A stretch of DNA of 44,119 bases from Candidatus Uhrbacteria bacterium (GCA_013204385.1 JABMNY010000037.1:1-44119), one strand, 5' to 3'; shown: positions 1-44,119, counted from the stretch's first letter. Notes: generated from the letters alone by a model not told the origin. A program made the numbers and translations.

Positions 1-918
1 ACCTTCGTCAATAGAGGTTTTTGGGTCAAATGAAAGAAGGGTTTTCGCTTGAGTAATATCGGCCCATGTTTTTTGGACGTCTCCTGGTTGCATCTCTTTG
101 AAATTCTTTTGAAGGTCTTTTCCTGTGTGTGTTTCGATGGATTCAATGAAGTCCATGAGCGGTTCTGCTTGCCCACGACCAAGATTCAAGACGGCCCAAG
201 GGAGTTGGAATTCAAGGGATTTCACAATTCCATCGACAATGTCATCAATATAGGTAAAGTCTCGTGCCATGTTTCCTTGTCCATAAACATCGATCGATGT
301 TCCTTCTAGAGCTGACTTGGTAAATGAAAAGATTGCCATATCTGGTCGTCCCCATGGTCCATAGACGGTGAAGTATCGTAAACACGTGATGGGGAGATTA
401 AAGAGATGGTGATAGGAATACGCGAGGAGCTCGCAGGACTTTTTGGTGGCTGCGTAAAGAGAAATCGGTTTGTCTGTTTCGTCTGTCTCCTTAATAGGGA
501 AGGAAACGGCATCTCCGTAGACGGAAGAACTTGAAGCAAGAGTGATTCCTTTTATGTTGTGTTGTCTGGCGAGTTCGAGAATATTGAGTGTTCCAATGAG
601 ATTACTTTCTCCGTAGACAAGCGGGTTTTCGATCGAATAGCGAACACCTGCCTGAGCTGCTTGATGTGCAATAAGATCGATGGAATGCGTATCAAACACG
701 TTTTTCACAGCATCAAAATCCTCTAAATCAATTCGATATAAGGTAAAGGGGAGATCTTTTAGAAGTGTTGAAATGCGTGCCTCCTTTAAGGAAGGATCGT
801 AGTAATCGTTAAAGTTATCGATAATAATAACCTCATGACCTTCATTGATAAGTCGTTTAGCCAGATGTGAACCAATAAAACCCGCTCCTCCTGTGATCAA
901 AATGGTTTGTAAAGTCAT
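1..918 (-). CDS. NAD-dependent epimerase/dehydratase, UDP-glucuronate 4-epimerase-like (C-terminus truncated by window edge)
   Basis: Reverse-strand reading from CAT at 916-918 gives MTLQTILITGGAGFIGSHLAKRLINEGHEVIIIDNFNDYYDPSLKE... with Rossmann GGAGFIGS, later LASSSSVYGD, YAATKKSCE and LRYFTVYGPWGRPDMA. Missing from the ORF track because it runs off the window. Confidence 0.9.
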   Translation of the reverse strand, partial: MTLQTILITGGAGFIGSHLAKRLINEGHEVIIIDNFNDYYDPSLKEARISTLLKDLPFTLYRIDLEDFDAVKNVFDTHSIDLIAHQAAQAGVRYSIENPLVYGESNLIGTLNILELARQHNIKGITLASSSSVYGDAVSFPIKETDETDKPISLYAATKKSCELLAYSYHHLFNLPITCLRYFTVYGPWGRPDMAIFSFTKSALEGTSIDVYGQGNMARDFTYIDDIVDGIVKSLEFQLPWAVLNLGRGQAEPLMDFIESIETHTGKDLQKNFKEMQPGDVQKTWADITQAKTLLSFDPKTSIDEG

Positions 919-943
919 AGATGCGTGTATTTTACACGTATCT
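919..943. promoter_or_regulatory. Inverted repeat in 39-bp divergent intergenic gap (AGATGCGTGT-atttt-ACACGTATCT)
   Basis: 9/10 arm complementarity between divergent start codons at 918(-) and 958(+). Confidence 0.35.
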
Positions 944-957
944 GAAAATAGCACACA

Positions 958-2274
958 ATGGCGCATATGGATTTTCGAGGCCGAAAACTTATCCTTTTTT
1001 GTGGAGACATTCTATTGCTCTATGGATCTCTCTTGTTTGTTTTGATGATGAGGTATTGGGGGGTGGTGAGTTGGGAACTGATTTCCCAACATATTGGTCT
1101 ATTTAGTGTGCTTTATGTGTTTTGGTTGGTTTTGTTCTATATCTTCGATGCGTACGATTTGTCGACAGATCTGACCTTGAAACGTATCAATCAGTATTTT
1201 GTGGCTCTTTGCATGGCGTTTTTTGTAGGTGTTCTATTCTTTTACCTGATTTCGTTTTCAGAAATTTCACCGAAAACCATTTTATTCTTCCACGTAGTGT
1301 TGTTTGGGGTAGTAAGTCTCTTTTGGCGGAGATTTTTTTTCGCAAAAGTCTCACGCCTCGATCCACTCATTATCGGTGTGATCGGTTCTGATAAAGAGGC
1401 GTTAGAACTTCAACAGCTTATTCGATCTCGGTCTCATTTAGGACAAGTATGTGTGCCGTTGCGTTCCGTTGAGCACTTGAAATTTCACATTGAAGAACAG
1501 AAACTGAATGTGATCGTATTACCATCTGCTCTGTTCTTGGATCCAATGGTGATTGCACAAGTCTATGTTTGTCTTGGAAAAGGAGTGGTGTTTCTCGATT
1601 TTGCTCGTGCATATGAGTTGTTTGCGAAACGTATTCCTCTTTCAACCATTGAGCATCTTTGGTTTCTACAAAATATTGAGGAGCGTGATAGAAGTTTCTA
1701 TCAAAGAAGTAAACGATGGTTCGATATCGTTATTTCAGTTCTTCTTATTCTTGTCACGCTTCCACTTTGGGTATTACTTGTGGTTGTTATTAAATTGTCC
1801 GATGGAGATTCTGTGTTCTATACACAAGAACGAATGGGAAAGAATGGACAGTTATTTTCGATTATAAAGTTTCGAACAATGCATACAGATGCAGAACGAA
1901 ATGGCCCCTTATGGGCAACCAAGGAAGATACGCGCATCACGTTTGTGGGAGGGATACTAAGGAGGACACATCTAGATGAACTTCCACAATTATTGAATGT
2001 CCTTAAAGGGGATTTAAGTCTTGTGGGACCTCGTCCTGAGCGTCCCAATTTTGTAGAGTTACTCGAAGCAGAAATTCCGCACTATCATGTTCGTCATTTT
2101 ATTAAGCCTGGGATTACAGGATGGGCTCAAATTAAGTTTCGCTATGCGAGATCTGTGGTGGATTCTCAAATGAAGTTTGAGTACGATCTCTATTATTTAA
2201 AAAATCGAACGTTTCTTTTTGATTTCCTTATTTTGTTGAAGACAACTCACTTTTTTTTGAAAGGAGAGTCTTAA
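958..2274 (+). CDS. Exopolysaccharide biosynthesis polyprenyl glycosylphosphotransferase (initiating sugar transferase)
   Basis: N-terminal TM segments, then KRWFDIVISVLLILVTLPLW...FYTQERMGKNGQLFSIIKFRTMHTDAE...RRTHLDELPQLLNVLKGDLSLVGPRPERP, classic bacterial sugar transferase motifs. Confidence 0.95.
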   Translation: MAHMDFRGRKLILFCGDILLLYGSLLFVLMMRYWGVVSWELISQHIGLFSVLYVFWLVLFYIFDAYDLSTDLTLKRINQYFVALCMAFFVGVLFFYLISFSEISPKTILFFHVVLFGVVSLFWRRFFFAKVSRLDPLIIGVIGSDKEALELQQLIRSRSHLGQVCVPLRSVEHLKFHIEEQKLNVIVLPSALFLDPMVIAQVYVCLGKGVVFLDFARAYELFAKRIPLSTIEHLWFLQNIEERDRSFYQRSKRWFDIVISVLLILVTLPLWVLLVVVIKLSDGDSVFYTQERMGKNGQLFSIIKFRTMHTDAERNGPLWATKEDTRITFVGGILRRTHLDELPQLLNVLKGDLSLVGPRPERPNFVELLEAEIPHYHVRHFIKPGITGWAQIKFRYARSVVDSQMKFEYDLYYLKNRTFLFDFLILLKTTHFFLKGES

Positions 2275-2396
2275 AGAAGTAGAAGGAGAATAGAGCTATG
2301 CACAAGATCTTCTTTTTTTATTTCAGAATCAATTTTCCTGTGTTATACTGCAACAAAAGATCCGTGTATTTTTTCTAAATTTATTTTTCGATCAAT

Positions 2397-3425
2397 ATGA
2401 GAAGAATTGTTTTGCCACTCTTTATTCTCACATTCTTGTTTACACAGATTGGTATTCCGGATGTTCAGGCAGAGGGGTCTGCAGTGCTTTCTGTTTCTGT
2501 GGCAGACGTCACTGTTGTAGCTGGGGATGTGGTAGAGCTTGATATACTTATTGATCCAAATGGGGAGGCTATTGATACTGTTCGTGTTGAACTCATCTAC
2601 GATTCGTCGTTGTTAGAAGCAACGTGGTTTGATCTCGATGCGTCATTTCCAAGCCTTTCTCCAGAGTATGAGATCGACAATGACGCAGGAGTAATCACAT
2701 TTGGAGCCTTTAAGTATGGAGATCCTGTGACAGAAGCCGGTGTGATTGCAACCATTACATTCACAGCTCTTGCAGATCAAGAAATTGATGTTGCTATTTC
2801 TAGTAATTCTCGTTTGATCTCTGATGGCGAAGAAAAAATTGACAGTACGTCATTTGATATAGATGTTGAGGAAGCAGTTGAAGAGGAAGAATCAACAGAT
2901 ACTGAAAAAGATCCTGTTCTTGAAGCGCAGGCACTCGTTTATTTTGGAGCGTTTTATGCACGGATGCCTTCAAACGCAAATGATTGGGAAGCGCTTCATT
3001 GTATCGCCTACGGGGGATGTCAGGGGAGTCCACGAGATTTAGCAGCAGAGGAACATGCACTGATTTTGTTTGGACAAAAGTACGCAAAAATGCCTGAAAT
3101 CGATATGGAGTGGAATGTTCTTCATACAATTGCGTATACAGATCTTTTGACATGGGACGAACAATCCTATGGGGATGATGGTTTAGGTGGGGAAGAAGAA
3201 GCTACAGAGGAAGAAGCTACAGAGGAAGAAGCTACAGAGGAAGAAGCTACAGAGGAAGAAGTCGTTGAAGAAGAAACGGAAGCAGATATTGATACAGATG
3301 AAGACGGACTTACGGATGTAGAAGAAGAAACGTATGGAACAGATCCTGAAAATCCTGATACAGATGGGGATGGTTATCATGACGGGGAAGAGGTTTCAAC
3401 TGGTCATGACCCTCTCGTCGCTTAA
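2397..3425 (+). CDS. Secreted cohesin-domain protein with internal duplicated module, acidic tandem repeat and thrombospondin type-3-like Ca-binding repeats
   Basis: Signal peptide MRRIVLPLFILTFLFTQIGIPDVQA; cohesin-like VSVADVTVVAGDVVELDILIDPNGEAIDTVRVELIYDSSLLEA...GVITFGAFKYGDPVTEAGVIATITFTAL; C-terminal DTDEDGLTDVEEETYGTDPENPDTDGDGYHDGEE. Confidence 0.82.
   Translation: MRRIVLPLFILTFLFTQIGIPDVQAEGSAVLSVSVADVTVVAGDVVELDILIDPNGEAIDTVRVELIYDSSLLEATWFDLDASFPSLSPEYEIDNDAGVITFGAFKYGDPVTEAGVIATITFTALADQEIDVAISSNSRLISDGEEKIDSTSFDIDVEEAVEEEESTDTEKDPVLEAQALVYFGAFYARMPSNANDWEALHCIAYGGCQGSPRDLAAEEHALILFGQKYAKMPEIDMEWNVLHTIAYTDLLTWDEQSYGDDGLGGEEEATEEEATEEEATEEEATEEEVVEEETEADIDTDEDGLTDVEEETYGTDPENPDTDGDGYHDGEEVSTGHDPLVA
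3194..3260 (+). repeat. 15-bp in-frame tandem repeat (GAAGAAGCTACAGAG; protein EEATE) x4
   Basis: Direct reading: gaagaagctacagag repeated four times with no visible substitutions. Confidence 0.95.
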
Positions 3426-3471
3426 GTTTTTCACTAACGCAGTTTTATTCGGAATTCGAGCTTCTATTGAT

Positions 3472-4353
3472 ATGAGACAGAAACAGGTACCTATTTTCCT
3501 CTTCATATTCACTCTTGCGGTCTTACCTTTTGGGGTTGGGGCGGTTTCTTCAACAAGTTACCAAATCACCCCTGAGGCTGGGTTTCTTGCGCCATCTGCG
3601 GACGGATACGCAAATTCATCAGACATGCTTGAATCAACAAGTTACCAAATGCAAGGAGCACTTGATCCATACGCAGGTAATGTGACAAGTACAAGCTACC
3701 AAGAAGAAGTGGGTAGTGGATTTCAGTATTATTGTGGAGATGGATTTAGAGATTCTGGGGAAACATGTGATGGGGCAGATTTGAATAGTGCAACTTGTGT
3801 TTCTCAAGGCTTTGCTTCTGGAACACTTACTTGTAGTTCAGCGTGCGCTTACGTGACAAGCGCTTGCGCAGCAGCAGGCGGTGGTGGCGGAGGTGGAGGA
3901 GGAGGCGGCGGCGGTGGCGGTGGATCAATTGCACCAAGTACCCCATCCGTTTCAAGCGAGATTGATGATCTTGAATTTACCTACCAAAGCACGTTTCTTT
4001 TATATGGATCAATGGAGTCAACGGTTGATACAATTACGATTGATGGATCTTCTGATTCAGTGACATATCCAACAACAACCGCCTGGCAACAATATCTATC
4101 TCTTTCGTACGGAGACAATAGCTTTTCTTTGGTTGCAATGGATGGATCAGCAAGCTCCGCTTCGAGTGTGTATGAGATCTATCGTCGTTTGATTGGGGAT
4201 GTGAATGATGATTCAACTGTAAACGATTATGACCTTAGTCGATTTATTAGAATGTGGGGAGAAGATGATCGTGAAGGAGATTTTAATGAGGATGCCATTA
4301 TTGATGATTACGATTTTTCCATGATGATCGCTCGTTGGGGAGTTGAAGTATAA
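3472..4353 (+). CDS. Secreted dockerin-like protein with Cys-rich module and polyglycine linker
   Basis: ATG at 3472 precedes signal peptide MRQKQVPIFLFIFTLAVLPFGVGA; STSYQ repeats; CGDGFRDSGETCDGADLNSATC; long poly-Gly; C-terminal paired loops GDVNDDSTVNDYDLSRFIRMWG / GDFNEDAIIDDYDFSMMIARWG. The ORF-track start at 3334 overlaps the upstream gene and is unlikely. Confidence 0.82.
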   Translation: MRQKQVPIFLFIFTLAVLPFGVGAVSSTSYQITPEAGFLAPSADGYANSSDMLESTSYQMQGALDPYAGNVTSTSYQEEVGSGFQYYCGDGFRDSGETCDGADLNSATCVSQGFASGTLTCSSACAYVTSACAAAGGGGGGGGGGGGGGGGSIAPSTPSVSSEIDDLEFTYQSTFLLYGSMESTVDTITIDGSSDSVTYPTTTAWQQYLSLSYGDNSFSLVAMDGSASSASSVYEIYRRLIGDVNDDSTVNDYDLSRFIRMWGEDDREGDFNEDAIIDDYDFSMMIARWGVEV

Positions 4354-4370
4354 TAAGGGGGGATAGATCT

Positions 4371-5624
4371 ATGAAGTATTTATTTTCGGGGTTGCTCATG
4401 ATGGTTCTGGTCTTGGTTCCAGGTGTCATGCATGCGGCAGGGGAGGCAACATTTGGTTTCGATGAATCAGCGTACACGGCGTCACGTGGTGAACTTTTTG
4501 ATGTGGTAGTGACCGTAGATCCGCACGGTGAGTATCTTGATACGATCCGAGCGGTTGTTTTTTTTGATCCAGATATTGTACAAGCACAAAGTGTGAGGCT
4601 TGTCGGATCTTTTGATCGCTCAGCTCCTGGGAATTACCGAGACAATAAATCAGGAACTGTTTCTTGGGGGGCGTTCACATTAGACACCCCCATCTCTTCA
4701 CAGGAATCAGTTATTGCTATTACGTTTCTTGCCATTGACTCAGGAAATGGATCTATTTCATTCTCATCTGAATCACGAGCCATTTCTGGAGGAGATGAGC
4801 GAATCAAGCTAAGTGCCCTTTCAGAGGTTTCTATTACAGTAGAGAAAACTGTTGAAGTGGATTCGCGCGTTGCGACGCTTATCGCAGAAAGTGCCTCTCA
4901 CCCAAATGAATCCGCTTGGTATGCATCCAGAGATGTAGATGTTTCCTGGGTTTCTGTTGGAGGAGAGAGTGCTGTTCTTGTGTATTTTTATGGATTCGAT
5001 CAAGACCCTCAAGGCTCGGCAACGACAATCGTAGAGCAAGACGCAACATCTCTGTCGCTTTCTGCAGAGAATGACGGAGTGTATTACCTGCATCTTAAAG
5101 GACTTCAAGAGGATGGGCAGGAGACTGAGCAAGTAAACCTCTCTATAAGGATGGATACACAGAATCCAAATCCAATTGCACTCACAGCGCAGGAAACAAA
5201 ACTCCTTGAAGGAGAATCTGCTTGGTTTACCTTTGCGACGACGGATGAAACGTCGGGAATCGCAGAGTATCAGATCGCGATAAATGAAAGTGCGTTCCAA
5301 ACACAATCAAGTCCACTTGAAATGGAAGACCTTCCACCTGGAACGTATTTTTTTCGAGTCTCGGCTCTTGATCGAGCGGGGAACACAACGTATGGAAGTA
5401 CGTCTGTTCGTGTCTACCCAGAAGGAACGATTCTTGATCGACCAGAAGGACATGAAACAAATTCAGAAATTGCTTCAATCATCGCGAAGACACGAGAGAG
5501 TGCACAAAATTTGGAAAACAATTTTAGAGAGGGTGGATTAGTTATCCCGATTGTCTTGGGAGTCTTTCTAATTTTTGCTATACTATTTCTAGTACAGTCA
5601 CGAAGAAAAAAAATTACCCGATAG
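4371..5624 (+). CDS. Cohesin-domain protein with Ig-like/fibronectin-like repeats and C-terminal membrane anchor
   Basis: Signal peptide; cohesin-like FGFDESAYTASRGELFDVVVTVDPHGEYLDTIRAVVFFDPDIVQAQ...GTVSWGAFTLDTPISSQESVIAITFLAID; C-terminal TM GGLVIPIVLGVFLIFAILFLV followed by QSRRKKITR. Confidence 0.82.
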   Translation: MKYLFSGLLMMVLVLVPGVMHAAGEATFGFDESAYTASRGELFDVVVTVDPHGEYLDTIRAVVFFDPDIVQAQSVRLVGSFDRSAPGNYRDNKSGTVSWGAFTLDTPISSQESVIAITFLAIDSGNGSISFSSESRAISGGDERIKLSALSEVSITVEKTVEVDSRVATLIAESASHPNESAWYASRDVDVSWVSVGGESAVLVYFYGFDQDPQGSATTIVEQDATSLSLSAENDGVYYLHLKGLQEDGQETEQVNLSIRMDTQNPNPIALTAQETKLLEGESAWFTFATTDETSGIAEYQIAINESAFQTQSSPLEMEDLPPGTYFFRVSALDRAGNTTYGSTSVRVYPEGTILDRPEGHETNSEIASIIAKTRESAQNLENNFREGGLVIPIVLGVFLIFAILFLVQSRRKKITR

Positions 5625-5684
5625 TTCTGCTGTGACCACGGCAACTATCATCATTTAAGCTCGTCTTTTTATAAGTACTTACCT

Positions 5685-8600
5685 ATGCGAACCGCAAAAA
5701 TATTTCTACACATGTTTGTAGGAATTTCGATGGTCTTTTATACCCTTGCCATCGGTCTACTCATCACTCCGTCAATTGCCAATGCGCAAACGGTTGGAGC
5801 ACCAGCAACGATTGGATATAACGGACGACTTTTTAACGCATCAGGTACGGCCCTTTCTGGAACGTATTATTTCTGGTTTGACGTTGAATCTGCTATTACC
5901 GCTGGAACGAATCTTGCTTCAAATGTACAAGGGTTTGCGGATGCGGATGGAGATGGAGTTGTGGATTCTGGAGAAACGGCCATTACGGTTACGAATGGAT
6001 TTTTTACAGTTGAAATTCCTATCGGAGCAGACGTTGCCGATTTTGCAAATAATGTCTGGCTCGAAATGAAAGTGCATACAGCAGATTCCGTTGGGAGCGC
6101 TGAAACACTTGCTCCTCGAGTACGTGTAACAAAGACTCCTTATTCTATTTTTACTCAAGCAATTGAGAACTCTTCCGCTGACCCGACTGTGGCATTTGGA
6201 GGTCGAATGTATTACGACACAGATACCAACGATTTGAAGTGGTATAACGGAACATCTTGGTTAGGTTTGGCTTCAAACCTTGATACGGCATATAACAATT
6301 TTGGAGCAACTGCTGCAAAAATTACGGTAGATGCAGCACAAAGTCAGACAGGAGGGTTCGAGATTGAATCATCTGTTACGACTAATGTGATCATCGATCT
6401 GCAAAGCACAGGAGATTTTGTCGTGCAAGACGCGGGGTCAACATGGGCACAATTTACAGACGCGCAAGCTTTTGATATCGATGGGACTGGAGCTATTTCG
6501 CTAGATGCGGATGCGGCTTCAAACTTCTCAACGTCTGTCGGAGCACTAACGCTTTCAACATCCGCTGGGGGAACGGCTTCAAGTGTCATTATTCAATCCT
6601 TAGATACATCAAGTGATGCGATCTACTTGGATGCAGATGGCGCGACGGCTTCTGGTATTTATTTGGATGCTTACGATGTCACAACAAATACTGCAGGAAC
6701 CATTATTATGGATGCGGGTTCTTACATGCAGATCAATACATATGGGGCTGCGGGGCCTGGATCGGCAGGACTAGATGTAAATGTGGGTTCTACAGGAACC
6801 GTAGCAATCTCAACGGTAGATGGAGCTATCTCAATCAATGCTGGTGGATCTGGTGCAGCAACATTGAGCGCAGCGAGTGGAGATGTAAGCTTAGATACAA
6901 CCACATCAAGTCGTACAATTACGATTGGAGATTCTGATTTTGCTCGAACGATTAATATTGGAGAAGGAACAGGGGCTGATACGATGAACTTCGGAACAGG
7001 TGCAGATTTGTTTAACTTTGTATCCACAGAAACAACAAATGATATTACAGACATCACCTTTGATTCTCTGACAACCGCCAATGGAATTGACTACACGGTT
7101 GATGGATTGACAACAGGTCGTGCATTTTACCTGACGCATACAGGGACCATGAGTGGAGCCCTTTGGAGCACAGAAACAACAGGAGCATGGACAGGAGAAA
7201 TTTGGAATTACGATGATACGGGAAATGCAGCTTGGACTGGAAACGTCATCGACATTGATTCGGGAACAGGGGCTGCGACAGGAGACTTTATCAATCTCAA
7301 TATTGAAGCTGGGGCAACAGGAGCACAAGCACTCGTTGTTGCGAATGCAGCTGCATCAACCGTTGATCTCATTTCAATCTCTTCAACTGGGGCGATTACA
7401 ACAACTGGTGTAGATGGTCTTTCTTTGGCATTTACTACCGGAGATGGAACAAATCCAACGAATGCATTAATGCGTGGAACACTTACTTCAGGTGGAACAG
7501 CAGCAGGAGATATTGCTGTAGGACTTTTATTAGATCTCGCATCAACGGCAGGAGGAACGGATACGGCAATTGATATTGAGAATACTGCAGGATGGGATTT
7601 CGATCTTGATCTTCAAAATGATCTTACGATTACAAACGTCACAAATAATCAGTTAACATTTACGGAAAATGCACTCTCACTGACATTCGATTATGGTCAA
7701 GATGCATCGACGATCCGTCTTGAAACAGTAAGTGATTTGGATCTTGAGTCCACAGCGGACGGCGCAGATGCATTAACACTCACCTCGACTGCAGGAGGAA
7801 TTGATATCTCAGCAACGGGTGCATCCGCAGGAGAAGATATTGATATTACAGCGACTGGATCAAGCATCAATCTTACAAGTACAGAGAGCGCTGCAAATTC
7901 AATCTATCTCCATGCGAACGGGGGGATAAATGAAAACATCAAACTTGAAGCGTCACAAGGTGTAGACGCAACAACTATTGCGATATTAGCGAATACAGGA
8001 GGTATCACCTTACAAGCCGGCTTACCTTCTTCAGATGCAATTAACCTTACGACAACAAATATCGGTGGAGGAATTGATGTCGATTCCGGAACGGGCGGGT
8101 TCATCGTTGATTCAACAGGAGTATTCTCTCTTGATGGGGTAGGAGCTTCAAACGTCACAACCGCATCTGGAAACCTCACTCTTGCAACAACTACGACAGG
8201 AAGCCTCATTCTCAATGGTGTCGCTCTTGTCGATGTAAACGCAGGGGCAAACCTTGATATTGATGTCACAGGAACATACGACATGTTGGCATCCAGTACA
8301 TTTTCAATCGATGGAACCGGTGCTTCAAACGTCACAACAACCAGTGGAAACCTCACACTTTCAACACTTACGTCAGGTGACCTTGTTGGGAACTCTGTTG
8401 CAGGAATCGATCTTGATGCAGGAACAACATTTGATGTCCTTGCAGCAGGGACATTCTCTATTGACGGAACAGGGGCTTCAAACGTCACCACAACAAGTGG
8501 AAACCTTAGTCTTTCAACATTGACTTCAGGAAGCCTTGTTCTTGATGGTGTCGCTCTTGTTGATCTCAATGCAGGCGCAAACCTTGATATTGATGTCACA

Positions 8601-11480
8601 GGAACATACGACATGCTTGCGTCCAGTACGTTCTCAATTGATGGAACTGGTGCTTCTAACGTCACAACAACCAGTGGTAACCTTACTCTTTCAACACTTA
8701 CATCAGGTGATCTTGTCGGAAGCTCTGTCGCAGGAATTGATCTTGATGCAGGAACCACATTTGATGTCCTTGCGGCAGGCGTCTTCTCAATTGATGGAAC
8801 AGGTGGAGCATCAAATGTTTCTCTCGTATCAGATAGTGCGGGAGATGATCTGACAATTGGTCTCACAGGAGCAACTGATTCTTCTGTCTTTATTAATTCG
8901 TCTGGAACAGGTGCAGATGCTATTGCACTTACTGCGTCCGCAGGAGGAATTGATATTTCAGCAACGGGTGCATCCGCAGGGGAGGATATCGATATTACAG
9001 CGACTGGATCAAGCATCAATCTTACAAGTACAGAGAATGCTGCAAATTCAATTTTCCTTCTTGCCAATGGTGGAACATCTGAAATACTTCGCATTCAGTC
9101 TCAGCAGGGAACAGATAGTGCCGCGATAGACATAAAATCAATTATTGGAGGAGTTACGTTATCAGGAGGTCTCGCCAGTGCTGATGCAATCAATCTCGTT
9201 ACCACAAATACGGCTGGTGGAATCGATATCGATGCAGGAACAGGTGGTATTGATATTGATACAACAGGAGCAGCAGGAAACATTACAATCAATACAACTT
9301 CATCTGGAGTAAACACGTCCGGGGGCATTACTCTTTCAACAGACACGACAAATGCAGGTGGATTGGGTGGTGCCATTGCCATTAGAGCCCTTTCAACAAC
9401 AGGTACCGGTGGTGGAACGATGGCACTCTCAACAGCAGACGGTCTTATGACGATTAATTCTGGACAGGCATTAGATATAGATTCATCTGGAACACTCTCT
9501 ATTAATGCGACAAATGTGATCAATATCGGAAATGATAACGATCCTCAAAATATTAACATTGGAACAAGTGGTGGACGTACACTTTCCATTGGAAACAACA
9601 CAGCAGTCACAAACGTAACAGGAGATTTCAATGTGACGTTGCCGAATAATCATGGAGCGAGTATTGCAACAGCTGTTACTGCAGGTACGGTAAATGCTTT
9701 GACCATTACAGCTCAGCCAAATAACGATTCTTCAACAGGAGCGTTGGTTCTTGCACTCACTCCTGAAGCAGATGGATCGAACGCTGTAAATGTCACAAAC
9801 ACAGCTCTTTCACTTTCAAACATTACAGGAACGAATGAAGCGGGAGATCGAGTGATTGGTATTGCGATCGGAAACCTGACAAATGGAGCTGGAGCAAATG
9901 ATACAGCACTTTCATTTGGAAATAACTGGGATTTTGACATCGATGCGAGCGGTTCTTTGGAAATCGCCATTGCGGGCGGAATGGAAATTCTCGTAACTGG
10001 TTCCAACTTCCAACCAGCCTCAAATGATGGAAATGCTCTTGGATCAGGGACAAACAAATGGGCTGATTTGTTTCTAGCAGATGGTGGTGTCATGAACTTC
10101 AATAACGGAAACTACACATTGACACATAGTGCCGGACAACTGGCGACAAATGAAGATTTTGATGTCGGGGACGACTTCAGTGTCGAAGGTATTTTGGATA
10201 TTGGATCTCAGGATGTTCTTCCCGATAATGCAACACCAGATGTTACGGCTGGATCTTTCTACACACTTCCAGATCTTACAGGAAATGTTCTGACAGATTT
10301 AAACAACGGAGTTACAGGACAAATTGTTGTTATCGAAACAACGGGAGCCGATACGCTTGATTGTACGGGTGCTGGGTTTGCGTGTGGAGGAGCAGATGTG
10401 ACACTCGGAGCAGGTGATCTTCTTACCTTCATTTATGATGGAACAGATTGGATTTTGTTGAATTGGATGGATCAGAGTGGAACACAAAGTGGAGTCGACC
10501 TTGCGGAGTGGTTTCCTGCGGTAGAACAGGTTGAATCGGGAGACTTACTCGTTGCAAGCGGAACTCCTATTCATGTGGAATCAAGTACTTCTGCGTATCA
10601 ACGTGGACTCATGGGAGTTGTAACGACTCAACCTGGACTTATTTTGGGGTCAGAAGGAGAATCAACATTCTCAGCTCTTGTGGCTCTTGCAGGACGTGTG
10701 CCAGTGAAGGTTTCTTCGGAAAATGGAGTGATCCAAATCGGTGATTATCTTACAAGCTCGGCGACACTTCCGGGATACGCGATGAAGGCAACCGCAGTGG
10801 GTCCTGTCATCGGAATGGCGATGGAAAACTTTTCAGAGGAAACAGGTCAGATTATCGTGAAGGTAGATAACATGTGGTACAGCCCTATTTCAGAAAGTTC
10901 AGATCTGCAAGGCGGAAATAATACTGTTGTTCAAATAGTGAGTGCTGAGTCCATTACCGCTTCTAATGCAGTATTCAGTGGATCAGTTACAGTCGAAGAA
11001 CACCTCTATGGATCTCATGATGTAGCAGGTCGTATTCGTATGGCTTCTGAGGAAACACAGGTTCGTGTCACATTTGAAACACCATACGCCTATCAACCAA
11101 TTGTCACGTTCAGCTCACGATCAAACTCCTCTGATGCGCGAGAGGCATGGATTAGCAATGAGGATGAGACTGGATTTACACTCAATCGACCTGAATCATC
11201 TTCCGGAGCCCAAGTTGAGTTCAACTGGATTGCGATTGGAGTTGAAGACGCGCAGGTAACGGTCTCAGATTTGAATGATGGTTGGGTTTCTATCTCTGTG
11301 ACAGATACACACGGTCCATCTGCTCCAGCACCTGTGATTCCAGTCTTAGTGATTGATGAGGGGGTTGTGGAAGAGGCTGTTGTTGAAGAAGTTATCACAG
11401 AGGAAGTTCCCGTGACTGAAGAGGCTGTTGTTGAAGAAGTTATCACAGAGGAAATCGTTCTTGTGGAAACAACGCTTTAA
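5685..11480 (+). CDS. Giant (1931 aa) secreted repeat-rich surface protein, beta-solenoid/tail-fibre-like
   Basis: One uninterrupted ORF; signal peptide; long S/T/G/D-rich repeats (IDGTGASNVTTTSGNLTLST...); C-terminal DLAEWFPAVEQVESGDLLVASG...LAGRVPVKVSSENGVIQIGDYLTSS...GYAMKATAVGPVIGMAME region, then an acidic EEAVVEEVITEE tail. Confidence 0.85.
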   Translation: MRTAKIFLHMFVGISMVFYTLAIGLLITPSIANAQTVGAPATIGYNGRLFNASGTALSGTYYFWFDVESAITAGTNLASNVQGFADADGDGVVDSGETAITVTNGFFTVEIPIGADVADFANNVWLEMKVHTADSVGSAETLAPRVRVTKTPYSIFTQAIENSSADPTVAFGGRMYYDTDTNDLKWYNGTSWLGLASNLDTAYNNFGATAAKITVDAAQSQTGGFEIESSVTTNVIIDLQSTGDFVVQDAGSTWAQFTDAQAFDIDGTGAISLDADAASNFSTSVGALTLSTSAGGTASSVIIQSLDTSSDAIYLDADGATASGIYLDAYDVTTNTAGTIIMDAGSYMQINTYGAAGPGSAGLDVNVGSTGTVAISTVDGAISINAGGSGAATLSAASGDVSLDTTTSSRTITIGDSDFARTINIGEGTGADTMNFGTGADLFNFVSTETTNDITDITFDSLTTANGIDYTVDGLTTGRAFYLTHTGTMSGALWSTETTGAWTGEIWNYDDTGNAAWTGNVIDIDSGTGAATGDFINLNIEAGATGAQALVVANAAASTVDLISISSTGAITTTGVDGLSLAFTTGDGTNPTNALMRGTLTSGGTAAGDIAVGLLLDLASTAGGTDTAIDIENTAGWDFDLDLQNDLTITNVTNNQLTFTENALSLTFDYGQDASTIRLETVSDLDLESTADGADALTLTSTAGGIDISATGASAGEDIDITATGSSINLTSTESAANSIYLHANGGINENIKLEASQGVDATTIAILANTGGITLQAGLPSSDAINLTTTNIGGGIDVDSGTGGFIVDSTGVFSLDGVGASNVTTASGNLTLATTTTGSLILNGVALVDVNAGANLDIDVTGTYDMLASSTFSIDGTGASNVTTTSGNLTLSTLTSGDLVGNSVAGIDLDAGTTFDVLAAGTFSIDGTGASNVTTTSGNLSLSTLTSGSLVLDGVALVDLNAGANLDIDVTGTYDMLASSTFSIDGTGASNVTTTSGNLTLSTLTSGDLVGSSVAGIDLDAGTTFDVLAAGVFSIDGTGGASNVSLVSDSAGDDLTIGLTGATDSSVFINSSGTGADAIALTASAGGIDISATGASAGEDIDITATGSSINLTSTENAANSIFLLANGGTSEILRIQSQQGTDSAAIDIKSIIGGVTLSGGLASADAINLVTTNTAGGIDIDAGTGGIDIDTTGAAGNITINTTSSGVNTSGGITLSTDTTNAGGLGGAIAIRALSTTGTGGGTMALSTADGLMTINSGQALDIDSSGTLSINATNVINIGNDNDPQNINIGTSGGRTLSIGNNTAVTNVTGDFNVTLPNNHGASIATAVTAGTVNALTITAQPNNDSSTGALVLALTPEADGSNAVNVTNTALSLSNITGTNEAGDRVIGIAIGNLTNGAGANDTALSFGNNWDFDIDASGSLEIAIAGGMEILVTGSNFQPASNDGNALGSGTNKWADLFLADGGVMNFNNGNYTLTHSAGQLATNEDFDVGDDFSVEGILDIGSQDVLPDNATPDVTAGSFYTLPDLTGNVLTDLNNGVTGQIVVIETTGADTLDCTGAGFACGGADVTLGAGDLLTFIYDGTDWILLNWMDQSGTQSGVDLAEWFPAVEQVESGDLLVASGTPIHVESSTSAYQRGLMGVVTTQPGLILGSEGESTFSALVALAGRVPVKVSSENGVIQIGDYLTSSATLPGYAMKATAVGPVIGMAMENFSEETGQIIVKVDNMWYSPISESSDLQGGNNTVVQIVSAESITASNAVFSGSVTVEEHLYGSHDVAGRIRMASEETQVRVTFETPYAYQPIVTFSSRSNSSDAREAWISNEDETGFTLNRPESSSGAQVEFNWIAIGVEDAQVTVSDLNDGWVSISVTDTHGPSAPAPVIPVLVIDEGVVEEAVVEEVITEEVPVTEEAVVEEVITEEIVLVETTL
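7791..7907 (+). repeat. Intragenic dispersed duplication, copy 1 (AGGIDISATGASAGEDIDITATGSSINLTSTE.AANSI)
   Basis: Near-identical DNA and protein to 8940-9056. Confidence 0.85.
8124..8783 (+). repeat. 330-bp (110-aa) higher-order tandem repeat, two units (8124-8453, 8454-8783)
   Basis: Phase markers FS(I/L)DG(T/V)GASNVTT at 8124, 8454 and 8784, spaced exactly 330 bp; each unit is a 59-aa plus 51-aa sub-repeat. Confidence 0.9.
8940..9056 (+). repeat. Intragenic dispersed duplication, copy 2
   Basis: Matches 7791-7907. Confidence 0.85.
11370..11453 (+). repeat. 36-bp direct repeat (gaagaggctgttgttgaagaagttatcacagaggaa) at 11370-11405 and 11418-11453
   Basis: Two identical 36-mers read directly; encode EEAVVEEVITEE. 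Confidence 0.93.
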
Positions 11481-11490
11481 AAAGAAGAGC

Positions 11491-11525
11491 AAAAACGAGA
11501 TCTCCTTTGGAGATCTCGTTTTTTA
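11491..11525 (+). terminator. Rho-independent terminator after giant surface protein
   Basis: aaaaacgagatctcc-ttt-ggagatctcgttttt perfect stem with T-run. Confidence 0.92.
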
Positions 11526-11551
11526 TTTCTTGCTTTTACCCACATCTAAAC

Positions 11552-11580
11552 TTGTGAGCCCTGTATTGATCAGGTAAGAT
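11552..11580 (+). promoter_or_regulatory. Sigma70-like promoter TTGTGA-17-TAAGAT
   Basis: Hexamers at 11552-11557 and 11575-11580, 17-bp spacer, after a terminator and before the ATG at 11605. Confidence 0.5.
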
Positions 11581-11604
11581 AACCAGCGTATTTACTCTAT
11601 TTTT

Positions 11605-12087
11605 ATGGCTATTGAATCAAAAATGAATCGCGGTCCCATTGGTCGTCCTCAGCAAGGAGGGGAACGGAAGAAGCTTGGCGGATGGGGGGTGATTACTATT
11701 CTTCTTTTCATCGCACTCATTGGGGGGGCGTGGTTTTACTTTAGGGAGAATCAGCTTATGACAACTGATTCTTCGACAGGGATTACACAGACAGAAGGAT
11801 CACAAGAGGGAGGATACCAGGCAGTTTTTCTTGATAATGGGCAGGTCTATTTTGGAAAGCTGGAACAGACGAAGAAGGATTTTTATATTCTGACAGATGT
11901 CTATTATCTTCAATCAGGGATTGCGATTGATCAAGATGCAAATTTGTCTCTCATGAAGCTTGGAAGTGAGGCGCATGGTCCAAAAGACCGAATGGAAATC
12001 AATGTGAGTCATATCCTATTTTATGAAGATATGAAAGATGATTCGAAGGTTGTTCAAGCTATTCAACAATACACCTCTAATAAATAA
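11605..12087 (+). CDS. Hypothetical membrane-anchored protein (single N-terminal TM)
   Basis: 160 aa ORF with LGGWGVITILLFIALIGGAWFYF TM segment; between promoter-like sequence and next gene. Confidence 0.8.
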   Translation: MAIESKMNRGPIGRPQQGGERKKLGGWGVITILLFIALIGGAWFYFRENQLMTTDSSTGITQTEGSQEGGYQAVFLDNGQVYFGKLEQTKKDFYILTDVYYLQSGIAIDQDANLSLMKLGSEAHGPKDRMEINVSHILFYEDMKDDSKVVQAIQQYTSNK

Positions 12088-12101
12088 CCACTTATTTTAC
12101 T

Positions 12102-14594
12102 ATGTCTTCTATTGCTGAATTAGGAAATCGTGGTCAAAACATAGATCTTTTTGGACTCGTTACGCGTTGGGCGACCTATCTCCTATTTTTTCTTGTTCCA
12201 ATCTTCTTCCTCCCATGGACCACAAATGTCCTTGAGAACAATAAGCAATTGTTATTTGTTGTGCTGATTGTTATCGGGCTCGTTGCGTGGCTTGGTCAAA
12301 TGGTCGTAACAAAAACATTTACGTTTAAGTCTGGCTGGTTCAATCTCGTTCCAGGGTTTTATGTTCTTGCTGTGCTGATTGCCTCGTTTACTTCCTTGGC
12401 AGGATATCAGACATGGGTAGGTCAATCTGCGCAGGAGTATGTCAGTTTCTTATCGATCGCGCTTTTTATTGTCCTATTTTATTTGCTTCTCAATACTGCG
12501 CAAGACACGCTTTTGCAGAGGAATGTGCTTATGGCACTATTCCTTTCTGCTGGTATTTCTGGCTTGATTACACTTCTTGGGATGTTTAATGTGGTGCATC
12601 TCCCATTTGAGTTTGCGCAATCGATTGGATTCAATACGATCGGGACAATGAATGGGTTTGTTTCATTCATGACGGTCATGATGTTCATAGGGCTTGCGAT
12701 GTGGCTTGTCTCTCAAGAGGGGCGGGATCGTGTCATTCCGTTAGGTGGTGGTGGCGTGTTTCTTCGTGTCCTTATTGTGCTCGTGACACTTGTGAATCTT
12801 CTCGGATTGATTGCGCTCGATTTTTGGGTTTTTTGGCTCATTAATATCGTGGGTGTTCTCCTACTGGGAACATTTGTGTTTATCCAGTCACAAGAATTTC
12901 CGAATATGCGGCGATTTGCGCTCCCGCTACTTGTGTTGTTTATGAGTATCTTGTTCTTGTTTCTCCCGACGCCACTTCATCTCAATCTTCCAATTGTCGT
13001 CTCTCCAAGTTATGGAACCAGTTGGAATATTACGAAGCAGGTTCTCTCTTCTGATACGTCAAATTTGCTTTTCGGATCTGGTCCGGGTACGTATTTATAT
13101 GATTATTTGCTGTATAAGCCCGTTGGTGTCAATGCATCTCAGTTTTGGTCTTTGCGATTTGATCGAGCTAAGAGTGATTTAATGACAACCCTTGGAACGC
13201 TTGGAGTGGTTGGAACTTTTTTCTGGGTGGTACTCATGTTATGGGTGGGGGTGAAGGCTGTGGGCAGGTTAGTATTTGAGCGAGACCATGAAGAATGGAA
13301 GATGACCTATGTCCTCTTTACTGGATGGGCCGTCCTCCTTTTGACGCACGTTCTTTATTCATCAAACTTTACCATGACGTTTTTGCTCTGGGGATTTACG
13401 GGTCTCCTCGCGTCAAAAGTGTCTCTGAAATTTTGGAAGAGCGATTTTTCTCGTTCCCCACGACTAGGTCTCGTGACATCATTTGCCTTTGCGATTGTGG
13501 CAGTCATGGTCGTAGCGTCTTTATTTGTTACAGGATCTCGTTATGCGGCTGAGGTTGCATTTGCAACAGCTGTTGAACTTGATACTTCGGGTGAAGGTTC
13601 GATTGACGAAGTAATTGCACAGCTCAATCGTGCCGTACTATTTAATGGGTTGAGTGATGTGTATGAGCGGAACTTAAGCTCGGCGTATTTAATGAAAGCT
13701 CGAGAGTTGATCGCTGCTTCATCGGAATCTGAACGCACATCTGAACAAACACAAGTGATTGTAGATATGGTTACAGCATCTGTTTCTGCGGCAGCACGTG
13801 CAACAGAAATTGAGCCAAGCTATGTTTCGAACTGGGTTATGCGTGGCTCAATTTATCGTGATCTTATGAGTTTTGCGCAAGGAGCAGAAGATCTTGCGGC
13901 TCAGTCCTTCCTAAATGCTATTTCGCTTGAGCCAAATAATCCACTTCACCGAACGAATCTTGGGCGTGTGTATCTTACTGTTGCAGATCGAGCACGGAGC
14001 CTGAAGTCTGCGGAAGATCCAGAACTTGCCGCGCAGGCCTCAGAGCAAGAGGTGACACTTCTTGCATCTGCAGAAGCGATGTTTTTAAAGGCAACAGAGC
14101 TGAAGTCAGACTATTTGCCAGCACATTACTATTTGGCTGCAACATATGAACGAGAAGGAAAACTTGAGCAAGCAGCCGCTCGCCTTGTTGCGCTGAGAAA
14201 CAATAATCCAACAGATATTGGTCTTGCGTTTCAATTGTCACAAATGTTGATCCGGTTAGAAGAATACGAGATCGCACAGCAAGAATTGGAACGCATTGTT
14301 GCATTGAATCCGAATTACTCGAATGCCCTTTGGTACTTGGCTTCGATGTATGAAATTTCAGGGGAACGAGAGAAAGCGATTGAGATTATTAAACAAGTCG
14401 TGGTTCTCAATCCATCGAATGACGTCGCAAAGGCACGTCTTGTGCGTCTGAAATCAGGAGAATCAACAACAGGGATTCCTGAACCAATTCAATCAGGACA
14501 GAGTGGGTCCATCGAAGTGGATGCAGGAGAAGTTGTTGAAGAAGTTTCGATCGAAGGGGAATCGGTCCCTGTAGAAGAGACGCCAGGCACATAA
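12102..14594 (+). CDS. O-antigen ligase-like polytopic membrane protein with C-terminal TPR repeats
   Basis: About 12 hydrophobic segments, then TPR-like units (AQSFLNAISLEPNNPLHRTNLGRVYL, ATELKSDYLPAHYYLAATYEREGKLEQAAARL, ALNPNYSNALWYLASMYEISGEREKAIEIIKQVVVLNPSN). Confidence 0.82.
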   Translation: MSSIAELGNRGQNIDLFGLVTRWATYLLFFLVPIFFLPWTTNVLENNKQLLFVVLIVIGLVAWLGQMVVTKTFTFKSGWFNLVPGFYVLAVLIASFTSLAGYQTWVGQSAQEYVSFLSIALFIVLFYLLLNTAQDTLLQRNVLMALFLSAGISGLITLLGMFNVVHLPFEFAQSIGFNTIGTMNGFVSFMTVMMFIGLAMWLVSQEGRDRVIPLGGGGVFLRVLIVLVTLVNLLGLIALDFWVFWLINIVGVLLLGTFVFIQSQEFPNMRRFALPLLVLFMSILFLFLPTPLHLNLPIVVSPSYGTSWNITKQVLSSDTSNLLFGSGPGTYLYDYLLYKPVGVNASQFWSLRFDRAKSDLMTTLGTLGVVGTFFWVVLMLWVGVKAVGRLVFERDHEEWKMTYVLFTGWAVLLLTHVLYSSNFTMTFLLWGFTGLLASKVSLKFWKSDFSRSPRLGLVTSFAFAIVAVMVVASLFVTGSRYAAEVAFATAVELDTSGEGSIDEVIAQLNRAVLFNGLSDVYERNLSSAYLMKARELIAASSESERTSEQTQVIVDMVTASVSAAARATEIEPSYVSNWVMRGSIYRDLMSFAQGAEDLAAQSFLNAISLEPNNPLHRTNLGRVYLTVADRARSLKSAEDPELAAQASEQEVTLLASAEAMFLKATELKSDYLPAHYYLAATYEREGKLEQAAARLVALRNNNPTDIGLAFQLSQMLIRLEEYEIAQQELERIVALNPNYSNALWYLASMYEISGEREKAIEIIKQVVVLNPSNDVAKARLVRLKSGESTTGIPEPIQSGQSGSIEVDAGEVVEEVSIEGESVPVEETPGT

Positions 14595-14599
14595 AGAGA

Positions 14600-14634
14600 A
14601 AAAAATAGACGAGGCTTACGCCCTGTCTATTTTT
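14600..14634. terminator. Bidirectional rho-independent terminator between convergent genes
   Basis: aaaaaatagac ... gtctatttttt stem with A-run/T-run; overlaps the last codons (KKK-stop) of the minus-strand gene. Confidence 0.85.
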
Positions 14635-15766
14635 TTTTGAGTTGTTCGGCTATGGCTGGAATAAGTTCTTGTTCGACTTGGACAATATTTTTCTTAATAA
14701 TACACAATCGAACTTCTTCTCGTGTCCCTGATGCATTGAACCCCTTACAAAGTTCAATGACATCAATCGGACGTTCTCCTCGGACAATGACACAAACGTT
14801 TCGTTCTGCGTTTTCATACAAAAGTACGACGACTCGTGCCTGAGGAGATGAGGCGATCAGTTCATCAATAACGTCAGGAAGATCTTCTTCTTGTGCCCCT
14901 GCGTGTATAAAGTCTTGGTGCGAGAGAAGTGTCCAAACGATTTTCGCCTCCTCGTCCGCCTTCAAGCGAGCAAGAGCGCGACCCCAGAGTCGCAAGGTTT
15001 GAACGGAACGTGTGCGGTACAGTCGCTGAACGATGTCTTCGCGCCTGGCTCCTTTGGCCATGAGTTTACTTGCTGTTTGTAATGTTTTTGGAGTGACGTT
15101 TTTCGTTTTGAAACTTTTTGTTTTTGCAATCATTCCTGTGAGAAATGCCGTGGCGACCTCTTCATCGATCAGTCCTGGTTCGATTGCCTCAATCAGGTCA
15201 TGACAGACTTCCCCACAGGCACTTGCTGTTAAGTCGACTGCATTGATTTGTCCGTAATGCTCGTTTTCTGGAGCGTGGTCAATGTTGATGACGGGGGTGC
15301 GAAAAAAGAAATCGGGATTCTCTGAATAGAGATGCGCGCAAGACTCGTAGTCAGGGGAACCGATACAGATAATAAGATCGAATCGATAACCACTAGAACT
15401 TGTGCGCACATCTTTCTGGTCCCAAAATCCTTTTTTTGGAGAAAGGTAGACGAAAAGCTTATCTTGTTTGAGTTCGTAGGTCAGGCTGTCAACTTTTGTT
15501 TTTGTTGCATCGAGTTCGATAACGAATTGGCGGAGGTTATCGAGTTTAGTGTGGACCAGGTCATGTCCTGGCAAAAACTGGAGATTGCTTGGGACAGCCC
15601 CATCGGCTGCCACAATCGTTGCGTCCTTCTCTAACTTCTTGAGAACTTTTGCAAGACCGATCGCGGTGGCATAGGCATCAGCTCCACCACCCGAGGGAAC
15701 ACAAATAAGGGGGCGAGTACTTCGCCGAAATGCTTCTAAAATCTGTTGTGACTGCTTAAGGGCCAT
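14627..15766 (-). CDS. DHH-family phosphoesterase-like protein (NrnA/RecJ-like fold) with degenerate catalytic motifs
   Basis: NIDHAPENEHYGQINAVDLTASACGEVCHDLI...ATAFLTGMIAKTKSF resembles the DHH/NrnA family; expected DxD-type motif appears as SGGGADAYATAIGL and DHH as DHA. Confidence 0.72.
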   Translation of the reverse strand: MALKQSQQILEAFRRSTRPLICVPSGGGADAYATAIGLAKVLKKLEKDATIVAADGAVPSNLQFLPGHDLVHTKLDNLRQFVIELDATKTKVDSLTYELKQDKLFVYLSPKKGFWDQKDVRTSSSGYRFDLIICIGSPDYESCAHLYSENPDFFFRTPVINIDHAPENEHYGQINAVDLTASACGEVCHDLIEAIEPGLIDEEVATAFLTGMIAKTKSFKTKNVTPKTLQTASKLMAKGARREDIVQRLYRTRSVQTLRLWGRALARLKADEEAKIVWTLLSHQDFIHAGAQEEDLPDVIDELIASSPQARVVVLLYENAERNVCVIVRGERPIDVIELCKGFNASGTREEVRLCIIKKNIVQVEQELIPAIAEQLKKK

Positions 15767-15785
15767 GCGAGTTTGTAAATTTGAT

Positions 15786-15917
15786 GAGAGACTTCTCTAA
15801 AAAGTGATGGATTTTCGTTGAACGGGCTGCTGAAACGTGAACCCTACTAAAACGTAGGGAGAACGAATTCAGCGGGCGCCCGTGAAACGAAAAGACGCAC
15901 TTTTTAGAGGGGTCTCA
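15786..15917 (-). repeat. Interrupted-palindrome intergenic element, copy A (130-bp family)
   Basis: Reverse complement matches copies B and C: ...AAAAAGTGCGTCTTTTCGTTTCACGGGCGCCCGCTGA...TCTCCCTACGTTTTAGTAGGGTTCACG...CAGCAGCCCGTTCAACGAAAATCCATCACTTTTT... Confidence 0.93.
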
Positions 15918-16000
15918 TTATATGTTACTTATCTTCAACAATCATGGGCAAGGAGCTAACTTACCGTCTTTTTGAGGGGGCGTCAAGGGTTGAATCAAAG

Positions 16001-16026
16001 AAAAACCACCCTTAAAGAAGAGTGGT
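16001..16026 (-). terminator. Rho-independent terminator of the MopE/FG-GAP lipoprotein gene
   Basis: Minus strand: ACCACTCTT-CTTT-AAGGGTGGTTTTT. Confidence 0.75.
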
Positions 16027-16038
16027 ACGTAAACTAGG

Positions 16039-18357
16039 CTAGTAGCCGAGTCCGTTGATGATGAAGGTCGCTCCTTCGTCGCTGGAGCTTGTATCGGCTC
16101 CGTAGGCTCCGACAATCAAGTCTGTACTTGTGTCCGAAGTCAAGGAGGCAGCAGTCAGGCAAAAGCCCAGATGATCTGAGCTCGTTCCACGGAGAATGAA
16201 GTCCGCGGTGGAGAGTGCGATGGTTCCTGGGGTGAGCGGACCGTAGAGGAGGTAGGTTGCTCCAGCATTGGTTCCAGCCGAATCGTTTTCGCTCGCTCCA
16301 ATGACGAGATCCATCGATCCGTCATTATTGAAGTCTCCGGACGCGAGTGCATTTCCGGTTTCTGAGACGGCGGCTTCGCCCGTCAACTTCACATCCGCGT
16401 CAGCAAGACTGATATCAGCAGATAGTGGTCCAAACACGACATACACCGCGCCCGCTCCACTTCCTCCAGAGTCCTCACCAAGTGCACTCACGATGAGATC
16501 CATCGATCCGTCATCGTTGAGATCCTCCACACGGAGTGAGGCTCCAGATCCATCATACGCGGTTTCGCCCGTCAACTTCACATCTGCGTCAGCAAGACTG
16601 ATATCAGCAGACAGTGGTCCGAATACGACATACGCCGCGCCCGAGCTACTTCCTCCCGAGTCCTCACCGGTCGCACCAACGACGAGATCCATGACCCCGT
16701 CGTTACTCAGATCTCCCACGAAGAGGGAAGAGCTCAAGGAGTCCCCCGTTGCTTCACCTGTGATCTTCACATCAGTATCTGCAAGGTCCAAATCTCCAGA
16801 GAGCGGACCGAACACGACATACACCGCGCCCGCTGAACTTCCGCCAGAGTCTTCACTCATGGCTCCAATGACGAGATCCATGACCCCATCATTGTTGAGA
16901 TCCTCTACGAAGAGGGAAGTCCCAAAGACATCCTCAGCTGCTTCGCCCGTGATCTTCACATCAGCATCAGCAAGGCTCAAATCCCCAGAAGCGAGCGGAC
17001 CGAACACGACATACACCGCGCCCGCGCCGTTTCCTCCAGAATCTTCGCCCGTTGCCCCGATGACAAGATCCATGACCCCATCGTCGTTGAGATCCCCTAC
17101 GAAGAGGGAAATTCCAGCTCGATCGTCCGTTGCTTCTCCTGTGAGCTTCATGTTCGCGGAAGAGAGATCAGACGATGAGGAGATGGGTCCAAAGAAGACA
17201 TAGGCAGCTCCTGCATCATTTCCTCCGTCATCGTCGCGCGGGGCTCCGACAACGAGATCTAGGATCCCATCATCATTGAGGTCTCCTGAGGCAAGAGCGG
17301 AGCCAGACTGGTCACTACCAGATTCACCTGTGAGTTCGTAATCTGCGGTACTGCTAGCAACATCGCCCGACAGTTCACATGCGTCGCGCGAGTCGTTACA
17401 GTTGTCATCGATGTCGTTGTTGCAGACTTCGGAGGCGTCTGGATTGACGGCCATGTTGGTGTCATCGCAGTCGTCTGCGAGTTCTACGTACCCTGCCGGA
17501 GGAGCGCAATCGCTCACAGAGTCAGATGCGTCACCGTATCCATCACTGTCCGCGTCGCGGTACCAGGTGAGCTCCACCGTGTCCGTATCAGTTTCTCCGT
17601 TGCAGTTATTGTCGATCTCGTCGTTGCAGATCTCTCTGGCATCAGGATTCACGTTGGTATTGCCGTCGTCGCAGTCCGTACTGTTTTCGACGTACCCTTC
17701 TGGGTTCTCAACACAGGTGTCGAGGATGTTGTCTGCGTCGCCGAAGCCATCCGCATCCACATCTGCGTACCAGGTCAGAGACCCATCCGCATCGTCGACA
17801 ATCCCATTGCAGTCTTGGTCGATGCCATCGTCGCAAATCTCCGTCCCTTCCGGGTTGGAGTTTGCGTCGAGGTCATTGCAGTCGAGATCGTTCTCCACGT
17901 ACCCGTCAGGCTCTGCACACTGCGTGAGGGTTCGATCAGGGTTGCCGTAGGAGTCCGCGTCTGCGTCTGCGTACCAGGTGGGGATGTTCTCGTCGTCCAC
18001 GCCACCGTCACAGTTGTCGTCAATACCGTTGCAGGTTTCCACAGCGTCCGGATTCACGAACTCATTGGTGTCGTTGCAGTCGCCGTTGTGGTCGACGTAG
18101 CCAGCAGGGGCAGAGCAGGCAGATTCTTGTGTCTCACCGCCATACCCGTCTTGGTCCACATCGTTGTACCAAGTCAGGGGACCGTTCACAGAGGAATCGA
18201 TGTCATCGCAGTCAGCTCCTCCACAGTAGCTGGAGGAGCGAGCGTGACCATCGCTGTCAAAGTCACACACAGAAGCCTTCAGATCTTCACTGATGAGGTT
18301 GCAGCCAGTCAGAAAGACCAACAGGAGCAACTTCAGGCTCACTTGGAGTACACGCAT
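16039..18357 (-). CDS. Secreted lipoprotein with MopE-like Cys/Asp-rich putative metal-binding repeats and FG-GAP (integrin-alpha-like) repeats
   Basis: Lipobox LVFLTGC; repeated ..DCDD.N..VNPDA.E.CN.IDDNC.G..D.......WY.DAD.DGYG..; then about 7 GDLNDDGVMDLVIGA repeats. SD AGGAG upstream on the minus strand. Confidence 0.9.
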   Translation of the reverse strand: MRVLQVSLKLLLLVFLTGCNLISEDLKASVCDFDSDGHARSSSYCGGADCDDIDSSVNGPLTWYNDVDQDGYGGETQESACSAPAGYVDHNGDCNDTNEFVNPDAVETCNGIDDNCDGGVDDENIPTWYADADADSYGNPDRTLTQCAEPDGYVENDLDCNDLDANSNPEGTEICDDGIDQDCNGIVDDADGSLTWYADVDADGFGDADNILDTCVENPEGYVENSTDCDDGNTNVNPDAREICNDEIDNNCNGETDTDTVELTWYRDADSDGYGDASDSVSDCAPPAGYVELADDCDDTNMAVNPDASEVCNNDIDDNCNDSRDACELSGDVASSTADYELTGESGSDQSGSALASGDLNDDGILDLVVGAPRDDDGGNDAGAAYVFFGPISSSSDLSSANMKLTGEATDDRAGISLFVGDLNDDGVMDLVIGATGEDSGGNGAGAVYVVFGPLASGDLSLADADVKITGEAAEDVFGTSLFVEDLNNDGVMDLVIGAMSEDSGGSSAGAVYVVFGPLSGDLDLADTDVKITGEATGDSLSSSLFVGDLSNDGVMDLVVGATGEDSGGSSSGAAYVVFGPLSADISLADADVKLTGETAYDGSGASLRVEDLNDDGSMDLIVSALGEDSGGSGAGAVYVVFGPLSADISLADADVKLTGEAAVSETGNALASGDFNNDGSMDLVIGASENDSAGTNAGATYLLYGPLTPGTIALSTADFILRGTSSDHLGFCLTAASLTSDTSTDLIVGAYGADTSSSDEGATFIINGLGY

Positions 18358-18418
18358 GGGATCATCTCCTGTTTAGAGGGAAGGGAATGGAAGTTTGTTT
18401 GAGAAAGAACGATGAGCA

Positions 18419-18447
18419 ATCTTCGCTCAAAATAAGGATTTTGTCAA
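18419..18447 (-). promoter_or_regulatory. Sigma70-like promoter TTGACA-17-GAAGAT for the minus-strand lipoprotein gene
   Basis: + strand TGTCAA at 18442-18447 and ATCTTC at 18419-18424, 17-bp spacer. Confidence 0.5.
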
Positions 18448-18519
18448 TTCTGGTGAGAGGAAGCTTTTCAGGAGAAACAGTTGCAAAATAGCCCGTTTTT
18501 CCCTAAACTACGTTCCGAT

Positions 18520-21192
18520 ATGGCAAAACAAGATATCCCTAAGGCCTACGAAGCCAAAGAATACGAAGATTCTCTCTATTCCGCTTGGGAAAAGAGCGGA
18601 TTTTTTAATCCAGACAATCTGTCAGGTGAACCATTTTCCATCATGATGCCTCCACCAAACGTGACAGGTGTCCTTCATTTAGGACATGCCCTTGAGAATA
18701 CCCTCATGGACAGCATGATTCGCTATCAGCGCATGCGGGGACGTAAAGCCCTCCTGCTTCCTGGAACAGATCATGCGGCGGTGGCAACACAGGCGCGTGT
18801 AGAAAAGAATTTGATGGAGCAGGGAATTGCGAATCCTCGTGAGCACTATGGTCGCGAGAAATTGTTGGAACTCATCCGAGCGTATTCCGAAGAGTCAAAA
18901 GCAACGATTCTTTCTCAGATTAAAAAACTTGGAACCAGTGCAGATTGGTCACGACTTGCGTACACGTTTGATGAACAGCGCTCTCGTGCTGTAAATGAGA
19001 TGTTTGTTCGCATGTATCACGATGGTCTGATCTATCGTGGATATCGTGTGGTGAACTGGTCTGTGAAAGGGCAGTCAACGTGTAGTGATGATGAATTGGT
19101 GTATGTTGATCGAGCTTCTAAGCTTTATACGTTCAAGTATTCAAAAGAACTTCCATTTACGATTGCGACCACACGACCTGAAACAAAGTTAGGAGATACT
19201 GCTATCGCGGTGCATCCAAGTGACGAACGGTACAAACAGTATGTAGGTCAGGTGTTTGATGTGGAGTTTGGGGGGAATCAGTTGAAACTTCACGTGATTG
19301 AAGATGAGCACGTTGATCCAACATTTGGAACAGGAGCATTGGGTGTAACGCCGGCTCATAGTCCTATCGATTTTGAAATGTACGAGCGACAGAAAGCGCT
19401 TGGAAATGATATCGGGTTGATTCAGGTTGTGGGGGTAGATGGACTCATGACTCAAGTTGCAGGAACGGCTTACGTAGGAAAAACGGTGGAGGAGGCGAGA
19501 GAATTGGTTGTTGCAATGTTACGTGAAAAAAATCTTTTGGTGAGTGAAGAAGAGATTGAGCAGAGTGTGGGAACATCAGACCGGTTTGGAGACATTGTTG
19601 AAGCAATCCCAATGACGCAATGGTTTGTTGCGGTAAATAAAGAAATTCCAGGACGTGGCAAGACACTTAAGGAACTCATGAAAGAAGCCGTTGCGGTCGG
19701 ACATAACGGGGATAGAGATCAAAAAGTTGAAATTACTCCAGAACGATTTGAGAACAGTTACTATCAATGGATCGATAACCTTCGGGACTGGTGTATTTCT
19801 CGCCAGATCTGGTGGGGACACCGTATTCCGGTTTGGTACAAGGGAGCGGAGGTCTTTTGTGGGGAACATCCTCCAGAGGTGCAGGGATGGACACAAGACG
19901 CCGACACGCTTGATACGTGGTTTAGTTCAGGAACATGGACGTTCTCGACACTCGGTTGGCCCGATACGGATACAGATTTTGAAACATTTCACCCAACAAG
20001 CTGGATGCAGATGGGATATGAGATTTTGTTTTTTTGGATGGCCCGTATGATTCTCATGAGTACCTATGCACTTGATCAAATTCCGTTTAAGCAGGTGTAC
20101 ATCCATGGAATGTTACGTGATAAAAACGGACAGAAGTTTTCAAAGTCTCTTGGAAACGGAATCGATCCTCTCGATGTGATTGAAGCGTATAGTGCAGATG
20201 CCTTGCGTTACAGTCTTGTTACTGGAGTGACACCCGGAAACGATTCTCGTTTTTACGAAGAGAAGGTTGAAGCGGCTCAGCGACTCGTGAATAAACTTTG
20301 GAATATTTCTCGGTTTATTTTAACGAGTGTCGAGACGATTGAACACGGAAAAGCCTTTAAAGAACTTACTCCAACGACGCTTGCAGATCGATGGATTCTT
20401 TCACGACTCGTGCGTTTAGAAGAAGAAGTTTCAGAACACATGCAGACGGCTGATTTTTCCCAAGCAAGTGAGAAACTTCGTGAGTTTACCTGGAATGATT
20501 TTGCTGACTGGTATCTTGAGGCATCGAAGTCCCAACGGAGTGACGAATCAACAAAGACATCAACGGATGCGATCCTTGTGTATGTGTTAGAACATCTTTT
20601 GACGTACTGGCATCCAATCATGCCCTTTGTCACCGAGCAGATTTGGTCTTATTTTGTTGATGAAGAATTGTTGATGGCACACGCCTGGCCTGTGATGCGC
20701 ATGATTGATTTGGATCTGGATGCCGAAAAAGAGATGGTACAGCTACAAGCACTCATTGGAGCTATTCGAACGATTCGTTCAGAAAATAATGTTGCACCAA
20801 AACAAAAGGTGAATGTTGTTATTATTGGGGGGGTTGTTTTGAATGAAGATGAGGAGAGATCAAAGTTTATCAAAGCGTTGGCGGGAGTTAATGATTTAAA
20901 TTCTGCGGATGTATTGGGTGATACAATTAATGTTGCATCTACAGTTGTTGGAAGTATGCAAGTTTGTGTCTCGCTTGAAGGATTGGTTGATAAGGAAGCG
21001 GAGCAGGTAAAGCTTTCCAAGCAGTATGAAGAGACGCTTGTTTACATTAAGAGCCTCGAGGGGAAACTTGCCAATGAGACGTTTGTTTCTAAGGCTCCTG
21101 AACACGTTGTCGCGGGAATGAAACAAAATCTTGCGGATGCTCAGAAAAAGGCTTTGACGATTAATGAACAATTAACCTCCATGGGTCTATGA
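18520..21192 (+). CDS. valS: Valyl-tRNA synthetase
   Basis: PPPNVTGVLHLGHALENTLMD (HIGH), KNGQKFSKSLGNGIDP (KMSKS-like), C-terminal coiled coil. ATG at 18520 preferred over the TTG at 18481. Confidence 0.97.
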   Translation: MAKQDIPKAYEAKEYEDSLYSAWEKSGFFNPDNLSGEPFSIMMPPPNVTGVLHLGHALENTLMDSMIRYQRMRGRKALLLPGTDHAAVATQARVEKNLMEQGIANPREHYGREKLLELIRAYSEESKATILSQIKKLGTSADWSRLAYTFDEQRSRAVNEMFVRMYHDGLIYRGYRVVNWSVKGQSTCSDDELVYVDRASKLYTFKYSKELPFTIATTRPETKLGDTAIAVHPSDERYKQYVGQVFDVEFGGNQLKLHVIEDEHVDPTFGTGALGVTPAHSPIDFEMYERQKALGNDIGLIQVVGVDGLMTQVAGTAYVGKTVEEARELVVAMLREKNLLVSEEEIEQSVGTSDRFGDIVEAIPMTQWFVAVNKEIPGRGKTLKELMKEAVAVGHNGDRDQKVEITPERFENSYYQWIDNLRDWCISRQIWWGHRIPVWYKGAEVFCGEHPPEVQGWTQDADTLDTWFSSGTWTFSTLGWPDTDTDFETFHPTSWMQMGYEILFFWMARMILMSTYALDQIPFKQVYIHGMLRDKNGQKFSKSLGNGIDPLDVIEAYSADALRYSLVTGVTPGNDSRFYEEKVEAAQRLVNKLWNISRFILTSVETIEHGKAFKELTPTTLADRWILSRLVRLEEEVSEHMQTADFSQASEKLREFTWNDFADWYLEASKSQRSDESTKTSTDAILVYVLEHLLTYWHPIMPFVTEQIWSYFVDEELLMAHAWPVMRMIDLDLDAEKEMVQLQALIGAIRTIRSENNVAPKQKVNVVIIGGVVLNEDEERSKFIKALAGVNDLNSADVLGDTINVASTVVGSMQVCVSLEGLVDKEAEQVKLSKQYEETLVYIKSLEGKLANETFVSKAPEHVVAGMKQNLADAQKKALTINEQLTSMGL

Positions 21193-22229
21193 GTGTTCCT
21201 TCAGTGAATCAGTTTCTTTTTGCTGGAGTCATTCTTGTTGTTGCATGGGGGCTTTCGACGGTTGTTGTTGAGGTGTTGAAACGTTCAAGATTTTTAACAA
21301 CAAAAACGAAGACAACAATTGACGATGAAGTACTCCGTCTTATGCGACGGCCGTTACATCTAGGGTTTCAATTAATAGGGATCTTCATTTCTGCACAATA
21401 TTTGTTTCCAGATCTTTCGTATAAAGAATATGGATATAGTGACTTAATGCCGGTTCTTTTGATTATTTGGATTGCATATCTCGCAAATCGACTCATTCGA
21501 GGTCTCATGAATTGGAAAGAAGATGAGACTCAGAAAGAGCAGGGGGGTGGAATTCGACGTGGAACGTTTGGGTTTTTAAACACGATTATCAGTCTTCTTG
21601 TTTGGGGTGTTGCGTTCACATTCATGTTGAATCAACTTGGGGTGGATGTGACGGCGCTTATTGCAGGACTCGGAATTGCTGGTATTGCCGTTGCTCTTGC
21701 GCTTCAAAATACATTGTCTGGATTATTCTCTGCAATTGGACTTGCGCTTGATCGTCCAATCAGACAAGGAGATTATATTCGCCTTGAAGATGGAATCGAA
21801 GGTTTCGTTGAAGATATTTCTATGCGTTCGACTCGGATACGTACGTTTGAAAATACTCTGGTGATTGTTCCAAATGGAAAGTTAACGGAGATGATTCTTA
21901 CGAATATGTTTCTTCCTGGACAGGAAACAATTCTGAAGATTCCACTCGGTGTAAGTTATTCTGCTGATCTCGAACTTGTGGAAACAGTCATTATTGAAGT
22001 GGCAAAAGAAATACTGGCAAATCATGATTCCATAGGGTCGAAAGATCCATTCGTTCGCTTTCAGGCATTTGGAGATTCTGCGATCGAACTTAAAGTATTC
22101 TTAACCATCAAGCAGTTTCTGGATCAATATATGATTAAGCATGACTTTATCAAAGCACTTCATATACGCTTTAACGAAGAAGGGATTGAAATTCCATTTC
22201 CTCAAATGCGTGTTCATTTGAAAAAATAG
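21189..22229 (+). CDS. MscS-family mechanosensitive ion channel
   Basis: VTALIAGLGIAGIAVALALQNTLSGLFSAIGLALDRPIRQGDYIRLEDGIEGFVEDISMRSTRIRTFENTLVIVPNGKL; ATGA overlap with valS. Confidence 0.95.
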   Translation: MSVPSVNQFLFAGVILVVAWGLSTVVVEVLKRSRFLTTKTKTTIDDEVLRLMRRPLHLGFQLIGIFISAQYLFPDLSYKEYGYSDLMPVLLIIWIAYLANRLIRGLMNWKEDETQKEQGGGIRRGTFGFLNTIISLLVWGVAFTFMLNQLGVDVTALIAGLGIAGIAVALALQNTLSGLFSAIGLALDRPIRQGDYIRLEDGIEGFVEDISMRSTRIRTFENTLVIVPNGKLTEMILTNMFLPGQETILKIPLGVSYSADLELVETVIIEVAKEILANHDSIGSKDPFVRFQAFGDSAIELKVFLTIKQFLDQYMIKHDFIKALHIRFNEEGIEIPFPQMRVHLKK

Positions 22230-22231
22230 AT

Positions 22232-23938
22232 ATGTACGCAATTCAAGACGCAAAGACACAGGTGATACAAGCAATTAAGCAGGCAGCTCCAAAAGGGTTT
22301 GTGCCTGTTCTTGAAGATCTCGAAACACCTCCTGATGCACAACTCGGAGATGTGGCCTTTCCGTGTTTTACGCTCGCCAAGAAACTGAAACGGAATCCAC
22401 ATGAGATTGCCGTTGAACTTGCGGCATCCATTGGACCAAAGGGATTCATTGGGGAGGTGAAAGCCGTTGGGCCTTATGTGAATGTCACGTATGACACCCA
22501 GATGTTTGGGGAAGCGGTGATGAAAGAGATGCAAGAGTTAGGTGATGAATATGGGACCTCTGATGTAGGGGAGGATAAACGGATCATGGTGGAATTCGCG
22601 AATCTCAACTCACATAAAGATGTGCATATTGGGCATCTAAGGAATTTATTTGTGGGACAGGCTGTTGTGAACATGCTTAAAGCAACAGGGTACGATGTCG
22701 TGCCCGTTGCGTATATCAATGATCTTGGGCTGCATGTCGCAAAGTCTGTTTGGTGCATGAAGAAGTATCATGAAGGAGAGGAGGTTGCAGAGGAAGATCA
22801 AATCGCTTTTTTACGTGACGTCTATGTTGAAGCAAATAAAAAACTTGAAGAGCAACCCGCGTTAAGTGCGCAGGTTTCAGATGTGTTTCATTATCTTGAG
22901 GATGGTCGTGGGGACGAAGTGGCCTTATGGAAAGAAACACGAAGTTGGTCCATTGATTACTTGAAGGAAGTGTATACTGAGCTTGGACTCACACTCAGTC
23001 ATTGGTATTTTGAGAGTGAGGTGATTGGAAAAACAAAGAAAATTATTGAAGAGTTGATCACTAAGGGGATTGTAAAAGAGTCTCAAGGAGCTTGGATTGT
23101 GGATTTAGAGGAGCAAAAATTGGGAGTAAATTTGCTCATTAAATCCGATGGGAGACTGTTGTACAATGCAAAAGATCTCGGACTCGCATTAAAAAAAGAA
23201 GAAGATTATCATCCAACGCGTTCCATTTATGTCGTGGATGAGAGACAATCTCATGCGCTCCAGCAATTATTTGCAACCTTAAAACTCATGGGGTTTGAGC
23301 GAGAGTTACAACATTTATCGTATGAGTTCGTCACGCTTGAGGGGGGAGCTATGGCCGCACGCACAGGGAATGTGATTCGGTACGAGGATCTTCGAGATGA
23401 ATTACTCAAAGAAGCTCGTCAAGAAACGCTCGCACGTCACGCAGATTGGTCAAAAAAGAAAATCGAAAAAGTTGCACAGGCGGTTGCGTTCTCTGCGATG
23501 CGATTTGGAATGCTCAAGCAGGATACAGGTAAGAAAATCGTATTCAATCTTCAAGAGGCGCTGTCATTTGAGGGGTATACTGGTCCATATCTTCTGTACA
23601 CGCATGCGCGTATTCAGAGTTTGAAAAAGAAGGCAGGCAGAAAAAAACCAACCTGGACAGCAAAAACACTCTCAGCACAAAGCGAACATCAATTGATTCT
23701 TGCTCTTGCTCAGTACCCAGAAGTGTTGTTTGAGACCGCCCAGAAACTTCAACCCGCCATGCTCTCTCAATATCTATTTCATCTTGCAAAAACGTTCTCT
23801 GAGTTCTATGCAAGTATCCCCATACTTGCGCAGGAAGGGGCTGGGCTTTCTGAACGACTTGCTTTAGTACGTTGTGTAGGAAGTGTTCTTCATCATGGTC
23901 TGACTGTTCTCGGGATTGAGACTGTTGATGAAATGTAG
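22232..23938 (+). CDS. argS: Arginyl-tRNA synthetase
   Basis: VEFANLNSHKDVHIGHLRNLFVGQAVVNMLKATGYDV; YVVDERQSHALQQLFATLKLMGF; C-terminal DALR-like anticodon-binding region. Confidence 0.97.
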   Translation: MYAIQDAKTQVIQAIKQAAPKGFVPVLEDLETPPDAQLGDVAFPCFTLAKKLKRNPHEIAVELAASIGPKGFIGEVKAVGPYVNVTYDTQMFGEAVMKEMQELGDEYGTSDVGEDKRIMVEFANLNSHKDVHIGHLRNLFVGQAVVNMLKATGYDVVPVAYINDLGLHVAKSVWCMKKYHEGEEVAEEDQIAFLRDVYVEANKKLEEQPALSAQVSDVFHYLEDGRGDEVALWKETRSWSIDYLKEVYTELGLTLSHWYFESEVIGKTKKIIEELITKGIVKESQGAWIVDLEEQKLGVNLLIKSDGRLLYNAKDLGLALKKEEDYHPTRSIYVVDERQSHALQQLFATLKLMGFERELQHLSYEFVTLEGGAMAARTGNVIRYEDLRDELLKEARQETLARHADWSKKKIEKVAQAVAFSAMRFGMLKQDTGKKIVFNLQEALSFEGYTGPYLLYTHARIQSLKKKAGRKKPTWTAKTLSAQSEHQLILALAQYPEVLFETAQKLQPAMLSQYLFHLAKTFSEFYASIPILAQEGAGLSERLALVRCVGSVLHHGLTVLGIETVDEM

Positions 23939-23941
23939 ATA

Positions 23942-24069
23942 AAGATCTCTGGAAAAGCGCGTCTTTTCGTTTCACGGGCGCCCGCTGATCCCGTTCTCCC
24001 TACGTTTGAGTAGGGTTCACGGTCTCAGCAGCCCGTTCAACGAAAATCCATCACTTTTTCAGAGATCTT
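23942..24069 (+). repeat. Interrupted-palindrome intergenic element, copy B (130-bp family)
   Basis: Termini AAGATCTCTG...CAGAGATCTT are perfectly inverted; core matches copies A and C. Confidence 0.95.
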
Positions 24070-24078
24070 ATAAATAAG

Positions 24079-24106
24079 TTGACCAGGAGGGCCTAACTGA
24101 TAAGAT
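24079..24106 (+). promoter_or_regulatory. Sigma70-like promoter TTGACC-16-TAAGAT upstream of bactofilin
   Basis: Hexamers at 24079-24084 and 24101-24106, ATG at 24122; the promoter lies downstream of repeat copy B. Confidence 0.45.
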
Positions 24107-24121
24107 CCAAAGAAATCATCT

Positions 24122-24523
24122 ATGTTTAAGGATAAAAGTAAGAATGCTATGCCAAGTTCATCAAGTAATGAAACAATCATTGCTCAGGGAGTTCGTGTTG
24201 AGGGGGATTTTCAGTCACAGGGAGATGTTGTAATCGACGGAGAGGTTGTTGGTTCTGTTGTGACACAAAGCTCTCTTCATGTAGGAGAATCTGCAAAAAT
24301 TCATGCAGATGTGAAGGCAGCAAATGCGGTGATTGCGGGAGAAATCATCGGAAACGTCGTTGTAGGAGAAATGCTGGAACTGCTTTCTACGTCTCATGTA
24401 CAAGGCGATATTACAACGGAGCGAATTTCCGTAGCCGCTGGTGCTCGTATTAACGGACAAATTCGTATGGAAAGTAAGCAGAAAGGATCATCTGTCCAAG
24501 CCAAAGACGAGGATACAAAATAG
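24122..24523 (+). CDS. Bactofilin-family polymer-forming protein
   Basis: TIIAQGVRVEGDFQSQGDVVIDGEVVGSVVTQSSLHVGESAKIHADVKAANAVIAGEIIGNV, beta-helical bactofilin repeats. Confidence 0.93.
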   Translation: MFKDKSKNAMPSSSSNETIIAQGVRVEGDFQSQGDVVIDGEVVGSVVTQSSLHVGESAKIHADVKAANAVIAGEIIGNVVVGEMLELLSTSHVQGDITTERISVAAGARINGQIRMESKQKGSSVQAKDEDTK

Positions 24524-24528
24524 TCTGT

Positions 24529-25266
24529 ATGTATTGCTATCTCTATGATGAATACATTCAGGAGAACAAGCGGTTTGAACGAGAACTTTTAAAAATAGAG
24601 AATCGTTTAACGGACCTTGGGATCGCAGGAAAGGTATCTCGCCTTGCCTTGTTTCGAAATGCCGAGGAAATGATTCGAGATGAAATTGATCACGGTGTCT
24701 CGACGATTGTTGTTGTCGGAAATGATGAGACGGTCAGAAAAGTCATCGATGTCGTTGCAGATAATGATGTCGTATTGGGGATCATTCCAATTGGTCCTGG
24801 AAATGAACTTGCGCGCATGATGGGAGTTCCAGAGGGAGTTGAGGCGTGTGAGGTTCTTTCAGCACGTCGTGTTGAGAAGATTGATGTGGGAACCGTAAAT
24901 GGTCGTCGCTTTATCACGGGAGTAACCATGCCTAATTTTCGTGCAGAGATTACCTGTGAAGATAAGTTCCGTGTGACCTCTGTTGCGCGTCAGGCTGCAC
25001 TTGAGATTCGAAATCTGACAGACTTAACGGATCCACGTGATGGTCAATTTGAGGCGGTGATCAGTGCGGCAGTGAAAACAGGGTGGGGAATCTTTGGAAA
25101 GACACAAATAAAGGAAAGCATCCTTCCACTTTCTTCTATGGCGATTCGTAGTGAATTGCCAATATCCTTGTTTGTTGATGGAGAAGAGATGAAATCAACA
25201 CGATTTGATATCGGAATCGAACCACTGCTTTTGAAGGTCATTACTGGAAAGACAAGAGTATTTTAG
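24529..25266 (+). CDS. Diacylglycerol kinase catalytic-domain-like protein
   Basis: TIVVVGNDETVRKVIDVVADNDVVLGIIPIGPGNELARMMGVP resembles the GGDGT...P.GTGNDFAR signature. Confidence 0.78.
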   Translation: MYCYLYDEYIQENKRFERELLKIENRLTDLGIAGKVSRLALFRNAEEMIRDEIDHGVSTIVVVGNDETVRKVIDVVADNDVVLGIIPIGPGNELARMMGVPEGVEACEVLSARRVEKIDVGTVNGRRFITGVTMPNFRAEITCEDKFRVTSVARQAALEIRNLTDLTDPRDGQFEAVISAAVKTGWGIFGKTQIKESILPLSSMAIRSELPISLFVDGEEMKSTRFDIGIEPLLLKVITGKTRVF

Positions 25267-25324
25267 CGGAAGGATTGATCTTTTTTTCTGGATCTTGTAT
25301 GATCCTCACGGAAAAAAGGGACAC

Positions 25325-25411
25325 GCGCGGGTGGTGAAATTGGTATACACGCCAGCTTGAGGGGCTGGTGGTCGCAAGACCGTGGAGGTTCAAGTCCTCT
25401 CTCGCGCACCA
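25325..25411 (+). tRNA. tRNA-Leu(GAG), CCA encoded
   Basis: GCGCGGG...CTCGCGC acceptor; anticodon arm CCAGC-TTGAGGG-GCTGG; long variable arm (class II); 3' ACCA. Confidence 0.95.
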
Positions 25412-25455
25412 CAAAAAACAGGCTCATTGAGCGTGTTTTTTGTTTGTGTAGAGAA

Positions 25456-25484
25456 TTGACGAGAATCGTCCTTTTGATTACCCT
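25456..25484 (+). promoter_or_regulatory. Sigma70-like promoter TTGACG-17-TACCCT
   Basis: Hexamers at 25456-25461 and 25479-25484; downstream SD GGAGGTG and ATG at 25514. Confidence 0.45.
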
Positions 25485-25513
25485 GGCTCAGGCACATACA
25501 CGGAGGTGCATTC

Positions 25514-25939
25514 ATGGGCGATCTCGCAGGACTCATTCGAGCGGTTGACCACGTCGGTTTCCCCTCACATCATGACGACTGGATTGAGATCCAGGCTTTT
25601 TGGGAAAGTCTGGAAATGACATGTTCGATCAAAGAGATTGAGGATGAGGACTACGATCACGCGGGGAAGGGTCCTCGACTCCAAGTGTTCTCTGGAGCTC
25701 AACTTCTGGTCTCCTACTTCATCACGAATCTCCCGGCTGGAAGCATTCGGCGAAGCATGCGCTCGCAACATCTCGGATTGACCATGTGTCCCCCCGCACT
25801 CGACGCAGTACGTACGCATCCCAACTTCGATCGAGAGACCCCTTGGGGAATGAGCAATACCAGCATCTTCTTGCGTGGTCCCTACGGACTTCATGTCGAA
25901 CTCGTCACGACCGATCCCGGCTACCACGCCGACGCCTAG
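25514..25939 (+). CDS. VOC/glyoxalase-fold-like small protein
   Basis: AVDHVGFPSHHDDWIEIQAFWESLEM...SQHLGLTM...SIFLRGPYGLHVELVTTDPG; strong SD cggaggtgcattcATG. Confidence 0.62.
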   Translation: MGDLAGLIRAVDHVGFPSHHDDWIEIQAFWESLEMTCSIKEIEDEDYDHAGKGPRLQVFSGAQLLVSYFITNLPAGSIRRSMRSQHLGLTMCPPALDAVRTHPNFDRETPWGMSNTSIFLRGPYGLHVELVTTDPGYHADA

Positions 25940-25960
25940 CGCAATCTTGCGCTTTTTCTT
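25937..25960 (+). terminator. Rho-independent terminator after VOC-like gene
   Basis: AGCGCAA-tc-TTGCGCTTTTTC. Confidence 0.75.
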
Positions 25961-25989
25961 TTTGATAAGATTCTGTAGGGTGAAGAGGT

Positions 25990-27759
25990 ATGAAACTAAA
26001 ATTTCTTTCGTTTGCTTCAATTTTTGAGGGATTAAAACGCGTTATAGTGCGGTTTCCAATCACGATTGCGTTGTGTGTTGTGGGAACTTGCATTGGTATT
26101 GCATTAATCCATGATGAGAACAATCCAACCTATCTACGTCTGCTCATCACATTAGTACTTACGGTACCTTTATCCGTCGTCGTGACACTCTTTATCGAGG
26201 CGATGGGGTGGAGAAAAGAATGGTCTTGGTTTGGAGTGTTAGCGTTAATTGCTCTTATGTCGGGTTACTATACGTTCCTTCCTGAGATAGATTCACCCGA
26301 GGCTTTTACGTTTTATCTGCGACATGGAATGTGGGTTGCTGGATCTGTTCTGGCGGTAACGTTCATCCTTTTTGTGCGAGAGTCTGGTGTTCAGGCAGTA
26401 TTGCGATTTTGGGAATATGGTCGACGACTTCTATTTTCAACATTTTTAACATGGTTCTGGTCGCTCGCAATTCAATTTGGAATTTTTGCCGCATTGTTTG
26501 CAACGGATATGCTATTTGATTTAGAAATTCCGTCTGAGAGATATACTGAAATATGGGCCGTTATTCTTGGTCTCTTTGCCACAACATTCTTTCTCAGTCG
26601 ACTTCCTCGAAGCTCAGATGATTTGGAAAAAGCTTCATATCCGAAAGAGGTTCGATTATTTTCTCAGTTCGTTTTGGTTCCTTTGGTGCTGGTGTATTTT
26701 GTCATTCTCTATACGTACACAGCAAAGATTCTTTTCACAGGTGAGTGGCCACAGGGTCAACTTGCGTACATCATTCTTGGGTTTTCTGTGGTGGGATTAT
26801 TGACATACATTGCCCTCTATCCACTCCGCACACAGGTGAGCTGGATTCGCCATGCTGGGACGGCTTTGTGTATTGCCATGATCCCTCAAGCATTTATGCT
26901 TTTTTGGTCGCTTTGGTTTCGCGTTTCAGACTATGGAGTGACAGAGAATCGCTATTTTGTCTTCATTTTTGGTCTTTGGTTGATTGGTGTGAGTCTGTAT
27001 TTTCTTGTGAGTCGAGTAAAAGACCTCCGTTTGATTCCTGTGAGTGTAGTCCTCATTATTTTTGTGACATCCGTTGGTCCATGGGGCGCATTTTCAACAG
27101 CAATTCGTTCACAGGTGGGAAGACTTGAATCGATTCTGGAACAGAATGGTCGTTTTGAAGACGGGAAATATGTCGCCTCAGAGATTGAACTTTCAGATGA
27201 AGATATTTCTCAAGTAAGTGCTGTTTTAAATTTTCTTGAAGAGCGAAACGCGTTTAACTCCGTGCAAGTATGGTTAGATGAGAAGGTTGATTTTGCGGAA
27301 ATAAAAGACCGGAAGAGGGGTGAGTACTTTATGCAAGAAGGGTTTAAACTCTCTTACTCTACGCATGTTCCATCCTATACAAGGAGAATTAGTTGGGGAA
27401 GTTACAGAAGCGAGCTTGGAACAGTTGTGGGAGGGTATGAGTATGCATTTGCCTTCGAATCTAGAGGATCGACAACCCAAAGATTTAGAGTGGAAGGAAA
27501 AGATTTTTCAATCACATTGAATGATGGGTCGCAAGAAATAGAAATATCTCTAGACGGAAAGTTGCTCGGGTCCATTTCATTACGTGAGATTCTTCAGCAA
27601 GAAGCGGATGGAAGATTGAGCGATGAACAGCCTACTGTCCATGTTGAATCTGATCAATTTGAGAGTCTGTATGTCCTTGGTTCATTTTCTGCACGTGAAG
27701 AAGATGGAGAGATCAGTCTTAGTTCAACCACAGGAATGATTCTCTTGACCCTTAAGTAG
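25990..27759 (+). CDS. Polytopic membrane protein, DUF4153-like
   Basis: At least 10 hydrophobic segments; overall pattern resembles DUF4153 family proteins (LYPLRTQVSWIRHAGTALCIAMIPQAFMLFWSLWFRVSDYGVTENRYFV). Confidence 0.75.
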   Translation: MKLKFLSFASIFEGLKRVIVRFPITIALCVVGTCIGIALIHDENNPTYLRLLITLVLTVPLSVVVTLFIEAMGWRKEWSWFGVLALIALMSGYYTFLPEIDSPEAFTFYLRHGMWVAGSVLAVTFILFVRESGVQAVLRFWEYGRRLLFSTFLTWFWSLAIQFGIFAALFATDMLFDLEIPSERYTEIWAVILGLFATTFFLSRLPRSSDDLEKASYPKEVRLFSQFVLVPLVLVYFVILYTYTAKILFTGEWPQGQLAYIILGFSVVGLLTYIALYPLRTQVSWIRHAGTALCIAMIPQAFMLFWSLWFRVSDYGVTENRYFVFIFGLWLIGVSLYFLVSRVKDLRLIPVSVVLIIFVTSVGPWGAFSTAIRSQVGRLESILEQNGRFEDGKYVASEIELSDEDISQVSAVLNFLEERNAFNSVQVWLDEKVDFAEIKDRKRGEYFMQEGFKLSYSTHVPSYTRRISWGSYRSELGTVVGGYEYAFAFESRGSTTQRFRVEGKDFSITLNDGSQEIEISLDGKLLGSISLREILQQEADGRLSDEQPTVHVESDQFESLYVLGSFSAREEDGEISLSSTTGMILLTLK

Positions 27760-27773
27760 GCAGAGGAGGGTAC

Positions 27774-27805
27774 AAAAAACACCAGGAAAATCCTGGTGTT
27801 TTTTG
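27774..27805. terminator. Rho-independent terminator (near-perfect, probably bidirectional)
   Basis: aaaaaacaccagga-aaa-tcctggtgtttttt. Confidence 0.93.
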
Positions 27806-27880
27806 GTGGGCGTTGAGGGGCTCGAACCCCCGGCCTTCTCGGTGTAAACGAGACGCTCTAACCAACTGAGCTAAACGCCC
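27804..27880 (-). tRNA. tRNA-Val(TAC), CCA encoded
   Basis: Minus strand GGGCGTTTAGCTCAGTTGGTTAGAGCGTCTCGTTTACACCGAGAAGGCCGGGGGTTCGAGCCCCTCAACGCCCACCA; anticodon loop TTTACAC. Confidence 0.96.
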
Positions 27881-27894
27881 TTATGAAGTAACCA

Positions 27895-27964
27895 ATCCCG
27901 ACGCTCCACAAAGTGGAGGTCGGGACCCCGACACCGTAGGTCGTCGGGGCTGAGCTAAACGCCC
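27895..27964. repeat. Two tandem GC-rich hairpins plus 15-bp copy of the tRNA-Val 5' end
   Basis: CCCGAC-g-CTCCAC-aaa-GTGGAG-GTCGGG, then CCCCGAC-ACC-gta-GGT-c-GTCGGGG, then ctgagctaaacgccc (27950-27964), identical to 27866-27880 inside the tRNA. Confidence 0.9.
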
Positions 27965-28048
27965 ATAACCATCCAAAAGATGGATGCCTGCAAATGCTAT
28001 CGAATTTTGTATGTCTTGGCAAGTGTTGTGTGATAAACTGAAAGAACT

Positions 28049-28300
28049 ATGTCTCCATTCATTCGAATACCGCTTGGGTTTGCCATTATGGTTGTAGGTT
28101 TTCTCATGGTGAAAAATACAAACGTAGTCATCTCCTGGTTTGGTCGCGTTCCGTTTGCTGAGGATAAATTTGGTTCTGGAGGATCCATTTTTTTCTACAA
28201 ACTCTTAGGGGTTTTTGTCTCTTTTCTAGGAATAGCGATCGCCACGAATGTTATTTCTGGAATTCTTGAGGACCTTGCTGGACTTCTTACCCATTCTTAA
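28049..28300 (+). CDS. Small hypothetical membrane protein (two TM)
   Basis: 83 aa, IPLGFAIMVVGFLMV and LLGVFVSFLGIAIATNVI hydrophobic segments. Confidence 0.72.
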   Translation: MSPFIRIPLGFAIMVVGFLMVKNTNVVISWFGRVPFAEDKFGSGGSIFFYKLLGVFVSFLGIAIATNVISGILEDLAGLLTHS

Positions 28301-28384
28301 TTCCCATTTTTGAGCAGTGTCGCTTGATTTGCATGAGGGTCTTTGCTATGGTTTGCGCAAATTCCTCTCATTTCATTTTATTGT

Positions 28385-28810
28385 ATGTCATCACTCTTTC
28401 TTCCGTCCTATTGGTTAACCATGAGTGCTCCTGAAGTCGATGGACTTATTGGGACGATTATCCTTGTCTTGTTTGTTGTGCTGTTTGTTCTCGGAATCGT
28501 TGGTCGTATTGTTGCTTCTCGAAAAGAGGAAGATCGATATAAGCGGGAAGTGGGGAATCGTATCTCGACACTTCTTGTGACGATGGGCTTTTTAGGAATT
28601 GTTCTTTTCTTTTTCAGTTTCGAACAGATTGAGCTTTTTGGAGCGAGGTTTTGGTATCCTACGTGGGTGATCGGTATGCTTGTATGGGTTCATTTCATTG
28701 TGCGCTATGTAAGACGAGATATCCCTGCAAAGAAAATGCGCTCTCAGCTCTTAAAGGAAAAAGCAAAGTATCTTCCAAAAGCTAAACAGAAAAAGAAACG
28801 TCGACGCTAG
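28385..28810 (+). CDS. Hypothetical membrane protein with basic C-terminus
   Basis: Three to four hydrophobic segments; KQKKKRRR tail; start may be 28385 or 28421 rather than 28343. Confidence 0.68.
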   Translation: MSSLFLPSYWLTMSAPEVDGLIGTIILVLFVVLFVLGIVGRIVASRKEEDRYKREVGNRISTLLVTMGFLGIVLFFFSFEQIELFGARFWYPTWVIGMLVWVHFIVRYVRRDIPAKKMRSQLLKEKAKYLPKAKQKKKRRR

Positions 28811-28811
28811 T

Positions 28812-29183
28812 ATGGATGCAAGGAGGAAGTTTGGAAATTTTGGAGAGAAACTCGCTGCAAACTTTTTGGTCTCACAGGGATTCATTTTGAGAGAGGTGCA
28901 GTATCGACAATCATTTGGAGAAATCGACCTTATTTGCCAAGATGGTGATGAGGTCGTTTTTGTTGAGGTGAAAACACGAAACAGTCAGGCTTCTGGCTAC
29001 CCAGAGGAATCCGTGACAGAAAAAAAGATTCAACATCTGATACGAGTTGCAGAACACTATCTTCTCTCTCATCGTCTTACAGAATCTGCGTGGCGGATTG
29101 ATGTGGTGGCAATTGAGTGCCACGCTAAACCACCTCTCATTACACATTTTAAAAACATTGACATTCCTGAGATTCTTTGGTAG
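28812..29183 (+). CDS. YraN/UPF0102-family putative endonuclease
   Basis: GNFGEKLAANFLVSQGFILREVQYRQSFGEIDLICQDGDEVVFVEVKTRNS, restriction-like GE(I/L)DLI..D...VFVEVK motif. Confidence 0.93.
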   Translation: MDARRKFGNFGEKLAANFLVSQGFILREVQYRQSFGEIDLICQDGDEVVFVEVKTRNSQASGYPEESVTEKKIQHLIRVAEHYLLSHRLTESAWRIDVVAIECHAKPPLITHFKNIDIPEILW

Positions 29184-29224
29184 CGTTGAGGAGCTGAACC
29201 TGTCGATTGACGGGTTCATTTGTT

Positions 29225-29358
29225 AATAGAGACCTCAGCAAAAGTGCGTCTTTTCGTCTCACAGGCGCCCGCTGATCCAGTTCTCCCTACGTTTGAGTAG
29301 GGTTCACAGTCTCAGCAGCCCGTTCAACGAAAATCCATCACTTTTTCAGAAGTCTCAA
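29225..29358 (+). repeat. Interrupted-palindrome intergenic element, copy C (130-bp family)
   Basis: GAGACCTCAGCAAAAGTG...CACTTTTTCAGAAGTCTC imperfect outer stem; core nearly identical to copy B. Confidence 0.95.
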
Positions 29359-29368
29359 TAGAATATCT

Positions 29369-30724
29369 ATGTCATCAGCCATTGAACAAGCCATTCGCCA
29401 AATTTGTGAAGAAAAAGGTCTCGCATTTGAGTCCGTGATTGATGCAATTCAATCAGCTCTTGCTGCCGCCTATCGAAAAGATTTTGGTGATAAGAACAGT
29501 AATATTGAAGTCGAGTTTGATCCAGCAACGGCGGAGTCACGTATTTTTGATATAAAAACCGTTGTTGAGGATATTGATCTCGAGGAACTTGAGAAACTTG
29601 AAGTAGAACGTCGTGAACGTGCGGAAGCAATCGCAACACAAATTGAAGAAGCTCGAAAAAAAGGAGAGCGACTTCCTGCTATTTCACTCGATGAAGAAAT
29701 GGGGCAGCGGTATAACCCAAAAACAGACATCATGGTTTCTGAGGCGCAAGTCCTCAAAATGGGGTCAAAAATTGGAGACATTATTCGAACCGAAATGCCA
29801 ACTCCAGGAGAATTTGGACGGATGGCAGCCATGACCGCAAAGCAAGTGATTACACAGAAGCTCCGTGAAGCGGAGCGTGAAGTTATTTTTAGTGAGTTTA
29901 AAGAACACGAAGGGACGATCATGAGCGGAACCGTTCAGCGTCGTGAGGGTCGTATTGTTCTTGTGGACATCGGCCGTACGACAGCTGTGATGCGCTCAGA
30001 AGATCAAATTCCAACGGAGCGCTACAATACAGGAGATCGAATTAAAGTATTTGTCCGCTTAGTGGGTCTTACGACAAAAGGTCCGGAAATTCTTGTTTCA
30101 CGTACAGCCGAGGAAATGGTGCAATCTCTGTTTGAATTCGAGATTCCTGAAATTGGAGAAGGACTTGTTCAAATAAAGGGAATCGCTCGTGAAGCAGGTT
30201 CTCGATCAAAAGTTGCGGTCTCTACATCAGATGGCAATATTGATCCTATTGGAGCATGTATTGGTCAACGTGGTTCGCGCATTCAAACAATCATTGCAGA
30301 GCTTGGAGGAGAGAAGATTGATATTGTTGAATGGAGTGAAGATCCATCAGAATTTATTAGCAATGCGCTTTCTCCTGCGAAGATCACAAAATTAGAATTG
30401 CACACAGAAGATAAAGCCGCTTTTGTGAAAGTAAAAGAAGATCAGCTTTCTCTGGCGATCGGGAAAGGAGGACAGAATGTTCGTCTTGCAGCCAAGATTA
30501 CTGGATGGAAGATTAATATTTCTGGAGATGAAGAATTACAAGAAGAAGTTGCTGAAGCTGAATTACCTGCGTCAGGGGAACTTTCCAAACCTGTGGAAGA
30601 ACCAGTGCTTGAAGTGGATGCAACCCCTGCAGTTCCTGGTGAATCACCGATTGAAGTTTTAGAAGCATCAACAGAGGTCGTTGCAGATGAGACAGAAGTA
30701 TTAACTGAAGAAACTGAAAACTAA
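29369..30724 (+). CDS. nusA: Transcription termination/antitermination factor NusA
   Basis: AIEQICEEKGL-type N-terminus, S1 region GTIMSGTVQRREGRIVLVDIGRTTAVM, KH regions DPIGACIGQRGSRIQTIIAELGGEKIDIVEWSEDP, LSLAIGKGGQNVRLAAKITGWKINI; acidic C-terminal tail. Confidence 0.97.
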   Translation: MSSAIEQAIRQICEEKGLAFESVIDAIQSALAAAYRKDFGDKNSNIEVEFDPATAESRIFDIKTVVEDIDLEELEKLEVERRERAEAIATQIEEARKKGERLPAISLDEEMGQRYNPKTDIMVSEAQVLKMGSKIGDIIRTEMPTPGEFGRMAAMTAKQVITQKLREAEREVIFSEFKEHEGTIMSGTVQRREGRIVLVDIGRTTAVMRSEDQIPTERYNTGDRIKVFVRLVGLTTKGPEILVSRTAEEMVQSLFEFEIPEIGEGLVQIKGIAREAGSRSKVAVSTSDGNIDPIGACIGQRGSRIQTIIAELGGEKIDIVEWSEDPSEFISNALSPAKITKLELHTEDKAAFVKVKEDQLSLAIGKGGQNVRLAAKITGWKINISGDEELQEEVAEAELPASGELSKPVEEPVLEVDATPAVPGESPIEVLEASTEVVADETEVLTEETEN

Positions 30725-30729
30725 ACTCT

Positions 30730-31464
30730 ATGGGGGATTTATTTCATAATGCGCTGTACGTTCCAATTTTTAACCTCTTGGTGTTTTTCTATAACATTTT
30801 TGGAGGAGTTGATATCGGATTCGCCATTATTGCGTTGACCATTGTTATCAAGCTGATCCTCTGGCCATTCATGAGCAAATCGCTCAAATCGCAGAAAGCA
30901 CTTCAAGAGCTTCAGCCAAAAATAGAAGAGCTTAAAGTAACGCATGCAGATGATAAGGAGGGATTGGCAAAGGCCATGATGGAGTTGTATCAAGCGGAGA
31001 AGGTGAATCCACTTGCGTCGTGTCTTCCGTTACTCATTCAACTTCCAATTCTCATTGCACTCTATCAAGTATTGCTTGCAGGATTTGGATCAGAGACACT
31101 TGGTGAGCTTTACGGATTCATTCCAAATCCCGGAGAAATAAATCATATATTCTTTGGGGTGATCGATCTTTCTGTACCAAGTCTTTACCTGGCTGTATTG
31201 GCTGGGTACTTCCAGTTCATGCAGACACGTATGCTCATGCATCGTCGTCCACCCGCTCAAGTAAAGGGGAAGAAGGGATCAAAGGATGAAACAATGCTCG
31301 CGAGCATGAATAAATCCATGCTCATGTTCATGCCAGCGATTACCGTCGTGATTGGAGCAACACTTCCTGCAGGACTCACACTTTACTGGGTCACGGTGAA
31401 TATCGTTTCAATCTTGCAACAACAGTTCGTGTTTTCAAAAATAACTCCTGCGAAAGCAGAATAA
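30730..31464 (+). CDS. yidC: Membrane protein insertase YidC/Oxa1 (short form)
   Basis: GFAIIALTIVIKLILWPFMSKSLKSQKALQELQPKIEELK...NPLASCLPLLIQLPILIALYQV...AGLTLYWVTVNIVSILQQ. Confidence 0.95.
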   Translation: MGDLFHNALYVPIFNLLVFFYNIFGGVDIGFAIIALTIVIKLILWPFMSKSLKSQKALQELQPKIEELKVTHADDKEGLAKAMMELYQAEKVNPLASCLPLLIQLPILIALYQVLLAGFGSETLGELYGFIPNPGEINHIFFGVIDLSVPSLYLAVLAGYFQFMQTRMLMHRRPPAQVKGKKGSKDETMLASMNKSMLMFMPAITVVIGATLPAGLTLYWVTVNIVSILQQQFVFSKITPAKAE

Positions 31465-31500
31465 TAAAACACCCTCCCTTGTGGAGGGTGTTTTATTATT
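31461..31500. terminator. Rho-independent terminator after yidC
   Basis: aataataaaacaccctcc-cttgt-ggagggtgttttattatt. Confidence 0.95.
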
Positions 31501-31548
31501 GGAGAGGTCTCATTGGTTTGAATGGGGAATCAGGATTTTGTACAGAAC

Positions 31549-31576
31549 TTGACAGGGGATTTAGGTCTGTTACTAT
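31549..31576 (+). promoter_or_regulatory. Strong sigma70-like promoter TTGACA-16-TACTAT with extended -10 TGt
   Basis: ttgaca at 31549-31554, TGtTACTAT ending 31576. Confidence 0.6.
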
Positions 31577-31679
31577 GTGTGCATAATACACTAACAGTAG
31601 GGAACTGAGTTTCTCTATCTGGTCGCGAGATTTCCTTGTGACTGGATTCAAGCAACTGAGTGTTCCACCTGGAGTCATT

Positions 31680-32552
31680 ATGACCACTTCACGCCTCCCA
31701 TTCGGATTCTACAAGCCCACCCCGACCGACCACGTGGTCAAGTATCGTGGAGGGAAGATGGTTGCCTCTGGCACCGGTGTCTTGTTTTTGATCACGCCGT
31801 GGCACACCTTCGCACGTGTTCCGACGACCGTGCAGACCATTCCCGTGAGCTTCACTGAACTCACGTCTGATCGTCTGGGTGTCTTCGTTCAAGGTGAGAT
31901 TCACATCCGCCTGGACGTGGAAGCCATGCTCACTCGGCACGACTTCTCCGTTGATCCCTGGACAGGGATTTGGATGAGCGATGATCCGACGCGCCTCACC
32001 GAAGACGCTGGAAAGGCACTGCAGGGGTATGTACGCGCGCTCATCAAAGACCGGACGCTCGAAGAAGTCATTGTGGCCGCCAGTGATCTGGAGACCGAAG
32101 TGCTCTCTGCAATCGCTGTCAACGACGTACGTCTCGCCAAGCTCGGCATGCGTCTGGAGGGACTTTTCATTACCTCCGTGAAGCCCGAGAATCGTCAGCT
32201 TTCCGCAGCCATCGAGGCAAAGAAGCGGGAAGAAATGCTCGCAGGCGCTGACAAGGCAGTCAGTGCACGTCGCATGGATGCCGCCTCAAGTGAGCGTGAG
32301 CTCAAGCAGTACGAAGCGGAGACGGCGCGAGCGATGGAGGAAACCCGTACGGCACTCATCGAGATTCGCAACCGCAACGTGATCGCGGAAGCGGTCGCGG
32401 ACGCGGACGCAGCAGCGAAGAAGCTCGAGCCGTATCGCGACGTTGACCCAGCGGTCTTGTTGGCTCTTGCCATCGAGAAGATGGCTGTGGCAGGTGTGGG
32501 CGAGTTCAACCTCACCTCGGACCTGTTGAGTGCGCTTCGGCGCAAGGAGTAG
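31680..32552 (+). CDS. SPFH/Band-7 (prohibitin/stomatin-like) domain protein
   Basis: FARVPTTVQTIPVSFTELTSDRLGVFVQGEIHIRLDVEAML...EVLSAIAVNDVRLAKLGMRLEGLFITSVKPENRQLSAAIEAKKREEMLAGADKAVSARRMDAASSERELKQYEAETARAM. ATG 31680 with GGAG upstream preferred over the GTG at 31638. Confidence 0.78.
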   Translation: MTTSRLPFGFYKPTPTDHVVKYRGGKMVASGTGVLFLITPWHTFARVPTTVQTIPVSFTELTSDRLGVFVQGEIHIRLDVEAMLTRHDFSVDPWTGIWMSDDPTRLTEDAGKALQGYVRALIKDRTLEEVIVAASDLETEVLSAIAVNDVRLAKLGMRLEGLFITSVKPENRQLSAAIEAKKREEMLAGADKAVSARRMDAASSERELKQYEAETARAMEETRTALIEIRNRNVIAEAVADADAAAKKLEPYRDVDPAVLLALAIEKMAVAGVGEFNLTSDLLSALRRKE

Positions 32553-32555
32553 TGT

Positions 32556-33476
32556 ATGTTCGATCGCATTGTCCTCGTGACGAAGCTCACCCGATTGCAG
32601 GAACTGCTTGCCCGACACCATTCACGGAGTCGTGTGGCATTTTTCCTGGAAAGTCGTGGGGGTTCGATCGACGAGTTCGCTGTCGAAGATGATCGCTACA
32701 CAGGAGCGCTCCGCACGCTCGACAGAGCTCTTCAACGCGCAGAGCTTCCGATTGCTCGTATCGAACGTGCACACGTAAGTCACTTTGACTTTCGTGCAAA
32801 AGATTTGGTGGTTGCGCTCGGACCTGATGGTCTCTTCGTCAACGTAGCCAAGTATCTGAGCGGTCAACCTGTTCTCACAGTGAACCCAGACCCTGAGCGA
32901 ATTGATGGGGTGCTTATGCGACATGCTCCTGAAGCAGTTGCGCGAGTTCTTCCAAAAATTCTTCTGGGTCAGTTCACGACGGAGAGCATCACGCTTGCGC
33001 AGGCAACAACCAACGATGGACAGACCCTTCTCGCGGTCAATGAGTTTCTTGTAGGTCGTCGAGATCAAGGGTCTTCCAGGTACCGATTGACTCTGAAGGG
33101 CCAAGAAGAACGACAGTCTTCCAGTGGCATTCTTGTTTCAACTGGAACTGGTTCAACGGGTTGGATGAAGTCTGTCATGGCAGGAGCCAGCGCTCTTACA
33201 GGTTCTCTGCCTCGCTACACGGTGCCGTTCCCTCGTGACAACAAACAACTATTGTTTGCTGTCCGAGAGCCCTGGGAGAGTCAGTGGACAGGAGTTTCCT
33301 TGACCCACGGTCATGTTCGGTATCGCGAGGAGCTGACCATTCATTCTGAAATGTCTGAGGGAGGAGCGATTTCCTCCGATGGGGTGCTCGAAGACGCCAT
33401 CGACTTCAATGCAGGAACGAGCGTGACGATCCGTGTGGCTGATCAATCTGCCCAACTCATCACCACCCTCCTTTGA
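32556..33476 (+). CDS. NAD kinase-like protein with variant motifs
   Basis: DLVVALGPDGLFVNVAKYL (cf. GGDGT), LLAVNEFLVGRR (cf. NE), GILVSTGTGSTGWMKSV (cf. STPTGSTAY), C-terminal ISSDGV. Confidence 0.7.
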   Translation: MFDRIVLVTKLTRLQELLARHHSRSRVAFFLESRGGSIDEFAVEDDRYTGALRTLDRALQRAELPIARIERAHVSHFDFRAKDLVVALGPDGLFVNVAKYLSGQPVLTVNPDPERIDGVLMRHAPEAVARVLPKILLGQFTTESITLAQATTNDGQTLLAVNEFLVGRRDQGSSRYRLTLKGQEERQSSSGILVSTGTGSTGWMKSVMAGASALTGSLPRYTVPFPRDNKQLLFAVREPWESQWTGVSLTHGHVRYREELTIHSEMSEGGAISSDGVLEDAIDFNAGTSVTIRVADQSAQLITTLL

Positions 33477-33483
33477 CGAGGGA

Positions 33484-33519
33484 CCCCCACGATCGCAGAC
33501 GGCGAACGTGGGTTTTTTT
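33484..33519 (+). terminator. Rho-independent terminator after NAD kinase-like gene
   Basis: CCCACG...CGTGGGTTTTTTT with nested TCGC/GCGA. Confidence 0.82.
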
Positions 33520-33562
33520 GTCCACAGGGTGAAACGGTTCAGCCCTGCTAAGATGCATACAT

Positions 33563-34489
33563 ATGGGGCAGCAGACGGACTTAGAACTTTCGGTGATGCG
33601 TACTATTCTTTGGTTTTCGATGTTTAAGTCAGCTATTACAGTCTTTGAGATATGGAAATGGATGATTACTCCTGAGCGAAGGTATGCGCTTTCTGAGGTA
33701 TATTCTATCCTTGAGAAAAGTTCTTGGCTTCAAATGAAGGTGGATTCACAGGCTGGGTTTTATGTGTTGAAAGGACAAGACAGTCCCGCGTTGATTCAAG
33801 ATCGTCAGGAAAAATTTCTGGATGCAGAGCGCAAATTCAAACGTCTTCGTCGTGTCGCGTCATTTTTTTATCTTCTTCCTGGTGTTCGTGCTGTCGGAGC
33901 GGTAAACACGTTAGCTTGGTGGGGGACAACTCCGCAGAGTGATATTGATCTCTATGTTGTGACGCGGACAGGAACTATTTGGTCTTCACGGTTTTGGTTA
34001 GTTCTCCCATTTTTACTTACGGGACAACGTCCAGAACACGGCACGGAACCTTCTTTGTCGAAAGATCCATTTTGCTTCAGTTTTTTTGCTACGCAGGAGA
34101 CACTCGCACTCGAAGAGCTATGTGTACCACGAGATTATTATATGGCGTTTTGGGTAAAGTCGATCGTCCCGCTATTTGATCGAGATGAGAGTTTTACACA
34201 ATTTCGTTTGGAGAATCGTTGGGCAACACGCATGCTTCCAAATGCGCATGTACGCACACCGCATCATGGGCATCTTCCGAAGCGTCTCCCAAGTCTTCCT
34301 ATACAATGGAAAGTTGCAGAACCCCTCTTTCGATACATTCAAAGAACACGTCTCCCCGTGGAATTGCGTGAACTGGCAAATCTTGATTCCAGAGTCGTCG
34401 TCACCGATGAGATGTTAAAGTTTCATGAGAATGATCGTCGAGCAGAGTATCGCGAGACCTATGAAGAACTTCTTGAGCGCCATTTATGA
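33563..34489 (+). CDS. Nucleotidyltransferase-like protein
   Basis: VRAVGAVNTLAWWGTTPQSDIDLYVVTRTGTIWSSRFWL, a G..(x)SDIDL(x)VV nucleotidyltransferase-type motif; ATGA overlap with next gene. Confidence 0.6.
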   Translation: MGQQTDLELSVMRTILWFSMFKSAITVFEIWKWMITPERRYALSEVYSILEKSSWLQMKVDSQAGFYVLKGQDSPALIQDRQEKFLDAERKFKRLRRVASFFYLLPGVRAVGAVNTLAWWGTTPQSDIDLYVVTRTGTIWSSRFWLVLPFLLTGQRPEHGTEPSLSKDPFCFSFFATQETLALEELCVPRDYYMAFWVKSIVPLFDRDESFTQFRLENRWATRMLPNAHVRTPHHGHLPKRLPSLPIQWKVAEPLFRYIQRTRLPVELRELANLDSRVVVTDEMLKFHENDRRAEYRETYEELLERHL

Positions 34490-35763
34490 TTCCAAAATTT
34501 GCAAATACACTTCTCTTTCTTGCGGTCTTATTTTTACCGTGGCAGACACAGTGGATCATCACAACACTTTCTGTTTCAGGGGAGCCATCACAATTTGGGG
34601 TATTTGGGCTCTATGTTGTGGAAGTGATGATCGCATGTGCGTTTCTTTTGCGTGGACGTCAGCGCATGGATGAGCGGGTTCAACCTATTGCACGAGCGGT
34701 GTATCTTTTTTTGTCGATCGCCTTTTTTTCCCTCACGTTCAGCGCGGTTTCTATCCCCGGGTGGTCTCACTTAATCCATCTGGTTTCAGCGGTCATGTTC
34801 TTTTTTGTTCTCGTGGATGAACGGACAGATATTCGACGTATTCTTTCTGTTTTTCTTTTCGGGTTACTTGTTCCGATTCTCTTTGGGTGGGCTCAAGTGG
34901 TTCACGGAATAAGTCCTGCTCTGACAACCTTGGGAATGGCGGCAAAGGATGTCATGACCCCTGGTGTGGCTGTTGTGGAGACAGTGACCGGACGGATGTT
35001 GCGAGCCTACGGGACATTTCCGCATCCAAATATATTTGGAGGGTATATGGCGTTTGGAATTCTTGCGCTTGCGTGGCTCGCGCGTTTCGCACAGCGTCCA
35101 GTAGAACGCATAGGGCTGATTCTCGCTTCGTCAGTTCTGGGAGCAACGCTCATTATTACTTTTTCACGCTCAGCTTGGTTAGGAATCTTTATTGCATTCC
35201 TCCTGTTGATCGGTCTCATGCTTTCTCAAAAGAAACTTCCTCCACACAGAGCGATTCCGGTCATGATTGTGGGTTTGGCCTCGATCCTTTTAACGCTCGT
35301 GCTGTTTCATGCGCAAGTATTTTCTCGATTCAATCCGTCTGTGCGCATTGAAGCGATTTCGATTGAAGAACGGGCAAGTCAATATCAAACATTTGGGGAA
35401 GTATTTTGGACATCTCCACTTCTTGGAGTGGGACCAAACGGATATACATTTACGCTCGCATCAAGTGATCCAGATCATCCTGTGTGGTCCTATCAACCTA
35501 TTCACAATACGTTTCTCCTTATTCTGGCGGAACTTGGGGTTGTTGGTTTTGTGATGCTGTTTTATTGGATGTCTCAAATGGATAAACTTATAGATGTCTC
35601 ACGAAAGACACCAAATGGATTGTTTGTTGTAAGTGCCGGTGTTTTGTTCCTTGTGATTGGACTTTTTGATCACTACTTATGGAGTTTGTGGCCTGGTCTT
35701 GCGTTAAGTGCCTTGGCGTTTGGTGTGATGGTTCGGTGGGGAAGTGAAAATAAGTCTGCTTAA
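34486..35763 (+). CDS. O-antigen ligase/polymerase family membrane protein
   Basis: Polytopic; HPNIFGGYMAFGILALAWLARF, TFSRSAWLGIFIAFLLLIGLM, PLLGVGPNGYTFTLA...YQPIHNTFLLILAELGVVGFVMLF (Wzy_C motifs). Confidence 0.9.
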   Translation: MIPKFANTLLFLAVLFLPWQTQWIITTLSVSGEPSQFGVFGLYVVEVMIACAFLLRGRQRMDERVQPIARAVYLFLSIAFFSLTFSAVSIPGWSHLIHLVSAVMFFFVLVDERTDIRRILSVFLFGLLVPILFGWAQVVHGISPALTTLGMAAKDVMTPGVAVVETVTGRMLRAYGTFPHPNIFGGYMAFGILALAWLARFAQRPVERIGLILASSVLGATLIITFSRSAWLGIFIAFLLLIGLMLSQKKLPPHRAIPVMIVGLASILLTLVLFHAQVFSRFNPSVRIEAISIEERASQYQTFGEVFWTSPLLGVGPNGYTFTLASSDPDHPVWSYQPIHNTFLLILAELGVVGFVMLFYWMSQMDKLIDVSRKTPNGLFVVSAGVLFLVIGLFDHYLWSLWPGLALSALAFGVMVRWGSENKSA

Positions 35764-35781
35764 TTTTTCTGATCGAAATAT

Positions 35782-37287
35782 ATGAGAGAGCGAGGTGAAA
35801 CACAGCGAATTCCTAGACATCAACAGTTAGATGTGCGCGGGCGAGTTGAACAGGAATCAGAAAAGCAACTTGATACCCCGGTTCAGTTAGATGTGATCGG
35901 TGAGCACGCTCGTGATGCACGAATATCTCGAATGGCACTTTCAGATGAAGAATGGGTTAAACGTGTCTTGGAAGAATCAAGACAGGTTGAGGAAATTTTG
36001 GAGGGGTATGTTTGGCAGAATCAGCTTCAAGAAGAAATATCTCGTGTTTCGCCCGAAGGGATTAAGCGCTCAAGAGAAAAAGACACTCCACCACCTCCCT
36101 TATTTGATGAAGCATTTGGAGAACCTGTGATTCCAAAACAGCTCTATGCGTCTGGTTTGGTTTGGGAAGTGGGTGAGAAGATTGGTCAGGGTGCCTTTGG
36201 AAAGGTGTTTGAAATTTCACATGCGGGAGCAGATCAACCTAAACGTGTCGTGAAATTTATGGGTATTCGCGATACAGATAAAGAGGCTGTTCAAAAAAGA
36301 GGGTTTCTTTGGAATGAGGTAGGTGCATCGATGGCGGTGGGAGATTATGTAAACGAAGAAACAATTTACGATGAGGAAGGAAATATCTGGTCAGCAATCA
36401 TTCTGGAACGACATACAGGGGAAACACTTGCAAAAATTGTACGAGATCGGAAAGAGACTAAAGAGGCTTTTACAGAGCAAGAGCAGGCAACATGGGCTTA
36501 TAAACAGGCGATGGGGTTGCGAGGAATATTTTCCTTGTTGCGACGTATGCATGCGGGAGGATGGACGCATAGGGATATTAAGCCTGCAAATTTGATGATG
36601 AATGGAACGGGTGGAGAAGAGTCACTTTCTCGACCGATCGATTATGGAGCTTCTGAGAAACGGGGGGTGATTCGTCGAACACAATCGTCCTTAATCATCG
36701 GTTCTCCAAATTATTTACTTCCTGAAGCTTGGCATCAGGAGGATGTTGATTTGCGCATAAAAGATTACTGGGCAGCGCTAATTTCTATTGGAGCTTCTTT
36801 GGAAGTGTTTGGATTTCAGGATCGGATAACGTCCCCTTCACTATTTGGGAAGCTAAGTCTTGGAACATACTTTACAGGACCGGACCTTTCTGATGAACAA
36901 TCTGCACAAACCTTTTTTACACAAAAGAATATCGTTGGTGCACAGCAGGAATTTATGACTTGGATTTATCAGTTTATTCAACCAAAAAAATCTACCGGAG
37001 AAAGAAAGGCTTATTGGCGTAAACAGGGGATTACACAAACGCTTGATATTCCTCCTGTTGAATCTGCACAAATTCAGTTGCTCGAAGGAGACGAATTGTT
37101 TGAACGTGATCAAGCGGACTTCCTAGATGATGATCGGTTTATCCGTGAACTGGAGGGGCATATTCGTGCACTTGCTATTCAATCGGGAGTTGAATCTCCA
37201 GATGAAATTTTAGAGAGCCTTCAAGAATTCTCAAAGACACAGGTATTTTCTGAGCGCATCAGAAAAGAGGAAAGAGATGGTTCTTGA
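35782..37287 (+). CDS. Eukaryotic-like Ser/Thr protein kinase domain protein
   Basis: GEKIGQGAFGKVFEI, VVKFMGI, GWTHRDIKPANLMM, IDYGAS (DFG equivalent), IIGSPNYLLPEAW. Confidence 0.88.
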   Translation: MRERGETQRIPRHQQLDVRGRVEQESEKQLDTPVQLDVIGEHARDARISRMALSDEEWVKRVLEESRQVEEILEGYVWQNQLQEEISRVSPEGIKRSREKDTPPPPLFDEAFGEPVIPKQLYASGLVWEVGEKIGQGAFGKVFEISHAGADQPKRVVKFMGIRDTDKEAVQKRGFLWNEVGASMAVGDYVNEETIYDEEGNIWSAIILERHTGETLAKIVRDRKETKEAFTEQEQATWAYKQAMGLRGIFSLLRRMHAGGWTHRDIKPANLMMNGTGGEESLSRPIDYGASEKRGVIRRTQSSLIIGSPNYLLPEAWHQEDVDLRIKDYWAALISIGASLEVFGFQDRITSPSLFGKLSLGTYFTGPDLSDEQSAQTFFTQKNIVGAQQEFMTWIYQFIQPKKSTGERKAYWRKQGITQTLDIPPVESAQIQLLEGDELFERDQADFLDDDRFIRELEGHIRALAIQSGVESPDEILESLQEFSKTQVFSERIRKEERDGS

Positions 37288-37352
37288 TTTCGGAAGAGTT
37301 GTGGCTTTTTGATCTCTTGACAGTCTGGGCGATTTTGACCAAAATAAGGTCG

Positions 37353-37379
37353 TTAGCACTCTCGCATTGAGACTGCTAG
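37353..37379 (+). promoter_or_regulatory. CIRCE-like HrcA operator
   Basis: TTAGCACTC-tcgcattga-GACTGCTAG: left arm matches consensus, N9 spacer exact, right arm two mismatches to GAGTGCTAA; 44 bp upstream of groES. Confidence 0.85.
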
Positions 37380-37422
37380 CGATCTTTTTTCTCTAATCAA
37401 GTCATACAAGACTTTTATTACT

Positions 37423-37713
37423 ATGAAACTTACACCAGTAGGCGATCACATCATCGTCAAAGCGGTTTCACGCGAAGAAGTATCTGCTTCAGGGATTATC
37501 ATTCCTGACAGTATTGATAAAGAACGATCAGAGCGCGGAGAGGTGATTGCGGTAGGTCCGGGTCGCGAACTCGATGGAGGCAAACGTTCAACAATGGAAG
37601 TTGCAATTGGAAATCAAGTGCTTTTTAAAAAGTATGCTCCAGACGAAGTAAAAATTGACGGAGACGAATATCTCGTGATCCGTATGGAGGACGTCATGGC
37701 AATAATTGACTAA
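37423..37713 (+). CDS. groES: Co-chaperonin GroES
   Basis: MKLTPVGDHIIVKAVSREEVSASGIIIPDSIDKERSERGEVIAVGPG...GNQVLFKKYAPDEVKIDGDEYLVIRMEDVMAI. Confidence 0.98.
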   Translation: MKLTPVGDHIIVKAVSREEVSASGIIIPDSIDKERSERGEVIAVGPGRELDGGKRSTMEVAIGNQVLFKKYAPDEVKIDGDEYLVIRMEDVMAIID

Positions 37714-37716
37714 TGA

Positions 37717-39354
<1,638 letters not shown>

Positions 39355-39373
39355 TCTAGAAGATTCGAACGAT

Positions 39374-39397
39374 AAAACGGGGGGAAACCCCTGTTTT
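39374..39397 (+). terminator. Putative terminator after groEL
   Basis: AAAACGGGG-ggaaa-CCCCTGTTTT. Confidence 0.65.
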
Positions 39398-39437
39398 ACT
39401 TTAGACAAATGAGGGAATCTGCTACCATACAAGAACT

Positions 39438-39779
39438 ATGAATACAAAAGAAACAGAATATATTTCCCCACAAGGTGATGTTCAAGAGGATCGTCTTTTT
39501 GCCGCTATTGGATATCTCGGAATCCTTTGTCTCGTTCCTCTTCTTTTAAAAAAGGAGAGTGCGTTTGCTCAGCATCATGGGAAGCAAGGGTTGGTTGTTT
39601 TACTTGTTTGGCTAGCTCTTTGGCTTGGAAACATTGTTCCAATTCTAGGGCAGATTGTTTGGACCTTAGGGACGTTTGCTCTTCTCGTGCTCATTATTCT
39701 TGGAATGATTAATGCGCTTCAGGGAAAAATGTGGGATATGCCATTTCTTGGTAAATACGCAAAGGAACTAAAGTTGTAA
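39438..39779 (+). CDS. Small DUF4870-like membrane protein
   Basis: DRLFAAIGYLGILCLVPLLLKKESAFAQHHGKQGLVVLLVWLALWLGNIVPILGQIVWTLG. Confidence 0.75.
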   Translation: MNTKETEYISPQGDVQEDRLFAAIGYLGILCLVPLLLKKESAFAQHHGKQGLVVLLVWLALWLGNIVPILGQIVWTLGTFALLVLIILGMINALQGKMWDMPFLGKYAKELKL

Positions 39780-39785
39780 GGAACT

Positions 39786-40902
39786 ATGAACGAATTACTC
39801 AAATCAATTCAAGACCTCCAGGACAAGATCCAAGATTCCTGGAGGTTACTTTGACCTTGATACGGTAAAGACACAGATTGCCGTTTTGGAAATGGAAATG
39901 ACGAATCCTGATTTTTGGAATGATCAAGCAACGGCGCAGAAGGTGAGTAAAGAAGCGTCGGAACTCAGAACAGAGCTTCAAGATTGGGAAACGATGGTGA
40001 AAGAAGTGCAAGACTTAAAAGAGTTAGCTGAGCTTGAAGATGACACATTGAAGGAAGATCTTCAGGTGAAACACGGCATGCTTTTAAAACGTTTTTCAAA
40101 AAAGGAGTTCGCGACACTCTTTGCAGGTGATTACGATAAAGATCCAGCGATTGTCGCTATTCATGCAGGAAGTGGGGGGACGGAAGCGCAGGATTGGACG
40201 CAGATGCTCACACGGATGTATATGCGATTTGCGGAGGCTCGTGGGTGGAGCGTGACGGTGCTTACAGAATCTCGTGCAGAAGATGTTGGACTTAAGAGTA
40301 TTACGTTTCGTGTTGAAGGACGTTGGGCGTACGGGTATTTGAAAAGCGAAGCAGGAGTGCATCGGCTTGTGCGTATTAGTCCGTTTGATGCAGAGAAAAT
40401 GCGTCACACAACCTTTGCACTTGTGGAGGTGATTCCAGAGCTTGATGACGTGAGTGAGATCGAGATCGATCCAAAAGATTTGCGGATTGATACGTTCTTG
40501 AGTAGTGGGAAAGGTGGGCAAAGCGTGAACACGACCTACTCCGCTGTGCGTATTGTGCATCTGCCAACCAAGATTATGGTCTCGTGTCAGAATGAGCGCT
40601 CTCAACAACAAAATAAGGAGACCGCCATGAAAGTGCTGAAGTCAAAACTTCATCAGATTCAGCTAAAGGAACTTGAAAAGAAAAAATCTGCTCTGCGAGG
40701 AGAATATCAATCTGCAGAATGGGGAAATCAAATCAGATCATACGTTTTACATCCATACAAACTCGTAAAAGATCACAGAACAGACCATGAAACCTCAGAT
40801 GCAGAGGCTGTGCTTGAAGGAGATCTAGAATCTTTTATGGAGGCGTACCTGCGATACGAAATTGAACAAGTTGATCGGTTTGAAGAAGTAAATCGTGAAT
40901 AA
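39786..40902 (+). CDS. prfB: Peptide chain release factor 2, expressed by programmed +1 frameshift: join(39786..39851,39853..40902)
   Basis: 0-frame MNELLKSIQDLQDKIQDSWRLL-UGA at 39852-39854; tGGAGGttaCTTTGAC slippery site with SD-like element; +1 frame DLDTVKTQIAVLEMEMTNPDFW...; GSGGTEAQDWTQML GGQ-region SSGKGGQSVNTTYSAVRIVHLP; 'SPF'-type motif region present. Confidence 0.96.
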
Positions 40903-40922
40903 GATTTCTCTCACTTTATTCT

Positions 40923-41855
40923 ATGGCAAAAAAATATCAAGTTGCGTTAGTGACCGGGGGAGCTGGGTTTATTGGTTCTCATGTGGTGGATGCGCTTATT
41001 CGTCGTCGATTGAAAGTCTATGTCGTTGATGATCTTTCAACAGGCTTCCAAAAAAATGTAAATCCAAATGCACACTTTACAAAGCTCTCAATTTTGAGTC
41101 CTCAGTTTCCTGCGTATTTGAAACGGATTAAACCGGATGTGATTTTTCATTTAGCCGCGCAGGTAAATTTGCGCACAAGTGTGGATGAGCCGTTTGGAGA
41201 TGCTCAGACGAATGCAATTGGAACGCTCACGATCGGACACTGGGCAGCAAAGCTTGGAGTGAAGAAAGTTGTGTACACTTCAACAGGAGGGCCAATGTAT
41301 CCAGATGGTGCACGGATTCCGTATTCTGAAAAAGTTGCTCCTGCGCCAATCTCTCCGTACGGAATTTCAAAACTTGCGGGTGAACTTTATTTGAATCATG
41401 TATACCAAGTGCATGGCGTGCCCTTTGTGGCATTACGTTACGCGAATGTCTATGGACCTCGACAAAGCGCAAAAGGGGAAGCGGGAGTCATTTCAATATT
41501 TGCAGAAAAAATGTTGAAGGGAGAACCACTTGCAATTACGGGTACAGGAAAACAAACTCGAGACTTTGTGTTCGTGGAAGATGTCGTTCGTGCCAACATG
41601 CTTGCGATGGATCGGAAGGTGGTTGGGGCGTTCAATATTGGAACGGGGAAAGAAACAGATATTAATACGATTTTCAATAAGATGAAAAAAATTGTCGGGT
41701 ATCAACTTCCTGTGCGCAAAGCGCCAGCAGCGCCGGGGGAGGTCATGCGCTCAGCGCTCAGCTCGGCAAAGGCACAAAAGAATCTTGGGTGGGAGCCAAA
41801 AGTGAAACTCGATGAAGGGCTTAAAAAGACAATTACATGGTTTCAGAAGAAGTAA
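40923..41855 (+). CDS. NAD-dependent epimerase (UDP-glucose 4-epimerase-like)
   Basis: VTGGAGFIGSHVVDALIRRRLKVYVVDDLSTG; VYTSTGGPMYPDG; SPYGISKLAGELYL; LRYANVYGPRQ. Confidence 0.93.
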   Translation: MAKKYQVALVTGGAGFIGSHVVDALIRRRLKVYVVDDLSTGFQKNVNPNAHFTKLSILSPQFPAYLKRIKPDVIFHLAAQVNLRTSVDEPFGDAQTNAIGTLTIGHWAAKLGVKKVVYTSTGGPMYPDGARIPYSEKVAPAPISPYGISKLAGELYLNHVYQVHGVPFVALRYANVYGPRQSAKGEAGVISIFAEKMLKGEPLAITGTGKQTRDFVFVEDVVRANMLAMDRKVVGAFNIGTGKETDINTIFNKMKKIVGYQLPVRKAPAAPGEVMRSALSSAKAQKNLGWEPKVKLDEGLKKTITWFQKK

Positions 41856-42439
41856 AGAATCAGATTGAGAAAGCTATCGCCATTTTAAAAGAGGGTGGGG
41901 TTGTTGTGTTTCCAACAGAAACGGCATATGGACTTGCAGCGGACGCGACAAACTCGCAGGCGGTTGATCTTGTCTACAAAATTAAGGGGCGTGTTCCAGA
42001 GAAGACATTGCCCATTATTGCGGGAAATCGTGAAATGGCAGAGTCTGTTGGGTATATGCCACCCATGCTTAAGAAATTAGCTGACCGTTATTGGCCAGGA
42101 CCCCTTACTCTTTTACTTCCTGTGTCTCGCGGAGCATTAGCACCGGCAATTGTAAAAAATGATCAGATTGCGGTACGCGTATCTTCACATCCGATTGCGA
42201 AGGCGCTCAGTGAAGGACTTGGAGCACCAATCGTCTCAACGTCTGCAAACGTGCATGGTGAACCAACGTGTTATGACGTGGCTTCAGTTCAATCTCAATT
42301 TGAAGGACGTCCAGTTCAGCCAAACATGTATTTAGATATTGGACCTCTTCAATCAGAACTTCCTTCGACGATCGTTGGGGTGGATGATTATGGATATCCA
42401 GATGTGTTGCGCCAAGGGTCAATAGAAATCGATCTATGA
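41837..42439 (+). CDS. L-threonylcarbamoyladenylate synthase (Sua5/YciO/YrdC family)
   Basis: AIAILKEGGVVVFPTETAYGLAADATNSQAVDLVYKIKGR...YWPGPLTLLLP...PIVSTSANVHGEP. Confidence 0.94.
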   Translation: MVSEEVKNQIEKAIAILKEGGVVVFPTETAYGLAADATNSQAVDLVYKIKGRVPEKTLPIIAGNREMAESVGYMPPMLKKLADRYWPGPLTLLLPVSRGALAPAIVKNDQIAVRVSSHPIAKALSEGLGAPIVSTSANVHGEPTCYDVASVQSQFEGRPVQPNMYLDIGPLQSELPSTIVGVDDYGYPDVLRQGSIEIDL

Positions 42440-43215
42440 TGCCACATGCAAAAAAGGCATTCGGTCAAAACTGGCTTGTGGATGAGACTGTTGTGGAAAA
42501 GATTATTCAGGCGAGTGAGATTGCTCCAGGAGAAATCGTTCTTGAAATTGGTCCAGGTACAGGTGTTCTTACGCAAGCACTTGTGGACGCGGGAGCACAG
42601 GTTGTTGCCGTTGAGGCAGATGAAACATTGATCAACTCTTTGCAAGAACGATTTGGTTCGCAGATTCAACTTGTGTCTGGAGACATTCTTTCGATTGATC
42701 TCACGTTTCTCCCACGAGAGTATAAACTGATTGCGAACATTCCTTACAATATCACCTCTGATATTCTCAGACGGTTCTTGACAATCGAGCCAAAACCTAC
42801 ACGTATGGTGTTGATGGTACAGAAAGAAGTTGCTGATCGTATCGTCGCCATGCCTGGAGACATGAGTTTGTTGTCTGTGATGTGTCAGTTGTATGCAAAA
42901 ACGCGTCGCGTAACAAAGGTTCCTGCAGGAGCCTTTCGTCCCATGCCAAAGGTAGATTCTGCTGTTGTGCAATTCGATCTAATTGATCCGGAACAACGGT
43001 GGGGAATTGACCCAGAACCTGTGATTCGACTTGCAAAGATAGGGTTTTCTTCACGACGTAAACAATTGCATGGACTGCTAAAACAATCGGCTGGACTAGA
43101 TTCAAACCAACTTAAACAGGTGTTTCAAGAGATGAATCTTGATCCATTGGTACGTGCTGAGCGTCTTACTGTGGAAAACTGGATCGAACTTACCCACACA
43201 TTGAGTAAAAATTGA
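42436..43215 (+). CDS. rsmA: 16S rRNA dimethyladenosine transferase
   Basis: KKAFGQNWLVDETVVEKII...VLEIGPGTGVLTQALVDAGAQVVAVEAD...LIANIPYNITSDILRRFL. Confidence 0.96.
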   Translation: MMPHAKKAFGQNWLVDETVVEKIIQASEIAPGEIVLEIGPGTGVLTQALVDAGAQVVAVEADETLINSLQERFGSQIQLVSGDILSIDLTFLPREYKLIANIPYNITSDILRRFLTIEPKPTRMVLMVQKEVADRIVAMPGDMSLLSVMCQLYAKTRRVTKVPAGAFRPMPKVDSAVVQFDLIDPEQRWGIDPEPVIRLAKIGFSSRRKQLHGLLKQSAGLDSNQLKQVFQEMNLDPLVRAERLTVENWIELTHTLSKN

Positions 43216-43217
43216 GA

Positions 43218-43246
43218 AAAACACCTGGGTGAACCTCAGGTGTTTT
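43218..43246 (+). terminator. Rho-independent terminator after rsmA
   Basis: AAAACACCTG-ggtgaacct-CAGGTGTTTT. Confidence 0.9.
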
Positions 43247-43254
43247 GCTATAAT
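43247..43254 (+). promoter_or_regulatory. Extended -10 promoter element (TGcTATAAT, beginning one base upstream in the T-run) abutting the terminator
   Basis: ...gttttGCTATAATgag; TATAAT at 43249-43254. Confidence 0.45.
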
Positions 43255-43270
43255 GAGTGAAGAATTGCTT

Positions 43271-43963
43271 ATGGCTATACAACGGTTCCGTTCTAAGCCA
43301 CCCTCAGCACTTACCGCCGAGCAAAAGGTTGCTTTTGCACTTTTGTTATTTCTTGGGATTGGAGGTGTGGTTTTTGGATTTAAGTCGTTTGGAGCAAGTC
43401 TGACGCGACCGATCGAGCAACAGATTGCGAAGTATTATACAGGTGAGCAATATCTCACACAGGATGAACGTGAAGACCAAGAGCTTGAAGCGTCAAAGAC
43501 GAAAGACACAGACGGGGACGGGCTTGTAGATTACGATGAATTGTATGTCTATAAAACAAGTCCGTATATTGTTGACTCAGATTCTGATGGGTATAGCGAT
43601 TCGCAAGAAGTGTATTCTGGGAACAATCCAAACTGCCCAATTGGAAAGACATGTGGATTTCTTGTGAGTTCCGTGGAAGAAGATGTTGCGGACGCAAATA
43701 TTACAGATGCGTTTCTTTCTGGAGTTGATGCAGGTTTTCTATCGGATGCAGGGGCGATTGAATTTACAACACCAGAACAAGTTGAGGCATTCTTTAAACA
43801 GGCAACGATTGAGCAGATTCGTGAGTCACTAATTGTGGCAGGAATGACAGAAGAAGAACTTTCTCAAATCGATGACGAAACACTTCAAGCCTATCTTGAA
43901 GGAACACTGACGGAAGCCATGCTTTCTGATGCTGTTCAAGAAGGTGAGACTCCTACAAATTAG
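43271..43963 (+). CDS. Membrane-anchored protein with thrombospondin type-3-like Ca-binding repeat
   Basis: TM VAFALLLFLGIGGVVFGF; KDTDGDGLVDYDELYVYKTSPYIVDSDSDGYSDSQEVYSGNNP. Start 43271 chosen because the 43253 ATG overlaps a TATAAT. Confidence 0.78.
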   Translation: MAIQRFRSKPPSALTAEQKVAFALLLFLGIGGVVFGFKSFGASLTRPIEQQIAKYYTGEQYLTQDEREDQELEASKTKDTDGDGLVDYDELYVYKTSPYIVDSDSDGYSDSQEVYSGNNPNCPIGKTCGFLVSSVEEDVADANITDAFLSGVDAGFLSDAGAIEFTTPEQVEAFFKQATIEQIRESLIVAGMTEEELSQIDDETLQAYLEGTLTEAMLSDAVQEGETPTN

Positions 43964-43971
43964 TTCTATTT

Positions 43972-44119
43972 ATGATCCACATGTCTCTAAAAACCAAACG
44001 ACGTATTAATGGGGGATTTTTGACGTTCTTTGTCATGCCAATGGTGCTGTTTGGGATTTTTTATACCTCACAACTTGTTCATGCAGATGCGATAGCTCCA
44101 ATTGTAGTCGCAGAAGCAG
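43972..44119 (+). CDS. Hypothetical secreted/membrane protein, truncated by window end
   Basis: MIHMSLKTKRRINGGFLTFFVMPMVLFGIFYTSQLVHADAIAPIVVAEA: signal-peptide-like start, open to the edge. Confidence 0.55.
   Translation, partial: MIHMSLKTKRRINGGFLTFFVMPMVLFGIFYTSQLVHADAIAPIVVAEA

Follow-up and report, generated by a model that had tools for sequence, protein, structure and literature searches.

A palindromic intergenic element of Candidatus Uhrbacteria: a probable type II MITE with exchangeable ends and a structured core

Introduction

What is a palindrome of about 128 bp doing in one intergenic gap after another of a very small genome? The question is raised by the window analysed here, a stretch of 44,119 nucleotides from Candidatus Uhrbacteria bacterium (GCA_013204385.1 JABMNY010000037.1:1-44119), which carries the same interrupted palindrome three times. 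An earlier note, made from the sequence alone, had offered two answers: a structured RNA or a non-autonomous palindromic mobile element.

All three copies are present. A covariance model built from 40 copies places copy 1 at 15789..15915 on the minus strand (117.2 bits), copy 2 at 23942..24069 on the plus strand (125.7 bits) and copy 3 at 29229..29356, also on the plus strand (114.5 bits), the ends falling a few bases inside the limits first given for them. Each of the three is a near-palindrome of about 128 bp with a GC content of 0.47-0.51, and copies 1 and 3 are each 93% identical to copy 2 by BLAST. The element as a whole measures 125-130 bp, is devoid of coding capacity and lies between called genes. 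Copy 1 is located 22 nt upstream of the adjoining gene at 14627-15766(-). Copy 2 is preceded, 3 nt before, by the stop codon of argS and followed 52 nt later by a bactofilin-like gene (24122-24523), and the start codon of nusA is found 12 nt past the end of copy 3. The shared architecture of nested stems set out in the earlier note is as described, except that copy 2 has AAAAGCG in place of AAAAGTG. The apical hairpin, CCCTAC-GTTTNA-GTAGGG, carries the loop GTTTGA in copies 2 and 3 and GTTTTA in copy 1.

Distribution of the element

Further copies, the lack of which would have spoken against the earlier note, are found both in this genome and in its relatives. Their number in the 1.05-Mb genome is far beyond chance: BLAST detects the element at 11 places (best E 2e-62), 4 of which are short or internally deleted, and the covariance model counts 13 copies. 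By the same model, 33 of the 43 genomes of the GTDB family (Candidatus Uhrbacteria) carry the element, and the number within the genus ranges from 5 to a maximum of 66 copies in one congener. A scan of 380 genomes from the phylum, which scored few candidates per genome and could miss weak relatives, gave matches in two members of the Uhrbacteria family and one weak match elsewhere. An exact-pattern scan of named genomes likewise found the matches mostly on Candidatus Uhrbacteria contigs. One contig labelled as Lentisphaerae (L107) also carries the element; it can be aligned colinearly with Uhrbacteria for kilobases, with 76-84% identity, and is, therefore, most likely misbinned. Searches of phage, plasmid and viral-contig sequences gave no match to the element. 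In Rfam, the window returned two tRNAs and no other family at the gathering score, and a relaxed E-value around six copies gave no credible match, in agreement with the earlier note, which did not recognise a known RNA family.

Insertion of the element as a unit

The orthologous sites of all three window copies are empty in the closest congener (G002). The nusA leader is the clearest example, as it lacks copy 3 in G002, G003, G004 and G005. The leader of G002 reads GTTAATTGAATATCTATG and that of the window GTTAATA-[128 bp]-AATAGAATATCTATG, which leaves a clean 4-bp duplication (AATA) at 29225..29228 and 29357..29360. The gap between argS and the bactofilin-like gene is without copy 2 in the same four genomes, most cleanly in G002. 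Here, the putative target duplication (ATA, at 23939..23941 and 24070..24072) is of 3-5 bp, a run of A making its length ambiguous. At the place of copy 1, which is empty in G002, a clear duplication is not seen. One insertion position (L179/L202) is common to G004 and G001, the sequence to either side of it being homologous.

The duplications are by no means limited to the window. Across relatives, 18 of the 45 copies that have recognisable GAGAC-type ends (class I, described below) are bordered on both sides by an exact direct repeat, 4 or 5 bp long, as against 1.1 expected and a maximum of 6 in 2000 permutations of the right borders. Elements with class II ends, unlike those of class I, are flanked by direct repeats that are about 7 bp long (CTCAATG, AAGTATA, CTTGTGGA), these being few copies with some repeats one or two bases off the model end. 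The length of the duplication is, hence, class-dependent, being 4-5 bp for class I and about 7-8 bp for class II. The whole element is inserted at once, bordered by two short target duplications, and there is good support for its being mobile in the manner of a MITE. Of the two options first proposed, the non-autonomous mobile element is the one upheld by the empty sites, the target duplications, the internally deleted copies and the partner insertion sequences (ISs) with matching ends.

Terminal repeats and their partner insertion sequences

When 104 copies were sorted by end sequence, 60 had class I ends, GAGA(C/T)CT(C/T)TGCAAAACTC, nine had class II ends, (G)CTGTGAAT(G/T)ACGAAACTC, and 11 had class III ends, GAGACTGTT or GGG(A/G)CTGTC, the remaining 24 being sorted as other. 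Copy 3 of the window is of class I on both sides, with the left terminal arm GAGACCTCAGCAAAA at 29229..29243 (+) and the right terminal arm GAGACTTCTGAAAAA, read inward, at 29342..29356 (-).

A search of the genus for DDE_Tnp_1 brought up two ISs in G003. The first of them is of the IS5 type (NF033581, 185 bits against a cut-off of 140), and about 100 bp before the start of its transposase lies the end GAGACCTCTGCAAAACTC, which is identical over 18 bp to an end of the element. This IS is cut by the contig end, leaving only one of its ends, and no duplication of its own, in view. Another IS5-type gene lies in G014, and its end, GAGACCGTTGAAAAACTC, is identical to an arm of element L229. The other partner is IS982-like, and its ends, which go with an 8-bp duplication, are a close match to the element end CTGTGAATTACGAAACTC. 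Its transposase finds its best profile in NF033520 with 111 bits, below the cut-off of 130, and occurs with the end CTGTGAATTACGAAA in four genomes. In G003, this IS has AGCTGTGAATTACGAAA(C/T)TCC at both its ends; the IS982-like genes of G027, G023 and G026 also have the GCTGTGAATTACGAAA end, and the IS of G027 has both its ends and is flanked on each side by the 8-bp duplication CTAGTAAG. Among the seven PF01609 matches in the genus, only L098 and L099 are clearly associated with these ends, while L096 has a weak class II-like end match.

The similarity between the element and the ISs is confined to the ends and stops after AAACTC in both ISs. It was also observed that the same core of about 100 bp is found with either the IS5-type or the IS982-like end. 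Two classes of terminal inverted repeats, then, equal the ends of ISs predicted to encode IS5-type and IS982-like DDE transposases. A hybrid copy at L201:3652-3809, the arms of which were read directly from the sequence, combines a left arm of class I with a right arm, GCTGTGAGTTACAAAACTC read inward, that is two mismatches away from class II. It is taken as a probable case of end switching.

The partner genes are rare (IS982-like in 6 of the 43 genomes, DUF772 in 4 of the 43), while the element is common, and the window's own genome gave no PF01609 or PF05598 transposase match. As the partner ISs are so rare, and absent from this genome, mobilisation in trans by these transposase families is something we infer from the ends and the duplication lengths. 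In many copies, above all those linked to tRNAs, the outer arms correspond to none of the ISs found, and no duplication is visible.

Fold, placement and orientation

In the alignment of 40 copies, 25 of the 34 base pairs have changed on both sides and are still paired. Pairing is found in 95.1% of the cells, compared with 74.5% in shuffles, and falls to 24-50% once the partner is displaced by one to three columns. For covariation, the copies score 0.536, whereas the shuffles give 0.152 and a displaced partner never more than 0.098. In this test, the alignment was made by sequence and the structure taken from its consensus, so that the control with the displaced partner leans towards the structure. 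With 82 non-redundant copies from several genera, the stems display up to four Watson-Crick types, and the internal-loop bases T31, C40, A111 and T112 (numbered by this alignment) never vary. Compensatory change preserves the core and the arms as a single long interrupted hairpin, the strand-specific loops of which are nearly invariant.

Any pair of transposon ends would be expected to show compensatory change in its arms; it is, therefore, the inner stems that offer the best hint of the folded strand being under selection. As a plain MITE needs only its ends, transposition leaves the strong constraint on the core unexplained. Self-correction of the palindrome was also considered as a cause of the covariation. 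It is thought unlikely, since it should erase the mismatched internal loops, and these are among the most conserved bases.

Placement was read from our own codon-scored gene calls in the stretches around the listed matches in several genomes. Near stop codons (from -12 to +30 nt of an upstream same-strand gene), 38 copies are in sense and 8 reversed (p = 9e-6), these copies being partly non-independent as they come from several genomes that share a few positions. In tight co-directional gaps, the ratio of sense to reversed is 20 to 4. A second preference is for tRNA genes, where 16 copies end 1-8 nt away from the 5' end. All 16 are antisense, with the left end facing the tRNA; 15 of them have other apical forms, and their outer arms are mostly not of class I. 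Since the two ends of the element are alike, the orientation must be set by selection after insertion or by the internal sequence. No single RNA rule covers both the sense copies at stop codons and the antisense copies at tRNAs.

At three tRNA-Lys genes, TTGCAA-N17-TATATT is present on the far side of the element, which suggests that the element may lie inside a transcribed leader. The promoter signal at the tRNA copies overall is hardly above that of shuffles (9.1 versus 8.7). A common promoter reaching beyond the tRNA-linked copies was considered and set aside, the signal being suggestive only at the three tRNA-Lys genes and weak overall.

Origin and role of the element

The element, some 128 bp in length, is probably a non-autonomous DNA transposon, a type II MITE of ERIC-like form in which exchangeable ends are combined with a structured core. 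In the mechanism proposed here, the IS5-type and IS982-like transposases would act on it in trans, and its ends would be exchanged when copies recombine with one another or with ISs. Such an exchange could allow the family to outlive any one transposase. Once inserted, the copies would be co-transcribed as hairpins in 3'-UTRs, intercistronic regions or tRNA leaders. Selection on the transcript, be it for processing, for stability or for not blocking the neighbour, may then keep the fold and filter the orientation, much as has been proposed for the ERIC and Correia/NEMIS elements. The structured RNA, the other option of the earlier note, is compatible with this mechanism and is partly indicated, as the covarying stems, frozen loops and orientation bias point to a possible function at the RNA level.

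It is conceivable, and to be taken seriously, that the order of importance is reversed and that the element is primarily a functional structured RNA of 3'-UTRs, intercistronic regions and pre-tRNA leaders, spread by transposition with the ends as its vehicle. Such an RNA would account for the stems that covary and the loop bases that are frozen across many genera, for the orientation at stop codons (38:8) and at tRNA 5' ends (16:0), for the position kept in two species, and for the far-side motif at the tRNA-Lys genes. However, no position looks required, given that the members of the genus differ between 5 and 66 copies and the window sites are empty in relatives, and the promoter signal at the tRNA copies hardly exceeds that of the shuffles. 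A related proposal takes the folded core itself as the selected functional unit, acting in sense as a 3'-UTR or intercistronic hairpin and in antisense as a pre-tRNA leader, and having persisted through the genera of a single bacterial family by capturing, time and again, the ends of an active transposon; this must be called speculative.

A long imperfect hairpin with frozen strand-specific mismatches is also the kind of substrate that Y1-type transposases use (REP/RAYT, PMC3733652). A mobile palindrome moving as single-stranded DNA (HUH/Y1, RAYT/REP-like) is, nevertheless, improbable, as neither duplications of 4-5 and about 7-8 bp nor the ends of ISs with DDE transposases are expected of it. 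Stable hairpins after stop codons might also suggest intrinsic terminators or attenuators duplicated beside genes. No intrinsic terminator is predicted inside any of the three copies, though, and separate terminator-like hairpins are located beside copies 1 and 3; moreover, many copies stand in tight co-directional gaps and before tRNAs, where termination would silence the next gene. This explanation is, hence, very improbable, and the earlier remark that the palindrome is not just a terminator holds. Integron attC sites are long imperfect palindromes that follow stop codons in one orientation and have conserved extrahelical bases, but the likeness of the element to them in size, stop-codon position, orientation and extrahelical bases is almost certainly misleading, because the element inserts as a unit (duplications and empty sites), lies among ordinary core genes such as argS and nusA, and has ends equal to those of ISs and without the attC-type core (RYYYAAC/GTTRRRY).

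Comparison with known systems

Regarded as a type II MITE with exchangeable ends, the element can be compared with several families of bacterial repeats. REP and BIME sequences are extragenic palindromes, often downstream of coding regions, and many of them are plausibly transcribed (PMC3733652). REPs, however, are of 20-40 bp, bear a GTAG tag and depend on a tyrosine transposase, whereas the element is of about 128 bp with IS-type ends and target duplications; a GTAG-tagged end was looked for in it and was not found.

Type II MITEs, which an IS mobilises in trans, are of 50-500 bp, resemble an autonomous IS at the ends only, and have direct repeats, an intergenic location and a stable stem-loop (PMC10969869). 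The element agrees with them in size, in the terminal repeats shared with ISs, in the similarity limited to the ends, in the target duplication and in the empty sites. It differs in that one core is combined with the ends of two transposase families, each with the matching duplication length. Further, the window copies, with their GC content, are not AT-rich, the core is structurally constrained, and the copies favour stop codons and the 5' ends of tRNAs, in a fixed orientation. No description of MITEs in these bacteria was found in the open-access literature.

The Correia or NEMIS elements of Neisseria are intergenic MITEs of 107-155 bp with terminal inverted repeats, and their RNA hairpin is a proposed target of cleavage by RNase III (PMC2229807). 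The element is likewise an intergenic MITE with such repeats, but its sequence and host are different, and end switching is not reported for Correia/NEMIS in the sources consulted. ERIC, also known as IRU or RU-1, is an imperfect intergenic palindrome of about 127 bp and a mobile MITE with target duplication; it has 7-bp terminal inverted repeats with TA at the ends, is co-transcribed in the studied cases and is proposed to affect the mRNA in an orientation-dependent manner (PMC2229807). The element is of similar size and is palindromic, intergenic and target-duplicating. On the other hand, a blastn search of the E. coli genome collection, run with words of 11, gives no match to it, its ends are of 15-18 bp, equal to IS ends and of several classes, and its core contains invariant loops.

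By form and placement, the element would appear to be most like ERIC and Correia/NEMIS in its working. To these, it adds a concrete case of apparent end switching, in which a single core is found with ends from two transposase families, each class of end has duplications of the matching length and a hybrid copy exists, and which would offer a non-autonomous element a way to outlive its transposase. As strict structural covariation is here joined to a fixed orientation at tRNA 5' ends, the question of whether such palindromes are parasites tolerated in one orientation or RNA processing elements becomes testable in very small genomes.

Copies in front of tRNA genes

Upstream of tRNA genes (Lys, Leu, Arg, Cys, Val, Pro, Ser, Ile or His), at a distance of 1-8 nt, there are 16 copies of the element, and in every one of them (16/16) the element is antisense to the tRNA, its left end facing it. 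These copies lie, by locus and position, at L192:2493, L170:962, L169:2303, L194:2536, L207:2537, L196:932, L195:2447, L221:2472, L182:2482, L190:1903, L231:2425, L198:2485, L211:962, L212:2445, L201:2385 and L201:3652. Separately, a GC-rich double palindrome (CCCCGACGACCTACGGTGTCGGGG, CCCGACCTCCACTTTGTGGAGCGTCGGG), unrelated to the element, is present at 27881-28000 of the window, upstream of the tRNA gene at 27807-27880(-).

The element is also found on contig MHBF01000116.1 (L107), filed as Lentisphaerae bacterium GWF2_44_16; this contig, which for several kb runs colinear with Uhrbacteria, is probably misbinned.

Derivatives and nested palindromes

Internally deleted derivatives occur in the window's own genome (G000) at C14:5625, C37:5016 and C1:20131-20167, the last being a 37-bp palindrome that retains hardly more than both element ends. 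Several copies hold smaller nested palindromes, CCCGCCCGAACGAACGTTCGACGGTCGGGCGGG among them (L199:2545, L201:3739, L069, L086, L091, L092 and further copies in the related genomes G004 and G001), and these share one site, the internal-loop region CTCGAC|AGCCCG or, on the opposite arm, GCGCCCG|TCGAC. A different palindromic insertion, CCACTTTAGTGG .. GGGGCTAAAGCCCC, occupies the argS-bactofilin gap of the related genome G003 (L161), the same gap that holds window copy 2. Five tandem repeats spaced by ~189 bp were also observed at window 16231-17150, within the gene 16039-18357(-), which encodes a large secreted-type protein.
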